Below the pieces are notes generated by a model. That model made no database searches and was not told the origin of the DNA. It was given only the letters and a program-made list of their open reading frames with translations. A stretch of DNA of 64,000 nt from Cohnella sp. AR92 (GTDB taxonomy: Bacteria; Bacillota; Bacilli; Paenibacillales; Paenibacillaceae): positions 1-64,000 of the forward strand of contig NZ_RZJR01000022.1 of NCBI RefSeq assembly GCF_003990975.1, in the 5' to 3' direction. Below, in pieces: positions 1 to 64,000 of this stretch; the stretch's first letter is position 1; each line of letters starts with the position of its first letter. The position numbers and the translations under genes were made by a program.

Positions 1-1
1 C

Positions 2-343
2 TGTGAGCGTCAAAAGCCAGCTGCAGGCCTTATCCACCCTTCGGATCGCGGCTCTCAGTATGCCTCAGCAGAGTACCGGGAACGGTTAACGAAAAACAAC
101 ATGATAGGCAGCATGAGCCGAAAAGGGAATTGCTATGACAATGCCTGTATTGAGGCATTTCATAGTGTGATAAAGAAAGAGCTCATTTACCAAACCAAAT
201 TTAGAACTCGTAAACAAGCCTATGATGCCATTTACGAGTACATCGAGTTAGAGTACAACCGCATTCGCATCCACTCGACCATTAGCTACTTAACTCCACA
301 TGCTTGCGAGAAAAAGTACTACGAGCAACTCCAGGGAGCGTAA
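2..343 (+). CDS. IS3-family transposase (OrfB), C-terminal part, cut by window edge
   Basis: The frame is open from base 2 and lacks its 5' part because the window starts inside it. It shows the end of the rve/DDE integrase catalytic domain: HPSDRGSQYAS carries the second catalytic Asp, and the block NACIEAFHSVIKKE carries the catalytic Glu. The tail YNRIRIHSTISYLTP is typical of IS3-family OrfB (IS150/IS3 groups). It catalyses cut/copy-out transposition of the element. An ATG at 101 is internal and not the real start. The protein ends 30 bp before the inferred right end of the element, as expected for IS3 members. Confidence 0.93.
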   Translation, partial: CERQKPAAGLIHPSDRGSQYASAEYRERLTKNNMIGSMSRKGNCYDNACIEAFHSVIKKELIYQTKFRTRKQAYDAIYEYIELEYNRIRIHSTISYLTPHACEKKYYEQLQGA

Positions 344-373
344 AGTTGTGTCCACTTTCTTGACAGAGGTACA
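344..373 (+). mobile_element. Right terminal inverted repeat and end of the IS3-family element
   Basis: Directly after the transposase stop lies TGTCCACTTTCTTGACAG followed by AGGTACA. Read on the other strand this begins TGTACCTCTGTCAAG, the TG...CA terminus usual in IS3-family elements. The last CA at 372-373 is taken as the outer end. The left end is outside the window, so the target-site duplication cannot be checked. Confidence 0.7.
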
Positions 374-463
374 TAAAGCGCCGGGATGCGAGGGAGATAG
401 TCGAGAAAATCGACTAACGGCCGTACAGTGCATTCGCCGCTTATGCCTCCAACCAACTGGGCT

Positions 464-531
464 CCTGAGCGAAAGGGAGAGGCGGCGTAAGGGGGCGGGA
501 CCTGAGCGAAAGGGAGAGGCGGCGTAAGGGG
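464..531 (+). repeat. Two direct copies of a 31 bp GC-rich repeat
   Basis: Copies at 464-494 and 501-531 are identical over 31 bp and start CCTGAGCGAAAGGGAGAGGC, continuing GGCGTAAGGGG; their starts are 37 bp apart. The same core with one change (CCTGAGCGAATGGGAGAGGC) recurs as an inverted pair at 24039-24103, so this is a dispersed intergenic repeat. Confidence 0.8.
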
Positions 532-647
532 AGCGGCAAGATAGTAGCGGAGAGGCAGGCGGGGGCAGGCCAACGGTGAGGTGCGGAAGAGCAGGGGCGC
601 AAACAGACCTGGTCGCAATAGAACGATTTGATGCATTCTCCTCGAAT

Positions 648-671
648 GCCGCCGTCCGGGCGGCTTTTTTT
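648..671 (+). terminator. Intrinsic terminator upstream of the permease operon
   Basis: Stem GCCGCC / GGGCGGC with loop GTCC, followed by seven T. It would stop transcription arriving from the IS side, so the permease operon probably has its own promoter between here and 773. Confidence 0.75.
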
Positions 672-773
672 ACATGGATTTGTAGCATGAAGTCGATGGA
701 TTTGTTCCTTATTGGAACACGGTCCAGTTGATAGACTTGACGTATCCCATGAAGAAGCGAGGATGAAGCGTTT

Positions 774-1655
774 ATGAGAAACAACTGGATGAGGAGACAG
801 CGCCTGCTGGGATACGTGTTCATCGGACCGAGCATGCTTGGCATTCTAGTCTTCTTCTTGATCCCGGCGGCATACTCGTTCGGCCTGATGTTCACGAATT
901 ACAAGTTCATGAGTCCGAACGTGGATTTCGTCGGTTTCGATAACATCAAGCGGCTGCTGCACGACGAGCTGTTCTACAAGTCCCTGAAGAATACGGTGCT
1001 TTTCCTGCTTGCCGTACCGGTATCGGTCGCTCTCGGCTTCCTGGTCGCGGTCATCCTGAACGAGAAAATCTATCTGAAAAAGCTGCTTAGAGGGCTCTAC
1101 TTCATGCCTTATATCACCAGCGGCGTCGCGGTCGCGTTCGTCTGGATGCTCTTGTTCCAGCCGAAGCAGGGACCGATCAACGGTTTGCTGAGAAGCATCG
1201 GCATCGACAACCCTCCGGGCTGGCTGTCGACGACGACTTCCTCGATGTACGCCATCGATATCATCTGGGTATGGTTCATGCTCGGCTACAACATGATCAT
1301 CTACCTGGCGGCGCTCCAAGAGGTGTCTCCGGAGCTGATGGAAGCGGCGAAGATCGACGGGGCTCGCAGGGGACAAGTCCTTCGCAAGATCATCTGGCCG
1401 CTGGTCAGCCCGACCACCTTCCTGCTGCTCGTGACCGGCCTGATCATGACGATCAAGACGTTCGGCATCATTCAGGCGATCACCCAGGGCGGACCTGGCA
1501 ACAGCACGACGATCCTGTCCTTGTACGTCTACCAGAACGCTTTCCGTTATTACGATATGGGGTACGCATCGACGATCTCGTGGGCGCTGTTCGCGATCAT
1601 TCTGATCATTACGGCGGTGCAATGGATCGGACAGAAAAAGTGGGTTCACTATTAA
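774..1655 (+). CDS. Sugar ABC transporter permease, MalF/UgpA type
   Basis: The 293 aa integral membrane protein belongs to the CUT1 carbohydrate importer permeases. It has about six hydrophobic segments, the first at roughly residues 13-35 (YVFIGPSMLGILVFFLIPAA). The EAA loop is near residues 190-210 (ELMEAAKIDGARRGQVLRKIIWPL), which docks the ATPase. Start ATG follows GAGGATG at 8 nt. It pairs with the MalG-type permease 28 bp downstream. The sugar is unknown. No binding protein or ATPase is encoded nearby; Gram-positive CUT1 systems commonly share an MsmX-like ATPase, but the missing binding protein is unusual and may reflect IS insertion upstream. Confidence 0.93.
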   Translation: MRNNWMRRQRLLGYVFIGPSMLGILVFFLIPAAYSFGLMFTNYKFMSPNVDFVGFDNIKRLLHDELFYKSLKNTVLFLLAVPVSVALGFLVAVILNEKIYLKKLLRGLYFMPYITSGVAVAFVWMLLFQPKQGPINGLLRSIGIDNPPGWLSTTTSSMYAIDIIWVWFMLGYNMIIYLAALQEVSPELMEAAKIDGARRGQVLRKIIWPLVSPTTFLLLVTGLIMTIKTFGIIQAITQGGPGNSTTILSLYVYQNAFRYYDMGYASTISWALFAIILIITAVQWIGQKKWVHY

Positions 1656-1683
1656 AACGCCGCGACGAAAGGAGGAACCCCGC

Positions 1684-2529
1684 ATGGAGCTTAAACGACG
1701 AATGAACATGGATGTGCCGAAGAGGATGCTGGTCACGCTGGTCATGCTGGCGCTCGCGGTCATCATGGTCATCCCCTTTATCTGGATGCTGACGACGTCC
1801 CTCAAGACGCCGACGGAAGTGTTCCAATACCCGATCAAGTGGCTTCCCGCCCATCCGACCTGGGATCACCACGTCAAGGTGTGGACGGGGACGAAGAGCT
1901 TCGGAACGTATTACCTCAACTCGCTCAAAATCTCGATTATCGGAACGGTAGGGGCGACCTTCATCTCCGCCTTCGCCGCTTACGGGTTCTCGCGAATCGA
2001 ATTCAAGGGGCGCAACGCCCTGTTCATGATCTACCTGTCCATGATGATGATTCCGCCTCAAGTGCTGTTCGTGCCCAAGTTCATCATGTTCGAATGGGCC
2101 GGCATCTACAACACGCACCTGGCGCTTATTCTTCCGGGCTTGTTCACGATCTTCGGCGTGTTCATGATGCGCCAATTTTTCATGACGGTTCCGCATGAGA
2201 TCTCCGAGTCGGCGTTTATCGACGGAGCGGGACACTTCCGGATTTTCCTCCGGTTGATTCTCCCGCTCGCGAAGCCCGCTCTCGCGACTCTGGCCATCAT
2301 CGACTTCTCCTGGCAGTGGAACGACTACGAGAACGCCCTCGTCTTCCTGATCGACGAGAAGCTGTACACGGTGCCGCTCGGCCTGCAGAACTTCATTCTC
2401 GAGAACATGGTCGACTATAACGGCATGATGGCGGCCGCTTCCGCGGGCATCGTTCCGATGATTCTCGTCTTCGTGCTCGGCCAGCGCTTCATCATTCAAG
2501 GCTTAACCAATTCCGCGGTCAAAGGGTGA
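1684..2529 (+). CDS. Sugar ABC transporter permease, MalG/UgpE type
   Basis: The 281 aa protein is the second CUT1 permease of the pair. It shows an N-terminal segment (VTLVMLALAVIMVIPFIWML), the typical TSLKTPTEVF periplasmic start, and the EAA motif SESAFIDGAGHFRIFLRLILPLAKPAL near residues 174-200. Six membrane segments are expected. The start ATG has a strong AAAGGAGG site. It overlaps or abuts the oxidoreductase gene, so the three genes form an operon. It should form the membrane channel with the preceding MalF-type subunit. Confidence 0.94.
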   Translation: MELKRRMNMDVPKRMLVTLVMLALAVIMVIPFIWMLTTSLKTPTEVFQYPIKWLPAHPTWDHHVKVWTGTKSFGTYYLNSLKISIIGTVGATFISAFAAYGFSRIEFKGRNALFMIYLSMMMIPPQVLFVPKFIMFEWAGIYNTHLALILPGLFTIFGVFMMRQFFMTVPHEISESAFIDGAGHFRIFLRLILPLAKPALATLAIIDFSWQWNDYENALVFLIDEKLYTVPLGLQNFILENMVDYNGMMAAASAGIVPMILVFVLGQRFIIQGLTNSAVKG

Positions 2530-2534
2530 TTCCA

Positions 2535-4784
2535 ATGCGTACCGAAACGATACCATCCGACATCACGGTCGTCGGAGGAGGCTTGTCCGGCGTCTGCGCG
2601 GCCGTAGCGGCGGCGCGGCTCGGACGGAAGGTGGCGCTCGTGACCAATCGGCCCGTGCTCGGGGGCAACTCGAGCAGCGAGGTCCGGGTATGGGTGTGCG
2701 GGGCCACCGCTCACGGCACGAACCGATACGCCCGGGAGACGGGCATTATGGGCGAGATGTTCGTCGAGAACCAGTTCCGCAATCCGGAGGGCAATCCTTA
2801 TCTCTGGGATCTGGTCGTGATGGAGACGGTGCGCGCGGAGCCGAACATTCGGCTGTTCCTCAACACCGACGTGCACGAGGTGGAAGCGGAGGGCGGCGAG
2901 GAGGATCGCCGCATTCTCTCGGTCACGGGCTGGATGATGGGCTCGGAGCGGCGAATCCGGTATGAGAGCCCGATCTTCCTCGATTGCACGGGCGACGGGC
3001 TGATCGGCTTCCTCGCGGGAGCGAAGTATCGGCTGGGGCGGGAAGCGGCCGGCGAGTACGGCGAGGAATGGGCGCCGGAAGTGCCGGACGACATCACGCT
3101 CGGCAGCACCTTGCTCTTCTACACGCAGGATGCCGGCAGGCCGGTCAAGTTCGTTCCTCCGAGCTTCGCGAAGGACATTGCGCAGACCCCGATTCCGATC
3201 AAGCGGGTCATCCGCAGCGGCGACTCCGGCTGCCATTATTGGTGGATCGAGTGGGGCGGCGAGCTGGACACCGTTCATGACAACGAGCGCATCCGCGACG
3301 AGCTGTGGTCCGTCATCTACGGAATCTGGGATTACATCAAGAACTCGGGCCAGTTCGAAGCGGAGACGATGACGCTGGAGTGGGTCGGTTCGATCCCCGG
3401 CAAAAGAGAGTACAGACGCTTCGTCGGGGATTACGTGCTGAACCAGAACGACATTATCGGGCAGAACCCGTTCCGCGACCGCATCGGCTTCGGCGGCTGG
3501 TCGATCGACCTCCATCCGCCTCAAGGGATGTACGCGGCCGAGAGCGGTTCTAAGCACATGCATGCGGACGGCATCTATCATATTCCGTACCGGTCGCTCT
3601 ATTCGGCGAACGTCTCGAACCTGCTGTTCGCCGGCCGGAACGTGAGCGCTACGCACGTGGCGTTCGGAACGACGCGGGTCATGGCGACCTGCGCTGTCAT
3701 GGGCGAAGCGGCGGGCACGGCGGCGGCGATCTGCTCGGAGCTGAGCATGACGCCGCGGCAGGTCTACGAGCGAAAGCTCGACCTCTTGCAGCAGACGATG
3801 CTGAAGCAGGACGCTTCGATCGTCGGCATTCGCAACGAGGATGAGAAGGATCTGGCGCGGCAAGCGAGGCTGCGGGCTTCCTCGACCAGAACGCGAATCG
3901 CGGTCGAGAACGGAAGCCCTTCGTATCCGCTCGAACAGGATGCGGCCGTTCTTTTCCCGGTCGATCCGGAGCTGAACGGGTTGGAGCTGCTAGTGGACGC
4001 GGCTTCGGCAACCGTGTTGACCGTCGAGCTGTGGGAGACGGGGAAGCCGGAGAACTACGTGCCGCATTCGAAGGTGACCGGCGCAACCGCGGCGATCCCG
4101 GCGGGGACGAATCAATGGGTCGCCTTCGATCTTGGCTGGAAGCCCGAGAAGCCGCAGAATGCGTTCGTCATCGTAAGGGCGAACGATCAGGTGAGGCTCT
4201 ATCAGTCGGAGGAGCCGTTCACCGGAGTGTTGGCGTTCGAGAACAAAGCCGTTCTTAACGCGGTTAAGGATCTGGAGGATAAAGACGACAGCCAGCCGGT
4301 CGTCGCTTGGAGCATGAAGAAGCTGGTGCGCAAGCCGTTCTGCTTCCGGGTCTCTTCTCCGACAAAGGCCTACGAACCGGCCAAAGCCGTCGGCGGTTAT
4401 AAGCGGCCGTATGGCGGTCCGCAATTGTGGGTCTCCGAGCCGATCGCGCAAGCAGGCGAGCCGTGGCTGGAGCTGAGCTGGGAGAGGGAGATTCCGCTAC
4501 GCGAGCTGCGGGTGACATGGAACGACGACGTCAACGAGGACCTGATCAACCTGCATCATCACCGTACGCCGTTCGAGATCATTCCGGAGCTGGCGAAGAC
4601 GTATCGCGTGGAAGCCCGTTTGGCAGGGGAGTGGCAATCGATTGCTTCCGCGAAGGCCAATCGCCGCCGCACCGTTCGGCACGTTCTGGACACGTCCATG
4701 AGAGCAGATGCCGTGCGCATTGTCGTCGAGGAGACGAACGGCGCAGCTTGCGCGGAGGTGGTTGAGGTTCGGGTTTATTCTTAA
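2535..4784 (+). CDS. FAD-dependent oxidoreductase (FAD_oxidored family) with C-terminal beta domain
   Basis: About 749 aa. The N-terminus has a Rossmann FAD site, ITVVGGGLSGVCAA (GxGxxG at residues 14-19), then a conserved LGGNSSSEVRVW block, and a late FAD-contact region (LLFAGRNVSATHVAFGTTRVMAT, near residue 365). This matches the pfam12831-type FAD oxidoreductases that often sit in Paenibacillus glycan-use clusters. From about residue 450 the chain is rich in predicted beta strands, possibly a carbohydrate-binding module. ATG 2535 is preferred over GTG 2526 because AAAGGG at 2521-2526 lies 8 nt before it. The substrate is unknown; a sugar or glycoside oxidation role is inferred only from the permease neighbours. 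Confidence 0.85.
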   Translation: MRTETIPSDITVVGGGLSGVCAAVAAARLGRKVALVTNRPVLGGNSSSEVRVWVCGATAHGTNRYARETGIMGEMFVENQFRNPEGNPYLWDLVVMETVRAEPNIRLFLNTDVHEVEAEGGEEDRRILSVTGWMMGSERRIRYESPIFLDCTGDGLIGFLAGAKYRLGREAAGEYGEEWAPEVPDDITLGSTLLFYTQDAGRPVKFVPPSFAKDIAQTPIPIKRVIRSGDSGCHYWWIEWGGELDTVHDNERIRDELWSVIYGIWDYIKNSGQFEAETMTLEWVGSIPGKREYRRFVGDYVLNQNDIIGQNPFRDRIGFGGWSIDLHPPQGMYAAESGSKHMHADGIYHIPYRSLYSANVSNLLFAGRNVSATHVAFGTTRVMATCAVMGEAAGTAAAICSELSMTPRQVYERKLDLLQQTMLKQDASIVGIRNEDEKDLARQARLRASSTRTRIAVENGSPSYPLEQDAAVLFPVDPELNGLELLVDAASATVLTVELWETGKPENYVPHSKVTGATAAIPAGTNQWVAFDLGWKPEKPQNAFVIVRANDQVRLYQSEEPFTGVLAFENKAVLNAVKDLEDKDDSQPVVAWSMKKLVRKPFCFRVSSPTKAYEPAKAVGGYKRPYGGPQLWVSEPIAQAGEPWLELSWEREIPLRELRVTWNDDVNEDLINLHHHRTPFEIIPELAKTYRVEARLAGEWQSIASAKANRRRTVRHVLDTSMRADAVRIVVEETNGAACAEVVEVRVYS

Positions 4785-4871
4785 GAATCAGGTATTTTGT
4801 CCTATGCGGATTCGCTGAATGGTGATACGATTGGGGGAAATAAACGTTTTCTCAGAGGGCGAGGACATCGG

Positions 4872-5354
4872 GTGAACCGCGACCATTGCATGAGATGCGG
4901 CCGGTATAAGGCGCTGTCCCCTTGGGGCGGGCGCCTGATTTCTATCTGCAGGAGCTGCCGCAGCGTCCTAGCCCGAGATTGGCAAGCCGCGAACCAGCTG
5001 ATGCAAGGGGCCAGTCGGGAGCAGCGGACGGATCTGAAGATGAAAATGGACCAGTTTCTGCTTCTCGCCAAGCCGGTCTTTCCTGATTTCTACCAAGGCT
5101 GCGAGAGCGGGGGCGACCTGCTGCTGCGAGCGGACCTATGGGAGATCGAAGCGGCTTTCCTCAACGATGAACTGAGCTTTATGCTGCTGCTGTTCTTCGA
5201 AGCGTTCACCCGCGCAGAGGGCCATCTTAATGAAGGGGTAAGAGTTCTGTTGCAGCAAGACCCTGCCTATCGCGAACGATTTCTCGCTCGGCTGGCTCGC
5301 ATCGCGCCGTTCGTTAGAACTCCGAACGGGGATCAGCTTAACGCTTGCCTATAG
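4872..5354 (+). CDS. Hypothetical protein with N-terminal zinc ribbon
   Basis: About 160 aa from GTG 4872, chosen because GAGGGCGAGG lies 6 nt upstream; a longer frame to TTG 4797 has no such site. The N-terminus has two CxxC pairs (CMRCGRY, then CRSCRSV), a treble-clef or ribbon-like zinc site, followed by a helical region without a domain I recognise. It lies 87 bp after the oxidoreductase on the same strand and ends at a strong terminator, so it may be the last gene of the operon. Function unknown. Confidence 0.6.
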   Translation: MNRDHCMRCGRYKALSPWGGRLISICRSCRSVLARDWQAANQLMQGASREQRTDLKMKMDQFLLLAKPVFPDFYQGCESGGDLLLRADLWEIEAAFLNDELSFMLLLFFEAFTRAEGHLNEGVRVLLQQDPAYRERFLARLARIAPFVRTPNGDQLNACL

Positions 5355-5371
5355 ATGCGACTAACCAGCTT

Positions 5372-5415
5372 AAACCGGCGTTTCTCATGGCTGCCCATGA
5401 AACGCCGGTTTTTTT
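5372..5415 (+). terminator. Intrinsic terminator
   Basis: AAACCGGCGTTTC pairs perfectly with GAAACGCCGGTTT (13 bp) around a 14 nt loop, followed by a T run. It closes the 774-5354 unit and may also serve the converging TetR gene. Confidence 0.9.
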
Positions 5416-5508
5416 GAAGATTGGATGCCTTAAGCCTTACTGCGTTCCACCATTATGTCGGCGAGCGTTCAGGACTTTATAGGAGAAGCGGCTGGTCCGT
5501 CGTTTGTC

Positions 5509-6699
5509 TCAGATGACGGTGAGCCGATACTCCTTCTGATTAATAAGATGTATGACCTTGTCCGCCGTAAGCCGGAACGGAGTAACATCGATGAGGGCTC
5601 CGGCCCGACTGCTGATCAGTTCCAACATAACCCCGGACACGTATTGCACGTAGAGCTCGCGATCGAACGAGATGGCGACTTGCGATTGTCGATAGAAGTC
5701 CATCAGCAAGCGACTCAGTCGGACGAAAAACAGTTGGCGGATGCCGGGGTGGCGAAGAGCCCGCAGGAACGCTTGATTGGCATCGATGGCGGCGAACAGG
5801 CGGTCGCAGGCTTCCATGCAGCCGCGTTCCCCTTGATGGGGAGAGACGGACAGCTGCGGGAGGATTTGGTCTCCGAAGTCGTCGACCATTCGCTCGATCA
5901 ACTGCTGTTTGTCCTTATAATGCGCATAGAAGGTAGCGCGGCGAATGTTCGCCCGGTCGGCGATACTCTTGACCGTGATCGCTTCTTCCGGAACGTCATC
6001 CTTCACCAGGCTTAGGTAAGCGGCATGGATGGAGTCTCGGGTTCGGACAATCCGCCGATCCTCGGGGAGGCACTCCGCCCGTTCGCTCCAAACGCTCTTC
6101 GTCCACTCCGGATCGAGAAAGTACCACCCTGCTCTTTTCTCCTTATGCAGCCGCTGAAGCTGCTCGTCGATCTCTTCGACGGAGTATTCGTACCCGCTTC
6201 TCACCCAGTAGCCGATCAAGGAAATGGCGGCAAGGGCAAGATATTCGGCCGTATCCTCCATATTGATATCTCCGCTAGGGGTAATGGGAGTGAAGTTCAG
6301 CTCCGTTTTGTACATCTGCACGAAGAAATCATAGAAGCCGAGGAGCATCTTCGTGCTCGCGTTCCCACTCCATAGATAATCGAAGAAAGGGGAATGCTCG
6401 GCAACGAATCGAAACACGGGCTTCATCGAAGGAAATACCGCGAAGTCGACCGTTCTATTCTTGCCGAAGGAGTCCCGTATCGATTGCACGTAGCCTTCTT
6501 GGATATCCTCGACGAGATCCTGAAGCAATTCCTCTTTGTTATGGTAGTTGTTATAGAAGGCGGTACGGCTCAATTGAGCCTGCTTGGTAATATCCGTAAT
6601 GGTTGTATGATCGTAACCGCCTGTCGAGATAACCGACAATAGCGATTCTTTGAGTTTCCGCTGCGCGGAACGGTCTCGGTAAGGGGACTCGACATCCAA
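5509..6699 (-). CDS. Tandem double-domain TetR/AcrR transcriptional regulator
   Basis: The 396 aa protein contains two TetR-like halves. The first HTH is at about residues 15-60 (TITDITKQAQLSRTAFYNNY followed by HNKEELL) and the second at about 218-265 (ITVKSIADRANIRRATFYAHY in the second half, followed by KDKQQLIERM). Each is followed by a helical ligand-binding-like region. Usual TetR proteins are about 190-220 aa and act as dimers; here the dimer is covalently linked. Start TTG 6699 has GAGGTGA at 6 nt. It is divergent from the alcohol dehydrogenase and a TGTACG-N4-CGTACA palindrome lies between them, so it probably represses that gene and itself. Confidence 0.9.
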   Translation of the reverse strand: MDVESPYRDRSAQRKLKESLLSVISTGGYDHTTITDITKQAQLSRTAFYNNYHNKEELLQDLVEDIQEGYVQSIRDSFGKNRTVDFAVFPSMKPVFRFVAEHSPFFDYLWSGNASTKMLLGFYDFFVQMYKTELNFTPITPSGDINMEDTAEYLALAAISLIGYWVRSGYEYSVEEIDEQLQRLHKEKRAGWYFLDPEWTKSVWSERAECLPEDRRIVRTRDSIHAAYLSLVKDDVPEEAITVKSIADRANIRRATFYAHYKDKQQLIERMVDDFGDQILPQLSVSPHQGERGCMEACDRLFAAIDANQAFLRALRHPGIRQLFFVRLSRLLMDFYRQSQVAISFDRELYVQYVSGVMLELISSRAGALIDVTPFRLTADKVIHLINQKEYRLTVI

Positions 6700-6726
6700 C
6701 GGAATTCACCTCGCAATGTCACGTCG

Positions 6727-6761
6727 TTGACACAATCGGGCCTAATGTACGCTATCGTACA
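6727..6761 (+). promoter_or_regulatory. Candidate promoter with overlapping TetR-type operator
   Basis: TTGACA at 6727-6732 lies 17 bp before CGCTAT (6750-6755). The -10 overlaps the perfect inverted repeat TGTACG-CTAT-CGTACA at 6746-6761. A bound TetR protein there would block transcription of the dehydrogenase gene. A second -10-like TATACT at 6803-6808 could also be used. Confidence 0.55.
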
Positions 6762-6872
6762 CTGTTTTGCCATATGGTTACTGCTTCGATATTCCTAGTC
6801 TCTATACTATAAATCGGAGTCAGTCAAACTTGCAAAATTGACAACCATCAAACCTTGAAGGAGACGGATAAT

Positions 6873-7952
6873 ATGAAGATTCAAGCAGCTATCACTCGCG
6901 ACTCGACGTCGCCGTTCGAACTCGAAGAGATCGAGATCAAGGAGCCGAAAGCAAACGAGGTTCTTGTCCGAATCGTGGCGTCCGGCGTCTGCCATACCGA
7001 CGCGACGGCGCGCGACCTGTCGATGGTTCCGTTCCCGGCCGTGCTCGGCCACGAAGGATCGGGCATCGTCGAGAAGGTCGGCTCGAACGTGACGACGGTC
7101 GCGCCTGGAGACCATGTCGTTCTGTCCTTCGCATCCTGCGGACATTGCGAGAATTGCCTGAGCGGCATGCCGGCATACTGCCTCGACTTTATGAAGCTTA
7201 ACTTCGCTGGCGTCATGGCGGACGGCGAATCCCCGCTGCATCAGCATGGCGAGCGCCTGAGCAACTTCTTCGGCCAATCGTCGTTCGCGACTTACGCCAT
7301 CGCAAGCGAGAGAAGCGTCGTTAAGGTGGACAAGGATGTCGACCTCGCGTTGCTCGGACCTCTGGGCTGCGGCATTCAGACGGGCAGTGGCACTGTGTTC
7401 AACACGCTGCAGCCGAAGTTCGGCGAGACGATCGCGATTTTCGGAGCCGGCGGTGTCGGCCTTAGCGCCGTCATGGCCGCGAACATCATCGGCTGCTCCA
7501 AGATTATCGTTCTCGACATCGTGGATAGCCGTCTTGAGCTGGCCAAAGAGCTGGGCGCGACTCACGTGATCAACACCAAGGAGATGGACGCGGTCGAAGA
7601 GATCCGCAAGCTGACCGGCTACGGCGTCAACTACACGTTGGACACGACAGGCATCCCATTCATCCTCTCCCAAGCGGTAGAAGCCCTGAAGCCGCTCGGC
7701 ACGGCTGCATTCGTCGTAAGCGCGCCGGACCTGTCCAAGTCCCAGACGTTCTCCCTGGGCAAGCGCGTCGTCTCCGGCATCGAAGGTGACGCGGTTCCGC
7801 AATTGTTCATCCCGCAATTGATCGAGTACTACAAGCAAGGACGCTTCCCGTTCGACAAGCTGGTTAAGTTCTATGAGTTCAGCCGGATCAACGAAGCGTT
7901 CGCCGACTCCAAGTCGGGCGTAACGGTCAAGCCGATCATCAAGATGGGCTGA
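6873..7952 (+). CDS. Zinc-dependent alcohol dehydrogenase (aryl-alcohol dehydrogenase type)
   Basis: The 359 aa medium-chain dehydrogenase would oxidise an alcohol to an aldehyde with NAD+. Catalytic zinc ligands are visible: C40 (GVCHTD), H60-E61 (GHEG) and C166 (GPLGCGIQTG). The structural-zinc cysteines are C89, C92, C95 and C103 (CGHCENC...YC). The nucleotide site GAGGVG is at 191-196. Length and the GCGIQTG motif fit AdhC/XylB-like enzymes. ATG 6873 is chosen because GAAGGAG is 8 nt upstream. Its divergent double TetR gene suggests induction by an alcohol or aldehyde. The exact substrate cannot be read from sequence. Confidence 0.92.
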   Translation: MKIQAAITRDSTSPFELEEIEIKEPKANEVLVRIVASGVCHTDATARDLSMVPFPAVLGHEGSGIVEKVGSNVTTVAPGDHVVLSFASCGHCENCLSGMPAYCLDFMKLNFAGVMADGESPLHQHGERLSNFFGQSSFATYAIASERSVVKVDKDVDLALLGPLGCGIQTGSGTVFNTLQPKFGETIAIFGAGGVGLSAVMAANIIGCSKIIVLDIVDSRLELAKELGATHVINTKEMDAVEEIRKLTGYGVNYTLDTTGIPFILSQAVEALKPLGTAAFVVSAPDLSKSQTFSLGKRVVSGIEGDAVPQLFIPQLIEYYKQGRFPFDKLVKFYEFSRINEAFADSKSGVTVKPIIKMG

Positions 7953-7988
7953 TTGCTCCACTTCACTATTATATCTCATTAACGACAG

Positions 7989-8030
7989 AGAGCTGGTCGG
8001 CTGCCTCATGGCGGTTCGATCAGCTCTTTT
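7989..8030 (+). terminator. Intrinsic terminator after the alcohol dehydrogenase
   Basis: AGAGCTG pairs with CAGCTCT, extended by TCG/CGA across one mismatch, followed by TTTT. Confidence 0.75.
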
Positions 8031-8105
8031 GTATCCCTTGCAACCGCCCCGCCCCGTCTCTCGTCTAATCTGAAAACACGCCATAATCCAGGGAGATGCA
8101 GGAAG

Positions 8106-9194
8106 ATGCAAGCTAACATCAGAGAAAATCTTACGAACAAGAAGCGCGCGGCCAAACGGGTGATTCCATTCGCCTTAGGCCTGACTCTCTCGGCATCCTT
8201 ATGGCTCGGCGCTTTGGGACACGCATCCGCGGATACGTCCTATAAGACGATTAACCAATCGTTCAAGATCGGCGGGGCCGCCACTTCCATCTCCGTTCTC
8301 AATTCTTACGACACGACCTATGTCGGCCTGCGTTTGCTGAACGACAAGCTGGGACTCAAGACGGATTGGAACAAGCAAGCCAAGACGGTTACGATCGCCG
8401 GCAACGGAAGGGAGCTCGTTCTCGGACTGGAGTCGGGCGAACTGGAGCTGAACGGACAGCATATCTACGGGCTGCCTCCGATCGTAAGCAACAATTCGAC
8501 GTATCTGCCGCTTCGGTTCCTCCTGGAACGAATGGGCTACGAGATCGTCTATGACTCCCGATCGAAAGCGATCGAGATCTCGAAGATCGCGGAGAATTCC
8601 GTCGTTATCAATAACGGCAAGATCGCGTACGGCGATCCGAAGAAGAAGCTCGATCTGGAAGTGAACTATCCGGTCCTGTCGGGTCTGACGAATAAGGAAG
8701 CCCAGCAGAAGATCAACGATTACCTGAAGCAAGAGGCCGAGACCCGCGCGGCGGACGGCAAGAAGGGCCTGCTCGAGATGGCTAGCGATACCGGCGAATG
8801 GCAAGTCCAACTCACCGGGAATTACACGGTAAGCTACAATGAGCAAGGACGGCTCAGCCTCTACGTGGATTACTACGAATATACGGGCGGCGCCCATGGC
8901 GGTACGGCGAGAGTGCCGTATACCTTCGATCTGAGCACCGGGAACCTGTTGACCCTCCGGGAGGTCACCAAGCAGAATCCGAATGCCGTATCGATCATCA
9001 ATAAGGCGATCAATGCCCAACTGATGGCAAGGAAGCTGGATCAGAGCCTTCTGACGCCGTTCGACGGGATCAAGGCCGATCGCCCCTTCTATCTGAACCA
9101 CAACGGCCTCGTCGTCTTCTTCGAGCAATATGAATACCTGCCTTATGCGTACGGCATGCAGGAATTCGTCATTCCACTGAAGTCCTTCGAATAA
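8106..9194 (+). CDS. Exported protein with copper-amine-oxidase-N stalk domain and DUF3298-like C-terminus
   Basis: 362 aa with a signal peptide (basic start, hydrophobic core near residues 20-35, ending SADTS). Residues about 45-155 carry a repeat typical of Cu_amine_oxidN1 stalk domains (YVGLRLLNDKLGLKTDWN; YLPLRFLLERMGYEIVYDSRSKAIEI), which anchor proteins in the envelope of Paenibacillaceae. From about 165 the chain resembles the DUF4163/DUF3298 pair of RsiV and PdaC (YYEYTGGAHGG; FDLSTGNLLTL). No catalytic domain is added. Probably an envelope binding or sensing protein; exact role unknown. AGGGAG about 10 nt upstream supports ATG 8106. Confidence 0.8.
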   Translation: MQANIRENLTNKKRAAKRVIPFALGLTLSASLWLGALGHASADTSYKTINQSFKIGGAATSISVLNSYDTTYVGLRLLNDKLGLKTDWNKQAKTVTIAGNGRELVLGLESGELELNGQHIYGLPPIVSNNSTYLPLRFLLERMGYEIVYDSRSKAIEISKIAENSVVINNGKIAYGDPKKKLDLEVNYPVLSGLTNKEAQQKINDYLKQEAETRAADGKKGLLEMASDTGEWQVQLTGNYTVSYNEQGRLSLYVDYYEYTGGAHGGTARVPYTFDLSTGNLLTLREVTKQNPNAVSIINKAINAQLMARKLDQSLLTPFDGIKADRPFYLNHNGLVVFFEQYEYLPYAYGMQEFVIPLKSFE

Positions 9195-9210
9195 TTCGCG
9201 GCAGTTCCGG

Positions 9211-9247
9211 GAGCGGGCGGATAACCTTCGGGTTGTCCGCTCGCTTT
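9211..9247 (+). terminator. GC-rich hairpin, probable terminator
   Basis: GCGGGCGGATAACC-TTCG-GGTTGTCCGCTCGC forms a long stem with a stable TTCG tetraloop and some G-U pairs, but only three T follow. Weak as a terminator. Confidence 0.5.
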
Positions 9248-9295
9248 GTGTTATAATGACGGCAACGGAGAATAATGGATCAATGGAGGACAGGC

Positions 9296-9802
9296 ATGCT
9301 AAGTTTCGAAGAGAAGCTCGCCATCGCGGATTCGTTCCCGGAGCTTGAGCGCAGGAACGTGTCGATGGGGCGCGTGAATTACCATTTTGAAGGCAGCTTA
9401 TATGAGAAAAAAACGGTGGTCTACCGTCTGCATCCGAATGGCGGAGGATACGTCTACGCGGGACGGCTTCGGGAATACGACGGCGTCGCGGACGAGAAGG
9501 GAATGCTCGGCATCCGGGACTTCACCGCGGAGCAGTTCCGCGAGGTGATCGCGAAGGCGATCGCATCCCTGGCGGACGCTAGCGGGTTAGCCGAGCCGGC
9601 AGCCAAGGCGGACCAGCCGGCCAAGCCTTCCAAGGAAGAGCGCTGGATCAACGAGCAAAAGCAGACGCTGGAGCTGAAGCTGGAGGACGAGGATATCGGC
9701 GGCATGTGGTACGTCTATTCGGGCCTTAACCTCGACGCCGTATTCGAAACTTATCGGGAAGCGGCCGAGTACCTGAAGGAAGAAGGCTTCGCCCGCGCCT
9801 GA
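9296..9802 (+). CDS. Hypothetical cytoplasmic protein
   Basis: 168 aa from ATG 9296, preceded by GGAGGA at 5 nt; the upstream ATGs at 9275 and 9284 lack a site, and 9284 is out of frame. There is no signal peptide or membrane segment. The N-terminal half (about 1-90) is a mixed alpha/beta region with YVYAGRLREYDG. An Ala/Pro/Lys linker around 98-113 follows, then a C-terminal region with GGMWYVYSGLNLDAVFETYREAAEYL. I do not recognise the family. It is 22 bp before the next small gene and probably cotranscribed with it. Confidence 0.6.
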   Translation: MLSFEEKLAIADSFPELERRNVSMGRVNYHFEGSLYEKKTVVYRLHPNGGGYVYAGRLREYDGVADEKGMLGIRDFTAEQFREVIAKAIASLADASGLAEPAAKADQPAKPSKEERWINEQKQTLELKLEDEDIGGMWYVYSGLNLDAVFETYREAAEYLKEEGFARA

Positions 9803-9824
9803 GGCTTCAAGGAGGGATACGCTA

Positions 9825-10061
9825 ATGGAAGCAACCGCGCAGCAAGTGGCGGAGTGGATGGTGAACGAGATTCGCGAGCGCGGAATGCTCCGCCAGGAGG
9901 AGGCCATCGTCTATGTGAAGGCTAACTTCGGCGAGCAATTCGTATTCGTTAACGAGGCGGGCAACCTGTCCCTCGAGAAGGAAGTGAAGAAGGCGTTCCG
10001 CAAGCTCCATCGCGGCCGGATCGCCTGGGACCGGGACGGGTTCTTCTGGGGCTGGACCTAG
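9825..10061 (+). CDS. Small conserved hypothetical protein (DUF6953-like)
   Basis: 78 aa, start ATG with AAGGAGG 9 nt upstream. The chain reads as a small winged-helix-like fold: AEWMVNEIRERGMLRQEEAIVYVKANFGEQFV, then a basic helix VKKAFRKLHRG and a Trp-rich end DRDGFFWGW. It resembles a short Bacillales family of unknown function (DUF6953 from memory, not verified). It follows the 9296 gene closely. Function unknown. Confidence 0.65.
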   Translation: MEATAQQVAEWMVNEIRERGMLRQEEAIVYVKANFGEQFVFVNEAGNLSLEKEVKKAFRKLHRGRIAWDRDGFFWGWT

Positions 10062-10133
10062 GTTGATGGTATAATGGACGGGGTCTGCGGCGGAATAGCC
10101 GGCTAATCTGCTAAACATAAAGGAGATACATAC

Positions 10134-10592
10134 ATGAAGAACACAGACGCGTTTATCGGAGAGTGGCTCAGCCACCGCAAAGTCCTGCTTCAGATGCTGG
10201 AGGAAGTGAAGACCGAACAGCTCGGCTACAAGCCATGGGAGCAAGCGATGTCGCTCTCGCAGCAGGCGCTGCATATTGTCGGAGCCATGGACATGTTCGC
10301 GGCGACCGTGAAGAACGGAACCTTCACCCCGGGTCAACCGCCGAAGGAGTTCTCGACGGCGGAAGAGCTTCGGGCGATTATCGCCGAATCGACCAAGGCG
10401 ACCGAAGCGGTTCTTCGTTCGATCGCGGTGGAGCAATTGGAGAAGGCCGTCGACTTCCATGGCCGCTCCATGCCTGGCAGCGTGCTGCTTCAGAATGCCA
10501 AGGATCATGAGATCCATCACAAAGGCCAGCTATTCGTTTACCTGCGCCTGCTTGGAATCGAGAAGCTGCCGTTCTTCGTGAGCCGCGGCTAA
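10134..10592 (+). CDS. DinB/YfiT-family putative metal-dependent protein
   Basis: 152 aa four-helix-bundle protein of the DinB superfamily. A conserved His sits in QALHIVGAMD (near residue 44) and a pair in DHEIHHKGQLFVYLR (near 125-130); these three histidines form the metal site in this family. AAAGGAGATA precedes the ATG. Family members include thiol transferases (bacillithiol or mycothiol dependent) and damage-inducible proteins of unknown activity. It ends at a clear terminator. Confidence 0.88.
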   Translation: MKNTDAFIGEWLSHRKVLLQMLEEVKTEQLGYKPWEQAMSLSQQALHIVGAMDMFAATVKNGTFTPGQPPKEFSTAEELRAIIAESTKATEAVLRSIAVEQLEKAVDFHGRSMPGSVLLQNAKDHEIHHKGQLFVYLRLLGIEKLPFFVSRG

Positions 10593-10620
10593 TCGCAGCA
10601 TTAGGCAGAACTCTTCATCC

Positions 10621-10657
10621 AAACTCCCTCATCGTTTAAAGACGATGAGGGAGTTTT
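10621..10657 (+). terminator. Intrinsic terminator
   Basis: AAACTCCCTCATCGT and ACGATGAGGGAGTTT form a perfect stem of about 15 bp with a short loop and TTTT-containing tail. Confidence 0.93.
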
Positions 10658-10799
10658 GTTGTTATTCGGACTTTTGAATCGTTCCATAGAACTTCTCTAT
10701 AACACAAAGGAAGGAGCTTCTTTTACTATTACAGTTAAATCCTAGTTAAATACACGGTATTAGGGCCGAAGTTGAAAAAAGAGATGAGGAGCGGTTGGC

Positions 10800-12128
10800 A
10801 TGGCTGAGAAACGGAAGCTGAGATTGGGAGCGACCATTCACGGGGTAGGCTCCAGCGTATCGGCATGGCGGCATCCCGGCATTCAATCGGATGCAAGCAT
10901 CAACATCGGCTATTATCAAAGGCAGGCCCTCAAGGCGGAGGAAGGGAAGTTCGACTTTATCTTTATCGCCGACGGCCTATTCATTAATGAGAAGGCGATT
11001 CCTCACTTCCTGAATCGGTTCGAACCGGTCACGCTTCTCTCTTCTCTGGCGGCGGTCACCTCCAAGATCGGGCTGGTCGGCACGCTGTCCACCTCCTACA
11101 GCGAACCTTTCACTGTAGCGAGACAATTCGCTTCCTTGGATCATATCAGCGGAGGCCGCGCGGGCTGGAACGTCGTCACGTCTCCGGGCGAAGGGGCGGC
11201 GTCCAACTTCAACAAAGGGGCGCACCCGGATCACTCGACCCGTTACGAGATCGCGGAAGAGCACCTCGAGGTTGTGAGGGGCTTGTGGGATTCGTGGGAG
11301 GACGATGCTTTCGTTCGCGACAAAGAGAGCGGGGTATTCTTCGATCCGGAGAAGCTTCATCGGCTTGACCACAAGGGCAAGCATTTCTCCGTGCAGGGTC
11401 CGCTGAACATCGCGCGCTCTAAGCAGGGGCATCCTATCGTGTTCCAGGCCGGTTCTTCGGATTCCGGGAAGAACCTGGCGGCGAAGACGGCGGACGCCGT
11501 CTTCACCGGGCATGAGACGCTGGAGGAGGCGAAGCAGTTCTATGACGACGTGAAGCGGCGCGCGGCGGAATACGGCCGTTCGCCGGACAGCATTCTGATC
11601 TTCCCGGGAATCGGCCCGATCGTCGGCCGGACCGCGGAAGAGGCGGAACGCAAGTATGAAGAGACGGCGTCCCTTGGCTCCATCGAAGATGCCCTGCAAT
11701 ATCTGGGCCGGTTCTTCGACCACCACGACTTCTCCCAGTATCCGCTGGATGAGCCGTTCCCGGAGCTCGGCGATCTCGGCTCGAACGGCTTCCGCAGCAC
11801 GACGGACCGGATCAAGGCTCGGGCGAAGGAGCGGAACCTGACGCTTCGCCAAGCGGCGCTCCAGTCCGCGACGCCACGCGGCGACTTCATCGGGACGCCC
11901 GAGCAGGTCGCCGACCGTATCCAGGAGTGGTTCGAAGCGGGAGCGGCCGACGGGTTCATTATCGGCTCGAACGTCCCGAACGGGCTGAACGACTTCGTGG
12001 AGCATGTCATCCCGATTCTGCAAGAACGCGGACTTTACCGCACCGAGTACGAGCAAGACACGCTGCGCGGCCATCTGGGCCTTAGCTTCCCGATCAACCG
12101 CTATTCCAAGAAGCCCGTTTCTTTATGA
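10800..12128 (+). CDS. FMN-dependent monooxygenase, NtaA/SnaA/DszA family
   Basis: 442 aa TIM-barrel, luciferase-like flavin monooxygenase using reduced FMN from a separate reductase. Family marks are [11 protein letters not shown] at the N-terminus, [14 protein letters not shown] near 47-60, the block [12 protein letters not shown] near 118-130, and [10 protein letters not shown] near 217. Length matches NtaA, SnaA and DszA, which attack nitrilotriacetate, pristinamycin precursors and dibenzothiophene sulfone. The substrate here is unknown; relatives in Bacillales are often linked to organosulfur use. GATGAGGAG precedes the ATG. It is a single-gene unit with its own terminator. Confidence 0.9.
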
Positions 12129-12136
12129 GAAGAGGC

Positions 12137-12182
12137 AAGACAGGACGAGATTCGCATCCGGCGAACTCGCCTGTCTTTTTTT
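12137..12182 (+). terminator. Intrinsic terminator
   Basis: AAGACAGG pairs with CCTGTCTT, with an inner CGAG/CTCG stem, followed by a run of seven T. Confidence 0.85.
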
Positions 12183-12266
12183 GTTAAGGTTCATATTCAG
12201 TTAATAATCCCCCATTAAGATTCATCCATAACCGGTTAGCGAGAGAGAAACGGGAGGGAAACGTTC

Positions 12267-13298
12267 ATGATAAACGAGTTTAACCGCCATGGGGCGAAGT
12301 CCCAAGGAGAATGGGCGGTCGAAGCCAACGGCCTGGTGAAGATCTTCGGAGACAATCGGGCGGTAGACGGCGTGGACCTGAAGGTTCGCGCAGGAACGAT
12401 CTATGGGGTGCTGGGGCCGAACGGAGCGGGCAAAACGACGACGATCCGCATGCTCGCCACCTTGCTGAAGCCGGACGGGGGATCGGCCAAGATCTTCGGC
12501 CACGACGTGACGAAGGAGTCGCAGATCGTCCGTCAGTTGATCGGCGTGACCGGTCAGTACGCTTCGGTCGACGAGTCGCTGAGCGCGACGGAGAACCTGA
12601 TCATCTTCTCCCGCTTGCTCGGCTTGGGACGCGCGGAAGCGAAGCGCAAGGCCGCCGAGCTGCTGGAGGAATTCGGCCTGACGGAAGCGGCGAAGCGGCC
12701 GCTGAAGAACTTCTCCGGCGGGATGAGGCGCCGGCTAGACCTCGCGGCCAGCCTGATCGCGCAGCCGCCGCTGATCTTCCTTGACGAGCCGACGACGGGG
12801 CTCGATCCGCGCACGCGGAATCAGATGTGGGACACGATTCGCCGCTTGGTGAAGACCGGTTCGACCGTGCTTCTGACGACGCAATACCTCGACGAAGCCG
12901 ACCAGCTTGCCGACCGGATCGCGGTTATCGACCGCGGCCGCGTCGTGGCGGAAGGCACCGCGGATGAGCTCAAGGCATCCGTCGGCACTTCCTCGCTGCA
13001 TCTAAGGCCCGAGAATTCGCAGGACATCGAGAAGGCTCGCCAGATCGTGGAGCGAGTGCTTCAGGTGCCGACCAGCGTCAATGCGGAAGCGAGCAAGCTC
13101 ACGGCTCCGATGGATGACGCCGATCGCGTGACCGACCTGCTCATCGCGCTTCGCGAAGCGGGGATCCATCTGACCGAGATGAGCGTGCAGAAGCCGACCC
13201 TTGACGAAGTATTCCTGACGATTACGGGCCATGGCTTACCGGCGGAAGATGAGGCGGAGACAAAAGGATCGGATAAGAAGAAGGAGGCAGTAGGATGA
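12267..13298 (+). CDS. ABC exporter ATP-binding protein, DrrA type
   Basis: 343 aa. Walker A GPNGAGKTTT is at residues 50-59, the signature FSGGMRRRLDLA at 149-160 and Walker B LIFLDEP at 169-175. The C-terminal extension (about 240-330, including MSVQKPTLDEVFLTITGH) is typical of the daunorubicin-resistance DrrA group. It would energise export of a hydrophobic compound with the permease encoded directly downstream; the genes overlap by 4 bp (ATGA), which implies translational coupling. GGGAGG lies 9 nt before the ATG. The substrate is unknown. Confidence 0.93.
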   Translation: MINEFNRHGAKSQGEWAVEANGLVKIFGDNRAVDGVDLKVRAGTIYGVLGPNGAGKTTTIRMLATLLKPDGGSAKIFGHDVTKESQIVRQLIGVTGQYASVDESLSATENLIIFSRLLGLGRAEAKRKAAELLEEFGLTEAAKRPLKNFSGGMRRRLDLAASLIAQPPLIFLDEPTTGLDPRTRNQMWDTIRRLVKTGSTVLLTTQYLDEADQLADRIAVIDRGRVVAEGTADELKASVGTSSLHLRPENSQDIEKARQIVERVLQVPTSVNAEASKLTAPMDDADRVTDLLIALREAGIHLTEMSVQKPTLDEVFLTITGHGLPAEDEAETKGSDKKKEAVG

Positions 13299-14116
13299 GC
13301 ACGGGAACCACGACTGTGACTGCAACGACCGGGCGCAAGCTGAAGAACCGCACGAGCCTGGGCCAAACCATACGGAATTCCTTGACGATGGCGTACCGGG
13401 GGCTGCTGAAGATCCGGCGCACTCCGGAGCAGCTATTCGACGTTACTCTGCAACCGATCATTTTCACCTTGATGTTCACTTATATTTTCGGCGGGGCGAT
13501 CTCGGGGGACGTTGCATCTTACCTTCCGGTCATCATTCCGGGAATTCTGGTACAGACCGTCATCACCACTTCGGTCGTAACGGGCGTCCAACTAAGAGAG
13601 GACATGGACAAGGGCGTGTTCGATCGCTTCAAGTCGCTGCCGATCGCGCGGATCGCCCCGTTGGCGGGGGCGCTGCTGGCCGATACGATCCGCTACGCGA
13701 TCGCCACGACTCTGACCTTCGCAATGGGCTATATCATGGGATACCGTCCGGACGGCGGCTTCGGTTACGTTGTCTTGGCAGGACTGCTCGTCATCGCCTG
13801 CTCTTGGGCTTTGAGCTGGATCTTCGCCTTCTTCGGGGTCATCGCCCGGACGGCATCCAGCGTGCAAGGGATCTCGATGCTCATCCTCTTCCCGCTGACG
13901 TTCCTCTCCAACGCGTTCGTGCCGGTCGATACGCTGCCGGATTGGCTGAAGTGGTTCGCGAAGATCAATCCGATCTCCCATCTGATCACGGCGGTCCGCG
14001 ATCTGACGAATTCGGGAACGGCCGGCAGCGATCTCGTGATCTCGCTTATCGGAGCCGCGGTCATCGTGGCGGTCTTCGCGCCGCTCACCGTTAAGGCTTA
14101 TATGCGCAGAACCTAA
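13295..14116 (+). CDS. ABC-2 type permease, DrrB type
   Basis: 273 aa membrane protein with about six hydrophobic segments; the first begins near residue 45 (LQPIIFTLMFTYIFGG) after a soluble N-terminus. The ABC-2 signature is visible around 190-215 (SMLILFPLTFLSNAFVPVDTLPDWLKWFAKINPISH). It partners the overlapping DrrA-type ATPase. Its stop codon overlaps that of the converging ABC ATPase in the palindrome CCTAATTAGG, so there is no intergenic terminator between the two operons. Confidence 0.92.
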   Translation: MSTGTTTVTATTGRKLKNRTSLGQTIRNSLTMAYRGLLKIRRTPEQLFDVTLQPIIFTLMFTYIFGGAISGDVASYLPVIIPGILVQTVITTSVVTGVQLREDMDKGVFDRFKSLPIARIAPLAGALLADTIRYAIATTLTFAMGYIMGYRPDGGFGYVVLAGLLVIACSWALSWIFAFFGVIARTASSVQGISMLILFPLTFLSNAFVPVDTLPDWLKWFAKINPISHLITAVRDLTNSGTAGSDLVISLIGAAVIVAVFAPLTVKAYMRRT

Positions 14117-14829
14117 TTAGGCCAGGACATGCGGATCTTGGGGCGGGCTTGGCGGACCTCCGCCATGAGTTCCTTCAAGCTCTTCCCCTGCTCCCGGATG
14201 TCGTCCAGGTAGACGTCCGCGCCAATGACTCCCTTATCGAGAATAACCGCGCGGTCGATGACGTTCTCGATCTCGTCGATCAGATGGGTCGTGAGCAGAA
14301 CGGTCTCATGGCCGTTCAGGCTGGAGATCAGCCGCTTCAAGGATTCTTGCCGGACGAATATATCTTTGCCGACGAAAGGTTCGTCGAGGATCAGGTAATC
14401 GGCCTTCTTCGCCAGGCCGGCGCAGATCTCGAGCTGCAGCTTCTGCCCCCGCGAGAACGTCCGAATTTTTCGGGTGGCGGGCAGCTCATAATCGTCAATC
14501 AGTTGGTCGTAATAAGCACGATCGAACCGAGGGAAGAATTCCTCCAGCCAGCGTCCGTATTGCATCGGGCTCAGGTTCGGAAGGAAGCTTCCCTCTTCCG
14601 TTAAGAACGCCATGCGATCGTACTGCTCCGTCGCGGGTTTTCCGTCGATCCACACCTCTCCGCCCTGGATTTCTCCGATCCCCATGATCGTCTTGAGCAG
14701 GGTGGTCTTGCCGCTGCCGTTCTCGCCCAGAATGCCGACGATCTCTCCCGTGGGAATCGTCAGCTCGTTGACGTAAAGCTTGGATGGGCTCGCGGGGTAA
14801 CGCTTATCCACATATTTGAGTTCGATCAT
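14113..14829 (-). CDS. ABC transporter ATP-binding protein, YtrB-like
   Basis: 238 aa single nucleotide-binding domain: Walker A GENGSGKT at residues 35-42, signature FSRGQKLQLEICAGL near 125 and Walker B YLILDEPF near 146. It is the last gene of a four-gene minus-strand operon (GntR, membrane protein, exported protein, ATPase) that mirrors the Bacillus ytrAB layout, where a YtrA repressor controls an ABC system induced by cell-wall stress. Start ATG has AAAGGAG 8 nt upstream. The partner permease is probably the 252 aa membrane protein. Confidence 0.88.
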   Translation of the reverse strand: MIELKYVDKRYPASPSKLYVNELTIPTGEIVGILGENGSGKTTLLKTIMGIGEIQGGEVWIDGKPATEQYDRMAFLTEEGSFLPNLSPMQYGRWLEEFFPRFDRAYYDQLIDDYELPATRKIRTFSRGQKLQLEICAGLAKKADYLILDEPFVGKDIFVRQESLKRLISSLNGHETVLLTTHLIDEIENVIDRAVILDKGVIGADVYLDDIREQGKSLKELMAEVRQARPKIRMSWPN

Positions 14830-14853
14830 GAGCGGGTCTCCTTTCGGGCTTGA

Positions 14854-16134
14854 TTAGGGAATGGAGATCTTACGGAAGTTCCGATAGCGAACGGAGTCGT
14901 CCGGGAATCCGCCGTTGTCCGTACGATTGAGCAACTCGAGCAAGTCGTCGTTTATGTCGGTCACGAGCTCCCCTTGGTAGAGTAAGGCCGAGTCGTCGTA
15001 TGCATAAACGTATCCATGCCAAGGGAACGTCAGACGGTTCGGGAGATCCTTCTCATCTGTTTGCTCTCTTGTCGTTCTGAATACATAGAGCTTTCCATTC
15101 CGTTCTCTCATATAGGTGAGGCTATTATAATCCTCTTCCTCGCTGTCCTCGAGATTTAGGCGGGCGACGTTCTCCAGCTCGACACCGTTCGAAAGGTTCA
15201 CGCTCAGGAGCAGCTGGGGACCGCCCGGAAAACGAAGATACAATCGATTCTCCCCGTCTACCGACTCCGCTTTATAGGCGGGTTTATAGGAATCCCCATC
15301 GGACGCCATCTGGTTCAAGCGGAAATCCGGCAGTCGCGCTTCCCCGAGCAGGCTGCCGCTGGCGCTGTCGAAGCTTCGGATGCGGAGCGTCTCGTTCTCC
15401 GCGCTTAGAAGAACCAGCTTGTCGCCTACGGCTTCGAGTCCGAGCACGTCGATTCCGTTCGCTTCGGAAGGTTCCTCCGGCTCCAAACTGTACTCGACGA
15501 CGGGGACCGCTTTGTAATTGGCAAGTTTATTCTGCATTTCAAGGACCCAATCGTAGAAGGTCAATTCATAGATGGTGCCTGTTCCTTTCGTTCCGGCAAT
15601 AACGGGCGGCGTAAAGAAGACCTTGTCTCCGATCTTGGCGATGCCATAAGGCAGCTCGTTTGTAAAGACGGGTTTATTCTTCGTCGGGTATTCGAGTTGC
15701 GGATTCACCGAGGTCTTGCCCGAGATCAGCCAAAGTCCAGTCAACTCGTTAGCGGTATAAGAGGAGATAGCAATCTGATTGCTGTCTATTTGAGCCATAT
15801 AGATCCAGCCCGGAATTCTGTTGCCACCCGTCCAGAATTCCATAAATGGCTGAACCCGCTTTGGCTGTTCGTTCAGATGAGTATTGGACGTCAGCCGTCC
15901 ATCCCGAATAGCGAACGCCGTCCTCTGGTAGCCGTCGCTTAATTCCCCGCCGATCGAGACGCCGTTCAAGGCTTCGCGGCTGCCGCTGATATCCTTCAAG
16001 TAGAAGGTGCCGTTGTCTTTTCTCGCGAAGGCGTCCGCAGCAGTCCCCAGAATGATGATGAGGGCTGCGGCAAGGGCGAACAGGGCGGCATGTTTTCTAA
16101 TGAATCTCGGCATTCTTGGCAATCGTAAACGCAT
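14854..16134 (-). CDS. Membrane-anchored exported protein of the YtrA/B-like operon
   Basis: 426 aa from ATG 16134, which has AAGGAGGGACCGAG upstream; longer in-frame starts lack a site. A basic N-terminus and one hydrophobic segment (HAALFALAAALIIILGTAADAF, cut here as about residues 14-35) act as signal or anchor. The rest is beta-rich with repeated blocks (GLEAVGDKLVLLSAENETLRIRSF; NRLYLRFPGGPQLLLSVNL; RNGKLYVFRTT) that suggest a beta-propeller on the outside of the membrane. I cannot assign a family. It may be the sensor or accessory component of the ABC system. Confidence 0.7.
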   Translation of the reverse strand: MRLRLPRMPRFIRKHAALFALAAALIIILGTAADAFARKDNGTFYLKDISGSREALNGVSIGGELSDGYQRTAFAIRDGRLTSNTHLNEQPKRVQPFMEFWTGGNRIPGWIYMAQIDSNQIAISSYTANELTGLWLISGKTSVNPQLEYPTKNKPVFTNELPYGIAKIGDKVFFTPPVIAGTKGTGTIYELTFYDWVLEMQNKLANYKAVPVVEYSLEPEEPSEANGIDVLGLEAVGDKLVLLSAENETLRIRSFDSASGSLLGEARLPDFRLNQMASDGDSYKPAYKAESVDGENRLYLRFPGGPQLLLSVNLSNGVELENVARLNLEDSEEEDYNSLTYMRERNGKLYVFRTTREQTDEKDLPNRLTFPWHGYVYAYDDSALLYQGELVTDINDDLLELLNRTDNGGFPDDSVRYRNFRKISIP

Positions 16135-16150
16135 CTCGGTCCCTCCTTTT

Positions 16151-16909
16151 CTATGCAATGGATCCCCGACGAAGAAGATAAATGCCGTGCCAGACGAAAG
16201 CGGCCGCGAAAGCGAGCAGCAGCAGGCTGCTTCCATAAAGGCTGTGCGGATCGGCGTCATACAAGGTTTCGTTCATCCGATAAAGGAGCACTTTGACGAT
16301 CAAGAAGGCCGCTGCGGCAATTCCGAAGAAGCCGTAATACTTGCGGCTGCGTTCGCATAAGGCCCCGTAGTAGAGACCGGCGGCAATGGCAAGCAGCAGG
16401 CTGAGGGTCGACAAGAGACGGCTAAGGCTCAAGGGCAAGAGAATGCGAATGAATTCCGAACGGATAAGGGCGAGATACCAGCCGTTGTGCATCCCGAATC
16501 CGCTTGTGTAGCGGCTGTCGACGAGCGCATAGCCAAGGCGGAAGACGAGAAGCTGAACGGCGATCAACAGCAGCATGCCGGTAGCGAAGACGAGCAGCTT
16601 GCTCCAGTAGAGCGCATCTCGGCGAACGGGCAGCGTGAGGTAACTATAGACGCTTTTGCTCCCCCAATAGCCGGCATAGACCGACTTCAGGAAATAGAGA
16701 CAGAGAAGAACGAAAGCAATGAAAAAGACGATCGTGCAGCCGGAAGAGACGAATAGATCCTCGTATCTCGGTTGATTCGTCCATGGGCTAAAGCGAGAGG
16801 CCGAGTTCAACAGCAGGAGCGAGAGAGAGAAAGAGCCCACAAGCAGACCGGCCAGGAATCGGATCCAGGAGACGAACTCCAGATTAAGAAGACGATAGAA
16901 ACCCTTCAA
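16151..16909 (-). CDS. Multi-spanning membrane protein, probable ABC permease (YtrC/D-like)
   Basis: 252 aa with about six hydrophobic segments (for example residues 15-35, 55-75, 105-125, 158-185, 193-208 and 225-243) and few charged residues between them. Start is TTG 16909 with AGGTGG 6 nt upstream. The size and position between a GntR regulator and an ABC ATPase fit a membrane subunit of a YtrBCD-type exporter. Sequence alone does not show a conserved ABC-2 signature, so the assignment relies on topology and context. Confidence 0.7.
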   Translation of the reverse strand: MKGFYRLLNLEFVSWIRFLAGLLVGSFSLSLLLLNSASRFSPWTNQPRYEDLFVSSGCTIVFFIAFVLLCLYFLKSVYAGYWGSKSVYSYLTLPVRRDALYWSKLLVFATGMLLLIAVQLLVFRLGYALVDSRYTSGFGMHNGWYLALIRSEFIRILLPLSLSRLLSTLSLLLAIAAGLYYGALCERSRKYYGFFGIAAAAFLIVKVLLYRMNETLYDADPHSLYGSSLLLLAFAAAFVWHGIYLLRRGSIA

Positions 16910-16975
16910 GAAGGTCCACCTCGCTAGGGGGAAATTGAAAATGATATTCGAACGAACTCGGAACGTACAAACGAG

Positions 16976-17359
16976 TCAATCCCAATACTCGCGTATCAGC
17001 TGCATGACATTTTCCAGGGACAAGCGGCTCTCTCTCGCTTCGGCGACGAACGAGCGAACCAGCTCGCGGGTCAATTCCTCTTCGATCCGGCGGTAGATGG
17101 CCTCGTCGACATAGAGGACGCTTCCGGAGGTGCTGCTCGTCTGGACGAAGCCCTCGTCTTCCATGGCTTTGAACGCCTTCTGCGCGGTATTGGGATTGAT
17201 ATTCAACTGGGCGGCAAGCTCCCTGCGGGACGGCATGCGGTCTCCCGATTGGACCGCGCGCAGCAGGATTTGCCGCTTAACGTAATGAACGACCTGCAGG
17301 TAGACGGGGTCACGATTGTTCAGCTTGAGTCCTTGGATATCCAACACGCGTCTCTTCAC
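16976..17359 (-). CDS. GntR-family regulator, YtrA subfamily
   Basis: 127 aa. The winged helix (RDPVYLQVVHYVKRQILLRAVQ, broken here at about 17-38, then SGDRMPSRRELAAQLNINPN and TAQKAFKAMEDEGFVQTS) is followed by only about 50 residues. This short C-terminus defines the YtrA subfamily, which dimerises without a large ligand domain. Start GTG 17359 has a weak AAGCGG site; GTG a few codons later is an alternative. It heads the ABC operon and a TTGACA-type promoter with the palindrome ACAGT-AA-ACTGT lies upstream, so autoregulation is likely. Confidence 0.88.
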   Translation of the reverse strand: MKRRVLDIQGLKLNNRDPVYLQVVHYVKRQILLRAVQSGDRMPSRRELAAQLNINPNTAQKAFKAMEDEGFVQTSSTSGSVLYVDEAIYRRIEEELTRELVRSFVAEARESRLSLENVMQLIREYWD

Positions 17360-17383
17360 CCGCTTTGTTTTGGTGCTGATTGT

Positions 17384-17412
17384 ATTATGGTCATAGTACA
17401 GTAAACTGTCAA
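17384..17412 (-). promoter_or_regulatory. Promoter and operator of the YtrA-like operon
   Basis: On the minus strand TTGACA (17412-17407) is 17 bp from CATAAT (17389-17384), a good SigA promoter. The palindrome ACAGT-AA-ACTGT at 17398-17409 fills the spacer and overlaps the -35 box, a placement suited to repression by the GntR protein. Confidence 0.7.
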
Positions 17413-17477
17413 TAGTTGGATGATCGAACGATAGGATATGCTGAACGACGGATAGATTTTTTCGATTAGCGGTCCCG

Positions 17478-17507
17478 TTGACAGTGTCGGGCGCAGCCCT
17501 CTATACT
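17478..17507 (+). promoter_or_regulatory. SigA-type promoter for the dehydrogenase/SsuABC-like operon
   Basis: TTGACA at 17478-17483, 18 bp spacer, TATACT at 17502-17507. Transcription would start near 17514, giving a leader of about 180 nt before the first gene. Confidence 0.7.
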
Positions 17508-17539
17508 CGGTTTAATCCAACTAAAACACTTAACTTAAT

Positions 17540-17640
17540 TGGTAATTGACTGCGTACCCGCTTGCGGGGGCCCACCGGATCGCCGGAGGCCAAGGAACAG
17601 ACACCTATGCCCGAGCTGGCACCGTCTGGTTCTTGGCCTC
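17540..17640 (+). ncRNA. Structured 5' leader, unassigned; possible attenuator
   Basis: Three hairpins follow each other: CCCGC-TT-GCGGG, CCGG-ATCG-CCGG, and a long one pairing GGCCAAGGAACAGAC with GTCTGGTTCTTGGCC (two mismatches) followed by the pyrimidine-rich TCTTCTCGTT. The last resembles an intrinsic terminator inside the leader. No match to S-box, TPP, T-box or guanidine consensus was seen by eye. Confidence 0.4.
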
Positions 17641-17695
17641 TTCTCGTTATGCGGAACGGTTAGGAGATGGTTGAGGAAAAAGGGGGAACGACGAC

Positions 17696-18802
17696 ATGAT
17701 CGTGGCAAAAACGCCTGCAGCTTATTCGAACGAACCGGGAAATCTCGGGAAGGCCGGACCGAGAATCGCCGCTCTAGGCTCGAAGGTTTACGCCATTGCC
17801 GGACGAACGGCGTGGAGCAAGGCCGGCCCGGCGCTGACGGATAGCTTAAAGCAAGAGGGAATCGTCTTCTCGGTTCGGTTGTTGGAAGGTCCATGCACGT
17901 TGGCGAATATCGAGCGGCTCTCGGAAGAGGCCGAACGGTTCGAAGTCGACGTCATTCTCGGTATCGGAGGAGGTACCGTGCTCGATCTGACCAAAGCGGT
18001 CGGAGACCGGCTGGGCCTTCCCGTCGTAACGGTGCCGACGATCGCGGCGACCTGCGCGGCATGGTCCGCGCTCACGGTGCTCTATGACGACGAAGGCCGT
18101 TCGGCGGGCTACTTGCCGCTGGGGAGCTCTCCCGCTCTGGTGCTGGCGGATACGGGCATCCTGTCCGACGCGCCCCGGAGATACCTGGCTTCCGGGATCG
18201 GAGACACCCTCGTGAAGTGGTACGAGATCGGAATTAATGTGAAGCCCGGAGAGCTTGGCGGGCTGGATGCGCGGATCGGGCTGAGCACGTCCCGCCTGGC
18301 GCTGGACATTCTGAAGGAGCACGCGGTTCCGGTCTACAACGCCCTCGAGCGCCATGAGAGTCACCCCGCCTTCGCCGATGTGACCGATTCGATCTTCCTG
18401 CTTGCGGGGTTGGTCGGCAGCGTCACCAGCGAGGTTCGGCGAGCCGGCTTCGCCCACGCGATCCACGATGCGCTTACCTGGCTTCCGGAGACCCATGGCT
18501 CGCTGCACGGAGAGAAAGTCGCCTTCGGCTTGCTTGCTCAGCTTGTCCTGGAAGGCAAGAGAGCGGAGGCCGAGGAGCTGGCGAGGCTGCACCGCTCGCT
18601 GGACCTTCCGATCACGCTTCAGGAGCTGGGCATCGTCGGCGATTCAAGCGCGGCCATTGCCGCCGTTGCCTCCCGCATTCGATTCCCGCAGGACGTCCTG
18701 GATCGGCTGGCCTTCGAGGCCGACGCGGACCGGCTGGCCGCGGCGATCGCAGAGGCCGACCGCATTGGCAGAACAATCATTCATTCGCAGATTCCCGTTT
18801 AA
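17696..18802 (+). CDS. Iron-containing alcohol dehydrogenase family, HcxA (YbdH)-like hydroxyacid dehydrogenase
   Basis: 368 aa of the glycerol/iron dehydrogenase superfamily. The dinucleotide site is GIGGGTVLDLTKAVGD near residues 90-105. Metal ligands are consistent with D in GIGDTLVKWYE (near 165) and two His in FAHAIHDAL and HGSLHGEKVAFG (near 250-270). The overall look is closer to E. coli HcxA, which reduces 2-oxo acids to 2-hydroxy acids, than to GldA. It leads an operon with an SsuABC-like importer and a HisC-like aminotransferase; together these suggest interconversion of hydroxy acid, oxo acid and amino acid. Substrate not certain. Confidence 0.82.
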   Translation: MIVAKTPAAYSNEPGNLGKAGPRIAALGSKVYAIAGRTAWSKAGPALTDSLKQEGIVFSVRLLEGPCTLANIERLSEEAERFEVDVILGIGGGTVLDLTKAVGDRLGLPVVTVPTIAATCAAWSALTVLYDDEGRSAGYLPLGSSPALVLADTGILSDAPRRYLASGIGDTLVKWYEIGINVKPGELGGLDARIGLSTSRLALDILKEHAVPVYNALERHESHPAFADVTDSIFLLAGLVGSVTSEVRRAGFAHAIHDALTWLPETHGSLHGEKVAFGLLAQLVLEGKRAEAEELARLHRSLDLPITLQELGIVGDSSAAIAAVASRIRFPQDVLDRLAFEADADRLAAAIAEADRIGRTIIHSQIPV

Positions 18803-18823
18803 ACCAGAGAGGTGGACCTAACC

Positions 18824-19927
18824 ATGAGAAAAATTCATTTGCGTCAGACGGCGCTGTCCTTATTCTTGCTCGTATCGCTCGTATCCCTGGCCGCTTGCGG
18901 CAACTCGAACAAGACCAACGAGACGTCGGCGGGAGCCGCTTCCCCCTCCGCTTCGGCTGCAGCCTCCAGCCAGTCCTCCTCCGAAGCCCCTTCCCCGTCG
19001 GAGTCCGCGGCAGCCGCCGATCCGGCCGCCGATCTGAGCAAAGTGACGCTGCGCGTCGGCCAGACCGGCTGGGGAACGTACGAGCAAGGCTTGAAGGCCG
19101 CCGGATTGAACGATACTCCCTATAAGATCGAGTACAGCGTCTTCCAAGGAGGCAATCTCCAGCTTGAGGCGATCGCGGCGGATCACCTCGATCTGGCGCT
19201 GACAAGCGAGATTCCGCCGATCTTCGCATCCCTCGCCGCCGGGGGAGGCAACTTCAAGATCATCGCGCTCTCCAATTCGAACACCCTGAACCAAGAAGTG
19301 GTCATTCCGAAGGATTCCAAGATCAAGACGGTCGCCGACCTGAAGGGCAAGAAGGTCGCCTATGTCAAAGCGACGACTGCGCAATACTTCCTGGTCAAGA
19401 TTCTGGAGCAAGCGGGCCTGACCTGGAACGATATCGAGCCCGTCGAGCTGTCGACGGCGGACGGTCTGAGCGCGCTCTTGAGCGGCAAAGTCGAAGCGCT
19501 CGCCAGCTACGGGAACGCGATTACTTCCGCTCATGACAAGGGAGCGACGACTCTGGCCAGCGCGAAGGATATCCTGTCGGGCAACTTCCCGATCGAAGCG
19601 ACTCCGGCAGCCATTGCCGATCCGGGCAAGCACGCCGCTATCGTCGATTATCTGAGCCGGCTGAACAAGTACAGCGAATGGACCCGCAATCATCAGGAGG
19701 AATGGTCCAAGATCGTCGCGGCCGCCACCAAGCAGGACGTGGGGCAAGCGCTGCAGACGCTCAAGGATGGCGAGGCCCAGCGGCCGACGAAGATCGTTCC
19801 GATCTCGCCGGCGGCGATCGCTTCGAATCAGGATGTCGCCGATACGCTGCACGGCTTGGGCTTGCTGGAGAACAAGATAGACGTCAGCGCCTTGTACTCG
19901 GATGCCTTCAGCGCCGAGATCAAGTAG
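18824..19927 (+). CDS. SsuA/NMT1-like substrate-binding lipoprotein
   Basis: 367 aa. Signal peptide with lipobox LAAC (Cys near residue 25), then a Ser/Ala/Pro-rich linker to about residue 68. The mature domain has the SsuA-type pattern VTLRVGQTGWGTYEQGLKAAGL, QGGNLQLEAIAADHLDLALT (near 105-125) and KTVADLKGKKVAYVKATTAQYFL (near 165-188). It would deliver an aliphatic sulfonate, nitrate-like or small organic acid to the following permease. ATG 18824 is preferred because AGAGAGGTGG lies just upstream; GTG 18812 overlaps that site. Confidence 0.88.
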   Translation: MRKIHLRQTALSLFLLVSLVSLAACGNSNKTNETSAGAASPSASAAASSQSSSEAPSPSESAAAADPAADLSKVTLRVGQTGWGTYEQGLKAAGLNDTPYKIEYSVFQGGNLQLEAIAADHLDLALTSEIPPIFASLAAGGGNFKIIALSNSNTLNQEVVIPKDSKIKTVADLKGKKVAYVKATTAQYFLVKILEQAGLTWNDIEPVELSTADGLSALLSGKVEALASYGNAITSAHDKGATTLASAKDILSGNFPIEATPAAIADPGKHAAIVDYLSRLNKYSEWTRNHQEEWSKIVAAATKQDVGQALQTLKDGEAQRPTKIVPISPAAIASNQDVADTLHGLGLLENKIDVSALYSDAFSAEIK

Positions 19928-19972
19928 AGAAGGGTTGCGTTGGCATAGGAGGAAGGAGGCGATCGGCGAAGG

Positions 19973-20758
19973 ATGAAACGTCAATCCGCAGGACAGCTTT
20001 GGAGGAGAAGAGCGCTCCCATGGGCGCTCCCCGTCCTTATTCTCGCATTGTGGCACGTACTGACGACGACCGGCGTCATTGCCGCCCACACGCTGCCGAA
20101 GCCGACCGAGGTATGGAAGGTGCTGGTCGATACGCTTCGCAGCGGCGAGCTGGAACGGAATCTCGGAATAAGCGCCCTTCGGGCGCTGCTCGGCTTCTTG
20201 ATCGGAGGGGGAATCGGCTTCGCGCTCGGCTTGCTAAACGGGCTGTCGAAGGCCGCAGAGGACGTGTCCGACACGACGGTCCAGATGGTCCGCAACATCC
20301 CCTTATTCGCATTGCTCCCCTTGTTCATCATCTGGTTCGGGATCGGGGAGGAGCTCAAGCTGGCGCTCGTGGCGCTCGGCGTCTTTTTCCCCGTGTACCT
20401 GAACACCTTCCACGGAATCCGCTCGGTCGATCCCGGGCTGATCGAGATGGGCAGAGTGTACGGCCTAAGCCGATTCGCTCTGTACCGGGACGTCATCCTG
20501 CCGGGAGCCCTTCCGTCCATCCTGGTCGGAATCCGCTATGCGCTCGGGATTACCTGGCTCGTTCTTATCGTGGCGGAGACGGTGGCGACGGATTCGGGGA
20601 TCGGCTACATGGCGATGACCGCCAGGGAGTTCTTCGAGCTCGACGTTATCGTGCTCAGCATTCTGATCTACGCCTTGCTCGGCAAGCTCTCGGATAGCAT
20701 CGCGAAGCTGTTAGAGAAACGCCTCTTGAGGTGGAATCCGAATTATTCACGCAAGTAA
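19973..20758 (+). CDS. SsuC-like ABC transporter permease
   Basis: 261 aa BPD_transp_1 permease with about six membrane segments. The N-terminal pattern [31 protein letters not shown] is typical of SsuC/TauC. The EAA loop is near residues 160-180 ([27 protein letters not shown]). GGAAGGAGG lies upstream of the ATG. It sits between the binding protein and the ATPase in the same order as ssuACB-type operons. Confidence 0.92.
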
Positions 20759-20771
20759 GGAGGGACGAAGG

Positions 20772-21542
20772 ATGACCAAGCCAAGGAGGGGTACGGCCGT
20801 CGACCTGAAGCAGATCGGCATTCGGTTCGGCGACAAGCAGGTGCTGAGCCAGGTGGATCTGTCCATCGAGGAAGGCGAATTCGTGGCGATCGTCGGACGA
20901 AGCGGTTGCGGCAAAAGCACGCTGCTGCGTCTGATAGCGGGGCTCGAGGAGCCTACGGAAGGTTCGGTATGGCGGGGAGAATCGTCTAATGGCCGGCCCT
21001 CGGAAGACACTCGGGTGCTGTTCCAGGAGTCCCGTCTTCTGCCATGGAAGTCGATCCTGGACAATGTCAGGATCGGAGCGAGAGGAGACCGCAAGCTGGC
21101 GGAGGAAGCCCTGCGCCATGTCGGTCTTGCGGATCGCGGACGGGAATGGCCGGCGGTGCTGTCCGGAGGCCAGAAGCAGCGCGTGGCTCTGGCCCGGGCG
21201 CTGGCAAGCGGTCCCCGTCTTCTGCTGCTCGACGAGCCTCTTGGAGCGTTGGACGCTTTGACCCGCATCGAGATGCAGCAATTGATCGAGCAGCTGTGGT
21301 TGGAGGAAGGCTTCACGGTGCTGCTCGTGACGCACGACGTCAGCGAAGCGGTGGCTTTGGCCGATCGCGTTCTGCTTATCGAGGAGGGAAGCGTGGCGAT
21401 GGACACGCGAATCGCGCTCGATCGGCCGCGCGAGCGGGACAGCGGCTTCGCTCACTATGAGCAGATCATTCTGAACCGCGTTCTGGGCAGGAATGACGCC
21501 GCGTATCCGGTGAAGGAGCGCAAGCTTAGCTATTCTATCTAA
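20772..21542 (+). CDS. SsuB-like ABC transporter ATP-binding protein
   Basis: 256 aa. Walker [10 protein letters not shown] near residues 42-50, signature [15 protein letters not shown] near 133-147 and Walker [13 protein letters not shown] near 153-164. The motif [13 protein letters not shown] around 80 is characteristic of SsuB/TauB-type ATPases. It begins 13 bp after the permease stop with AAGGAGGG upstream. It completes the importer encoded here. Confidence 0.94.
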
Positions 21543-21575
21543 ACGTAAATAGAAGAGCAAAGGAGAGGGCGAGCG

Positions 21576-22052
21576 ATGGCAAGAATCGTTGCGGCAGCCG
21601 AGGATGTCCGCTATGCGGATTCGGTGGAGCTGATCAAGGAGCTGAGCGCGGAATTGGCCGCGCTCTATCAAGTGGAGGATGGCGGCGCCGGCTTTCATCC
21701 GGAGGATGTGGAGCAACCGAGGGCGGCTTTCGTCGTGGCCCGGTTGAACGGGTATCCCGTGGGCTGCGGCGCGCTTCGTCCCTTGGACGTCTCGACCGCC
21801 GAGGTCAAGCGCATGTATACCCGCTCCGACTATCGCCGGCAAGGCGTGGCCCAGGCCATCCTGGCGGAGATCGAGCGCTTGGCGCTGGAGTTCGGCTACG
21901 CGAGCCTCAAGCTGCAGACCGGTCCGCTTCAGCCGGAAGCGGTGAAGCTCTACGAGAGGGTCGGCTATTATCCGATCGCGCGTTTCGATGGGGATTGGGA
22001 GCTTGTCCATGCTTTTCAGAAGGATTTGACCGCCGCCGAGATCAAAGGGTGA
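21576..22052 (+). CDS. GNAT-family N-acetyltransferase
   Basis: 158 aa. The acetyl-CoA site is VKRMYTRSDYRRQGVAQAILAEIERLA near residues 84-110 (R/QxxGxA core RRQGVA). The C-terminus LKLQTGPLQPEAVKLYERVGYYP is typical of small-molecule GNATs. It lies within the SsuABC-like operon between ATPase and aminotransferase genes. It may acetylate the imported compound or its amino product; this is inference from position only. Confidence 0.9.
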   Translation: MARIVAAAEDVRYADSVELIKELSAELAALYQVEDGGAGFHPEDVEQPRAAFVVARLNGYPVGCGALRPLDVSTAEVKRMYTRSDYRRQGVAQAILAEIERLALEFGYASLKLQTGPLQPEAVKLYERVGYYPIARFDGDWELVHAFQKDLTAAEIKG

Positions 22053-22081
22053 AGCGGCGTCGTAGATAAGGAGGTCTATTC

Positions 22082-23197
22082 ATGTGCGCTCTACCGATTC
22101 GGGAATCGCTTAAGCGGATTCAGGTTTATGCTCCGGCCAAGTCGACCGAGGAGACGAAGCGGGAGACGAACGACAGGCCGGTCGTGCGGCTGGCCGCCAA
22201 CGAGAATACGTTGGGCTTCTCTCCGCTAGTCGAACAGGCGATCCGGGAGGCGGTCTCCACGATCCATCTGTATCCGGACAGCTTCGCCACTCGGCTGCGT
22301 GCCAAGCTGTCCGCAGCCAGGGGCTTTTCCCCCGATCGGCTGCTGTTCGGGAACGGCTCGTTCGAGTTGCTGTCCCTATCCGCCCAAGCTTACCTCAGCC
22401 CGGGCGATGAAGCCGTCATCCCGGTGCCCTCATTCGGCTGGTACAAGGTGGCGACGTTAGCCGCGGGAGGAGTGCCCGTCGAGGTGCCTCTTCGCAACCA
22501 TAAGATCGGGCTGAACGATCTGAAGGCGGCGGTGACGGAGCGAACCAAGCTCGTGTGGTTGTGTAATCCCAACAACCCGACGGGCACCTATTACGGGGAG
22601 GAAGAGCTGGAGACCTTCCTCGCGGATCTGTCCCCCGAGATCGCCGTCGTGGTGGACGAAGCCTACTTCGAATACGTCGATCAACCGGACTATCCCGATA
22701 CCGTCAAGCTGCTCGACCGATACCCGAATCTCATCGCTCTTCGCACCTTCTCCAAGGTTTACGGGCTCGCGGGCATCCGGGTCGGCTATGCCGTTGCCGC
22801 GGAAGAGACCATCCGCACGCTCAACCGGCTCCGGCTGCCGCCGAATGTCAGCGCGCTCGCCCAAGCGGCCGCAACGGCAAGCCTTGACGATACGGCGTTC
22901 GTCCAAGCGGTGCTCGACAACAACCGCGCCGGCAAACAGTATTATTACGATTCCTTCCGCGAGCTCGGCCTGTCCTATCTTCCTACGGAGACCAACTTCC
23001 TGATGGTCGACTTGGGCTTCGACAGCTCGTCCGTCTTCGCGGAGCTGCTCCGCCAAGGCGTCCTCGTTCGCCCCGGCAGCGACTTCGGCATGCCGAGCTG
23101 GCTGCGCATCTCCATCGGCAAGCCGGAAGAGAATCGCCTCGTCATCGAGAAACTAAGCGAGGCTCTGGCCGTGGCTTCATCGTCGTCGAACAAATAA
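22082..23197 (+). CDS. HisC-like class I/II aminotransferase (PLP-dependent)
   Basis: 371 aa fold-type I aminotransferase. Seen are RLAANENTLGFSP near 38-50, WLCNPNNPTGTYY near 160-172 (PLP ring contact), VVDEAYFEYVD near 197-207 (Asp and Tyr) and TFSKVYGLAGIRVGYA near 228-243 with the Schiff-base Lys. The length fits histidinol-phosphate aminotransferases, but there are no his genes around it. As the last gene of an operon with an HcxA-like dehydrogenase it more likely transaminates a 2-oxo acid. AAGGAGG precedes the ATG; a terminator follows. Confidence 0.88.
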   Translation: MCALPIRESLKRIQVYAPAKSTEETKRETNDRPVVRLAANENTLGFSPLVEQAIREAVSTIHLYPDSFATRLRAKLSAARGFSPDRLLFGNGSFELLSLSAQAYLSPGDEAVIPVPSFGWYKVATLAAGGVPVEVPLRNHKIGLNDLKAAVTERTKLVWLCNPNNPTGTYYGEEELETFLADLSPEIAVVVDEAYFEYVDQPDYPDTVKLLDRYPNLIALRTFSKVYGLAGIRVGYAVAAEETIRTLNRLRLPPNVSALAQAAATASLDDTAFVQAVLDNNRAGKQYYYDSFRELGLSYLPTETNFLMVDLGFDSSSVFAELLRQGVLVRPGSDFGMPSWLRISIGKPEENRLVIEKLSEALAVASSSSNK

Positions 23198-23202
23198 GAA
23201 TA

Positions 23203-23247
23203 GGCTTGGAGATAGAGGGGGGCGAGCCCTCTTCTCCAAGCCTTTTC
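23203..23247 (+). terminator. Intrinsic terminator of the aminotransferase operon
   Basis: GGCTTGGAGATAGAGGG pairs with CCCTCTTCTCCAAGCC, then TTTTCC. Confidence 0.88.
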
Positions 23248-23283
23248 CTCAATTAGGGATGGTATCGACGGAGAAACCGCCGC

Positions 23284-23475
23284 TGCGAATCTATGTGATT
23301 TTTCGAGTATAATCGACGTCAATTGCTGGAAATCAGCGATTGTATTCGAAAAATCATATAGAAACAGCTCATTTTCGAAATAAATCATAATTTGTATGCG
23401 ATATTTCATATACAATGAACCAAATTGCCGATTCCTAGAAATTTGTATTCGAAAATTCGAATACATTCATCAACC
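23284..23475. repeat. Palindromic-array intergenic element, copy A
   Basis: 192 bp AT-rich element with four related motifs at 23292-23313, 23339-23360, 23392-23415 and 23444-23465. The last is TGTATTCGAA-AA-TTCGAATACA. Motifs 1 and 2 are inverted copies of each other; motifs 3 and 4 are self-palindromic. Spacers of 25, 31 and 28 nt differ in sequence from those of copy B at 50354-50546, but their lengths match within 1 nt. No ORF crosses it. Boundaries TGCGAAT and CAACC are inferred from comparing the two copies. Confidence 0.85.
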
Positions 23476-23561
23476 TGGCCCAGGCCTTCTCTTCCGAAAG
23501 GAATTATCGATTTTTGGAAGAATTAAATTAATTATACAAAAACTTGAGGGAGGCACTCTCA

Positions 23562-23987
23562 ATGCTTAAGAAAGCGAATCTGCTATTGCTTATTTGTTCT
23601 ATCTTGCTAATAGCGGTCGTACAACCGGTTACGGCGGCGGAATCAAAAACGGTTAAAATCAAGGTGACGTTAACAAGCGCCGAACTAGTAGAGAACGACC
23701 ATGTCGGCAATGAATGGTATACGGCAGCTTACGTTAACGGTAAAGAAGTTCAACTGGATAAAGCTCTCACGCTCAGTCTTAAATCCACGGATAGTCTGAC
23801 TTTGAAGGCATATGCGGAAGAGCAGGATAAAATACCGGATAAAGGAACTTCGAGTACTTCCGTCAAGGCCTCTTCGATTACAAAAACAGTAACAAAGTCC
23901 ATTAAGGTAACGGTGGTCGAGAACCGAGGCAGATATTCCGGCAACGCCGCCGAGTGGAAATTCAGTTTCAAAATCCAAAAGGCCTAA
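23562..23987 (+). CDS. Small secreted hypothetical protein
   Basis: 141 aa from ATG 23562, with GAGGGAGG 8 nt upstream. A clear signal peptide (LLLLICSILLIAVVQPVTAAES) is predicted to be cut after about residue 26. The mature part is rich in Lys, Thr, Val and Ser and looks like a single beta-sandwich (KTVKIKVTLTSAELVE ... KSIKVTVVENRGRYS). It has no Cys and no repeat anchor. Its coding sequence is more AT-rich than its neighbours and it is flanked by repeats on both sides, which hints at acquisition or low expression. No family recognised. Confidence 0.65.
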   Translation: MLKKANLLLLICSILLIAVVQPVTAAESKTVKIKVTLTSAELVENDHVGNEWYTAAYVNGKEVQLDKALTLSLKSTDSLTLKAYAEEQDKIPDKGTSSTSVKASSITKTVTKSIKVTVVENRGRYSGNAAEWKFSFKIQKA

Positions 23988-24038
23988 CGGCAATCCACCT
24001 CTTTGCTATATCGGTTCGCCTGCGCGAATGCCTATGCC

Positions 24039-24103
24039 GCCTCTCCCATTCGCTCAGGATTTTATCCGATATTACTACTTCTTCCTGAGCGAATGGGAGA
24101 GGC
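24039..24103. repeat. 21 bp inverted repeat of the CCTGAGCGAA family
   Basis: The left arm (24039-24059) is the exact reverse complement of the right arm (24083-24103), which contains CCTGAGCGAATGGGAGAGGC; the loop is 23 nt. The same core, with one base changed, is present twice as a direct repeat at 464-531. Confidence 0.85.
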
Positions 24104-24173
24104 GCGATAATCCGGCAGCGGAGATTGCGAATAAACGCAAGAAGAGCGACCCGCAAGGGACGCTTGTGCAAAG

Positions 24174-24204
24174 AAGAACCCGCGGCATGGGACCGCGGGT
24201 TCTT
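24174..24204. terminator. Perfect 12 bp hairpin, possible terminator
   Basis: AAGAACCCGCGG and CCGCGGGTTCTT flank a 7 nt loop; ATCTATCTATC follows instead of a T run. It could terminate the 23562 transcript. Confidence 0.55.
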
Positions 24205-24300
24205 ATCTATCTATCATAAGGGGTTGTGAGAGTATCTTACCGCTTCATCCTTAAATCTGCCTGATGCGAACCTTAAGAGATCCTGAATTTTCGCCCAATC

Positions 24301-24382
24301 CCGGAATCCCGAATCCGGAAATCTCGGAATCACGAATCCCGAAACCCGGAATTCCGGAATCTCCGGAATCTCCGGAATCTCC
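24301..24382. repeat. Low-complexity GGAATC-rich region with 9 bp tandem repeat
   Basis: Variants of CGGAATC/CCGAATC fill about 80 bp; three exact tandem copies of CCGGAATCT lie at 24354-24380. The region starts 30 bp beyond the LysR stop codon. Confidence 0.8.
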
Positions 24383-24411
24383 GCACTCTCTCTTGCCTCC
24401 TGCTATCCCTT

Positions 24412-25296
24412 TTATCCGATCATCTCGATAAACCGGGTTGCCGCGACGGAGAGAGGCATGTTGCGCATGATCATCGTGCCTAGGTGGGAGGGAGGAATCT
24501 CCACGTCCAGTTGGATCTCGAAGAGCGAGCCGTCCTCGAGCTCCTGGGAGACGAACTCCCGCGTCACGTAGGAGATGCCGAGCCCGCGGCGCGCGAACTC
24601 GATCAGCAGGTCGACGCTGCCGACCTCGATCTCGGGCTTCAGCTTGTAGCCGTAGCTGTTGAACAGCTCGGTAATCGTCATCCGGGCGCGGCTGTTGCGC
24701 GAGAAGAGGATGACGGGGTATTCGAGCAGCTCGCTGAGCGTCAGCTTGCGGTTGCGGAGCTCTTCGTAACGGGCGCCGGCAACGAAGCAGTCCTGCAGCT
24801 GGATGCTCTCGCGAACCTCTAACTGGGGATCGACGATCGGCATCCGCACGACCCCGAGATCGATGCGCCCTTCCTTGAGGAAGGTGATAACTTCCGGCGT
24901 CGTTCCGTGATTCAGGTGCAGCCGGATCCCGGGGTATTTCTCGTGATATTCCTCCAGATACGGCAGCAGGTAATGCTTGAACAGCGAATCGCTGCCGCCG
25001 ATCCGCAGCTCTCCGCTTTCGAGGTTCTTGAGAGCGGCCATCTTCTCTTCGGCGAGCGAGATGAAGATCTGGGATTGTTCGATATAGGAGTAGAGCAGGG
25101 AGCCTTCCCGAGTCAGCGATACCCCTTTGGAGGTTCGATAGAACAGCGTGATTCCGAAGCTGTCCTCGAGCTGCTTGATGGCATGGCTGACGCTGGGCTG
25201 GGTGATATAGAGCGCTTTGGCTGCCTGGGACAAACTCCCTGTTTTTGCCGCCCAATAGAAAACTTTGTATAGCTCATAGTTATTAGCCATAGACAT
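24412..25296 (-). CDS. LysR-family transcriptional regulator (CysL/YwfK-like)
   Basis: 294 aa. The N-terminal winged HTH is at residues 5-63 (YELYKVFYWAAKTGSLSQAA, then ALYITQPSVSHAIKQLEDSFG). The periplasmic-binding-like effector domain runs from about 90 to 290 (GELRIGGSDSLFKHYLLPYL; EGRIDLGVVRMP). ATG 25296 has GGAGAT 7 nt upstream; ATG two codons later is an alternative. It is divergent from zwf with 111 bp between the starts, so it probably controls the zwf-tkt-tal-pgi-gnd cluster. The effector is unknown. Confidence 0.9.
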   Translation of the reverse strand: MSMANNYELYKVFYWAAKTGSLSQAAKALYITQPSVSHAIKQLEDSFGITLFYRTSKGVSLTREGSLLYSYIEQSQIFISLAEEKMAALKNLESGELRIGGSDSLFKHYLLPYLEEYHEKYPGIRLHLNHGTTPEVITFLKEGRIDLGVVRMPIVDPQLEVRESIQLQDCFVAGARYEELRNRKLTLSELLEYPVILFSRNSRARMTITELFNSYGYKLKPEIEVGSVDLLIEFARRGLGISYVTREFVSQELEDGSLFEIQLDVEIPPSHLGTMIMRNMPLSVAATRFIEMIG

Positions 25297-25324
25297 GGTC
25301 TATATCTCCTGTGAAATATATTAA

Positions 25325-25352
25325 TTACACTTATATCGCTTATTCGTATTAT
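25325..25352 (+). promoter_or_regulatory. Candidate promoter of the zwf operon
   Basis: TTACAC at 25325-25330, 16 bp spacer, TATTAT at 25347-25352, in the LysR-zwf divergent region. Weak -35, as expected for an activator-dependent promoter. Confidence 0.45.
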
Positions 25353-25407
25353 AGTGAAAATACAGACGAGAAGCCATAAGTGGCACATGGAAGGAGACGG
25401 AGTAACC

Positions 25408-26925
25408 ATGGAGGCAGCTACGATTGTCTTGTTCGGGGCGACAGGGGATTTGGCCAAGAGAAAAATCTACCCCGCCCTCTATAATTTGTTCGCCGACGGC
25501 AAGCTTCCGAAGTCGTTCTCGGTTATCGGGCTTGGCAGAAGGGAATGGTCCGACGCCAAGCTTCAAGAGAACGTCGCGCAATCGATCCAGACGTTCTCCA
25601 GACGCAAAGCGGAAGACGAGGAGAAGCTGGGGCAGTTCCTCGGCGCGTTCCGTTACAGCGTTCTGGACGTGGGCCAAGAGGATGACTACAAGAAGCTGCT
25701 GACTCTGGTCGAGAAGCGCGAAGAGGAGCTCGGCATTCCGCAGAACCGGTTGTTCTATCTGTCGGTCGGCCCCGAGTTCTTCGAGACGATCGCGTTCAAC
25801 ATCAAGTCCAGCGGCTTGGGATCGACGAAGGGCTGGAAGCGGCTGGTCATCGAGAAGCCGTTCGGCCACGACCTGGCGTCGGCCCGGGATCTCAATAAGA
25901 AGCTGAGCGCGGCGTTCGCGGAGGAAGAGGTTTTCCGAATCGACCACTACCTCGGCAAGCCGGTCGTTCAGAAGATGGAGATGCTGCAGCACGCGAATCC
26001 GGTTCTGCAAGCGTTCTGGACGAACCGTTATATCGCCAACGTGCAGATTACGGCGATCGAGACGGTCGGCGTGGAAGAGAGAGCGGGGTATTACGACAAG
26101 TCCGGCGCTATCCGCGACATGTTCCAGAATCACCTGCTGCAGCTGCTGATGATGCTGGCGATCCATCTTCCGAGCGACAGCAGCCCCGGCGACGTGCGCG
26201 CCCGGAAGAAGGACGTCGTGGAAGCTCTCGTGCCCGTGCAAGCCGGGAACATCGCCTCCCAGGTCATCCGCGGCCAGTACAAGGCGGGTTCCGTCAACGG
26301 CAAGCCGGTCGAGGCTTACAAGTCGGAGCCGGGCATCCCGGCCGATTCGAACAACGACACGTTCGTCGCGGCCAAGCTGGCAATCGACAACTACTTCTGG
26401 CGCGGCGTCCCGGTCTATATCCGGACAGGCAAGCGCCTGAAGGAGAAGGCTACCCGCATCGTGATCGAATTCAAGGAGCCGCTGAAGCAAGCGACCCCGT
26501 CGAAGGATTCCACGATCGCCCCGAACCTGCTCGTGTTCGAGATGGCTCCGAACGAGAGCATCACGCTGCAGCTCAACACGAGAGACCCGGACGGCGACGG
26601 CGGCTTCAAGCCGCTCCACGTCGATCTTCATACCCACCGCGACAACACGGCGGAAGCGTATGAGAACCTGATCCACGATGCCTTCCGAGGGGATTCCACC
26701 TTCTTCGCCCACTGGGATGAAGTCGAGCTCTCCTGGCAGTGGGTGGAGCCGATCCTGAAGGCCTTCGAGAACAACGAGGTTCCGCTGCATCTCTATGAAG
26801 CGGGCTCCTACGGCCCGAAGGAATCCGGCGAGCTTCTGGCACAAGACGGCTTCCACTGGTGGTTCGACGAACAAGACGCCAAAGCGCAAGACGCTAAACG
26901 AGAAGGAGAAGAACAATATGCCTAA
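25408..26925 (+). CDS. zwf: Glucose-6-phosphate 1-dehydrogenase
   Basis: 505 aa. It oxidises glucose 6-phosphate to 6-phosphogluconolactone with NADP+, the first step of the oxidative pentose phosphate pathway. The N-terminal coenzyme motif is [12 protein letters not shown] (GATGDLA at residues 10-16). The active-site signature RIDHYLGK is near residues 177-184, with EKPFGHDL upstream at about 150. ATG 25408 has AAGGAGACGG 10 nt upstream. It overlaps tkt by 8 bp, so the two are coupled. It heads a cluster with tkt, tal, pgi and gnd. Confidence 0.97.
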
Positions 26926-28912
26926 CACGTTAACCCTTGATCAACTCGCGATCGATACGATCCGCACCCTGTCCATCGACGCCATCAACGCGGCGAACTC
27001 CGGCCATCCGGGCCTGCCGATGGGGGCCGCTCCGATGGCCTACACCCTCTGGGCGCAAGCGCTGAACCACAATCCGAGCCATTCGAAGTGGTTTAACCGC
27101 GATCGCTTCGTCCTGTCCGCCGGACACGGTTCCGCTCTGCTCTACAGCTTGCTGCATTTGTTCGGCTACAAGGTATCGCTGGACGACGTGAAGCAGTTCC
27201 GCAAGCTGAACAGCAAGACGCCGGGACATCCCGAGTTCGGTCACACGGACGGCGTTGACGCGACGACGGGTCCTCTGGGTCAAGGGATCGCGAATGCGGT
27301 CGGGATGGCGATGGCGGAAGCCCATCTGGCCGCGAAGTTCAACCAAGAAGGCTATCCGGTCGTGGACCATCACACGTATGCGCTCGTCGGCGACGGCTGC
27401 CTGATGGAAGGGATCTCTTACGAAGCGATGTCGATGGCCGGCCACATGAAGCTGGGCAAGCTGATCGTCCTGTACGATTCGAACGACATCTCCCTCGACG
27501 GGGATCTGAACCTGAGCTTCGGCGAAAATGTTCAGAAGCGCGCGGAGTCCGCTCAATGGCAGTATCTTCGGGTCGAGGACGGCAACGATACCGCGGCGAT
27601 CGCGAAGGCAATCGAGGCGGCTAAGCAGAATACGCAGCAGCCGACCCTGATCGAGGTTCGCACGATCATCGGATACGGAAGCAAGGTCGCCGGAACGAAC
27701 AAGGCCCACGGCGCTCCGCTCGGCAAGGATGAAGCCAAATCGACGAAGGAAGCATACGGCTGGAACTACGAGGAAGAGTTCACCGTCCCGGCGGAAGTGA
27801 GAGCCCACTTCGAAGGATTGAAGAAGAAGGGCGAAGAGAAGGAAGCGGCTTGGAATCAGCTGTTCGCTGCCTATAAGAAGCAGTACCCTGAGCTCGGCCA
27901 AGAGCTGGATCAAGCGATCCAAGGCAAGGTCCTGATCGAAGCGGGAGACATCCTGACGTTCGATACGGCGAAGAGCGTCTCCACCCGCGTCGCCAGCGGC
28001 AACGCGATCAACCACTTCGTGAAGCGCGTGCCGACGATCTTCGGAGGAAGCGCGGACCTGTCGCACTCCACGATGACCGATATCGGCGGGGAAGCGATCT
28101 TCGCGATCGAATCGTACGCGGGACGCAACGTCTACTTCGGCGTCCGCGAACACGCGATGGGCGCGGCCGGCAACGGCATGGCGCTGCACGGCGGGGTTCA
28201 GCCGTTCGTCAGCACGTTCTTCGTCTTCAGCGATTACCTGCGCCCGTCCATCCGTCTGGCCGCGCTGCAGAAGCTGCCTGTCATCTACGTCTTTACGCAT
28301 GACTCCATCGCGGTTGGCGAAGACGGACCGACGCACGAGCCGGTCGAGCACCTCGCGGCGCTGCGCACCATCCCGGGCCTCACGGTCATCCGTCCTACCG
28401 ACGCCAACGAGACGGCAGCCGCTTGGGCTTATGCGCTCCAGCAGAAGGACGGTCCGGTCGCGCTCGTTCTGAGCCGCCAGAACCTTCCGATCTACGAAGC
28501 GACGAAGGCGAATGTGGAAGGCGTCGCGAAGGGAGCCTATATCCTGTCGGAGACGAACGCGAATCCGGACGTCATTCTGGCCGCAACCGGCTCGGAAGTG
28601 TCCTTGGCCATGAGCGCGAAGGCAGAACTGGAGAAGGACAACGTGTCCGTCCGCGTCGTCGCCATGCCGAGCCGCGAGCTGTTCGACCGCCAAGACGCCG
28701 CGTACAAGGAATCGGTTCTTCCGGCTTCCGTAACGAAGCGTCTCACGATCGAAGCGGGGATCTCGCTCGGTTGGGAACGCTATGCAGGTCCATCCGGCAA
28801 GGTGCTGGCCATCGATACGTTCGGCGCATCGGGTCCGGGAGGAGAAGTCATGGAATACTTCGGATTCTCGACTTCCAATGTCGTTCGCCTGGTTAAGGAT
28901 TTGCTGAATTAA
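26918..28912 (+). CDS. tkt: Transketolase
   Basis: 664 aa thiamine-diphosphate enzyme transferring two-carbon units between sugar phosphates in the non-oxidative pentose phosphate pathway. Seen are [19 protein letters not shown] near residues 24-42, the ThDP/metal motif [14 protein letters not shown] near 155-168, and [20 protein letters not shown] in the pyrimidine domain near 405-425. Start ATG 26918 has AGAAGGAGAAG upstream and lies within the end of zwf. Length fits bacterial transketolases. Confidence 0.97.
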
Positions 28913-28952
28913 TCATTAAATAGAATAAAAAACAAAACGGAGGTTGTTACCC

Positions 28953-29618
28953 ATGAAATTCTTCATCGACACCGCTAACCTGGCGGACATCAAGAAGGCT
29001 TACAAAGTCGGCGTTCTGTCCGGCGTTACCACGAATCCTTCCCTGGTTGCCAAGGAAGGCGTAAAGTTCGAAGACCGCATCGCGGAAATTCTTCGCGAGG
29101 TTCCGGATGTGGAGTCCGTCTCCGCCGAAGTGACGCCTAACGCGATTACGGCCGAAGAGATGATCGCGGAAGCGAACGAGCTGATCAAGATCAACAATTA
29201 CGACAAGAACATCACGATCAAGCTGCCGATGACGCTGGCCGGCCTGGAAGCTTGCCGCTACCTGACCAAGAAAGGCGTCAAGACGAACGTCACGTTGATC
29301 TTCACGGTCAACCAAGCGCTGCTCGCGGCTCGCGCAGGCGCAACTTATGTGTCTCCGTTCCTCGGCCGCCTGGACGACATCTCCGAAGACGGCGTGCTGC
29401 TCGTGTCCAAGATCGCCGAGCTGTTCCGCGTGCACAACCTGGACGCTCAGATCATCGCGGCTTCGGTTCGCCACCCGGACCACGTAACCCGCGTAGCGAT
29501 GGCCGGCGCGCATATCGCCACGATTCCGTTCTCTGTCATCGAGCAGCTCTCCAAGCACCCGCTGACGGATCAAGGCATCGAGAAGTTCGCCGCCGACTGG
29601 AAAAAGACCGAGAAGTAA
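28953..29618 (+). CDS. tal: Transaldolase (fructose-6-phosphate aldolase-like, TalO/YwjH group)
   Basis: 221 aa short-form transaldolase. [20 protein letters not shown] and [14 protein letters not shown] form the N-terminus; the Schiff-base Lys is in [12 protein letters not shown] (near residue 86). ASVRHPDHV near 165 is conserved in the family. It transfers dihydroxyacetone units between sugar phosphates. ATG 28953 with GGAGGTTG upstream is preferred over TTG 28944. Its position after tkt supports the transaldolase rather than a catabolic aldolase role. Confidence 0.95.
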
Positions 29619-29637
29619 GACTGACTAAGGCGCAATT

Positions 29638-29687
29638 AGGCGCATTGGGACGCAGGACGCACGCAAGAGCAATGCGCCAATGCGCCT
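29638..29687. other. 11 bp perfect hairpin between tal and pgi
   Basis: AGGCGCATTGG (29638-29648) is the exact complement of CCAATGCGCCT (29677-29687) around a 28 nt loop. No T run follows, so it is more likely an RNA processing or stability element than a terminator. pgi starts 32 bp later. Confidence 0.6.
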
Positions 29688-29719
29688 GAAATACGCTATA
29701 AGCGAAGGAGACGTTGCAG

Positions 29720-31057
29720 TTGGCTATCCGATTCGACTATACCGATGCATTGCCGTTCCTGCAGCAGCACGAAGTCGATTACTTCGGCGAGTTCGTGAAG
29801 ACCGCTCACGACAGGCTTCATCATAAGAAAGGTCCCGGCTCGGATTATCTGGGCTGGGTGGACCTTCCTTTCCAATACGACAAGGAAGAATTCGCCCGCA
29901 TCAAATCGGCCGCAAGCCGCATCCGCGGCAATTCCGAGGCGCTTGTCGTCATCGGAATCGGCGGCTCCTATCTGGGAGCGCGCGCGGCGATCGAATCGCT
30001 GTCCCACACGTTCCATAATCAGATGCCGGGCAACACCCAGGTTTATTTTGCCGGACAGAACATCAGCTCGACCTACGTTACCCATCTTCTAGAGCTGCTT
30101 GAAGGCAAGGATATCTCCCTGAACGTCATCTCCAAGTCGGGGACGACGACCGAACCGGCGATCGCCTTCCGTATTCTGCGCGATTACATGGAGAAGAAGT
30201 ACGGCAAGGAAGAGGCTCGCAAGCGGATTTTCGCTACGACCGACTCTTCCAAGGGCGCCTTGAAGACGCTGGCTTCCGAAGAAGGCTACGAGACGTTCGT
30301 CATTCCGGACGACGTTGGCGGACGCTATTCCGTGCTGACGGCCGTCGGCCTGCTTCCGATCGCGGTCGCGGGGCTCGACATCGACAAGATGATGGCGGGG
30401 GCGGCCGCAGCCGCCGAGAAGTACAACAACCCGGATCTCGCCACCAACGAGAGCTACCAATACGCGGCTGTCCGCAACGCTCTGTACCGCAAGGGCTATT
30501 CGATCGAGCTGCTCGCGAACTTCGAACCTTCCTTGCACTACGTCTCGGAATGGTGGAAGCAGCTGTTCGGCGAGAGCGAAGGCAAGGACCAGAAGGCTCT
30601 GTATCCGGCTTCCGTCGACTTCTCCACCGATCTGCACTCGATGGGGCAATACGTCCAAGAAGGACGCCGCAGCCTGATCGAGACGGTGCTGGCGGTGAAG
30701 AAGCCGAAGATCGAGCTGACGGTGGAGAGCGACAAGTCCAATCTGGACGGGCTCAACTTCCTGGCGGGCATGACGATGGACGAAGTGAACAAGCAAGCCG
30801 CTATCGGCACTCGCTTGGCGCACGTGGACGGCGGCGTTCCGAACCTGATCGTCGAGCTGGACGAGCTGAACGAATACACCTTCGGCGAGATGGTTTACTT
30901 CTTCGAGAAGGCTTGCGGCATCAGCGGCCATCTGCTCGGAGTGAATCCGTTCGACCAGCCGGGAGTCGAAGCCTATAAGGTCAACATGTTCGCGCTGCTG
31001 GGCAAGCCGGGTTACGAGGCCCAGAAGGAAGAGCTGTCGAAGCGCTTGTCCAAGTAA
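29720..31057 (+). CDS. pgi: Glucose-6-phosphate isomerase
   Basis: 445 aa. It interconverts glucose 6-phosphate and fructose 6-phosphate. Seen are [19 protein letters not shown] near residues 75-93, [16 protein letters not shown] near 138-153 (phosphate loop), and the C-terminal [19 protein letters not shown]. Start TTG 29720 is taken because AAGGAG lies 9 nt upstream; TTG 29714 would be too close. It fits between the transaldolase and gnd, linking the pentose phosphate cluster to glycolysis. Confidence 0.96.
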
Positions 31058-31125
31058 GAGAGAGAGCCATGTTATAGAGATAGAAAATAGAGATATTCTT
31101 ATGGGATAGAAGTGGAGGAGTAACC

Positions 31126-32541
31126 ATGAGCAAGCAGCAGATTGGCGTTGTCGGCCTGGCCGTAATGGGCAAGAATCTGGCCTTGAACATCGAGAGCAAA
31201 GGCTTCTCGGTCTCACTGTTCAATCGTTCTCCGGAGAAGACGAAAGAGCTTCTGGCGGAAGCTCCGGGACGCAACTTCGTCGGTACTTACAGCGTGGAAG
31301 AATTCGTGCAATCCCTCGAGACCCCTCGCAAGATCCTGATCATGGTCAAAGCCGGGGCTCCGACGGACGACACGATCAACCAGCTCGTTCCTTACCTGAG
31401 CAAGGGCGACATCCTGATCGACGGCGGCAACGCCTACTTCCCGGATACGCAGCGCCGGAACGAAGCGCTTGAAGCGCAAGGCTTCCGCTACATCGGAGCC
31501 GGCGTGTCCGGCGGCGAGGAAGGCGCCCTGAAGGGGCCGGCTATCATGCCGGGCGGCCAGAAGGACGCTTACGAGCTGGTAGAGCCGATCCTGACCGCGA
31601 TCTCGGCCAAGGTCAACGGCGACCCATGTTCGACCTACATCGGAGAAGGCGGAGCCGGCCACTACGTGAAGATGGTGCATAACGGCATCGAGTACGGCGA
31701 TATGCAGCTCATCGGCGAAGCGTATCACCTTCTCAAGGATGTTCTAGGCCTTTCCACGAGCGAGCTGCACGATATTTTCACCGAATGGAACAAGGGCGAG
31801 CTGGACAGCTACTTGATCGAGATCACGGCCGACATCTTCGGCAAGACCGATCCGGACACCGGCAAGCCGATGGTCGACGTCATTCTCGACTCCGCCGGCC
31901 AGAAGGGAACCGGCAAGTGGACCAGCCAAAGCGCTCTCGATCTGGGCGTGCCGCTGTCCATTATCACGGAATCCGTCTTCGCCCGCTTCCTTTCGGCGAT
32001 GAAGGACGAGCGCGTGGCGGCCAGCAAGAAGCTGCATGGCCCGGCTGCCGCTGCCTTCGACGGCGACCGCGCGGCATTCATCGAGTCGGTTCGCAAGGCG
32101 TTGTTCGCGAGCAAGATCGCTTCGTATGCTCAAGGCTTCGCCCAGATGAGAGCGGCGTCCGAAGAGTATAACTGGAACCTGCAATACGGCAGCATCGCGA
32201 TGATCTTCCGCGGCGGCTGCATCATCCGCGCCGGATTCCTGCAGAACATCAAGGATGCTTACGACAAGAATCCGGAGCTAAAGAACCTGTTCCTGGACGA
32301 CTACTTCGGCGGCGTGATCGAGAGCTATCAGGAAGCGTGGAGAAGCGTCGTCGCGACGGCCGTAACGCGCGGCATTCCGGTGCCGGCGTTCGCTTCCGCC
32401 CTGGCTTACTACGACAGCTACCGTTCGGAGCGGCTTCCGGCCAACCTGCTGCAAGCTCAGCGCGACTACTTCGGAGCGCACACGTTCCAACGAGTTGACA
32501 AGGAAGGCGTCTTCCACTTCCAGTGGATGCGCAATGACTGA
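31126..32541 (+). CDS. gnd: 6-phosphogluconate dehydrogenase, decarboxylating (NADP+)
   Basis: 471 aa. It converts 6-phosphogluconate to ribulose 5-phosphate and CO2. The N-terminal Rossmann motif is [20 protein letters not shown] (GxAxMG, residues 5-24). The catalytic block [20 protein letters not shown] is near 177-196 with the active Lys and Glu, and [21 protein letters not shown] is near 248-268. Start ATG has GTGGAGGAG upstream. It is the last gene of the pentose phosphate cluster and ends at a strong terminator. Confidence 0.97.
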
Positions 32542-32564
32542 TTGATCTATTTTCCTCAATAGAA

Positions 32565-32593
32565 AAACCGTCCCGCAGAGGGACGGTTTTTTT
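32565..32593. terminator. Intrinsic terminator between gnd and the converging SDR gene
   Basis: AAACCGTCCC and GGGACGGTTT around a 5 nt loop with seven T; the A run on the left arm lets it work in both directions. Confidence 0.93.
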
Positions 32594-32614
32594 GACGTGG
32601 TTGGAAAAGCCGGA

Positions 32615-33367
32615 TTACTTAGCCGTTACCCCGCCGTCTACCGGAAGCTCGACGCCCGTGATATACGACGAATCGTCGGATGCCAGGAACAATACGGCAG
32701 TAGCGACTTCGGAAGCTCCGCCTACCCGCGGAAGCGCCGTCTGCGAGAGGAACCATTGCAGCATCTGTTCGTTCTGGATATGCTCGGCGCTCATCGGAGT
32801 CTCAATGAAGCCTGGGTGAACAGAGTTGACGCGGATGTTGAAGCGGCCATAATCGACAGCTGCCGCCTTGGTCAGCATGCGAACGGCGCCCTTGGAAGCC
32901 GTATAAGCGCCCGCGCCGCTGCCGCCGGTCAGGCCGGCGATCGAAGAGATATTGACAATGGAGCCGCCCTTGTTCTCGATCATCGACGGAATGACGTGCT
33001 TCATGCCGAGGAAGTTACCCGTTACGTTGATGTTCATAACGCGATTCCACTGGTCGATCGTCGTGTCGAGCAGGCCGACGGCAAGGGAGATGCCGGCGTT
33101 GTTGACGAGGACGTCGATTTTGCCATAGGCCTTCAGCGTCTTCTCAACGATAGATGCCCAGTCTTCTTCGGAAGCGACGTTGTGAGCGAAGCCAAGGGCT
33201 TGTCCGCCTGCCGCTTCAATCTCCTTCACGACAGCCAGCACGGCGGCTTCGTTGATGTCCGTTGCGATGACGCGAGCGCCTTCGCGGGCGAACAGAAGCG
33301 CCTCTTCGCGGCCCATGCCGCTGCCTGCGCCCGTTACGATTGCTACTTTATTATCTAATCTATTCAT
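32615..33367 (-). CDS. Short-chain dehydrogenase/reductase (SDR), glucose/3-oxoacyl reductase-like
   Basis: 250 aa classical SDR. Cofactor motif TGAGSGMG at residues 12-19, NNAG near 90, catalytic Ser in NISSIAGL near 141, and YTASK near 155-159. An Asp after the second beta strand (ATDINEAA) suggests NAD(H) rather than NADP(H). ATG 33367 is chosen because GAGGAG lies 8 nt upstream; longer in-frame starts run into the promoter. The substrate is unknown. Upstream it has its own promoter and a perfect palindromic operator, so it is separately controlled from the pentose phosphate genes. Confidence 0.93.
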   Translation of the reverse strand: MNRLDNKVAIVTGAGSGMGREEALLFAREGARVIATDINEAAVLAVVKEIEAAGGQALGFAHNVASEEDWASIVEKTLKAYGKIDVLVNNAGISLAVGLLDTTIDQWNRVMNINVTGNFLGMKHVIPSMIENKGGSIVNISSIAGLTGGSGAGAYTASKGAVRMLTKAAAVDYGRFNIRVNSVHPGFIETPMSAEHIQNEQMLQWFLSQTALPRVGGASEVATAVLFLASDDSSYITGVELPVDGGVTAK

Positions 33368-33414
33368 GCCAAATCTCCTCTTTTCAGCAGAGTTGTTGGA
33401 GATAGTCGAATATC

Positions 33415-33472
33415 GTGATAGTGTGACTATCACCACGAAACAAAGTATATCACGGACGTGTGCCGTTCTCAA
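33415..33472 (-). promoter_or_regulatory. SDR promoter and perfect palindromic operator
   Basis: On the minus strand TTGAGA (33472-33467) is 17 bp from TATACT (33449-33444). Just downstream lies GTGATAGT-GTG-ACTATCAC (33415-33433), an 8 bp perfect inverted repeat where a repressor could block the start of transcription. Its regulator is not encoded next to it. Confidence 0.7.
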
Positions 33473-33608
33473 ATCCTCTATTTTCATGCGCTAGAGCGAG
33501 TGGTCATTTTCTCATGGGCTTCCAGTAAGACTCATCGGTCCGCTTCGCATATTTCCTTAGTCGGGAGGCATTCTACAGGCAAACGAACAAGATGGAAGGT
33601 GGCGCGAA

Positions 33609-34355
33609 ATGAAAAGAGCAATGATCGCGGCGACAGCGGCCGTCCTGCTCGTAACGGGGGCGGGATGCGGCCATAAGCAGCAGAATGCGGCACCATCGGC
33701 TCAACCGCAGCAACGAATGCAGACGTCTTCCATATACAGCGCCGCGCCCTCCGACCCCGTCTATCGAGCCAGGCAGGCGACGGACGATACGACGGGCTTG
33801 CTGAATCGGCTGCTCGATCAACTTACGCCCCGGAACGGAGCGACGCAGCCTTCGGTTCCCCAAGGTCAGACCGGCTATCCGCAGACCGGATATCCTCAAG
33901 CCAGCATGAATCCCGTTCAGAGCGCGGCCCCGGCGCGAACCGCCGCTCCGGTTCAATCGGCTAACCCGCCGTCCTCGGCCAGCGCCTCCGCCTTCGAACA
34001 GCAGGTACTCGACCTGGTGAACAAGGAACGCCAGAGCGGAGGGCTGAACGCGTTGACGATGGATAGCAAGCTGGTGGAGGTTGCCAGAGCCAAAGCGAAG
34101 GACATGCATGACAACAACTATTTCGATCACCAGTCCCCGACCTATGGCTCTCCCTTCGATATGATGAAGTCGTTCGGCGTCAGCTACCAGTCGGCAGGCG
34201 AGAACATCGCCAAGGGACAGACAAGTCCCGAGCAAGTCATGAGCCAGTGGATGAACAGCCCCGGGCACAAAGCGAACATCATGAACGGCAGCTACACCAA
34301 GATCGGAGTCGGGTACATGCCGACGGGAGAATGGGTTCAGGAATTTACGGGCTGA
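33609..34355 (+). CDS. CAP-domain (SCP/YkwD-like) lipoprotein
   Basis: 248 aa. Signal peptide with lipobox GAGC (Cys near residue 20), a long Gln/Pro/Ala-rich linker to about residue 125, and a C-terminal CAP domain. The CAP domain runs VLDLVNKERQSGGLNALTMD, then YFDHQSPTYG near 172-181 (His of the CAP cavity), SAGENIAKGQ near 197-206, and SPGHKANIMN near 217-226 (second His). Bacterial CAP proteins lie on the cell surface or spore; their biochemical role is mostly unclear. A paralogue lies tail-to-tail at 34412-35104. Confidence 0.9.
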   Translation: MKRAMIAATAAVLLVTGAGCGHKQQNAAPSAQPQQRMQTSSIYSAAPSDPVYRARQATDDTTGLLNRLLDQLTPRNGATQPSVPQGQTGYPQTGYPQASMNPVQSAAPARTAAPVQSANPPSSASASAFEQQVLDLVNKERQSGGLNALTMDSKLVEVARAKAKDMHDNNYFDHQSPTYGSPFDMMKSFGVSYQSAGENIAKGQTSPEQVMSQWMNSPGHKANIMNGSYTKIGVGYMPTGEWVQEFTG

Positions 34356-34366
34356 TCGGCGAATCG

Positions 34367-34413
34367 AAACTCCGCTTTCGTCTCCTTAAGGGAGAGGAAG
34401 CGGAGTTTTTTTT
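34367..34413. terminator. Terminator shared by the two CAP-protein genes
   Basis: AAACTCCGCTT and AAGCGGAGTTT with an extra inner stem (CTCC/GGAG), then eight T on the plus strand; the facing gene ends inside it. Confidence 0.9.
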
Positions 34414-35104
34414 AGCCGATAAACTCTTCTACCCAGACGCTGTTATAATAACCGATTCCGATCTGAGTGAAGTGCGGGCTTAGAATATTGGCACGGTGAT
34501 CCGGGCTTGCCATCCACTGGCTCATCGCCTCCGCCGCGCTGGCTTGGCCTTGAGCGATATTCTCCCCGGCGGAACGGTAAGGAATGCCGAACATTCTCAT
34601 CATGTCGTACGGCATCCCATAATTCGGGGAGTTGTGGGAGAAGTAATTGCGGAAGACCATATCCTGCGCTTTGGTCATCGCCATCTCTCCCAAGCGAGCG
34701 TTCGCGCGAAGAGGCGCCAGTCCCGCATTCGCCCTTTCCCGGTTGACCAGGTCCAGCACCCGGCCTACGTTGTCGGAGGCGTTATCGAATGCGCGGGAAC
34801 CGGGGGCCGGAGAAGAGGCTTCGGTGCGGTAAGGAACATGATCCCGAATAAAGCGGGCAAGCCAGCTGGAGTTAGAGCTCGCGATAGGGTTCAGCGCCTG
34901 CAGAACGCGATAGGAAGAACCGTCTGCCCCGTCGGCGGTGGATACGGAAGAGGCCTGCTTCGGGATGGCCGAAGGGATGCCGTGCTTGGCGACCGGAGCC
35001 AGCCTTGCCTGGTTGGCGGTCAGCTGGTTGATCGTCAGATTCGGGTTGCTCGCGCAGCCGGACACCAGAAGAAAAAGCGCCGCGAAACCGATATGAGGTT
35101 TGAT
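34412..35104 (-). CDS. CAP-domain lipoprotein with apparent ATC start codon
   Basis: 230 aa. The C-terminal CAP domain (VLDLVNRERANAGLAPLRAN; YFSHNSPNYGMPYDMM; SAGENIAQGQ; SPDHRANILS) is clearly related to the 33609 protein. The only annotatable standard start, GTG 35065, lies inside a lipoprotein signal peptide. Reading further upstream in frame gives KPHIGFAALFLLVSGCASN with an ideal lipobox, and the codon before K is ATC at 35104. GGAGGAGGG lies 7 nt before that ATC, and an in-frame TGA lies 7 codons further up. So translation probably starts at ATC, or an ATG has mutated. Confidence 0.8.
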   Translation of the reverse strand: MKPHIGFAALFLLVSGCASNPNLTINQLTANQARLAPVAKHGIPSAIPKQASSVSTADGADGSSYRVLQALNPIASSNSSWLARFIRDHVPYRTEASSPAPGSRAFDNASDNVGRVLDLVNRERANAGLAPLRANARLGEMAMTKAQDMVFRNYFSHNSPNYGMPYDMMRMFGIPYRSAGENIAQGQASAAEAMSQWMASPDHRANILSPHFTQIGIGYYNSVWVEEFIG

Positions 35105-35422
35105 GGGGAATCCCTCCTCCGTTCATCCTGGCAGCGTTGCTGCCCAAGATAAGGTTCTGCAGTTAGCGATTGATTTATGTGAGAGCAGAAGCGTGAAAAG
35201 GCCCTTCACGCGGTCATAGAGAAGTTTGCGCGGCTCGCGGAGCAGTCCGGTTGGAACGGATCTCGCGGCCTTTTTGGCATTGAACGGCCAGGTTCGGCAC
35301 GATCCGGCAAATTCCTGCGGAATCCTATTGGTGCCGACAAACCGGAGTGATAAGATAGAGTTACCTATCTGCGAGCGGAAACCGACAAGCGTCAGTAAGA
35401 GAGGAAAAAAGGGAGGCGCTTC
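35105..35422. other. 318 bp divergent intergenic region
   Basis: Holds the ribosome binding site and promoter region of the minus-strand CAP gene and the promoter of the histidine kinase. No further gene was seen. Confidence 0.5.
35328..35356 (+). promoter_or_regulatory. Candidate promoter of the 7TM histidine kinase
   Basis: TTGGTG at 35328-35333, 17 bp spacer, TAAGAT at 35351-35356. Confidence 0.5.
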
Positions 35423-37213
35423 TTGGACAATAACGTGTGGATGTCGATCTTGCTTTTTGTCGTGGCCGGATATGGATCGTACATCGTTGCTCTGACTTAC
35501 CGTAAGCGTCGAATGCCCATCGCCCGGACGATGTTCTGGACGATGCTCTGCGCGAGCTTCTATTCGGTAGGGTATGGTTTCGAGCTGCTCAGCCGCAATC
35601 TGGGACAGATGAAGCTGGCTTTGCAGATCGAATATTTGGGTATTCCTTTCGTTTCGACCCTATGGCTGTTTCTTGCTATCCAATTCACCGGGAGGGCAGC
35701 CCGGAACCGTAAGCCGCTTGCTCTGTTTCTTGCCATCGTGCCGTGTATTATCTTCGTCCTCCATCTGACGAACGATTGGAACCATCTGATCTACAAAGAT
35801 TACATACCGAACGCAAGCTCCTTTGGGCCCCCTTACGTGACTCTCAAGGGTCCTTGGTATTGGGTGCACGTCATCTATAATTACGCGATTCTGGTCGTCG
35901 GCTTCCTGCTCTTCATTCCGATGTATTATCGTTCGTCGCGGATCGTGCGTAAACAGATCGTCATCCTGATGCTGGGGGCGGCTGCCCCTATGCTGAGCAA
36001 TCTGGTGTATCTGTTCGGAGTCGTCGTGGATCTCACTCCCTTCGGTTTTATTCTATCGGGATTGGCTTATATCTGGGGGATTCTGCGCTTCAACCTGCTG
36101 CGCTTGACCCCGCTCGCCATGAACAAGGTATTCCATACGATTCGCGACGGCGTGGTCATTATGGGCGAAGACAATCAAGTCATCAGCTTCAACCGGGCGG
36201 CGGAATCCGTGTTCCCCGGACTGGGGAAGAGGAGGGCTCCGATTCCCCTTGACGAGGCCTTCCGAGGCCATGAACCTTTCCTGGAGAGAATTATCGCCGC
36301 GCAGCTTCGGGATGACCGGTTCCCTTTCCAAGTCGACCGGGAGCTTCGTACCTTGCATTTTAATTGCGGGTTAACGGTTCTCTACGATACGACCGATCAG
36401 CCCATCGGCAAAATGCTCATTCTCAACGACGTAACAGAGCTTAAGGAGAATGAATCCAGACTTCGCGAGAATGCCCGCCAGCTCTCCGAGCTGAATTCCT
36501 TCAAGGACAAGCTGTTTACGATCGTCGCTCATGACATTCGGGATCCCGTCGCGGTCCTGGTCAGCATGACCGATCTTCTTCGCAATCGCATGCAGCTCTC
36601 GGAGAAGGAGTTCTCCGAATGGATGGAGGAGATGCACGGCCAGATGCGAAGCACGCTGTCCTTAATCGACAGCTTGCTCGACTGGTATCGCAGCCAGAAG
36701 GGACAAGTCACCTATGAGCCGAACGACTGGAATCTTCGGCAGGCCGTGAACCAGTCGTTCGCCGTCGCGGGAGGGAAAGCGGCGCTTAGGCAGATAGCCT
36801 TAACGGAGAGAATCGATCCCTCGGTTACGGTCTATGCCGATCGGGAGATGCTCGATCTGATCCTTCGCAACCTGATCTCCAACGCGATCAAATATGCATC
36901 GTCCGGCGGAAACGTCGAGGTGGCGGCAGCCGTGGAACGGACGGAAGTCATCGTGTCGGTGACGGACGACGGTCCCGGCATCGACCGCGAGACGGCGGAG
37001 AGGCTGCGGCAGGAAATGCCGACCTTCCGGAAGGAGAGCGAGGAAGAGGAAGCGCGCTTCGGCTTGACGCTCACCCGCGAGTTCGTTCGTATCAATGGAG
37101 GCCGTTTGTGGTTCGACAGCGAGTCCGGCAGGGGGACCCGCTTCTATTTTACCGTTCCCTGTTCGGCTCAAAGATTCGATTCCCATTCCCCAATTGCCAA
37201 TATCAGTCAATAG
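35423..37213 (+). CDS. Histidine kinase with N-terminal 7TM sensor, PAS domain
   Basis: 596 aa. Residues 1-230 contain about seven membrane segments of the His_kinase_N 7TM type. A PAS-like region follows (about 235-345, ending MLILNDVTELKENESRLREN). The HisKA H box is FTIVAHDIRDPVAV with the phospho-acceptor His near residue 370. The HATPase has an N box NLISNAIKYASSGG near 488, G1 DDGPGID near 515, and a C-terminal SGRGTRFYFTVP. Start TTG 35423 has GGGAGG upstream. No response regulator gene is adjacent, so it is an orphan kinase here. Confidence 0.92.
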   Translation: MDNNVWMSILLFVVAGYGSYIVALTYRKRRMPIARTMFWTMLCASFYSVGYGFELLSRNLGQMKLALQIEYLGIPFVSTLWLFLAIQFTGRAARNRKPLALFLAIVPCIIFVLHLTNDWNHLIYKDYIPNASSFGPPYVTLKGPWYWVHVIYNYAILVVGFLLFIPMYYRSSRIVRKQIVILMLGAAAPMLSNLVYLFGVVVDLTPFGFILSGLAYIWGILRFNLLRLTPLAMNKVFHTIRDGVVIMGEDNQVISFNRAAESVFPGLGKRRAPIPLDEAFRGHEPFLERIIAAQLRDDRFPFQVDRELRTLHFNCGLTVLYDTTDQPIGKMLILNDVTELKENESRLRENARQLSELNSFKDKLFTIVAHDIRDPVAVLVSMTDLLRNRMQLSEKEFSEWMEEMHGQMRSTLSLIDSLLDWYRSQKGQVTYEPNDWNLRQAVNQSFAVAGGKAALRQIALTERIDPSVTVYADREMLDLILRNLISNAIKYASSGGNVEVAAAVERTEVIVSVTDDGPGIDRETAERLRQEMPTFRKESEEEEARFGLTLTREFVRINGGRLWFDSESGRGTRFYFTVPCSAQRFDSHSPIANISQ

Positions 37214-37222
37214 ATATACAAT

Positions 37223-37260
37223 CTCTCTGAATCCGCCAATCCGATTCAGGGAGGTTTTTT
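37223..37260 (+). terminator. Terminator that overlaps the next gene's ribosome binding site
   Basis: CTCTGAATC pairs with GATTCAGGG, then AGG and six T. The same GGGAGG sequence in the 3' arm is the ribosome binding site for the MFS gene whose ATG follows at 37261. Confidence 0.75.
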
Positions 37261-38751
37261 ATGTCTAGGGAATCCAGCGGTTCCGCCGTCATGCCCGCCG
37301 CTTCCATTCGGGAGTTAATCGGGCCGCTAATCGCCATCATCGTCTCCGTCTTCATGGTCATCTTGGATACCACGGCCGTGAATGTCGCGCTGCCCGTACT
37401 GGCTGACGATTTTGGCCGATCGCTATCCGTCGTCCAATGGACGATAACCGGGTATACGCTGGCCCAAGCCGCCGCTATTCCGCTTGCGGGCTGGTTGTCC
37501 GATCGGTTCGGGACCAGAAGAGTCATGACCATCTCCCTGATTCTTTTTATCTTGGGGTCTATCCTCTGCGCCTTGGCGTCCAATGCCGAACAACTGATTG
37601 CTTTTCGGGTGCTTCAAGGCTTGGGAGGCGGAATGGTCGTTCCCCTCTCCTTCGCCATCACTTATCAGATCAGTCCTCCCCAGAAGGTCGGAAGCATCAT
37701 GGGGCTGATGGGAATCCCCGTGCTGATGGCACCTGCTATCGGCCCGATCGTCTCCGGCTACCTCGTCGATTACGTCCATTGGCAATGGATCTTCCTGATC
37801 AATGTGCCGATCGGCATTGCCGGGGTGCTGCTCTGCGTATGGAAGCTGCCTAAATTCCCGAGGAAGGCTTCCGCTTCGCTCGATCTCTGGGGCGTCGTGC
37901 TTGGTCCGTTAGCATTCGCCGGCTTGTCTTACGGCATCAGCGAAGGGGGGAATAGCTGGACCTCGCCAGAGACGATCCTGGGCTTGTCGATCGGGGGAGC
38001 CGCTCTGATTGCCTTTGTCATTGCGGAGCTTACGGTCAAGAAGGAGCCTCTCCTCGAGCTTCGGGTGTTCAAGTCGGCCCTCTTCTCTCGAGGGATCGTC
38101 GTGCAATGGGTGATGCAGTTCGTCATGTTCGGCCTAATCTTCATGATCCCCTACTTTATGCAGAAGCTTATGGGCATGAGCGCTTTCCACGCCGGACTGT
38201 GGGCACTGCCTCAGGCTCTGGCTTCCGCTCTTCTCGTTCCGATAGGAGGACGCCTCTATGACAAGATCGGAGCGCGTCCGCTCGCGGTTGCCGGAATGAC
38301 CGTCGTCGCCGTCGGGGCTTTCCTGGTCTCTCGAATCGACTCGACGGATAACGTCTGGTACTTCTTTCTCCCCCGGGCCATGGTAGGCATGGGAATGGGA
38401 ATGAGCTTCCTGGCCCTCAATACGTACCTGATCCAATCCGCGCCCCGGAAGCTGGTCGGACGGGTGACTTCGCTGACAAGCGCGGCCCAACAGGTCGTCA
38501 CGTCGTTCGCGGTCGCCGGACTGACGACCATTATCGCGAATCGGACGGCCCATTATATCGCCCAAGGGGTGAATCCGATGCCGGATGCGATGAACCGCGC
38601 GTTCCATAACGCGTATCTACTCTTGTCCGGGCTGGCTCTGGTCGGCGTCGTTCTGGCGCTGACGCTGCGGAAGCTGCGGATCGCCAAGGACGACGCGGAA
38701 GACCCGGCGGCCCGGCAAGCGAGCGGCGAAAGCGCGATGATGGGGGGATGA
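37261..38751 (+). CDS. DHA2-family MFS drug/H+ antiporter (EmrB/QacA-like, 14 TM)
   Basis: 496 aa with about 14 hydrophobic segments. Seen are the motif D1-like VILDTTAVNVALPVL near residues 33-47, motif A GWLSDRFGTRRVMTISL near 76-92, and motif C-type GIPVLMAPAIGPIVSGYLVD near 150-169. Such pumps export lipophilic drugs or dyes in exchange for protons. The ribosome binding site is embedded in the terminator of the preceding kinase gene, so expression may depend on read-through or on a promoter inside that gene. Confidence 0.93.
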   Translation: MSRESSGSAVMPAASIRELIGPLIAIIVSVFMVILDTTAVNVALPVLADDFGRSLSVVQWTITGYTLAQAAAIPLAGWLSDRFGTRRVMTISLILFILGSILCALASNAEQLIAFRVLQGLGGGMVVPLSFAITYQISPPQKVGSIMGLMGIPVLMAPAIGPIVSGYLVDYVHWQWIFLINVPIGIAGVLLCVWKLPKFPRKASASLDLWGVVLGPLAFAGLSYGISEGGNSWTSPETILGLSIGGAALIAFVIAELTVKKEPLLELRVFKSALFSRGIVVQWVMQFVMFGLIFMIPYFMQKLMGMSAFHAGLWALPQALASALLVPIGGRLYDKIGARPLAVAGMTVVAVGAFLVSRIDSTDNVWYFFLPRAMVGMGMGMSFLALNTYLIQSAPRKLVGRVTSLTSAAQQVVTSFAVAGLTTIIANRTAHYIAQGVNPMPDAMNRAFHNAYLLLSGLALVGVVLALTLRKLRIAKDDAEDPAARQASGESAMMGG

Positions 38752-38863
38752 CGGGACTCCCGAGTCGATAAACCCGATTCAGCTTTGACCGGGCTTATAC
38801 CGATCGGAACGATTGCGAAATATGGATAATCATGGTAAAATTATCCTAACGATCACACACGGA

Positions 38864-38911
38864 AGCACCGTGCCTGCAGAGAGTTTCTTTCTGCATGCAG
38901 CGGTGCTTTTT
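38864..38911 (+). terminator. Intrinsic terminator
   Basis: AGCACCG ... CGGTGCT plus inner CTGCAGAGAG/CTTTCTGCATGCAG pairing, followed by TTTTT. It lies 30 bp upstream of the next gene, so a transcript starting further left would be cut here. Confidence 0.8.
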
Positions 38912-38943
38912 GCATTCTAGGGCGTATAAGGAGGGAGCCTGTT

Positions 38944-39624
38944 ATCGATAAGAAGAGACTTCCCGGCCGAATCACGGAGGAATGGCTCGCGGAAGCGTTC
39001 GCTCCGCTTGCGTGTTATCTCGGGAAGCATCACCCCGAGGAAGCCGACCGAATCGCGGAATATCTCATGTTCATGAACAATGAAGAGGGACTTTACCTGT
39101 ACAAGAATCGACTCTCTAGAGCGGAGATCGCTTTCGATGAGGAGGGAGAGCTGCTTTATTGCCAAGAATCCGCGTTGACGTATCGCTATTCCTGGTCGCC
39201 CGATGATGAGGAAGAAGTGTGCGCGTCGTCGGAAGAGCCTCTCGTTCGCGAGCAAGCGGACGAATGGCTTCGACGCAGTCTTAGTTCATCTATGCAGAAG
39301 AGCTACGGGGATGCGATACGACGGTTCCTGCAGACGCTCTGGGGACCGCTGACGGATTATCGGTTCGAAAGCCTGAAACCGGACAGCCCTGTCCGGACGC
39401 TATCCGCGAATCCTTCGCTCTATCTTTATTGGGATAAACCTCCGTTACGCCTTGCGTTCGAATTCCTGTCCCCGGGCGCCAATGAGTCGAATAAGCGGGG
39501 GGAATTGCGAAGGCGAAGGGAACTGGTCTCCGCGAATGGCTGGACCGTAATCCCCCTCACGCGAGAGGCTTTGGAGCGCCACCTTCCCATCCTGAGGGAG
39601 CAGCTGCGCCTCAAGCTGAAGTAG
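38944..39624 (+). CDS. Hypothetical protein with PD-(D/E)XK nuclease-like C-terminus; noncanonical start
   Basis: About 226 aa. No ATG/GTG/TTG exists near the strong AAGGAGGG at 38928-38935; in frame are GTT 38941 and ATC 38944. ATC at 8 nt spacing is the likely start (DKKRLPGRITEEW follows); the ATG at 39067 is internal and has no ribosome binding site. The C-terminus (about 170-225: LRLAFEFLSPGANESNKRGE then LRRRRELVSANGWTVIPLTR) resembles DUF559/Vsr-like endonuclease folds, where a Glu strand is followed by a helix with K and a GW-V strand. The catalytic set is not complete by eye. Function unknown. Confidence 0.6.
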   Translation: MDKKRLPGRITEEWLAEAFAPLACYLGKHHPEEADRIAEYLMFMNNEEGLYLYKNRLSRAEIAFDEEGELLYCQESALTYRYSWSPDDEEEVCASSEEPLVREQADEWLRRSLSSSMQKSYGDAIRRFLQTLWGPLTDYRFESLKPDSPVRTLSANPSLYLYWDKPPLRLAFEFLSPGANESNKRGELRRRRELVSANGWTVIPLTREALERHLPILREQLRLKLK

Positions 39625-39634
39625 GCGGACTTGC

Positions 39635-40168
39635 TTAGGAAACCGAAGGATTGAGGTCTTCGCGAAGGCGCTTCAGCGCGTCTTCCAGGGTGCCCTCTAC
39701 GATCGTAACGGGCACGGAGAGCATCAGGTTTATCGGCAGATCGAAGTTCTCGACGGTCATCCCGTCCTTATGCAATCCGGTAGCCGGGTCGATGTCCGGG
39801 TGAAGCCTCTCCTCCATGGTTCGGCGGTCGGTTACGAAGCCGTACAGCTTCTTGCCGAGACCGTAGGCCAAGCCGCACTCGAAGACGGTGCCGGAGTCGG
39901 GCTCGGACCCGCGGAAGGGGTTCAGGTTGGCGATGACGATGTCGGCCCGGTTCACCAGCCTGACGTTGCCTTCGAAGATCGCCGTTGCGGTCTCGTGCTT
40001 GGTGGGCTGGGGCTTGATGTCCTTGTCCAGGGGGAAGATGCCTTCGAAGCCGTATTCGTCGCACAGCCGCTTCATGCGAATGCCGGTCTCGACCGCGTCG
40101 GGCCGGAACACCTCGAAGCCCGCCATATAAATTTTAAGCCGCGGGGTTGCCGCCTTGTTGTCGTTCAT
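39635..40168 (-). CDS. Nucleoside 2-deoxyribosyltransferase-like protein
   Basis: 177 aa. KIYMAGFEVFRPDAVETGIR starts a Rossmann-like fold; RADIVIANLNPFRGSEPDSGTVFECGLAYGLGK (broken here: RADIVIANLNPFRG, residues about 74-87, and EPDSGTVFECGLAYGLGK, about 89-106) carries the catalytic Glu of the family. These enzymes move deoxyribose between nucleobases in nucleotide salvage. ATG 40168 has AAGGAG upstream. It converges on the nuclease-like gene with an 11 bp gap and no separate terminator. Confidence 0.9.
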   Translation of the reverse strand: MNDNKAATPRLKIYMAGFEVFRPDAVETGIRMKRLCDEYGFEGIFPLDKDIKPQPTKHETATAIFEGNVRLVNRADIVIANLNPFRGSEPDSGTVFECGLAYGLGKKLYGFVTDRRTMEERLHPDIDPATGLHKDGMTVENFDLPINLMLSVPVTIVEGTLEDALKRLREDLNPSVS

Positions 40169-40368
40169 CGTTCGGTACTCCTTCGCTGTGTGATTCGGTT
40201 CTATTATAAGGCGGACGGCTGCGGTTTTCACCTGAGAAGAGAAGAAGAAGCCAATAATATGGAATGGGGAAGTATAAAAGATCACGCAGATGGGTATGTT
40301 ACTAAGGTTGCCGTAACGGGGGGCTTCTCTTCAGGGATGTCTTGTGGGAATCCCCAGAAATTTTACAG

Positions 40369-40398
40369 TTGCAATACCTCGAATGCTTCTGTTATACT
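40369..40398 (+). promoter_or_regulatory. Candidate promoter of the cold-shock gene
   Basis: TTGCAA at 40369-40374, 18 bp spacer, TATACT at 40393-40398. It would give a leader of about 190 nt before the csp start at 40597, as is common for cold-shock mRNAs. Confidence 0.55.
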
Positions 40399-40475
40399 TC
40401 ATGAAGAATGCAGAACCGTGAGAAGTTCGGTATTCGGCAAGATCTTTGATATGCTCGATATAGTAGATGACACGG

Positions 40476-40538
40476 AATTCACATAACGTAAAGGGTTATC
40501 ATTACGGGATGTAACCTTTTACCCTATGTGAATTTTTT
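40476..40538 (+). promoter_or_regulatory. Long hairpin with T run in the csp leader
   Basis: AATTCACATA (40476-40485) pairs perfectly with TATGTGAATT (40525-40534). After a 3x3 internal loop TAAAGGGTTA pairs with TAACCTTTTA (one G-U). TTTTTTAT follows. It has terminator form but lies between the candidate promoter and csp, so it may act as a temperature-responsive attenuator. Confidence 0.65.
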
Positions 40539-40596
40539 ATTTCTTAGATGAGAATAAAAAAGATCATGTAAATTTAATTTTTGGAGGAATTCCAAC

Positions 40597-40797
40597 ATGC
40601 AAACAGGAACAGTTAAGTGGTTCAACGCTGAGAAGGGCTATGGCTTCATCGAAGTTGAAGGCGGAAACGATGTATTCGTTCACTTCAGCGCTATCGTAGG
40701 CGACGGCTTCAAGACTCTTGACGAAGGCCAACGCGTTGAATTCAACGTTGTTTCCGGCGCTCGCGGTCCGCAAGCTGAGAACGTTGTTAAGCTGTAA
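40597..40797 (+). CDS. Cold-shock protein, CspA/CspB family
   Basis: 66 aa single cold-shock domain. RNP1 KGYGFIEV is at about residues 13-20 and RNP2 VFVHFS at about 27-32. It starts [14 protein letters not shown]. It binds single-stranded RNA and DNA and melts mRNA structure during cold or growth transitions. TTGGAGGA precedes the ATG. It has a long AT-rich leader with a strong hairpin. Codon use is typical of a highly expressed gene. The cold-inducible ydjO-like gene follows. Confidence 0.97.
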
Positions 40798-40810
40798 TTT
40801 GCGATTTCAA

Positions 40811-40845
40811 GAAAGCTTCTGACTTGGTCAGGAGCTTTTTTCTTT
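40811..40845 (+). terminator. Intrinsic terminator after csp
   Basis: GAAAGCTTCTGAC and GTCAGGAGCTTTTTTC with a 3 nt loop and a T-rich tail. Confidence 0.88.
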
Positions 40846-40878
40846 TTCTGGGCACCCTAGGATCGAGGAGGGATAGCT

Positions 40879-41103
40879 ATGTATTCGAGGAAAAAAACGT
40901 TCGAGGAGCTCCCGCAAGAGGAGACCGCGATCTGGCAGTGCACGAACGGAGATTGCAAAGGGTGGATGCGCGATAATTTCGCTTTCGAGAGCGAGCCGTT
41001 ATGCGTTCTTTGCCATTCTCCGATGACAAGCGGCACGAGAATGCTGCCTCAACTGGCGAATGTAAACCATTCGAAGTCCCTTAAGATGGGGGTTCGGATC
41101 TGA
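40879..41103 (+). CDS. ydjO: YdjO-family cold-inducible small protein
   Basis: 74 aa. It has a zinc-ribbon-like arrangement: WQCTNGDCKGWMRDNF then PLCVLCHSPM (CxxxxC and CxxC). Start, length and the ending SGTRMLPQL match the Bacillales YdjO family, described as cold inducible. Its position directly after csp, with a terminator between them, supports a shared cold response. GAGGAGGG precedes the ATG. Biochemical function unknown. Confidence 0.85.
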   Translation: MYSRKKTFEELPQEETAIWQCTNGDCKGWMRDNFAFESEPLCVLCHSPMTSGTRMLPQLANVNHSKSLKMGVRI

Positions 41104-41124
41104 CGATCCGGAATCCTGGATGTA

Positions 41125-41174
41125 CAGAAAAACCATGGCTCGGCGGAAGCTTTCCCCCGAAACCATGGTTTCTG
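41125..41174. terminator. Bidirectional terminator
   Basis: CAGAAAAACCATGG pairs with CCATGGTTTCTG around a GC-containing loop, between two converging genes. Confidence 0.75.
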
Positions 41175-41193
41175 TCGTTTAAAGGATAGGAAT

Positions 41194-42270
41194 TCAGAAA
41201 CGAGCCGCCCAGACGCAGACGGGCTTCGATACGGCAACGGAATGCCCGGTGAAGCTTAGCTTTCCTGTCTCCGGGTCCATCGTAAACACCGCCAGATTGT
41301 TCGTGTCCCGATTGGCGGCGATCAGGTACCGGGTGCCCGGCACGATGGAGAAGTGGCGGGGGTGCTTGCCCTCCACGCCGGCATATTCAATCAAGCTAAG
41401 CTTGCCGGATTCCCCATCGATCGAGTAAACGGCGATGCTGTCATGACCGCGGTTCGAGCCGTACAGGAATCTGCCGTTCTCGGAGATGGCGATCTCCGCG
41501 GTGGTGTTCTCCCCTTCGAAGCCTTCCGGCAGCGTGGAGACGTTCTGGAACGAATGAAGAGCTCCCGCTTCGGCATCGTAGGCGAAGGCCGTCACCGAGG
41601 AATCCACTTCGTTGATGACGTAGGCGAACTTCCCGTTCGGATGGAACGCCAGGTGGCGGGGACCCGCTCCGGGGTGGAGCTCCGTCTCGCCGTGAAGAAC
41701 CAGACGGTCATCCTGGAGCGTATAAGCGAAGATGCGATCGAGGCCGAGGTCGCAAACGAACAGATAACGGCCGTCCGGGCTGTAGAACGAGGAATGCGGG
41801 TGCGGCCGGTCCTGCCGTTCGGGATGAGCCCCGTGCCCGACGTGCTGCTGCTCGTTCAGGAGGGAGCCGATGCGCCCTTCATCGGTTAAGCCGGTCAAGC
41901 TCACCGTGCCCTTGTGGTAGCTGGTGAGGGTCAAATACCGTTCATCCGGGCTCAACTGAATGTGGCAGGTCGGCCCCGTCGAGGCGAGGGCGCGACTTGT
42001 CTCCCCAAGCGTGCCCGCGGCCGGGTCGATGGCGAACAGGACGGCTTCGCTTACCTTGCCGCCTTCGGCCGTCGATGCCTCCGCGAGGGCGTACAGGCGG
42101 CGCTTGTCCGCGTTCAGGCGCAGGAACGTCGGGTTCTTATAGCCGGATGCCTGGTCGAGCGGCGACAGCGTGCCGTCGGCTTCGTTGAAGAGATAGGAAT
42201 AGATGCCGCTTCCGTCTTCCTCCGCATAGGAGCCGACGAATACGAGAATTCGTTCGTTTAATGTCGTCAA
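41194..42270 (-). CDS. 6-phosphogluconolactonase-type beta-propeller (YkgB family)
   Basis: 358 aa seven-bladed lactonase. Repeated blade signatures are ILVFVGSYAEEDGSGIYSY, NPTFLRLNADKRRLYALAEA, HSSFYSPDGRYLFVCDLGLDRIF, HPGAGPRHLAFHPNGKFAYV and AEIAISENGRFLYGSNRGHDSI. B. subtilis YkgB is a known 6-phosphogluconolactonase of this fold. zwf and gnd lie 15 kb away without a pgl between them, so this is probably the missing second step of the oxidative pentose phosphate pathway. A generic lactonase or muconate-cyclase role cannot be excluded. Confidence 0.85.
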   Translation of the reverse strand: MTTLNERILVFVGSYAEEDGSGIYSYLFNEADGTLSPLDQASGYKNPTFLRLNADKRRLYALAEASTAEGGKVSEAVLFAIDPAAGTLGETSRALASTGPTCHIQLSPDERYLTLTSYHKGTVSLTGLTDEGRIGSLLNEQQHVGHGAHPERQDRPHPHSSFYSPDGRYLFVCDLGLDRIFAYTLQDDRLVLHGETELHPGAGPRHLAFHPNGKFAYVINEVDSSVTAFAYDAEAGALHSFQNVSTLPEGFEGENTTAEIAISENGRFLYGSNRGHDSIAVYSIDGESGKLSLIEYAGVEGKHPRHFSIVPGTRYLIAANRDTNNLAVFTMDPETGKLSFTGHSVAVSKPVCVWAARF

Positions 42271-42423
42271 GGTCGATGTCCCCTGTCTTCGGTAAGGATA
42301 TGTTGATCGAATATTCCCATTGTATCCTTCCGGAGGAACGCTGTAAAATCATCCTCGGGAGCTAATCGGCAGCAAGAGACGGTACGAATTCTACTTTCCA
42401 AGATTTGGACTGACGATGCGACT

Positions 42424-42451
42424 TGTTCCGGTAGTGGGTTCATATAGTATG
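42424..42451 (+). promoter_or_regulatory. Candidate promoter of the duplicated-HTH gene
   Basis: TTGTTC at 42424-42429, 16 bp spacer, TAGTAT at 42446-42451; start codon 36 bp later. Confidence 0.4.
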
Positions 42452-42486
42452 ATGAGAGAATATTAGATAGGGAAAGAGTCGAAGGC

Positions 42487-43104
42487 ATGATCGAACAACT
42501 AGAACAAACCAAAACGCGGATTCAATTGCTCGCGGAGAGCAACCGCTCGAAGATCGGCCAAGGGATTCGCAAGCCGAGATTCCGCAAGCCGAAGAACTGG
42601 ACCGTTCAGAACCGGATTCTGATGGCCATTCTTATCGCCGAAGACGTGAAGCTGTCGGAGCTTGCCGAGCTCGTCGGAGTCGCCCCGCGCACGGTAGCGG
42701 CCTGGATCTACGAGGGCGTGTACCCGACGGAGGAGCATCGCGCCTTCATCGCTCACCGGTTCGGTCTGCCTCAGACCGTCTTGTTCTATCCGGATACGGA
42801 ATGGGGACGTCTGGAGGGAGACGATTCCGGCAAGTTCTACAAGAGAGCGTTGCTTGGAGCGAAGAAAAACCGGATCCTGGCCGGATTGTTCGCCGTTCAT
42901 GGGATCTCGCCGGCGGCCTTCAGCCGCAAGCAGGGAGTGTCCCCGGGAACGACGAGAAAGTACATGCATGCCGGGGCGATGCCGGAACCTACATACCGGA
43001 CGATGTTCAGCGAGTACTTCGGCCTTCCGGAAGAGATTCTGTTCTATGAAGCCGGAGACCGCAAGGATGAAGCCGCGAGAACGAAACCGGACAACGAAGC
43101 CTAA
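42487..43104 (+). CDS. Putative DNA-binding protein with two tandem HTH-like modules
   Basis: 205 aa, soluble. Two repeats are visible: residues about 42-102 (NRILMAILIAEDVKLSELAE ... GVAPRTVAAWIYEG ... RFGLPQTVLFYPD) and about 128-188 (NRILAGLFAVHGISPAAFSR ... GVSPGTTRKYMHAG ... YFGLPEEILFYEA). Each has the shape of an XRE-like HTH followed by a short FGLP-LFY tail. A basic stretch (KPRFRKPKN) precedes the first. This suggests a pseudo-dimeric regulator. The family is not recognised. GGAAAGAG lies upstream of the ATG. The stop codon lies in a short tandem duplication (43083-43122). Confidence 0.65.
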   Translation: MIEQLEQTKTRIQLLAESNRSKIGQGIRKPRFRKPKNWTVQNRILMAILIAEDVKLSELAELVGVAPRTVAAWIYEGVYPTEEHRAFIAHRFGLPQTVLFYPDTEWGRLEGDDSGKFYKRALLGAKKNRILAGLFAVHGISPAAFSRKQGVSPGTTRKYMHAGAMPEPTYRTMFSEYFGLPEEILFYEAGDRKDEAARTKPDNEA

Positions 43105-43279
43105 CGAAGCCGGACAACGAAGCCTAAGAACCGGCATCCGAAACGGAGCAGGAGGAATCCTGCTTCGTTTTTTTTGGCAAGGTAGGGCAAACTATGAAGC
43201 GACTCGAGAACGCGGCGGCGTTCGGCGGCATCAACTAGTGGCAGAGACGAACGACCAGCGAGGCAGGTGAGCGGTTCCC

Positions 43280-43768
43280 ATGAAGCTCGGAGAGAATGAG
43301 GCGGCGCGCGAGCTGATGGCTCGCCTGATCGAGATGCTTCGGCTTGAAGCGGAGGAAGAAGCGGCTCTGCTCGGAGCTTGCGGCGAGAAGGGAACGCCTT
43401 GCGATCCCGTCTCCGAGGAGCCTCCCGAACGGGCTTCATCGCCCATGCCGGCGCTTGCCGACGGGCTGCCCTCGGAGTGGATCCGAATGATCAGCCGCGC
43501 TTTGTCCCGGTCCTGCCCCGGCGGCCAGGTGTCGATCCTGCTCGGCGGCCGGCAAGCAAACGGGCTGCACGCTCTCGTTATCGCGGAGCTGGAGAAGGAG
43601 TGGAAGGAGAGCGTTGCTCACGCTTCTGGAGAGAACGCTTCGGAAGCTGATCGCGCTTCGAGAATGCCGGAAGAGGAAGCGGGGGCGCCTGCGGGAGCGG
43701 GCTCCATCGAAGTAGATAGCGTAGCCGGGTTGGGAACGACGTTCACCATTCATCTTCCGGAGGAGTAA
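43280..43768 (+). CDS. Hypothetical protein with degenerate histidine-kinase ATPase-like domain
   Basis: 162 aa. The tail GSIEVDSVAGLGTTFTIHLP matches the last motif (G2 box) of HATPase_c domains, and RMISRALSRSCPGGQVSILLGG sits where the N-box region should be, but its Asn and the DxGxG G1 box are missing. The N-terminus (1-30) is a charged helix. The middle is Ala/Glu-rich. It cannot be an active kinase. It may be a decayed sensor kinase or a domesticated partner domain. AGGCAGGTGAG lies upstream of the ATG. Confidence 0.5.
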   Translation: MKLGENEAARELMARLIEMLRLEAEEEAALLGACGEKGTPCDPVSEEPPERASSPMPALADGLPSEWIRMISRALSRSCPGGQVSILLGGRQANGLHALVIAELEKEWKESVAHASGENASEADRASRMPEEEAGAPAGAGSIEVDSVAGLGTTFTIHLPEE

Positions 43769-43781
43769 TCGCAGTCCTTCC

Positions 43782-43900
43782 GTGACCGGAGGTGGAAGAG
43801 GGTAATCAGACTACGCACATTGGCGGAATTGAGTGACCGTAGGCGGAAGAAGGCATTCAGACTACGCACATTGGCGGGAATGCACAACGGCAGGCGGAAG
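43782..43900 (+). repeat. Two to three imperfect tandem repeats of about 50 bp
   Basis: GTGACCGGAGGTGGAAGAGG at 43782 and GTGACCGTAGGCGGAAGAAG at 43833 begin copies that share CAGACTACGCACATTGGCGG. A third, more diverged unit begins near 43882 (CACAACGGCAGGCGGAAGAG). They lie between the HATPase-like gene and the terminator upstream of cydA. Confidence 0.7.
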
Positions 43901-43917
43901 AGAGTAATCGGCAAGAA

Positions 43918-43957
43918 GACGCACAACGGCGATCGGCGCCGTAGGGCGTCTTTTTTT
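43918..43957 (+). terminator. Intrinsic terminator upstream of cydA
   Basis: GACGC/GCGTC outer stem with inner GGCG/CGCC, followed by seven T. It separates the cyd operon from upstream transcription. Confidence 0.88.
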
Positions 43958-43992
43958 GCATTCGCCATAATTTCCTTTTTTGCCACTTCGCG

Positions 43993-44036
43993 TGTGACGC
44001 GAATCACATTGGCCGCGACGGCTCTCCCTATATAAT
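43993..44036 (+). promoter_or_regulatory. Fnr/CRP-type box and -10 of the cyd promoter
   Basis: TGTGA-CGCGAA-TCACA at 43993-44008 is a perfect Fnr/CRP-type palindrome. TATAAT at 44031-44036 has no good -35 box. The centre of the palindrome (44000.5) is about 42 bp before the expected start of transcription, the class II activator position. Confidence 0.75.
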
Positions 44037-44063
44037 GATCGCGATAAGAGGGGAGGCCAAAAC

Positions 44064-45467
44064 GTGGGAGCAGTGGATTTGGCAAGATGGCAGTTCGGCA
44101 TTACAACGGTGTATCACTTCTTGTTCGTACCGTTATCGATAGGGCTTGCTTACCTGATCGCGTTCATGCAGACGCTGTACGTCGTCAAGAAGGACGATAA
44201 GTACAAGGCGATGGCCAAGTTCTGGGGCAAGCTGTTTCTGCTTAACTTCGCGGTCGGCGTCGTGACGGGAATCATGCAGGAGTTCCAGTTCGGGATGAAC
44301 TGGGCGGATTATTCCCGCTATGTCGGGGCCGTGTTCGGCGGGCCGCTGGCGGTGGAGGCGCTCGTCTCCTTCTTCCTGGAGTCGACCTTCCTGGGCATCT
44401 GGATATTCGGCTGGGATAAGCTGCCGAAGAAAGCGCACTTGGCGGCGATCTGGCTCGTCGCGATCGGAGCGACGCTGTCCGCCCTCTGGATTCTGAGCGC
44501 GAACTCGTTCATGCAGGAGCCGGTCGGCTTCGAGATCGTGAACGGGCGCGCGGAGATGACCGACTTCTTCGCGCTGCTGGGCAATCCTCAGCTGTGGTCG
44601 GAGTTCCCGCACGTCATCTTCGGAGCGCTGTCCACCGGCGCCCTGTTCGTGACCGGAGTGAGCGCCTATAAGCTTCTTCGCAAGAAGCAGACCGAGCAGT
44701 TCAAGGCGTCCTTCTCGATCGGGATTATTGTCGCGCTGGTCTCCAGTCTCATGACCGCGATGGCCGGGCACAGCCAGGCCCAGCACCTGATGGAATCCCA
44801 ACCGATGAAGATGGCCGCGGCCGAAGCGCTATGGGACACGACCGGGGAGCACGCGCCATGGACCGTAATTGCCGGGATCGACTCGGACGGGAAGAAAAAC
44901 ACCTTCTCTTGGGAGATTCCCTACGCGCTCAGCATTCTCTCGTACAACAAGCTGGAAGGCAGCGTGCCGGGAATCAACGAGTTGCAAGCGGAATACGAAG
45001 CGAAGTACGGAGAGGGCAATTACATCCCTCCGGTCAAAACGACCTTCTGGAGCTTCCGCATCATGGTGGGCACGGGAGTCTTGATGATTCTGCTAAGCAT
45101 TTTCGGTACCTACGCCGTTGCCCGCAATCGGCTCGAGAAGTTCCGCCGCTACCTCAAGTGGATGATTCCGGCGATCTCTCTGCCCTTCATCGCGAACAGC
45201 TCGGGCTGGATCATGACGGAGGTCGGACGGCAGCCGTGGATCGTGTTCGGCCTGCAGAGAACCGAAGACGGCGTGTCGCCGCTCGTCTCGAAGGGGATGG
45301 TGCTGACCTCGCTCATCGGGTTCACCGTCATCTACGGTTTGCTGTTAATCGCGCTCGTCTACCTCATGGTGCACTTCATCCGCAAGGATCCATTGGATTT
45401 GGACGGGGACGGAGAAGAGCACGGGCATGGGGCGCCGAAGGCGGAGCCGACGCTCGGAACTCTATAA
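44064..45467 (+). CDS. cydA: Cytochrome bd ubiquinol/menaquinol oxidase subunit I
   Basis: 467 aa membrane protein with about nine hydrophobic segments. It oxidises quinol and carries the three haems. The N-terminus LARWQFGITTVYHFLFVPLS includes the haem-ligand His at residue 18. A conserved block is GWIMTEVGRQPWIVFGLQRT near residues 378-398. The length and short Q loop fit the Firmicutes type. Start GTG 44064 has GGGGAGG upstream. It is the first gene of cydA-cydB-cydDC and follows an Fnr-type box, consistent with low-oxygen induction. Confidence 0.97.
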   Translation: MGAVDLARWQFGITTVYHFLFVPLSIGLAYLIAFMQTLYVVKKDDKYKAMAKFWGKLFLLNFAVGVVTGIMQEFQFGMNWADYSRYVGAVFGGPLAVEALVSFFLESTFLGIWIFGWDKLPKKAHLAAIWLVAIGATLSALWILSANSFMQEPVGFEIVNGRAEMTDFFALLGNPQLWSEFPHVIFGALSTGALFVTGVSAYKLLRKKQTEQFKASFSIGIIVALVSSLMTAMAGHSQAQHLMESQPMKMAAAEALWDTTGEHAPWTVIAGIDSDGKKNTFSWEIPYALSILSYNKLEGSVPGINELQAEYEAKYGEGNYIPPVKTTFWSFRIMVGTGVLMILLSIFGTYAVARNRLEKFRRYLKWMIPAISLPFIANSSGWIMTEVGRQPWIVFGLQRTEDGVSPLVSKGMVLTSLIGFTVIYGLLLIALVYLMVHFIRKDPLDLDGDGEEHGHGAPKAEPTLGTL

Positions 45468-45486
45468 TGGGAGGCGAAACAATCGA

Positions 45487-46497
45487 ATGCTAGAGACGCT
45501 ATGGTTTATCTTGGTATGCGTTCTGTTCGTCGGCTTCTTCTTCCTGGAAGGCTTCGACTTCGGGGTCGGGATGCTGACGCCGATTCTGGGCAAGACGGAC
45601 AGGGAGCGGCGCGTTCTGATCAACACGATCGGACCGGTCTGGGACGGCAACGAGGTGTGGCTGATCACGGCTGGCGGCGCGATCTTCGCGGCGTTCCCCG
45701 GCTGGTACGCGACGCTGTTCAGCGGCTTTTACATGGCGCTTTTCCTCATGTTGATCGCGCTGATCGGACGGGGAGTCGCTTTCGAATTCCGCAGCAAGCT
45801 GGAGAGCGCACGCTGGCGGAAAATGTGGGACATCGTGATTTTCGTCGGAAGCCTTCTGCCTCCGCTGCTGTGGGGCGTCGCGCTGGCGAACCTTATGCGC
45901 GGCGTTCCGATCGACGAGAGCACGAATTACGTCGGGACCTTCTGGGACCTGATCTCGGTGTACTCGGTCGCGGCGGGAGCAAGCATCGTGCTGCTATTCC
46001 TGCTGCATGGAGCGCTGTTCCTATCCCTTAAGACGGAAGGAGAGATCAAGGAGCGAGCCCGCAAGTTCGCGAACCGGATCGGAGCTTGGACGAGCGCCGT
46101 CCTGCTGCTGTTCGTCGTGCTCAGCTACTTCGAGACCGACATGTTCACCCGCAATGGCATCATGCCGGGGATGGTTCCGACGCTGGCGGGCTGCGCGCTT
46201 ATCTCGGTGCCGTTCTTCCTCAAGGCGGGCCGCGACGGCTGGGCGTTCCTCATGACGGGGGCGACGATCGCCTTGTCGACGATTACCGTGTTCATGGCGC
46301 TTTTCCCGCGGGTGATGATCTCCTCCTTGAATCCGGATTGGTCGCTCACGATCCACAACGCGTCTTCCAACGAATACACGCTGAAGGTCATGACGTTCGT
46401 CGCGCTCGGCACGGTTCCGCTCGTGATCGCATACCAGGCGTGGACGTATTGGGTGTTCCGCAAGCGGATCAGCGTTCGGGATCACCTGGATTATTAA
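45487..46497 (+). CDS. cydB: Cytochrome bd oxidase subunit II
   Basis: 336 aa with about eight membrane segments. Typical marks are FFFLEGFDFGVGMLTPILGK near residues 17-36 and INTIGPVWDGNEVWLITAGG near 45-64. It is the structural partner of CydA. ATG 45487 is chosen because GGGAGG lies 11 nt upstream and the longer frame starts inside cydA. One base separates its stop from the cydDC ATG, so translation is coupled. Confidence 0.97.
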   Translation: MLETLWFILVCVLFVGFFFLEGFDFGVGMLTPILGKTDRERRVLINTIGPVWDGNEVWLITAGGAIFAAFPGWYATLFSGFYMALFLMLIALIGRGVAFEFRSKLESARWRKMWDIVIFVGSLLPPLLWGVALANLMRGVPIDESTNYVGTFWDLISVYSVAAGASIVLLFLLHGALFLSLKTEGEIKERARKFANRIGAWTSAVLLLFVVLSYFETDMFTRNGIMPGMVPTLAGCALISVPFFLKAGRDGWAFLMTGATIALSTITVFMALFPRVMISSLNPDWSLTIHNASSNEYTLKVMTFVALGTVPLVIAYQAWTYWVFRKRISVRDHLDY

Positions 46498-46498
46498 G

Positions 46499-49400
46499 AT
46501 GGTCAAGGGACTGTTCTATCGGGTAAAAGGAGTGCGTCGTCTGTTCGCGGTCAGCGTGCTGCTGGGCATGGCTAGCGGAATTGCGCTCATTCTGGAGTGC
46601 GTCTCGATCGCCGATATCGCAAACAGGGCTTTTCTCAAGGGGGAGGCGCTCGCCGAGCTGCTTCCCGCCTTCGCTCTGCTGGCGGTCTGGATCGTGCTTA
46701 GGGCCGTTCTGCAGTCGGCGGGAGAGTATGTTTCCTCGCGCATGGCTCTCGGCATCAAGACCGATCTGCGCGGCCGCCTGCTCCGCAAACTGGCGGAGCT
46801 CGGCCCTGCGGGAAGCAAGGAAGAGAGCAGCGGAGAGCTGGTCGGAACGGTCTACGAGGGAGTCGAGCAATTGGAGTCCTACCTCTCCCGATACCTTCCC
46901 CAGATGGCGCTCTCGATGTTCATTCCGGCGGCCGTCTTCTGCGTCGTGGCCGGATTGGACGGCTTGTCCGCCGTCGTGCTGGCGGTGACGATGCCGCTGC
47001 TCGTGCTGTTCATGATCCTGGTGGGCGTTAAGGCGAAGGCCAAAGCCGAGAAGCAGTTCCGGGTGCTCGGACGGCTCGGGGGCCACTTCCTCGATATCGT
47101 TCGCGGCTTGCCGACGCTTCGGTTGTTCAACCGAAGCAAGGCGCAGATCGAGATTCTCTCGCGCATCAGCGAGGATTATCGCAAGCAAACGATGGGGACG
47201 CTCCGGCTGGCGTTCCTGTCGGCGTTCGTCATGGAGCTGTTCGCTACGCTCAGCACGGCTATCGTCGCCGTTTTCCTCGGGCTTCGGCTGATCGATGGAG
47301 GAATCGGCTTCGAGCATGCGTTCCTTGTCCTTCTGCTCACTCCGGAATTCTATCAGCCGGTGAGAGCGCTGGGAACGCAGTTCCATTCGAGCGCGAACGG
47401 CGTGTCGGCGGCGAAGCGCATTCTGGCGCTGCTGGACAAAGAGCCCCTGGGCTGGACGGAGCGGGAAGAAGGCAAGGAGCTGGCGGCGAGTCCGGCGGGA
47501 TACCGGATCGAGTTCCGGAACGTTAGCGTTCGTTATCCGGGGGCGGAACGCGATGCCCTGTCGGAGGTCAGCTTCGCCGTTGAGCCGGGAGAACGGCTGA
47601 TCATCGCGGGGCCGACGGGCTCGGGCAAAAGCACGGTGCTGGACCTGATCCAGGGTTATATCCGGCCAACGAGCGGCGTCATTCTCATCGACGGAACGGA
47701 TCTGGCGGAGCTGTCGATCGGCTGGTGGCGCAGCCAGCTGTCCGCCGTAGGGCAGAACCCGAGGCTGTTCGCGGGAACGGTGCGCGACAACATCGCGCTC
47801 GGCAGCCCGGACGCCGACGAAGACGAGCTCGCCTCGGCGATTCGCGCGGCGGGAGCAGGGTTCGTCGGCTCGCTCCCACAGGGGATCGATACGCCGCTGG
47901 GCGAATCGGTCCGCTTGTCCGGCGGGCAGGCGCAGCGCGTCGCCCTGGCTCGGGCGTTCTTGGGGCGCCAGCCGATGCTGCTCCTCGACGAGCCGACGAA
48001 CGGGCTTGACCTGGAGTCGGAGGCGCGCCTTCTACGGAAGCTCGACGAACGGCTCGAAGGCCGGATGGCCATCGCCGTTGCCCACCGCTTGCAGATGGCG
48101 GAGCAGGCGGACCGCGTGCTCGTCATCTCCGGCGGGCGGGCGGTCGAATTCGGGCGGCCGGAGGAGCTGGAACGCGCCGGCGGCTTGTACGCCGACATGC
48201 GCCGGGCCGTGAGAGCGGGAAGCGGGGAAACCTCCGAGAAGGAAGCCGCCGCTGCGAGGAAGGCTTGGGGAGCAGAGCCGACGCCGGAGGTTTGCGAGGC
48301 GAAGGGAGCTCCGGCTCCAGCCGCTTTCGGCGCGGAGTCGGCCGTTCTCGCTTCAGCTCCCGCTCCCGCCTCGGTCTCCGCAGCTTCGTTCGATACCTTG
48401 AAGCATGTGCTGCAGTTCGTTAAGCCTTACAAGTGGCGAGTCGCTTTCGCCGCGCTCCTTGGGTTCCTGACGATCGCCGCCAATATCGGACTCATGGGCA
48501 CATCCGGCTACTTGATCGCCAAGGCGGCGCTTCGTCCCGAGACGGTGCTGCTGCTGTGGGTCCCGATTGTCGGGGTTCGCTTCTTCGGCATCTCGCGGGG
48601 CGTGATGCGCTATGTCGAACGCCTGGTCTCCCACGATCTGACCTTCCGCATTCTCCATCGCATCCGGGTATGGCTGTACGAGCGCCTTGAACCGAAGGGA
48701 GAAGGGCTGCTGGAGCGAAGAAGAAGCGGAGACGTGCTCGGAGCGATGGTGTCCGACATCGAACAGCTGCAGAACTTATATCTGAAGGTGCTGGCTCCGC
48801 CGCTCATTGCCGTCCTGACGGGAGCTCTCGGCTTCGTCGTCATGGCGGCGCACGACCTGCGCCTCGCTCTGCTTCTGCTCGGCATGATGCTCCTCGCCGG
48901 GATCGGCATCCCTTGGCTGGGTTCCCTTCGCGGCAAGAAGCACGGAGCTGCGCTGGTGAAGGCGAGAGCCAGTCTCTATGCCGACTCCGCGGAGCTGCTT
49001 CAAGGGTTAAGAGAGCTGGCCGTATTCGGGCGCACGGGGGAACGGCTTGCCAAGCTGGAAGAGATGCAAGGCCGGCTGGCTAAGCTTCAGAGAGAACATC
49101 TGAGGATCAGCTCCTACACGGGAGGAAGCATGCTGGCAGCCGCGCATCTCGCGATGGCGCTAGTGCTCTTCGTCTCGACGTATCTAGCCGGAGAGGGCCG
49201 GATCGATCCGGTGGCGATCCCGGCGCTGGCGATGATGGCGCTCGCTTGCTTCGAGGCGATCACTCCGCTTCCGGCAGCCTTCCAGCAGCTTGGCGAGACG
49301 CTTGCCTCGGCGGAGCGGTTGTTCCAGCTGGCGGATCAAGAAGCAGGTCGCTCTTCGGCTGGGAAGCCTGTTTCTGATCGAATGCCGGAGCAGCGTATCC

Positions 49401-50203
49401 AGACGGACGCCGCTGCTCCTGTCGTCGGCCAAGCGTGGGAGGCTCGGATCGAGGGCCTGCGCTTCCGCTATAGCGAAGGCGAACCCGAAGCGCTCCGCGG
49501 CCTGACGCTGTCGCTGCGCCAAGGCAAGCGAATCGCCGTCGTCGGCGAGAGCGGCTCCGGCAAGAGCACGCTTCTCCGGCTGCTGCTCGGAGAACGCCCT
49601 TACGAGACGGGGTCCATTCGGCTGAACGGCAAGGAGCTTAGGGGAATGTCCGAGGAAGAAATCCATGCTTCGTTCGCGGTCGTCTCGCAGAACGTTCAGC
49701 TGTTCAACGCCGCCGCGGCCGCCAACATCAAGCTGGGACGTCCCGAAGCGACGGAAGGCGAGGTGCGCGAGGCTGCCCGATTGGCCCTGCTCGAAGAGAC
49801 GCTGGATCGCTTGCCGGACGGCTTCGACACCGTCATCGGCGAATGGGGCTCGCGCCTGTCCGGAGGAGAACGGCAGCGGCTTGCCCTGGCTCGGGCGCTG
49901 ATCCTCCGGACGCCGGCCATTCTGTTCGACGAGCCGGCGACGGGGCTCGATCCGCTGACCGAGCGCGCGTTCCTCCGCAACCTGGACGGCGTCCTCGCGG
50001 ACAAAGCGATGCTCTGGGTCACCCATCGCCTGACCGGCCTCGACCGCATGGACGAGATCGTCGTGCTGCGCGAGGGCTCGATCGTCGAGAGGGGCAGCCA
50101 TCACGAGCTGCTTCGCCGGAAGGGCTACTACTATCGCCTCTGGCAGCTGGAATGCGAGCAGAATTGGCTGGAAGCCCTGCAGCATCACGGCGCGGGGGCT
50201 TGA
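46499..50203 (+). CDS. cydDC: Fused CydD-CydC heterodimeric ABC exporter
   Basis: 1234 aa, twice the usual length: membrane domain 1 (about 10-310), ATPase 1 (Walker A GPTGSGKST near 371; signature [15 protein letters not shown] near 474; LLLDEPTNGLD near 494), an Ala/Pro/Glu linker (about 575-640), membrane domain 2 (about 650-940) and ATPase 2 (Walker A GESGSGKST near 1016; LSGGERQRLALARAL near 1120; DEPATGLD near 1145). CydDC exports thiols/is needed for haem assembly of cytochrome bd. In E. coli and B. subtilis the two halves are separate genes; a fusion is known in actinobacteria. Confidence 0.95.
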   Translation: MVKGLFYRVKGVRRLFAVSVLLGMASGIALILECVSIADIANRAFLKGEALAELLPAFALLAVWIVLRAVLQSAGEYVSSRMALGIKTDLRGRLLRKLAELGPAGSKEESSGELVGTVYEGVEQLESYLSRYLPQMALSMFIPAAVFCVVAGLDGLSAVVLAVTMPLLVLFMILVGVKAKAKAEKQFRVLGRLGGHFLDIVRGLPTLRLFNRSKAQIEILSRISEDYRKQTMGTLRLAFLSAFVMELFATLSTAIVAVFLGLRLIDGGIGFEHAFLVLLLTPEFYQPVRALGTQFHSSANGVSAAKRILALLDKEPLGWTEREEGKELAASPAGYRIEFRNVSVRYPGAERDALSEVSFAVEPGERLIIAGPTGSGKSTVLDLIQGYIRPTSGVILIDGTDLAELSIGWWRSQLSAVGQNPRLFAGTVRDNIALGSPDADEDELASAIRAAGAGFVGSLPQGIDTPLGESVRLSGGQAQRVALARAFLGRQPMLLLDEPTNGLDLESEARLLRKLDERLEGRMAIAVAHRLQMAEQADRVLVISGGRAVEFGRPEELERAGGLYADMRRAVRAGSGETSEKEAAAARKAWGAEPTPEVCEAKGAPAPAAFGAESAVLASAPAPASVSAASFDTLKHVLQFVKPYKWRVAFAALLGFLTIAANIGLMGTSGYLIAKAALRPETVLLLWVPIVGVRFFGISRGVMRYVERLVSHDLTFRILHRIRVWLYERLEPKGEGLLERRRSGDVLGAMVSDIEQLQNLYLKVLAPPLIAVLTGALGFVVMAAHDLRLALLLLGMMLLAGIGIPWLGSLRGKKHGAALVKARASLYADSAELLQGLRELAVFGRTGERLAKLEEMQGRLAKLQREHLRISSYTGGSMLAAAHLAMALVLFVSTYLAGEGRIDPVAIPALAMMALACFEAITPLPAAFQQLGETLASAERLFQLADQEAGRSSAGKPVSDRMPEQRIQTDAAAPVVGQAWEARIEGLRFRYSEGEPEALRGLTLSLRQGKRIAVVGESGSGKSTLLRLLLGERPYETGSIRLNGKELRGMSEEEIHASFAVVSQNVQLFNAAAAANIKLGRPEATEGEVREAARLALLEETLDRLPDGFDTVIGEWGSRLSGGERQRLALARALILRTPAILFDEPATGLDPLTERAFLRNLDGVLADKAMLWVTHRLTGLDRMDEIVVLREGSIVERGSHHELLRRKGYYYRLWQLECEQNWLEALQHHGAGA

Positions 50204-50215
50204 GCGATAACAATA

Positions 50216-50266
50216 AAGAGGAGTTGTTCCGGACGGTCTTTTCGACCGAGGGAACAACTCCTCTTT
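50216..50266 (+). terminator. Intrinsic terminator of the cyd operon
   Basis: AAGAGGAGTTGTTCC pairs with GGAACAACTCCTCTT (15 bp, perfect) with an inner GGTC/GACC stem and a T-rich tail. Confidence 0.95.
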
Positions 50267-50288
50267 TCGATCTCCTATGAAAATAGGA

Positions 50289-50361
50289 GCGTCCTATCCT
50301 TAACTCAAGTCCTCATTGCGAATACGCGTCCTATCCTCAACTCAAGTCCTCATTGCGAATA
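50289..50361 (+). repeat. 37 bp-period tandem duplication at the edge of copy B
   Basis: GCGTCCTATCCT-T/C-AACTCAAGTCC... occurs at 50289-50324 and again at 50326-50361 with one difference. Each unit ends in TGCGAATA, the left-boundary sequence of the palindromic-array element that follows. Confidence 0.85.
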
Positions 50362-50546
50362 TATGCGATTTTTCGAGTATAATTGGCGCAAAATAACGAA
50401 AAATCAAAGATTGTATTCGAAAAATCATATACAAATGGTCCGCCTCCCCCAAAACCCCACAGTTATATATGAAATTTCATATACAATGACCATAATTAAC
50501 TAATTTAAGCGAAATGTATTCGAAAATTCGAATACAATCGCTAACC
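50354..50546. repeat. Palindromic-array intergenic element, copy B
   Basis: 193 bp. Motifs at 50362-50383, 50410-50431, 50463-50486 and 50515-50536 match copy A (23284-23475) in sequence and order; motif 4 is identical (TGTATTCGAA-AA-TTCGAATACA). Spacer lengths are 26, 31 and 28 nt, versus 25, 31 and 28 in copy A, but spacer sequences differ. It lies between the cydDC terminator and a minus-strand gene. Confidence 0.85.
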
Positions 50547-50571
50547 CGATCTCGGCAAGACAGGGCTGCCC

Positions 50572-51174
50572 TTACACCCTTTCCCCTTTTCCCCGCAGCA
50601 TGCCCCTCTTGCCCCGCTGCACCCCGCTGCCCCGTCTCTTAAGAGCCGTAGAGAACTGAATAGAAGTACGGCTGATCGAATTCCGAAGGACATCGCGGAA
50701 CACGAAGGCCGCTACGTTGTTGTAGTTGAGGTAGAAGTCCGACAGGTCGTCGTTGGGGAATTGAACGATGCGAAGCTTGAATACGGGATAAACGTAAATC
50801 TTAGCGAAGATCGCCTTCGTCGAAACGAAGCAGAAGAGCTTGTTGGAGCGGAAGGCGGTACGATAAAGCTTCGCGATCTGCAAGGGCGTCAGGCTTCCGG
50901 CGATGGGGCTTACGGATTGTCCGTCCGATGTCCTCACGCGAACGCGGATGCGGAGATTGTCGAGGGTCTTGTTCAGGACGAGGAGCGTAGCCAAAGCTTT
51001 TGCTTTCCGCAGTCCCTTGACGGTCAGAGTGACGGAGAATTCGCTTCCGGAGACTTGCCTCAGGGGACCAACCGAGACGAGCGGGTCGACGCCGACGGAA
51101 TGCTTGATCTCGTTAAAGTAAGTAATTTCCGGCGGAGCCAGGGATACCCGAACTTCCTTGCGCGCGGAAGGCAT
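50572..51174 (-). CDS. Hypothetical protein
   Basis: 200 aa from ATG 51174, with GAGAGGTG 9 nt upstream. No signal peptide or membrane helix. The chain is mostly predicted beta strand in the first 110 residues (FSVTLTVKGLRKAKALATLL; RIRVRVRTSDGQSVSP) and ends in a very basic tail (KRRGSGVQRGKRGMLRGKGE) that could bind nucleic acid. I do not recognise a family. The final 60 bp run through low-complexity CCCCTTTTCCCC-type sequence, and the palindromic element copy B lies just beyond its stop. Confidence 0.55.
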   Translation of the reverse strand: MPSARKEVRVSLAPPEITYFNEIKHSVGVDPLVSVGPLRQVSGSEFSVTLTVKGLRKAKALATLLVLNKTLDNLRIRVRVRTSDGQSVSPIAGSLTPLQIAKLYRTAFRSNKLFCFVSTKAIFAKIYVYPVFKLRIVQFPNDDLSDFYLNYNNVAAFVFRDVLRNSISRTSIQFSTALKRRGSGVQRGKRGMLRGKGERV

Positions 51175-51283
51175 AGAAGGCGACACCTCTCTTTTCTAAC
51201 CAATCTATGTAGAAGCAGACGAGCGGGATTGTACTTTCGGCCCAAGGCGTATCGAGTTGGCGCGGGTCCGTTCAAGGACGCGG

Positions 51284-51343
51284 TTGACAATAACAGGAGT
51301 CCTTCCGATAATAGGAGAGCATTCATTCGCCTTTTTGGCGAAT
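51284..51343 (+). promoter_or_regulatory. Promoter and leader hairpin of the MFS gene
   Basis: TTGACA at 51284-51289, 17 bp spacer, GATAAT at 51307-51312. The short leader then holds ATTCGCC-TTTTT-GGCGAAT (51325-51343), a 7 bp hairpin 15-20 nt before the weak ribosome binding site. Confidence 0.65.
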
Positions 51344-51376
51344 ATCCCTAATAGTGAAACGAGGCTTCCCAACCTT

Positions 51377-52768
51377 ATGGCTAAACAGACAAACGTCAAG
51401 TGGGTTGTCGCCGGGCTTCTTATCGCACTCTTCATCGGGGCGCTGGATGTTACCGTCGTCAGCACCGCGACCAAGGAGATTATCGCCGATCTGCAGGGAA
51501 CGAGCCTGTTCAGCTGGGTCTTCACGATCTACACGCTGACGACCTGCGTCACGACTCCCATCTTCGGGAAGCTGACGGACTTGTTCGGGCGGAAAATCGT
51601 CTTCATGATCGGTATCGTGTTGTTTATCGTCGGTTCGGTCTTATGCGGAGTCGCTCATTCGATGACCGCTCTGATCTTCTCTCGCGCTATACAAGGGATC
51701 GGGGCCGGCGCGCTCAATCCCGTCTGCTTCACGATCGTCGCCGATCTGTTCACGGGAGAGAAGCGCGGCAAGATGATGGGCGTCTTCGCGTCCGTCTGGT
51801 CGATCGCCGGCTTGTTCGGGCCGCTTGTCGGCGGCTACTTCGTCGACCATGTCTCCTGGCGCTGGATCTTCTTCATCAACCTTCCGCTCGGCGTCATCTC
51901 GCTCTTCTGCGTCATGACCTTCCTGCACGAGAAGTTCGACCGTCAGAAGAAAGCGATCGATTACGCGGGAGCGGCGACGTTCACGATTGCGATCACCGCG
52001 CTGATGTATGCGATCCTGAACGGCGGCGAGCGTTATGCCTGGGATTCGGTCGAGATCCTGTCGCTCTTCGCCGTAAGCTTGGTGTTCCTCGCCTTGTTCC
52101 TCTGGATCGAATCCAAGGTGAAGGAGCCGATGATTCCGCTGTTCCTGTTCAAGAATCGCGTGATGAACGTCTCGAATCTGAGCGGCTTCCTCAGCTTCTC
52201 GGTCTCCACGGGCGTGTCGATCTACGCGCCGCTCTGGATTCAATCCGTGCAGGGACACACGGCGACGGAATCGGGCTTGCTCGTCATGTCGATGACGCTC
52301 GGGTGGCCGCTGGCCGCCAATCTGGTCGGCCGCTACATGTACCGCTTGGGCATCAAGGCAAGCGTCGTCTTCGGCGCTAGCGTCGTTCTGGGCGGAGCGG
52401 TCTGGCTCGCGTCCATGGCCGCGGATTCGCCTTCCTGGTTCTGGATCGGCATTATGGCGATCATCGGCTTCGGCATGGGCTTCTGCACCACTCCCGCCAC
52501 CGTCATGATCCAGTCGTCCGTCGGCTGGGAGACGAGAGGAGTCGCGACGTCGACCAACTCGCTGCTTCGCTCGCTCGGCCAGACGATCGGCGTGGCGGTG
52601 TTCGGGACGATCTTCAATCAATACGTTCTGTCCGACGGGTCCGCGAACGGGCTCGTGAACGGCATGCAATCGGTCTTCCTGCTTATGCTCGCGATCGCCG
52701 CGGCGCATCTGGCGACGGTCCTCTTCCTGCCGCCGCACAAGAAGGTCATGGCCAGCCAAGTGTCATAA
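51377..52768 (+). CDS. DHA2-family MFS multidrug transporter
   Basis: 463 aa with about 14 hydrophobic segments. [22 protein letters not shown] near residues 17-38 and [20 protein letters not shown] near 64-83 (motif A) mark the DHA2 drug exporter group; [24 protein letters not shown] (motif C region, near 150-173, split by the reader at WRWIFFIN) is also present. ATG 51377 has only a weak GAGG site, and a longer frame would start before the promoter. It is a single-gene unit with promoter, leader hairpin and terminator. No regulator gene is adjacent on this strand. Confidence 0.92.
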
Positions 52769-52796
52769 GCCGGCTTAGGCAGCCTGGAACGAAACA

Positions 52797-52853
52797 AAAG
52801 AAGAAGCGCTCCAAGTGCTCGCGTCGGCGAACTTCTTGGAGCGCTTCTTTTCT
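52797..52853. terminator. Bidirectional terminator
   Basis: AAGAAGCGCTCCAAG pairs perfectly with CTTGGAGCGCTTCTT, with A and T runs on either side; it separates the converging MFS and uracil permease genes. Confidence 0.92.
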
Positions 52854-52860
52854 ACGCGGA

Positions 52861-54153
52861 TTAGTGCCCTTCCGCTTCTTTATCGTTCGACAGCCCCGTG
52901 ATCTCGAACAGCTTGAACAGCAGGCTCATCACGATGGCGACAACGGTCGCGAGTCCCATGCCGGACAAGGTGAAATCGCCGGATTCGATCTTGACTCCGC
53001 TAAGCCCCGTCACGAGAACGACCGTCGTGAGGAACAGGTTGGACGGCTTGCTGTAGTCGACCTTCGACTCGACGAGCATCCGGAAGCCGGAAGCCGCGAT
53101 GACGCCGAACAGGAGCAAGGAGACGCCGCCCATGACCGGAACCGGGATGTTCGAGACAAGCGCCGAGAACTTCCCGAAGAAGGAGAGGACGATGGCGATA
53201 ATCGCCGCCCCGCCGATGACGAACGTGGAGTAGACCTTGGTAATGGCGAGCACGCCGATGTTCTCCCCGTAAGTCGTGTTCGGCGTCGCGCCCAGGAAAC
53301 CGGACAGGATGGTGGACAAGCCGTTGCCAAGCATGGAGCGGTGCAGGCCGGGATCCTTCGACAGATCCTTGCCGACGATATTGCCGGTGACGACCAAGTG
53401 GCCGACGTGCTCGACGACGACGACGAGGGCGGCGGGAAGGATGGTCCAGATCGCAGCCGCTTCGAAGCTCGGGAAGGTGAAGGTAGGAGCGTCCAGCCAG
53501 CCTGCGTCGGCAACCGTACCGAACTTAACCTCTCCCATGAGATAAGCGAGCGCGTAGCCGGACACGATGCCGATCAGGATCGGGATGACGCCGAAGAACC
53601 CGCGGAACAGCACCGAGCCGAGCACGGTTACGAGCAGCGTGAAGATCGACAGAATGATCGTATTCGTATCCGGAGCCCAGCCCGCCGATTTGTCGCCGAT
53701 CCAGCCGGACATCTTGGCCGCCGTCGGAATGAGCTCCAGGCCGATGACGGCGACGATGGCGCCCATCGCGGCCGGAGGGAAGACGACGTGAATCCAGTTC
53801 GTCCCTGCGGCTTGGACGATAAGAGCTACGATCGTGAAGACGACGCCGGCTGCGACGAACCCGCCAAGAGCAGCGGCATATCCGGCATCCGGCGCCGCAT
53901 GCGAGCCGATGACCGCGCCGACGGGAGTGAGGAAGGCGAAGCTGGAACCGAGGTAAGCGGGAATCTTGCCTCGGCTGATAAGCAGGTAGAGCAGCGTGCC
54001 GATTCCGTTCATCAGGAGACAGATCGACGGATCGACTCCGAGCAGGTTCGGGACGAGCACGGTCGAGCCGAACATCGCGAACAGATGCTGCAGGCTAAGC
54101 ACGAAGCTTTGGCCGAGCGGGGGTCTTTCATGGACTTGAATGACGCGTTTCAC
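52861..54153 (-). CDS. pyrP: Uracil permease, NCS2 (UraA/PyrP) family
   Basis: 430 aa from GTG 54153 (MKRVIQVHERPPLGQSFVLS), with GGAGG 11 nt upstream; TTG 54171 overlaps that site. About 14 hydrophobic segments. NCS2 marks are LQHLFAMFGSTVLVPNLLGV near residues 22-41 and the region VVVVEHVGHLVVTGNIVG near 240-257. The signature GxxPxTTY-like GATPNTTYGENIGVLAITKV is near 280-300. It imports uracil with protons. The gene stands alone, not in a pyr operon. Confidence 0.9.
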   Translation of the reverse strand: MKRVIQVHERPPLGQSFVLSLQHLFAMFGSTVLVPNLLGVDPSICLLMNGIGTLLYLLISRGKIPAYLGSSFAFLTPVGAVIGSHAAPDAGYAAALGGFVAAGVVFTIVALIVQAAGTNWIHVVFPPAAMGAIVAVIGLELIPTAAKMSGWIGDKSAGWAPDTNTIILSIFTLLVTVLGSVLFRGFFGVIPILIGIVSGYALAYLMGEVKFGTVADAGWLDAPTFTFPSFEAAAIWTILPAALVVVVEHVGHLVVTGNIVGKDLSKDPGLHRSMLGNGLSTILSGFLGATPNTTYGENIGVLAITKVYSTFVIGGAAIIAIVLSFFGKFSALVSNIPVPVMGGVSLLLFGVIAASGFRMLVESKVDYSKPSNLFLTTVVLVTGLSGVKIESGDFTLSGMGLATVVAIVMSLLFKLFEITGLSNDKEAEGH

Positions 54154-54228
54154 TTTGTGGGAATCCTCCAATAGACGACATGATTTTACAATAAACCCTT
54201 GAGGATTATACCCAAGCCGTGGTTAATC

Positions 54229-54246
54229 TGGCAAGCGCTTTCTATT
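54229..54246. promoter_or_regulatory. cre-like site upstream of the uracil permease
   Basis: AGAAAGCGCTTGCCA on the minus strand resembles the CcpA cre consensus (GAAAGCGCTT core). It lies about 80 bp upstream of the permease start. Two positions depart from the consensus. Confidence 0.35.
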
Positions 54247-54304
54247 GGAATTAAACAAGCCTGGACCGCTGGCGTAAGGACGCCGCGTACCAGGCTGGTC
54301 GGGG

Positions 54305-54346
54305 AAAAGGGGGCGCTCCTGAAGTCATTGACTTGCAGGCGCCCCC
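54305..54346 (-). terminator. Intrinsic terminator after the GH30 gene
   Basis: On the minus strand GGGGGCGC pairs with GCGCCCCC around a 22 nt loop that can also pair, followed by TTTT. Confidence 0.8.
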
Positions 54347-54352
54347 TGCCGT

Positions 54353-55705
54353 TTACTTGGCCGGGAAAAGAACCGTTTGAATGGAGTGCGCCGGAATGCT
54401 CGCCTCCGCGATCTCCTCGCGGTTGCGCAGGATATAGGGCACTTCTTCGTCCGTCTTGTTCAGCACGACCACGGCGATCGTGCCGTCCGGATTGCGGAAG
54501 GCGGTCGTCTGCAGCTTCTCGGTGTACTTGGACGAACCGACGCGCACCGCGCCCGGACGAATGTACTTGCTGAAGTGCCCGATATAATAGTAGGAGCTCT
54601 GGAACGTCAGCGTGTCCGTCGTCGTATCGGCGATGATCGGGGCGTCGCAGAAGTTCCCGACGTGATTCGGTCCGCCCTGCTCGTCGAGCACGATGTTCCA
54701 GTCCGTCCAGCCGGACATCCAGTTGTTCAGGTTGCCGATGATATCGTGCGCGTAGCGCTCGCCGCTCTTCCAGGAGCCGAGCTGAACGCCGCCCTCGTGG
54801 CAGCCTTCGGTGAACACGAGCTTCTTGTCCGGGAAGCGGTCGTGAACGAGGGACAGCGCATCGAAGTGGTCGCCGGAATACCAGTGGAAGCCGATTCCCC
54901 AGATGTACTTGGACGCTTCCGCGTCCTCGAAGGCCGCGCGGGCGCGATCGTATACCCGTTCCTTGTTGTGGTCCCACACCATGAGGTGCATGCGGTCCAT
55001 CAGCCCCGCCCTCTCGAGCTCCGGTCCGAGGTGATCGCGCACGAACGCGGCTTCTTCTTCGGCGGAATAGATGCAGGAATCCCAGATCTGAACGGCTTTC
55101 GCTTCGTTCTGCACCGTAAGGCCCCAGATCGGCAGCCCTTCGGCTTCGTACGCCTCGATGAACTTCACGTAATAACGCGCCCAAGCGTCGCGGTATTCCG
55201 GCTTGAGCTTGCCGCCGCCGTTCATCTGGCCGTTCGTCTTCATCCAAGCGGGCGGGCTCCAAGGGGAAGCATAGAGCAGGAACGAGTCGCCGGCCGTCTC
55301 GGCAGCGCGCTTGATATACGGAATGATGTGCTCCTTATCGTGCGCGATGTTGAAGGTCTTGAGCTCTACGTCTTCGTCCTCGACATGGGTGTAGTTGCCG
55401 AGAGAGAAGTCGCAGCTGTTGATATGGGTACGGGCGAGCGAGTAGCCGATGCCCTTCTCGGCGTCGTAGTACGCTTCAATGATCTTGCTGCGGTTCTCTT
55501 CGCTGAGCATGGAGGCGGTGATGGCGGAGGCTTCCGTGATGGCGCCGCCGAATCCGATGATCTCTTGGTAGCTGATGTCGTCGTAGACGTTGATCAGCTG
55601 GTTCTCCACTTCGTTCGCATCCGGACGGAATGCCGTCGGTGCCAATTCGGTCAGGCGGTCGCCCGCTTGGGACGTCTGAATGATTCGGATCTTTCTTGCC
55701 GTCAT
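54353..55705 (-). CDS. Glycoside hydrolase family 30 (glucosylceramidase-type) enzyme
   Basis: 450 aa, no signal peptide, so probably intracellular. It would hydrolyse beta-linked sugars (glucosyl, xylosyl or related) with retention. GFGGAITEASAITASML near residues 51-67 is the family start. The acid/base is E201 in GLTVQNEA and the nucleophile is E300 in LVFTEG. The C-terminal beta-sandwich (about 385-448: TTAFRNPDGTIAVVVLNKTD) is as in other GH30 enzymes. AAGGG precedes the ATG. It is divergent from an AraC-type regulator that probably controls it. Confidence 0.93.
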   Translation of the reverse strand: MTARKIRIIQTSQAGDRLTELAPTAFRPDANEVENQLINVYDDISYQEIIGFGGAITEASAITASMLSEENRSKIIEAYYDAEKGIGYSLARTHINSCDFSLGNYTHVEDEDVELKTFNIAHDKEHIIPYIKRAAETAGDSFLLYASPWSPPAWMKTNGQMNGGGKLKPEYRDAWARYYVKFIEAYEAEGLPIWGLTVQNEAKAVQIWDSCIYSAEEEAAFVRDHLGPELERAGLMDRMHLMVWDHNKERVYDRARAAFEDAEASKYIWGIGFHWYSGDHFDALSLVHDRFPDKKLVFTEGCHEGGVQLGSWKSGERYAHDIIGNLNNWMSGWTDWNIVLDEQGGPNHVGNFCDAPIIADTTTDTLTFQSSYYYIGHFSKYIRPGAVRVGSSKYTEKLQTTAFRNPDGTIAVVVLNKTDEEVPYILRNREEIAEASIPAHSIQTVLFPAK

Positions 55706-55827
55706 GGTGGCAGCCCTTCTTTCTTCGTTATTGACCTTATTATAGAAGCGAGATAGGCTTGTCTTGTAGCGACAATATCGTCGAAAATATCAACGATCTG
55801 GTCATTGTAAGAAAGGGGAGGCCGTTC

Positions 55828-56637
55828 TTGAAGAAGATTGAGGTGCAGCTGTGCGATTATTCCAGGCACTTGGAGTTCCGACAGAGCTACCCGGCCGGAC
55901 TCGATACTTATATCGTTCGCCTGCAGGCGGAAGGAGTCAGCCGAGCGCTGGTCGGAGGGGAGCTGCGGGAGATCGTCCCCGGGGATCTGCTCTTGTTCAA
56001 GCCCGGGGAGCCGTATGAGCTGCGGATCGGCGAGACGGAGACGCCGGCCGGCGCCAAGGGTAGCGGGGACTACTTCATCATGTGCCTCGGCGAAGGCATG
56101 GACGAGTGGTGGGAGCAGCGTCGTCGTCCGACGAAGTCGCGCATCGCGGAGGACGGCCGGATCAACGCCATCTGGCAGCAGCTGATTCTGGAGCATCGGC
56201 GGCTTGGCGGCGGCGACCCCGAGCTGATCACGCTGCTGGCGAGAACGCTGCTGGCGATGCTGGACCGTGCGATCGCGGAGGTGCCGGAAGCCAGATCCGC
56301 CGTCGCTCTGCACGCGTTAAGGATGAGAAGCTTCATCGAGAACCACTCCACCGAAGAGCTCAAGCTCGAGGACGTGGCCAGGGATGCCCAGCTCAGCGTC
56401 TCCCGGGCCGTCCATCTGTTCAAGGAGCACTTCGGCATCTCGATCATCGCTTATCTGCAGCAGATTCGCCTGGCGCACGCGATGAACCTGCTCGCTTACA
56501 GCCAGCTCTCCCTGGAGCAGATCGCCGCCGAATCGGGACTCGGAAGCTATGCCTATCTGCATCGGTTGTTCCGCGCGCGCTACGGTTTATCTCCGGGCGC
56601 TTATCGCAAGAAGCATAGGGCAGCTTCGCACGAATGA
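55828..56637 (+). CDS. AraC-family transcriptional regulator
   Basis: 269 aa from TTG 55828, with GGGGAGG 6 nt upstream. Residues about 1-130 form a cupin-like sensor domain (SYPAGLDTYIVRLQAEGVSR; GDLLLFKPGEPYELRIG). The C-terminal double HTH is at about 170-262 (LKLEDVARDAQLSVSRAVHL followed by FKEHFG; LSLEQIAAESGLGSYAYLHR followed by LFRARYG). It likely senses a sugar or glycoside and activates the divergent GH30 gene. The 122 bp between them hold both promoters. Confidence 0.92.
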   Translation: MKKIEVQLCDYSRHLEFRQSYPAGLDTYIVRLQAEGVSRALVGGELREIVPGDLLLFKPGEPYELRIGETETPAGAKGSGDYFIMCLGEGMDEWWEQRRRPTKSRIAEDGRINAIWQQLILEHRRLGGGDPELITLLARTLLAMLDRAIAEVPEARSAVALHALRMRSFIENHSTEELKLEDVARDAQLSVSRAVHLFKEHFGISIIAYLQQIRLAHAMNLLAYSQLSLEQIAAESGLGSYAYLHRLFRARYGLSPGAYRKKHRAASHE

Positions 56638-56725
56638 ACGAAGCCGTACCCCGAAGGGGACGGCTAGTCCTAAAATCGTTCGAATGGCGTCAAAGCCGCC
56701 CCCCGGTCGCCGACGATTGGATTGT

Positions 56726-56747
56726 GCTGCCCTCCGGCAGCTTTTTT
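56726..56747 (+). terminator. Intrinsic terminator after the AraC gene
   Basis: GCTGCC-CTCC-GGCAGC followed by six T. It touches the 3' end of the converging MocR-type gene. Confidence 0.85.
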
Positions 56748-58159
56748 CATTTGCGCAAAATCTCCGCCATCCCCTCGATCCCCTCCAGGATGCGGGCTTC
56801 GTCCACATTGCCGAATCCCATGATGAGCCGATCTTCCAGCCCTCCCTTGGAGATGGCGTACTTCTCGGCGGGATAGACGTGGATCTGGCGCTCCTCCATT
56901 CGAGCGACGGTATCGGAGTCGAAGCGGCATCCGGAGAATTCCGCGACCAGATGCAGCCCCGCGGCATCGCCGGAAAGGCGGACCTGGCTGCCGAACCGAC
57001 GGGACAGGCCATCGATAAGGACATTTCTTCTCTTGCTGTAAATCCGCTTCATGCGGGCGACGTGACGCTCCAGATGGCCTTCGGAGATGAAGCTCGACAG
57101 GGTCATTTGAGAGAAGATGGGGCTCTGCGTATCCGCAAGCCGCTTCCATTCGAGCAGAGGAGCAAGCAGTTCATTCGGGACGACCATGTATCCGAGGCGC
57201 AAAGCGGGAAAAAGGTTCTTGCTGAAGGTTCCGACATAAACGACGCGCTCCGAATCCAGCTCCCTTAGCGCGCGGACCGGCATTCCGGCATAGCGGAATT
57301 CGCTGTCGTAATCGTCTTCGATCACGTAACTTCCGGTTTGGTGGGCGTAATCCAGAAGCTGCAGGCGCCGCCCGATCGGCAGAATGCTGCCCAACGGGAA
57401 CTGGTGCGACGGCGTGACCAAGACGGCCTTCGGATTCCGATGGCGAGGCAGGGCGTCGACCCGCAAGCCGTGCTCGTCTACGGGAACGGGGAGGATATCG
57501 GCGCCCGACGATGCGAAAATATGGCGTATGAAAGAAGCGGTCGGGTCTTCGATGGCGACGGCATCCCCCGGCTTCAATAACAGGCGGGACAGCAAGGAGA
57601 TCGCTTGGGTAGCCCCGGCGGTTACGATGACCTGGGAAGGATGGCAGGAGATTCCCTTGGTATGCAGCAGGAGGCGGCAGATGTTGGCGCGGAGCGGCGC
57701 ATAACCGGCGCGGTCCGCCGCATAGCCGAATTCGAAAGAGCTCGCTTTCTCATAGGCGGCGAGAGCGGCGTCCTTCCACTTTCTTCGGGGAATCTGGCTT
57801 AAATCCGGGAAGCTTGGGCGAAAATCGATTCTCGGTACGAGGAACGACTCTTTAAGGGAAGGAGCGTCGGCGCAGAGGTCTTCGGATTCATGGATTCGGG
57901 CCAACGCCCGATGGCTCTCCCTTAAGTCGACCACATAGGTGCCGGAGCCTTGGCGCCCTTCCAGGTATCCTTCGGCGATCAACTGCTCGAACACTTCCAC
58001 GATGAGAGCGCGAGAGACTCCGAATTCGCCCGCCAGATCCCGGGTCGAAGGGAGTCTTGCTCCCGGAGCATAGACTCCTTGCAGAATTTTTTCCCGCAGC
58101 ACCATGTAGATTTGTTTGGTTTTCGTGTTGGCGGCTTGGGGCATCGTTGGCTGGGACAT
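56747..58159 (-). CDS. MocR/PdxR-type regulator (GntR HTH fused to class I aminotransferase)
   Basis: 470 aa from ATG 58159, with AAGGAGGAG 6 nt upstream. The N-terminal winged HTH (about 15-80) shows GARLPSTRDLAGEFGVSRAL and GRQGSGTYVVD. The aminotransferase-like domain (about 110-470) has VTAGATQAISLLSRLLL, the Asp region EDDYDSEFRYAG, and YVGTFSKNLFPALRLGYMVV with the PLP Lys. MocR proteins use PLP to sense amines or vitamin B6 and bind direct repeats. The divergent MFS gene is the likely target; ATACCA-like repeats lie between them. Confidence 0.93.
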   Translation of the reverse strand: MSQPTMPQAANTKTKQIYMVLREKILQGVYAPGARLPSTRDLAGEFGVSRALIVEVFEQLIAEGYLEGRQGSGTYVVDLRESHRALARIHESEDLCADAPSLKESFLVPRIDFRPSFPDLSQIPRRKWKDAALAAYEKASSFEFGYAADRAGYAPLRANICRLLLHTKGISCHPSQVIVTAGATQAISLLSRLLLKPGDAVAIEDPTASFIRHIFASSGADILPVPVDEHGLRVDALPRHRNPKAVLVTPSHQFPLGSILPIGRRLQLLDYAHQTGSYVIEDDYDSEFRYAGMPVRALRELDSERVVYVGTFSKNLFPALRLGYMVVPNELLAPLLEWKRLADTQSPIFSQMTLSSFISEGHLERHVARMKRIYSKRRNVLIDGLSRRFGSQVRLSGDAAGLHLVAEFSGCRFDSDTVARMEERQIHVYPAEKYAISKGGLEDRLIMGFGNVDEARILEGIEGMAEILRK

Positions 58160-58185
58160 CGAACTCTCCTCCTTCACCTCTATCT

Positions 58186-58247
58186 AATTGGTATGCACAG
58201 AACATCTCCGAAGTGGTACTCAACGATACCAATTTAACATGGTACCA
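58186..58247 (+). promoter_or_regulatory. Operator region of the MocR-type regulator
   Basis: AATTGGTAT (58186-58194) is the inverse of ATACCAATT (58226-58234); GTACCA follows at 58242-58247. GabR, a characterised MocR protein, recognises ATACCA direct repeats. This region separates the regulator from the divergent MFS gene. Confidence 0.6.
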
Positions 58248-58293
58248 TGGGAATTACCAAGGTCAATGTAAAGAGGAAAGGGGGGGAAATCCG

Positions 58294-59490
58294 ATTCCTA
58301 ATCGCGCGCAGAAGCCCGACTGGCTCATGATCGCGGCGCTGTTTATGGCGTCGCTGAATCTGAGACCTGCGATCAGTTCGATCTCGCCCGTGCTTGAGGG
58401 AATCCGGAGCGATCTGGGGATGAATGCCTTCCTCGCCAGCTTGCTGACCGCCATTCCGGTGCTCTGCATGGGCTGTCTCTCTCCGTTATCCGTGCGGCTT
58501 AGCCGGCTCATGGGCATGGAACGGAGCATCGCTTGGTCATTGGTTCTGATCGGCGGAGGCACTCTCTTGCGCCTGTTCGCATCTTCTACTGCTTTGTTGC
58601 TCCTTACGGCTCTGCTTACGGGAGTCGGAGTGGCGATAATGGGGCCGCTGTTGTCTGGCTTCATCAAGAAACACTTCGCGCGAAGCACTCCTCTGATGAT
58701 CGCCTTGTACGCAATGGCCCTGTCGCTGGGAGCTACGCTAGGGGCCAGCTTGTCCGCTCCGCTGGATACGGCGTGGCACTCGTGGCAGTCGGCTCTCGCG
58801 TTCTGGGCGGTGCTCGCTTTAGCGGCGATTCCGGTATGGGGGAGAGCGGCGAGGGAGTCATCCCATGCTTCGCCTGAAGAGGGGACGGAACGCTCGCCGG
58901 AGTCGAAGATGCCGTGGACGAATAAGAAAGCCTGGCTGTTGACGGTCCATTTCGGCTTCATGGCTCTCGTGTTCTATTCGTTATTGGGCTGGCTGCCGCC
59001 TATAATGGAGAGCGAAGGCTTCTCGAATCTCGAGGCGGGAATGCTGCTGACTTTGTTCTCCGCGGTTCAGATTCCGAGCGGAATGGTGCTTCAGATGCTT
59101 CTGGGGCGGTATCCCTCGCGATTGTTCTGGCTGCTAGCCTCCTCCTCGCTTCAACTCATCGGGCTCGTACTCCTCCTGTATGCCGCGCTGCCATGGCTGG
59201 CCGCTCCTTTATGCGGCTTCAGCTCCGGGATGTTGTTTGCGCTTGGAACCATGCTTCCTATTGAAGCCGCTTCGAATCCTCGCGAAGCCGCCTCGTGGGC
59301 GGCTATGACGCAGTCGGTCGGATACTTGATCGCGGCTTTGGGTCCGCTCCTGGTCGGTTGGATCAACGATGCGACCCATGAATTCCGACTTGCGATCTTC
59401 GGGTTAATTGGGGTTACATTGGGCCTTATGTTCATTCAATGGCGGATTTGGCCGCGCAGACCGAAGGCGATCTTCGGGACATCTTTATAA
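58294..59490 (+). CDS. CynX/NimT-family MFS transporter with apparent ATT start codon
   Basis: 398 aa with about 12 hydrophobic segments; MIAALFMASLNLRPAISSIS and SPVLEGIRSDLGMNAFLAS are typical of the NimT/CynX group (export or import of small polar compounds). No ATG/GTG/TTG lies near the G-rich ribosome binding site; ATT 58294 is 7 nt after it and gives PNRAQKPDWLMIAAL, the normal N-terminal length for the family. ATG 58327 is inside the first helix and has no site. A single extra G in the seven-G tract would instead join ATG 58247 to this frame. Confidence 0.8.
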   Translation: MPNRAQKPDWLMIAALFMASLNLRPAISSISPVLEGIRSDLGMNAFLASLLTAIPVLCMGCLSPLSVRLSRLMGMERSIAWSLVLIGGGTLLRLFASSTALLLLTALLTGVGVAIMGPLLSGFIKKHFARSTPLMIALYAMALSLGATLGASLSAPLDTAWHSWQSALAFWAVLALAAIPVWGRAARESSHASPEEGTERSPESKMPWTNKKAWLLTVHFGFMALVFYSLLGWLPPIMESEGFSNLEAGMLLTLFSAVQIPSGMVLQMLLGRYPSRLFWLLASSSLQLIGLVLLLYAALPWLAAPLCGFSSGMLFALGTMLPIEAASNPREAASWAAMTQSVGYLIAALGPLLVGWINDATHEFRLAIFGLIGVTLGLMFIQWRIWPRRPKAIFGTSL

Positions 59491-59509
59491 GAGAAGGGTA
59501 GGGACGCAT

Positions 59510-60361
59510 ATGAAAATATTCGTAGCAGGATCCACGGGAGCGGTCGGCCGCTTGCTGCTTCCCCGGTTGGTTAGGGCAGGGCATGAAGTCGTCGGCATGA
59601 CCCATAATCCCGGTCGAACGGAGTTTATTCGCGCTGCCGGAGCGAAAGCGGTCGTGGCGGATGCCTTCGACCGAGAGGCGATCCGGTCGGTTCTGGCGGC
59701 CGAGCGGCCGGATGCGGTTATCCATCAGCTCACTTCGTTAAGCGATCGGAACTTTGAAGATAACGCCCGAATAAGGGCGAATGGCACTCGTTATCTGGTA
59801 GACGCCGCACTGGAGGCAGGGGTGAAACGAATGATCGCACAGAGCATTGCTTGGGCTTACGAGCCCGGCGACCGACCGGCCACGGAAGAGGTTCCCCTGG
59901 ATGTGCAAGCTCCCTTGCCGCGTCGATCGACGATCGAAGGAGTCGTCTCTCTCGAGAAGGCCGCAGCCGAGATCCCGAACCATGTCATTCTCCGATACGG
60001 CCTATTCTACGGACCCGGAACTTGGTACGAGGCCAACGGACTGATGGCCCGGACGGCAAGGGAGGGCCGGCTACCGGCAACGGATGGAATTCAGTCGTTC
60101 CTGCATGTAGAGGATGCGGCGAACGCGGCTCTGCTGGCGCTCGATTGGCCGAGCGGCCCGGTCAATATCGTGGATGACGAGCCTGCGTCCGGAACGGAAT
60201 GGCTTCCGGTTTATGCGGAGGCCGTGCAGGCTGGCGTACCGGATTACCAGATGGGCCGCAACGGCTGGGAGCGCGGCGCGTCGAATGCCAAAGCGCGGAA
60301 CGAGTACGGCTGGGTGCCGCTCTATCCGACATGGAGATCGGGATTCTCCGAGCAGGATTAA
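59510..60361 (+). CDS. NAD-dependent epimerase/dehydratase family protein
   Basis: 283 aa extended-SDR-like protein. The N-terminal MKIFVAGSTGAVGRLLLPRL contains GxxGxxG at residues 7-13. QSIAWAYEPGD near 112 stands where the active-site region would be, but the usual YxxxK is not obvious; ILRYGLFYGPGTWYEANGLM near 165-184 is conserved in the atypical SDR5-type group. Probably an NAD(P)-binding reductase or isomerase of unknown substrate. ATG 59510 has GAAGGGTAGGG upstream and begins 20 bp after the MFS stop, so it is cotranscribed and under the same MocR-type control. Confidence 0.88.
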   Translation: MKIFVAGSTGAVGRLLLPRLVRAGHEVVGMTHNPGRTEFIRAAGAKAVVADAFDREAIRSVLAAERPDAVIHQLTSLSDRNFEDNARIRANGTRYLVDAALEAGVKRMIAQSIAWAYEPGDRPATEEVPLDVQAPLPRRSTIEGVVSLEKAAAEIPNHVILRYGLFYGPGTWYEANGLMARTAREGRLPATDGIQSFLHVEDAANAALLALDWPSGPVNIVDDEPASGTEWLPVYAEAVQAGVPDYQMGRNGWERGASNAKARNEYGWVPLYPTWRSGFSEQD

Positions 60362-60456
60362 TAATCGTATATTTTGCTAGACAGATTTTGCATTATTGTG
60401 GCGAGGAAAGGCTCGTGCTATCTTGTTAGTAGTTGCTAGGCTGGAGGTGCGAGCAA

Positions 60457-61515
60457 GTGTTGACGAGAAGGCGACGGTTCCCGATCCTCGGTTTGCTGCT
60501 TGCTTTAGTATTTGTAAGCGCTTGCGGTAAGGGATCCTCGGATTCGTATAAAGTGATCTATGAGATGGAGACCCCGGCGGCTTCGGCGGACGACGCTCTG
60601 GCGAACAGCCCGGCTCCGCACTATAAGATAGGAGTCGTTCCCAAGCTGAGCAACACCTACTTCGACGTCGTGAAGCAAGGCGCGCAGGAGGCGGCTTGGG
60701 ATATCGATGTCGAGCTGCTGTACAAGGTTCCGGCTTCCGCCGATCCCGAGGAACAGATCGGGGTAATCCGGGAATTGATGGAAGCGAAGGTCGACGCCAT
60801 CGCCGTATCCGCCAACGATCCGAAGGCGCTGGTCCCCGTCCTGAAGGAAGCCAAGGAGCAGGGGATCCAAGTCATCACCTGGGACGCCGACACCGACCCG
60901 GAAGCGCGCGCGTTCTACGTGAATATGGTCGATCCCGAGACGTTGGGCCGCCACCTGGTCGACACCCTTGCTTGGAGCATGAACGAGAAGGGCGAGTTCG
61001 CGATCATGACCGCCTCGCTGAGCGCCGCGAACCAGAACGAATGGATCAAGTGGATGAAGGCGCAGCAGGAGCAATATTATCCGAACATGAAGCTGGTGGA
61101 GATCGTGCCGACCGACGACGCTCCCGACAAAGCCTATGAAGCGGCGAAGGAGCTGCTGAAGAGCCATCCGAACCTCAAGGGCATCGTCGGCAACGCTTCG
61201 GTCGGGCCGCCGGCCGCCGCCCAGGCGGTCAAGGAGGCGAATGCCGCGGGGAGGATCAGCGTCGTGGGCCTCTCGACTCCGAACCTGATGCGCGATTATC
61301 TGCAAGAGGGCTACGCGCAGACGGCTACGCTGTGGAGTCCCAAGAAGCTCGGTTATCTGACGGTCGTGCTGGCAAAGAACCTTCTGCTCGGGCAGACTCC
61401 ATACGACGATCAGATGGTTGAGAAGGTAGGCAAAATACGGGTAAACGGGGATATGATCATCATGGGAGCTCCGCTCGATTTTACGAAGGACAATGTGGAT
61501 CAATATGATTTCTAG
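60457..61515 (+). CDS. Periplasmic sugar-binding-type sensor lipoprotein
   Basis: 352 aa from GTG 60457, with GGAGGTG 7 nt upstream. Signal peptide with lipobox VSAC (Cys about 23). The body is a type I periplasmic-binding fold (Peripla_BP_4): KIGVVPKLSNTYFDVVKQGA near residues 58-77, VDAIAVSANDPKALVPVLKE, VITWDADTDPEARAFYVN and KGIVGNASVGPPAAAQAV. It overlaps the YesM-type kinase gene by 23 bp, an arrangement known for extracellular sugar sensors that pass the signal to a kinase (XylFII-LytS type). A rhamnose, autoinducer-2 or xylose-like ligand is possible; not resolved. Confidence 0.85.
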   Translation: MLTRRRRFPILGLLLALVFVSACGKGSSDSYKVIYEMETPAASADDALANSPAPHYKIGVVPKLSNTYFDVVKQGAQEAAWDIDVELLYKVPASADPEEQIGVIRELMEAKVDAIAVSANDPKALVPVLKEAKEQGIQVITWDADTDPEARAFYVNMVDPETLGRHLVDTLAWSMNEKGEFAIMTASLSAANQNEWIKWMKAQQEQYYPNMKLVEIVPTDDAPDKAYEAAKELLKSHPNLKGIVGNASVGPPAAAQAVKEANAAGRISVVGLSTPNLMRDYLQEGYAQTATLWSPKKLGYLTVVLAKNLLLGQTPYDDQMVEKVGKIRVNGDMIIMGAPLDFTKDNVDQYDF

Positions 61516-63361
61516 GCTGCGCGAGCGCTTGAAGCTTCGGAATTCCCGGCTGAGCTCCAAGCTGATCATGACCTACCTGCTGCTGACGGTCGTTCCCATG
61601 TCCCTGCTCGGCTATGTCTCGTACGCCCAGTTCACCCGTTCGATCGAGGAGCAGATCGGCGAGTATATGCCCCGCTTCCTCTATCAGGCCAACTCGAACA
61701 TCGAGCAGCGCATCTCGGAGCTGTCCGCGCTGCCGGATCTGCTGTTCAACTCCGACGATATGATCGCCATTCTGCGAAGAGACGAAGAACAAAGCGTATC
61801 CGACCTCAACAAGGATATTTTCAGCCTCAACAGCTACATGTCGCGCACGTACCTCGGGGGAAGCAATCCGGACGTTCTGGCCGTTTTCCTCCTGTCGAAG
61901 AATCGTTTCTTCCAGAGCTCCAAGATCGCGTACACCGGGTTCGACCGTGACCAGGCGATCGCGCCGTACCGTTACGAATTGAACAATCTGGTGGAGAAGC
62001 CCAAGATCATTCTCCCGAGCGAGACGAGCCTGAGGTTCACGAACGACGTTCCTTATGTCCTGATCATGAAGCAGATCGCGGATACGGACAATCGCCGGAT
62101 TCTCGGAACGATGTTCATCGCGGTCCAGCTGACTTTTATCGATCGCATCCTGCATGATTTCGAGAAGAACGACAAGGCCGATCTCTGGGTGATGAACCGC
62201 AAGGGAGAGAGGCTGTACCATACCGATCCGGAGAAAATCGGGACGTACGATCCGGACATTAACCGTTACCCGATCCTGAACGGAAGCTTCCGTACGACGG
62301 GGGACGGGCCGAAGCGGCTCGTGAGCGTGACGGAGTCCGCCCAGCTGGATTGGGTGTTCGTTCACAGCATTCCGCTGAAGTATCTGACGGAGAAAACCGA
62401 CCTTGTCCGCAACGTGACGATCTTTGTTTTCCTAGGGATCGTTCTCGTCACGACCGTCCTCTCGGTTGTCTTCTCGCTGAACATCACCCGGCCGCTGAAG
62501 AGGCTTAGCCGGCTGATGAAGAACGCGGAGATGGGGCATTTTCAGGTGGACCATTCCCTGCAGAGCCGCGACGAGGTCGGTTCGCTGGCAAGAAGCTTCA
62601 ACTCCATGATTACCACGACGAGAGAATTGATCCAGACGAATTACCGGATCGAGATTCGGCAGAAGGAAGCCGAGCTCTACGCGCTGCAGTCCCAGATCAA
62701 CCCGCACTTTATCTACAATACGCTGGAGACGATCAGCATGGCGGTCGAAGAGCAGGAGACGGATACGGTCGTGGATATGGTCACGCTGCTGGGGCGGATG
62801 CTCCGCTTCTCGGTCGGCAACAAGGCGAAGTCCGTTCCGCTGGCCGACGAAGTGCAGCACATTCGCGACTTCCTGACGATCCAGAAGTACCGCTTCGAGG
62901 AGCGCTTGACCTTCGACATTCAATTGGCGGCGGATATCGAGAGGGAGAACCTCTATTCGCCGAAGTTCATCCTGCAGCCGATCGTCGAGAATGCCATCAA
63001 GCACGGGCTGGAGACGCACAAGGCGCTGGATATCCAGATCGGGATCGGCAAGGAGATGAGCCTTCGCTCCGGCAAGCTGGACGTCGTGTACCGCATCCGC
63101 GACAACGGACCGGGAATCCCCGCGGAGAAAATGCTGGAGCTGGAGGAGGCGCTGAAGTCGGATACTCACATCGACAAGGATTCCGGCTTCGGGCTCAGCA
63201 ACGTGAATGCCCGCATCGTCCTCATGCACGGGCCGGAATACGGCATTCAGCTGCATAGCATCTATGGCAAGGGCACCGAGGTGATCGTCCGGATCCCGGC
63301 GTTGAACGGAACGGAAGCTCTGGCGGACTCCGGGGGTTTGGAGGGAGAGGGGGAACGATGA
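61493..63361 (+). CDS. YesM-type sensor histidine kinase (5TM-independent, HAMP, His_kinase family)
   Basis: 622 aa. Topology: one membrane helix near residues 24-45 (LIMTYLLLTVVPMSLLGYVS), an extracellular sensor to about 300, a second helix near 305-327, HAMP about 325-380, then the His_kinase domain with LQSQINPHFIYNTLE (phospho-His near 402) and HATPase about 500-605 (FILQPIVENAIKHGLETH; DNGPGIPAEK; GFGLSNVNARI). ATG 61493 has GAAGGA only 2 nt upstream; ATG 61505 is the alternative. The stop overlaps the response regulator start. It should respond to the sugar-bound lipoprotein encoded upstream. Confidence 0.93.
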   Translation: MWINMISRLRERLKLRNSRLSSKLIMTYLLLTVVPMSLLGYVSYAQFTRSIEEQIGEYMPRFLYQANSNIEQRISELSALPDLLFNSDDMIAILRRDEEQSVSDLNKDIFSLNSYMSRTYLGGSNPDVLAVFLLSKNRFFQSSKIAYTGFDRDQAIAPYRYELNNLVEKPKIILPSETSLRFTNDVPYVLIMKQIADTDNRRILGTMFIAVQLTFIDRILHDFEKNDKADLWVMNRKGERLYHTDPEKIGTYDPDINRYPILNGSFRTTGDGPKRLVSVTESAQLDWVFVHSIPLKYLTEKTDLVRNVTIFVFLGIVLVTTVLSVVFSLNITRPLKRLSRLMKNAEMGHFQVDHSLQSRDEVGSLARSFNSMITTTRELIQTNYRIEIRQKEAELYALQSQINPHFIYNTLETISMAVEEQETDTVVDMVTLLGRMLRFSVGNKAKSVPLADEVQHIRDFLTIQKYRFEERLTFDIQLAADIERENLYSPKFILQPIVENAIKHGLETHKALDIQIGIGKEMSLRSGKLDVVYRIRDNGPGIPAEKMLELEEALKSDTHIDKDSGFGLSNVNARIVLMHGPEYGIQLHSIYGKGTEVIVRIPALNGTEALADSGGLEGEGER

Positions 63362-64000
63362 TGCACAAAATACGGACGGTCATCGTAGATGACGAGGCGA
63401 GGATTCGCAGGGGGATCGAGCGGCTGGTGCTCTCTTGCGGCGAAGAGTGGGAGGTCGTTGCCACGCTCTCGGACGGCAAGGAAGCGCTGGATTATCTTCA
63501 TGGCTCGCAGGGCGCGGTCGATCTGCTCATCACCGACGTGAAGATGCCGGTCATGGACGGCTTAACTCTGATCAAGGAGGCGAAGCGGCATTATTCGTTC
63601 TACCCGATGCTGATCAGCGGGTATGACGACTTCGAATACTTGCAGACCGCGCTGCGGGAAGGCGCGGTCGATTACATGCTGAAGCCGGTCGATCGGGAGC
63701 AATTCCGCGAGCGGCTGTCGGAGCTGCGAGGGAAGATGCTCCAGGGGCGGAACGACTCGCGGCGTAGGGAGGAGACCGAGCGCCAGGCGGAGAAGCTGAA
63801 GCCGGCTCGGCAGACCCAGACTCTCAGCTACATTACTTCCGCAGGCATCGACATCGAGCGGCTCGGCTATTGGGTCGAAGAGTTCCCGCGCGGGCAGTAC
63901 CTGCTGCTCTACGCCAGCCTGGATACGCTGCCGGTGAAGTCGCGGGGCTACACGACGAAGGACTGGGAAGCGTACACGTTCGCGCTGGAGAACATTATCG
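63358..64000 (+). CDS. YesN-type response regulator, N-terminal part, cut by window end
   Basis: 214 codons are in the window and the frame stays open at the end. The receiver domain is at about residues 5-125: VIVDDEARIRRGIERLVLSC (acidic pocket DD), phospho-Asp near 60 in LLITDVKMPVMDGL, the Ser/Thr position in PMLISGYDDFEYLQ and the Lys in GAVDYMLKPVD. A linker and the start of the middle domain follow; the AraC-type DNA-binding end would lie beyond the window. ATGATG at 63358/63361 leaves two start options. It overlaps the kinase stop by 4 bp, so the pair is coupled. Confidence 0.93.
   Translation, partial: MMHKIRTVIVDDEARIRRGIERLVLSCGEEWEVVATLSDGKEALDYLHGSQGAVDLLITDVKMPVMDGLTLIKEAKRHYSFYPMLISGYDDFEYLQTALREGAVDYMLKPVDREQFRERLSELRGKMLQGRNDSRRREETERQAEKLKPARQTQTLSYITSAGIDIERLGYWVEEFPRGQYLLLYASLDTLPVKSRGYTTKDWEAYTFALENII

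Follow-up and report, generated by a model that had tools for sequence, protein, structure and literature searches.

A short intergenic stretch of Cohnella sp. AR92, located between the end of an aminotransferase gene at 23197 and the ATG of a small ORF at 23562 of the window (i.e., the whole analysed stretch of 64,000 nucleotides), raises the question why several AT-rich palindromes should follow each other at almost constant distance. The initial annotation had recognized four related AT-rich motifs at this place (copy A) and a second copy (B) in the same window; this observation is confirmed and extends beyond the window. Both copies consist of four 26-bp AT-rich dyads (Table 1), and a matrix trained on copy A only assigned ranks 1–8 in the 64-kb window to their eight units.

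Table 1 Dyad units of copy A (23288–23467) and copy B (50358–50538) in the window
Unit	Position	Strand	Character	Identified by
Copy A unit 1	23288..23313	+	weaker, asymmetric dyad	chain scan (steps of 35–80 bp allowed, no bonus); alignment A1
Copy A unit 2	23339..23364	+	half-sites asymmetric	chain scan
Copy A unit 3	23391..23416	+		chain scan
Copy A unit 4	23442..23467	+	palindrome TGTATTCGAAAATTCGAATACA	copy-A matrix, chain scan
Copy B unit 1	50358..50383	+		copy-A matrix, chain scan
Copy B unit 2	50410..50435	+		copy-A matrix, chain scan
Copy B unit 3	50462..50487	+		copy-A matrix, chain scan
Copy B unit 4	50513..50538	+	22-mer identical to copy A unit 4	copy-A matrix, chain scan

The unequal motif spacings (47–48, 52–53 and 52 bp) and linker lengths (25/26, 31 and 28 nt) described initially are products of uneven motif borders: with a single 26-bp motif, start-to-start distances become 51/52/51 bp in copy A and 52/52/51 bp in copy B, leaving linkers of 25–26 nt. 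Motif identity between the two copies is 0.81–0.96, while their linkers (0.54, 0.35 and 0.52 versus shuffled means of 0.43, 0.38 and 0.48) are at or near chance identity. The lack of linker conservation applies to this pair but not everywhere, since a copy on another contig (C12) of the same genome shares 80 % identity with copy A over 182 bp. A 37-bp direct duplication (GCGTCCTATCC...GCGAATA; 50289–50362, detected by eye) immediately precedes copy B, its second copy extending into unit 1 of the latter.

At least 24 such elements were read in the AR92 genome (6.02 Mb, 36 contigs), two in the window and 22 at fetched loci, a number drawn from the matches listed, in which weak copies may be missed. 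A sequence-only model search of this genome yielded 50 matches (both strands counted). A short palindromic pattern matched 102/108 times on the two strands with up to two mismatches (reversed control, 14/8) and 62/64 times with up to one mismatch (control, 1/0), and the best single-unit scores of the 22 fetched loci never fell below 23.9, whereas block-shuffled sequences did not exceed 12.0. All four units are present in 23 of the 24 elements; the remaining one, L026, is interrupted by an insertion that cuts off unit 4. A lone further unit, L031, is left close to the end of a contig. Where these two are cut (L026:4163–5745, L031:471–491), ends of the form ACTGGACAGT occur, and the ORF adjoining the cut in L026 has DDE transposase domains (PF13546, PF01609); therefore, an insertion sequence probably entered both elements.

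A single common orientation is possible for all 24 elements. Among 23 elements, the inner half-sites read ATGA on the left (14) and TCGA on the right (11) in unit 1, TCGA (19) and ATGA (19) in unit 2, ATGA (14) and ATGA (18) in unit 3, and TCGA (18) and TCGA (18) in unit 4. The GC content amounts to 20 % in motifs and 47 % in linkers. Linker length does not vary freely: 44 of 69 linkers measure 25 nt, 24 measure 26 nt and one measures 24 nt, at a linker identity over all pairs of the 23 copies of 0.482 (0.431 when shuffled).

The pitch is near-fixed also in other species, which supports the early suggestion of selection on motif geometry: nearly all copies, species and dialects examined keep 51 or 52 bp while linkers diverge. 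With steps of 35–80 bp allowed and no bonus, 63 of 65 steps in the 22 AR92 loci are 51 or 52 bp, as are 121 of 123 in Paenibacillus timonensis 12ME58 and 65 of 67 in P. timonensis DSM 16943, the loci of the latter two having originally been found with a model of 51/52 pitch. In case of C. fermenti, this applies to 105 of 105 steps in 42 loci (40–64 bp allowed), eight of which had only one or two units found. The motif sequence itself varies between species, and arms as unlike as GGGGA, GTTGGA, GCGGA, GTGCGA and ACGGA occur at the same pitch, even if the pattern used to find these dialects demanded 51/52/51 over four units. C. fermenti harbours further arm dialects (L086:1492–1653, L120:4191–4352) beside its common ATGYGA type. 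In 24 loci read in detail, many arm sequences and up to 18 units are combined with steps of 51 or 52 bp, rarely 49 or 50. Arrays comprise 2 to 18 units, most commonly four, and many are plain tandem repeats of near-identical units.

Occurrence within the family is wide. In a search of a collection covering 84,980 species, the phased core pattern matched 74 stretches. The titles of 72 name Paenibacillus, Cohnella or Paenibacillaceae (26 genomes by count), and the other two belong to one Bacillaceae and one Lachnospiraceae assembly. Three of the 74 are different repeats of similar pitch and were excluded from the context counts; these 51/52-bp tandem units with other inverted arms (L098:1–412, titled P. 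bovis; L112:100–350, Bacillaceae; L115:180–540, Lachnospiraceae) are a sign that the pitch may extend beyond the Paenibacillaceae. A model of 23 elements matched 15 of 37 genomes of the GTDB genus of AR92, AR92 included (E ≤ 0.01). In the genus of P. timonensis, matches were obtained for 18 of 40 genomes, both query genomes included (E ≤ 1e-6). Both counts are lower bounds, as such a model detects dialects like its own. The presence of further copies in the own and in related genomes, which the initial annotation had proposed to search for, is thus established. Its statement that the element belongs to no class known to the reader holds within searches of Rfam, RAYT, phage and plasmid records, and papers; titles and abstracts of open-access papers contained no description of such arrays, an earlier description being possible.

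Orthologous loci of P. timonensis 12ME58 and DSM 16943, of which 38 and 22 listed array places were fetched, reveal which features are retained. Flanks are shared with one of the 38 arrays of strain 12ME58 in case of 21 of the 22 arrays of strain DSM 16943; 17 of the 38 have no partner among those 22, and the one checked (L193) does have an array in strain DSM 16943. Four of the 21 pairs were dropped (three because their unit numbers differ, and L184/L236 because of unlike units). In the remaining 17 pairs, identity is 0.905 in motifs, 0.945 in their cores and 0.747 in linkers, with 0.819 in near (60 bp) and 0.871 in far flanks (60–300 bp, partly coding). The two strains agree in linker length in 44 of 51 cases and differ by one nucleotide in seven, as determined with a unit finder allowing steps of 49–54 bp with a small bonus for 51/52, and gap versus aligned bases number 19 versus 1287 in linkers and 811 versus 1648 in near flanks. 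Motifs and linker length are hence conserved at a given locus. Re-inclusion of L184/L236 changes the values to 0.894 (motif) and 0.734 (linker); of the then 54 linkers, 44 agree in length and 10 differ by one nucleotide.

Units are lost whole. At one locus aligned across seven genomes, two to four units are present, and units 2 and 4 lie 52 nt apart in G052 versus 103 nt in strain 12ME58, unit 3 (51 nt) being gone; unit numbers at two other orthologous loci are 4 versus 13 and 4/9/17. At one shared intergenic position, two Paenibacillus genomes carry very different units (L106:5820–6054 versus L113:2518–2842), and the same holds for L184/L236, flanks being 83–90 % identical despite the unlike units. 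Several P. timonensis contigs end less than 200 bp from an array (L186, L192, L233, L238), as if the assembly had stopped there.

The genes adjoining the arrays are mixed. A Pfam scan of 44 of the 48 listed neighbour ORFs (predicted by a simple longest-ORF rule) left 13 of the 44 without a family at the limits used; recurrence is slight (two transposases of different families and two aminoacyl-tRNA synthetases), and partition gene families are absent among the 44. A tie to one gene family was therefore rejected, and control of a single regulon is unlikely because of the mixed neighbours. In AR92, 22 of 24 elements lie between predicted ORFs and two inside one. Of 22 elements classed by neighbour orientation, 8 are convergent, 12 tandem and 2 divergent (intergenic bases, 17/58/25 %), and with another ORF threshold the 24 elements fall into 11 convergent, 8 tandem, 3 divergent and 2 inside. 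The respective counts for 17 C. fermenti elements are 2, 9, 5 and 1. Since the counts differ between the two genomes, a general orientation rule is not apparent. About 15 array places are found on both sides of dnaA in one genome (G002), with some lean toward the origin side, while those listed for another (G057) look spread.

The arrays are probably a DNA-level scaffold, in which dyads spaced by about five turns of the helix would serve as sites of a putative dimeric protein. Each 26-bp AT-rich dyad would be expected to bind one dimer of a DNA-binding protein, and recurrence at 51 or 52 bp, i.e., nearly five turns, would place neighbouring dimers on one face of the helix, where they could touch along the array; the more GC-rich linkers would be fairly free in sequence and fixed in length. 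As the arrays stand beside many unrelated genes, they would more probably serve a structural purpose, be it organisation of the chromosome, insulation or the nucleation of a larger complex, than regulate a single regulon. With phased operators and centromere-like sites, they share a constant spacing of their dyads by a near-integral number of helical turns. The plasmid centromere sopC of F comprises 43-bp tandem repeats with a palindrome in each and resembles the present arrays in having one dyad site per tandem unit of about whole helical turns; the latter differ in their many dispersed chromosomal copies, mostly of four units, and their pitch of about 51.5 bp.

Several findings count against such a scaffold: steps off the pitch (47–50, 53, 58 and 78 bp) are occasionally encountered, the motifs of L184/L236 are only 65–73 % identical despite four units in both genomes, and a lower mutation rate of AT-rich DNA might account for part of the higher conservation of motifs. 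Moreover, 22 of the 37 genomes of the genus of AR92 yielded no match to the model, from which other dialects would escape; such swings in copy number between species would be odd for a basic chromosomal function. More tentatively, one may speculate that the scaffold is chromosomal through much of the family, that the selected trait is the helical pitch rather than the sequence, that an evolving dimeric protein drifts together with its sites, and that arrays change by whole units with the pitch being kept.

A non-autonomous, MITE-like mobile repeat would offer a different account, in which the phased sites bind a transposase or recombinase in trans and conservation reflects mobility instead of host function. 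In C. fermenti, copies are mostly 75–87 % identical over most of about 125–220 bp (best pairs, one local duplication left out), similarity ending near the outer units, which are related in inverted orientation, with flanks mostly unshared (about 20 bp of flank are weakly shared in one subfamily). Therefore, copies multiply within genomes as a selfish element would, which is a further point against the scaffold. Copy A likewise matches at least nine other places in its own genome (10 of 76 candidates scored), and the genome with the best hisC match (G018) has no copy visible to the model, similarity at this locus stopping near the hisC stop without a clean junction. BOX, RUP, STAR, bcr1 and MITEs are small dispersed bacterial repeats, similarly noncoding and multiplying within a genome. 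The present arrays differ from these in that no target duplication is visible by eye (among the C. fermenti copies), pitch outlasts sequence and orthologous loci are retained. In particular, dead copies would not be expected at the same locus in two species, constrained in sequence and length, as found for the 21 of 22 fetched arrays, nor is a change of unit number at fixed sites in favour of mobility. Carriage by viruses, phages or plasmids was rejected, since viral contigs contained no match to the spaced pattern and phage and plasmid records none to copy A. Mobility as the sole basis of conservation is thus considered doubtful.

Still less probable is neutral turnover of a tandem repeat, with 51/52-bp units duplicating by slippage, and palindromes and pitch persisting as passive relics of the founding unit. 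It would agree with the tandem near-identical units of many arrays and with copy numbers changing by whole units. However, linker sequence has drifted in diverged arrays, lengths and motifs much less so, and the pitch is common to unlike motif dialects (the search pattern having required it for four units). Furthermore, linker indels are rarer than those in near flanks, as judged from one pair of genomes.

The initial annotation had left the choice between protein sites on one helix face and a structured RNA; the former fit, the latter does not, so that its interpretation is partly supported. An RNA in which units 1 and 2 form a long hairpin followed by two short ones is very improbable, even though folding of copy A is strong (z of −5.36 and −3.98 on the two strands) and this structure, evaluated for 23 copies, outperforms every one of 500 shuffles by four measures and all but one by a fifth. 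The directly counted pairing of unit 1 with unit 2 (0.776 versus 0.742, reached by 2 of 500 shuffles) is likewise in excess, which is attributed to relatedness of the copies, as these form related subfamilies that the shuffle controls leave in; among orthologs, little excess remains (7 versus 5.0). The RNAalifold consensus has 9 pairs and −2.44 kcal/mol, and the four self-hairpins are not clearly above shuffles, 62 to 219 of 500 reaching the observed value. Palindrome arm complementarity is 65.0 %, as compared to 65.8 % with right arms swapped between copies. Across 748 arm pairs of the 17 orthologous arrays, 123 changed on one side only and 13 on both. Independent sites would lead one to expect 7.4 such double changes, and swapping the arms among arrays gives 10.8, with 13 or more in 119 of 500 trials. 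A replacement of one Watson-Crick pair by another accounts for only 2 of the 13. The arms vary independently, and RNA hairpins are therefore unlikely; an RNA would also offer no reason for the fixed pitch. A scan of the window at Rfam gathering thresholds gave no match at copies A and B, the sole match, an ordinary cspA thermoregulator RNA (RF01766, 80.1 bits), being located elsewhere (40454–40841).

REP/BIME palindromic units occur in Enterobacteria and Pseudomonas together with a RAYT transposase. The arrays share with them imperfect short palindromes, dispersal at mostly intergenic sites and small arrays of varying unit number, and differ by the near-fixed 51/52-bp pitch and by a motif dialect changing between species. 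A REP/RAYT system was rejected, since RAYT (NF047646) had no match in AR92 and none above cut-off in the 37 genomes of the genus; weak matches below cut-off were obtained in six of these, four of them array-bearing. CRISPR, which resembles the arrays in its roughly palindromic repeats alternating with spacers of constant length, was rejected as well, because linkers are not unique (near-copies in young arrays, diverged together with the motifs in old ones), motifs differ along the array, a single genome may contain dozens of short arrays, and no cas family was detected among the 44 of 48 neighbour ORFs scanned.

If the scaffold reading is correct, the arrays would represent an extensive class of noncoding DNA in bacteria that has gone unrecognised; many members of the family would harbour dozens of them per genome, under a simple, measurable constraint of 51.5 bp. 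Through them, a possible system organising the nucleoid or chromosome and missed by annotation would become directly accessible, and site dialects could be matched to their binding protein across a natural series of species. Should the elements turn out to be mobile instead, an element with four phase-locked sites would still constitute a novel architecture.
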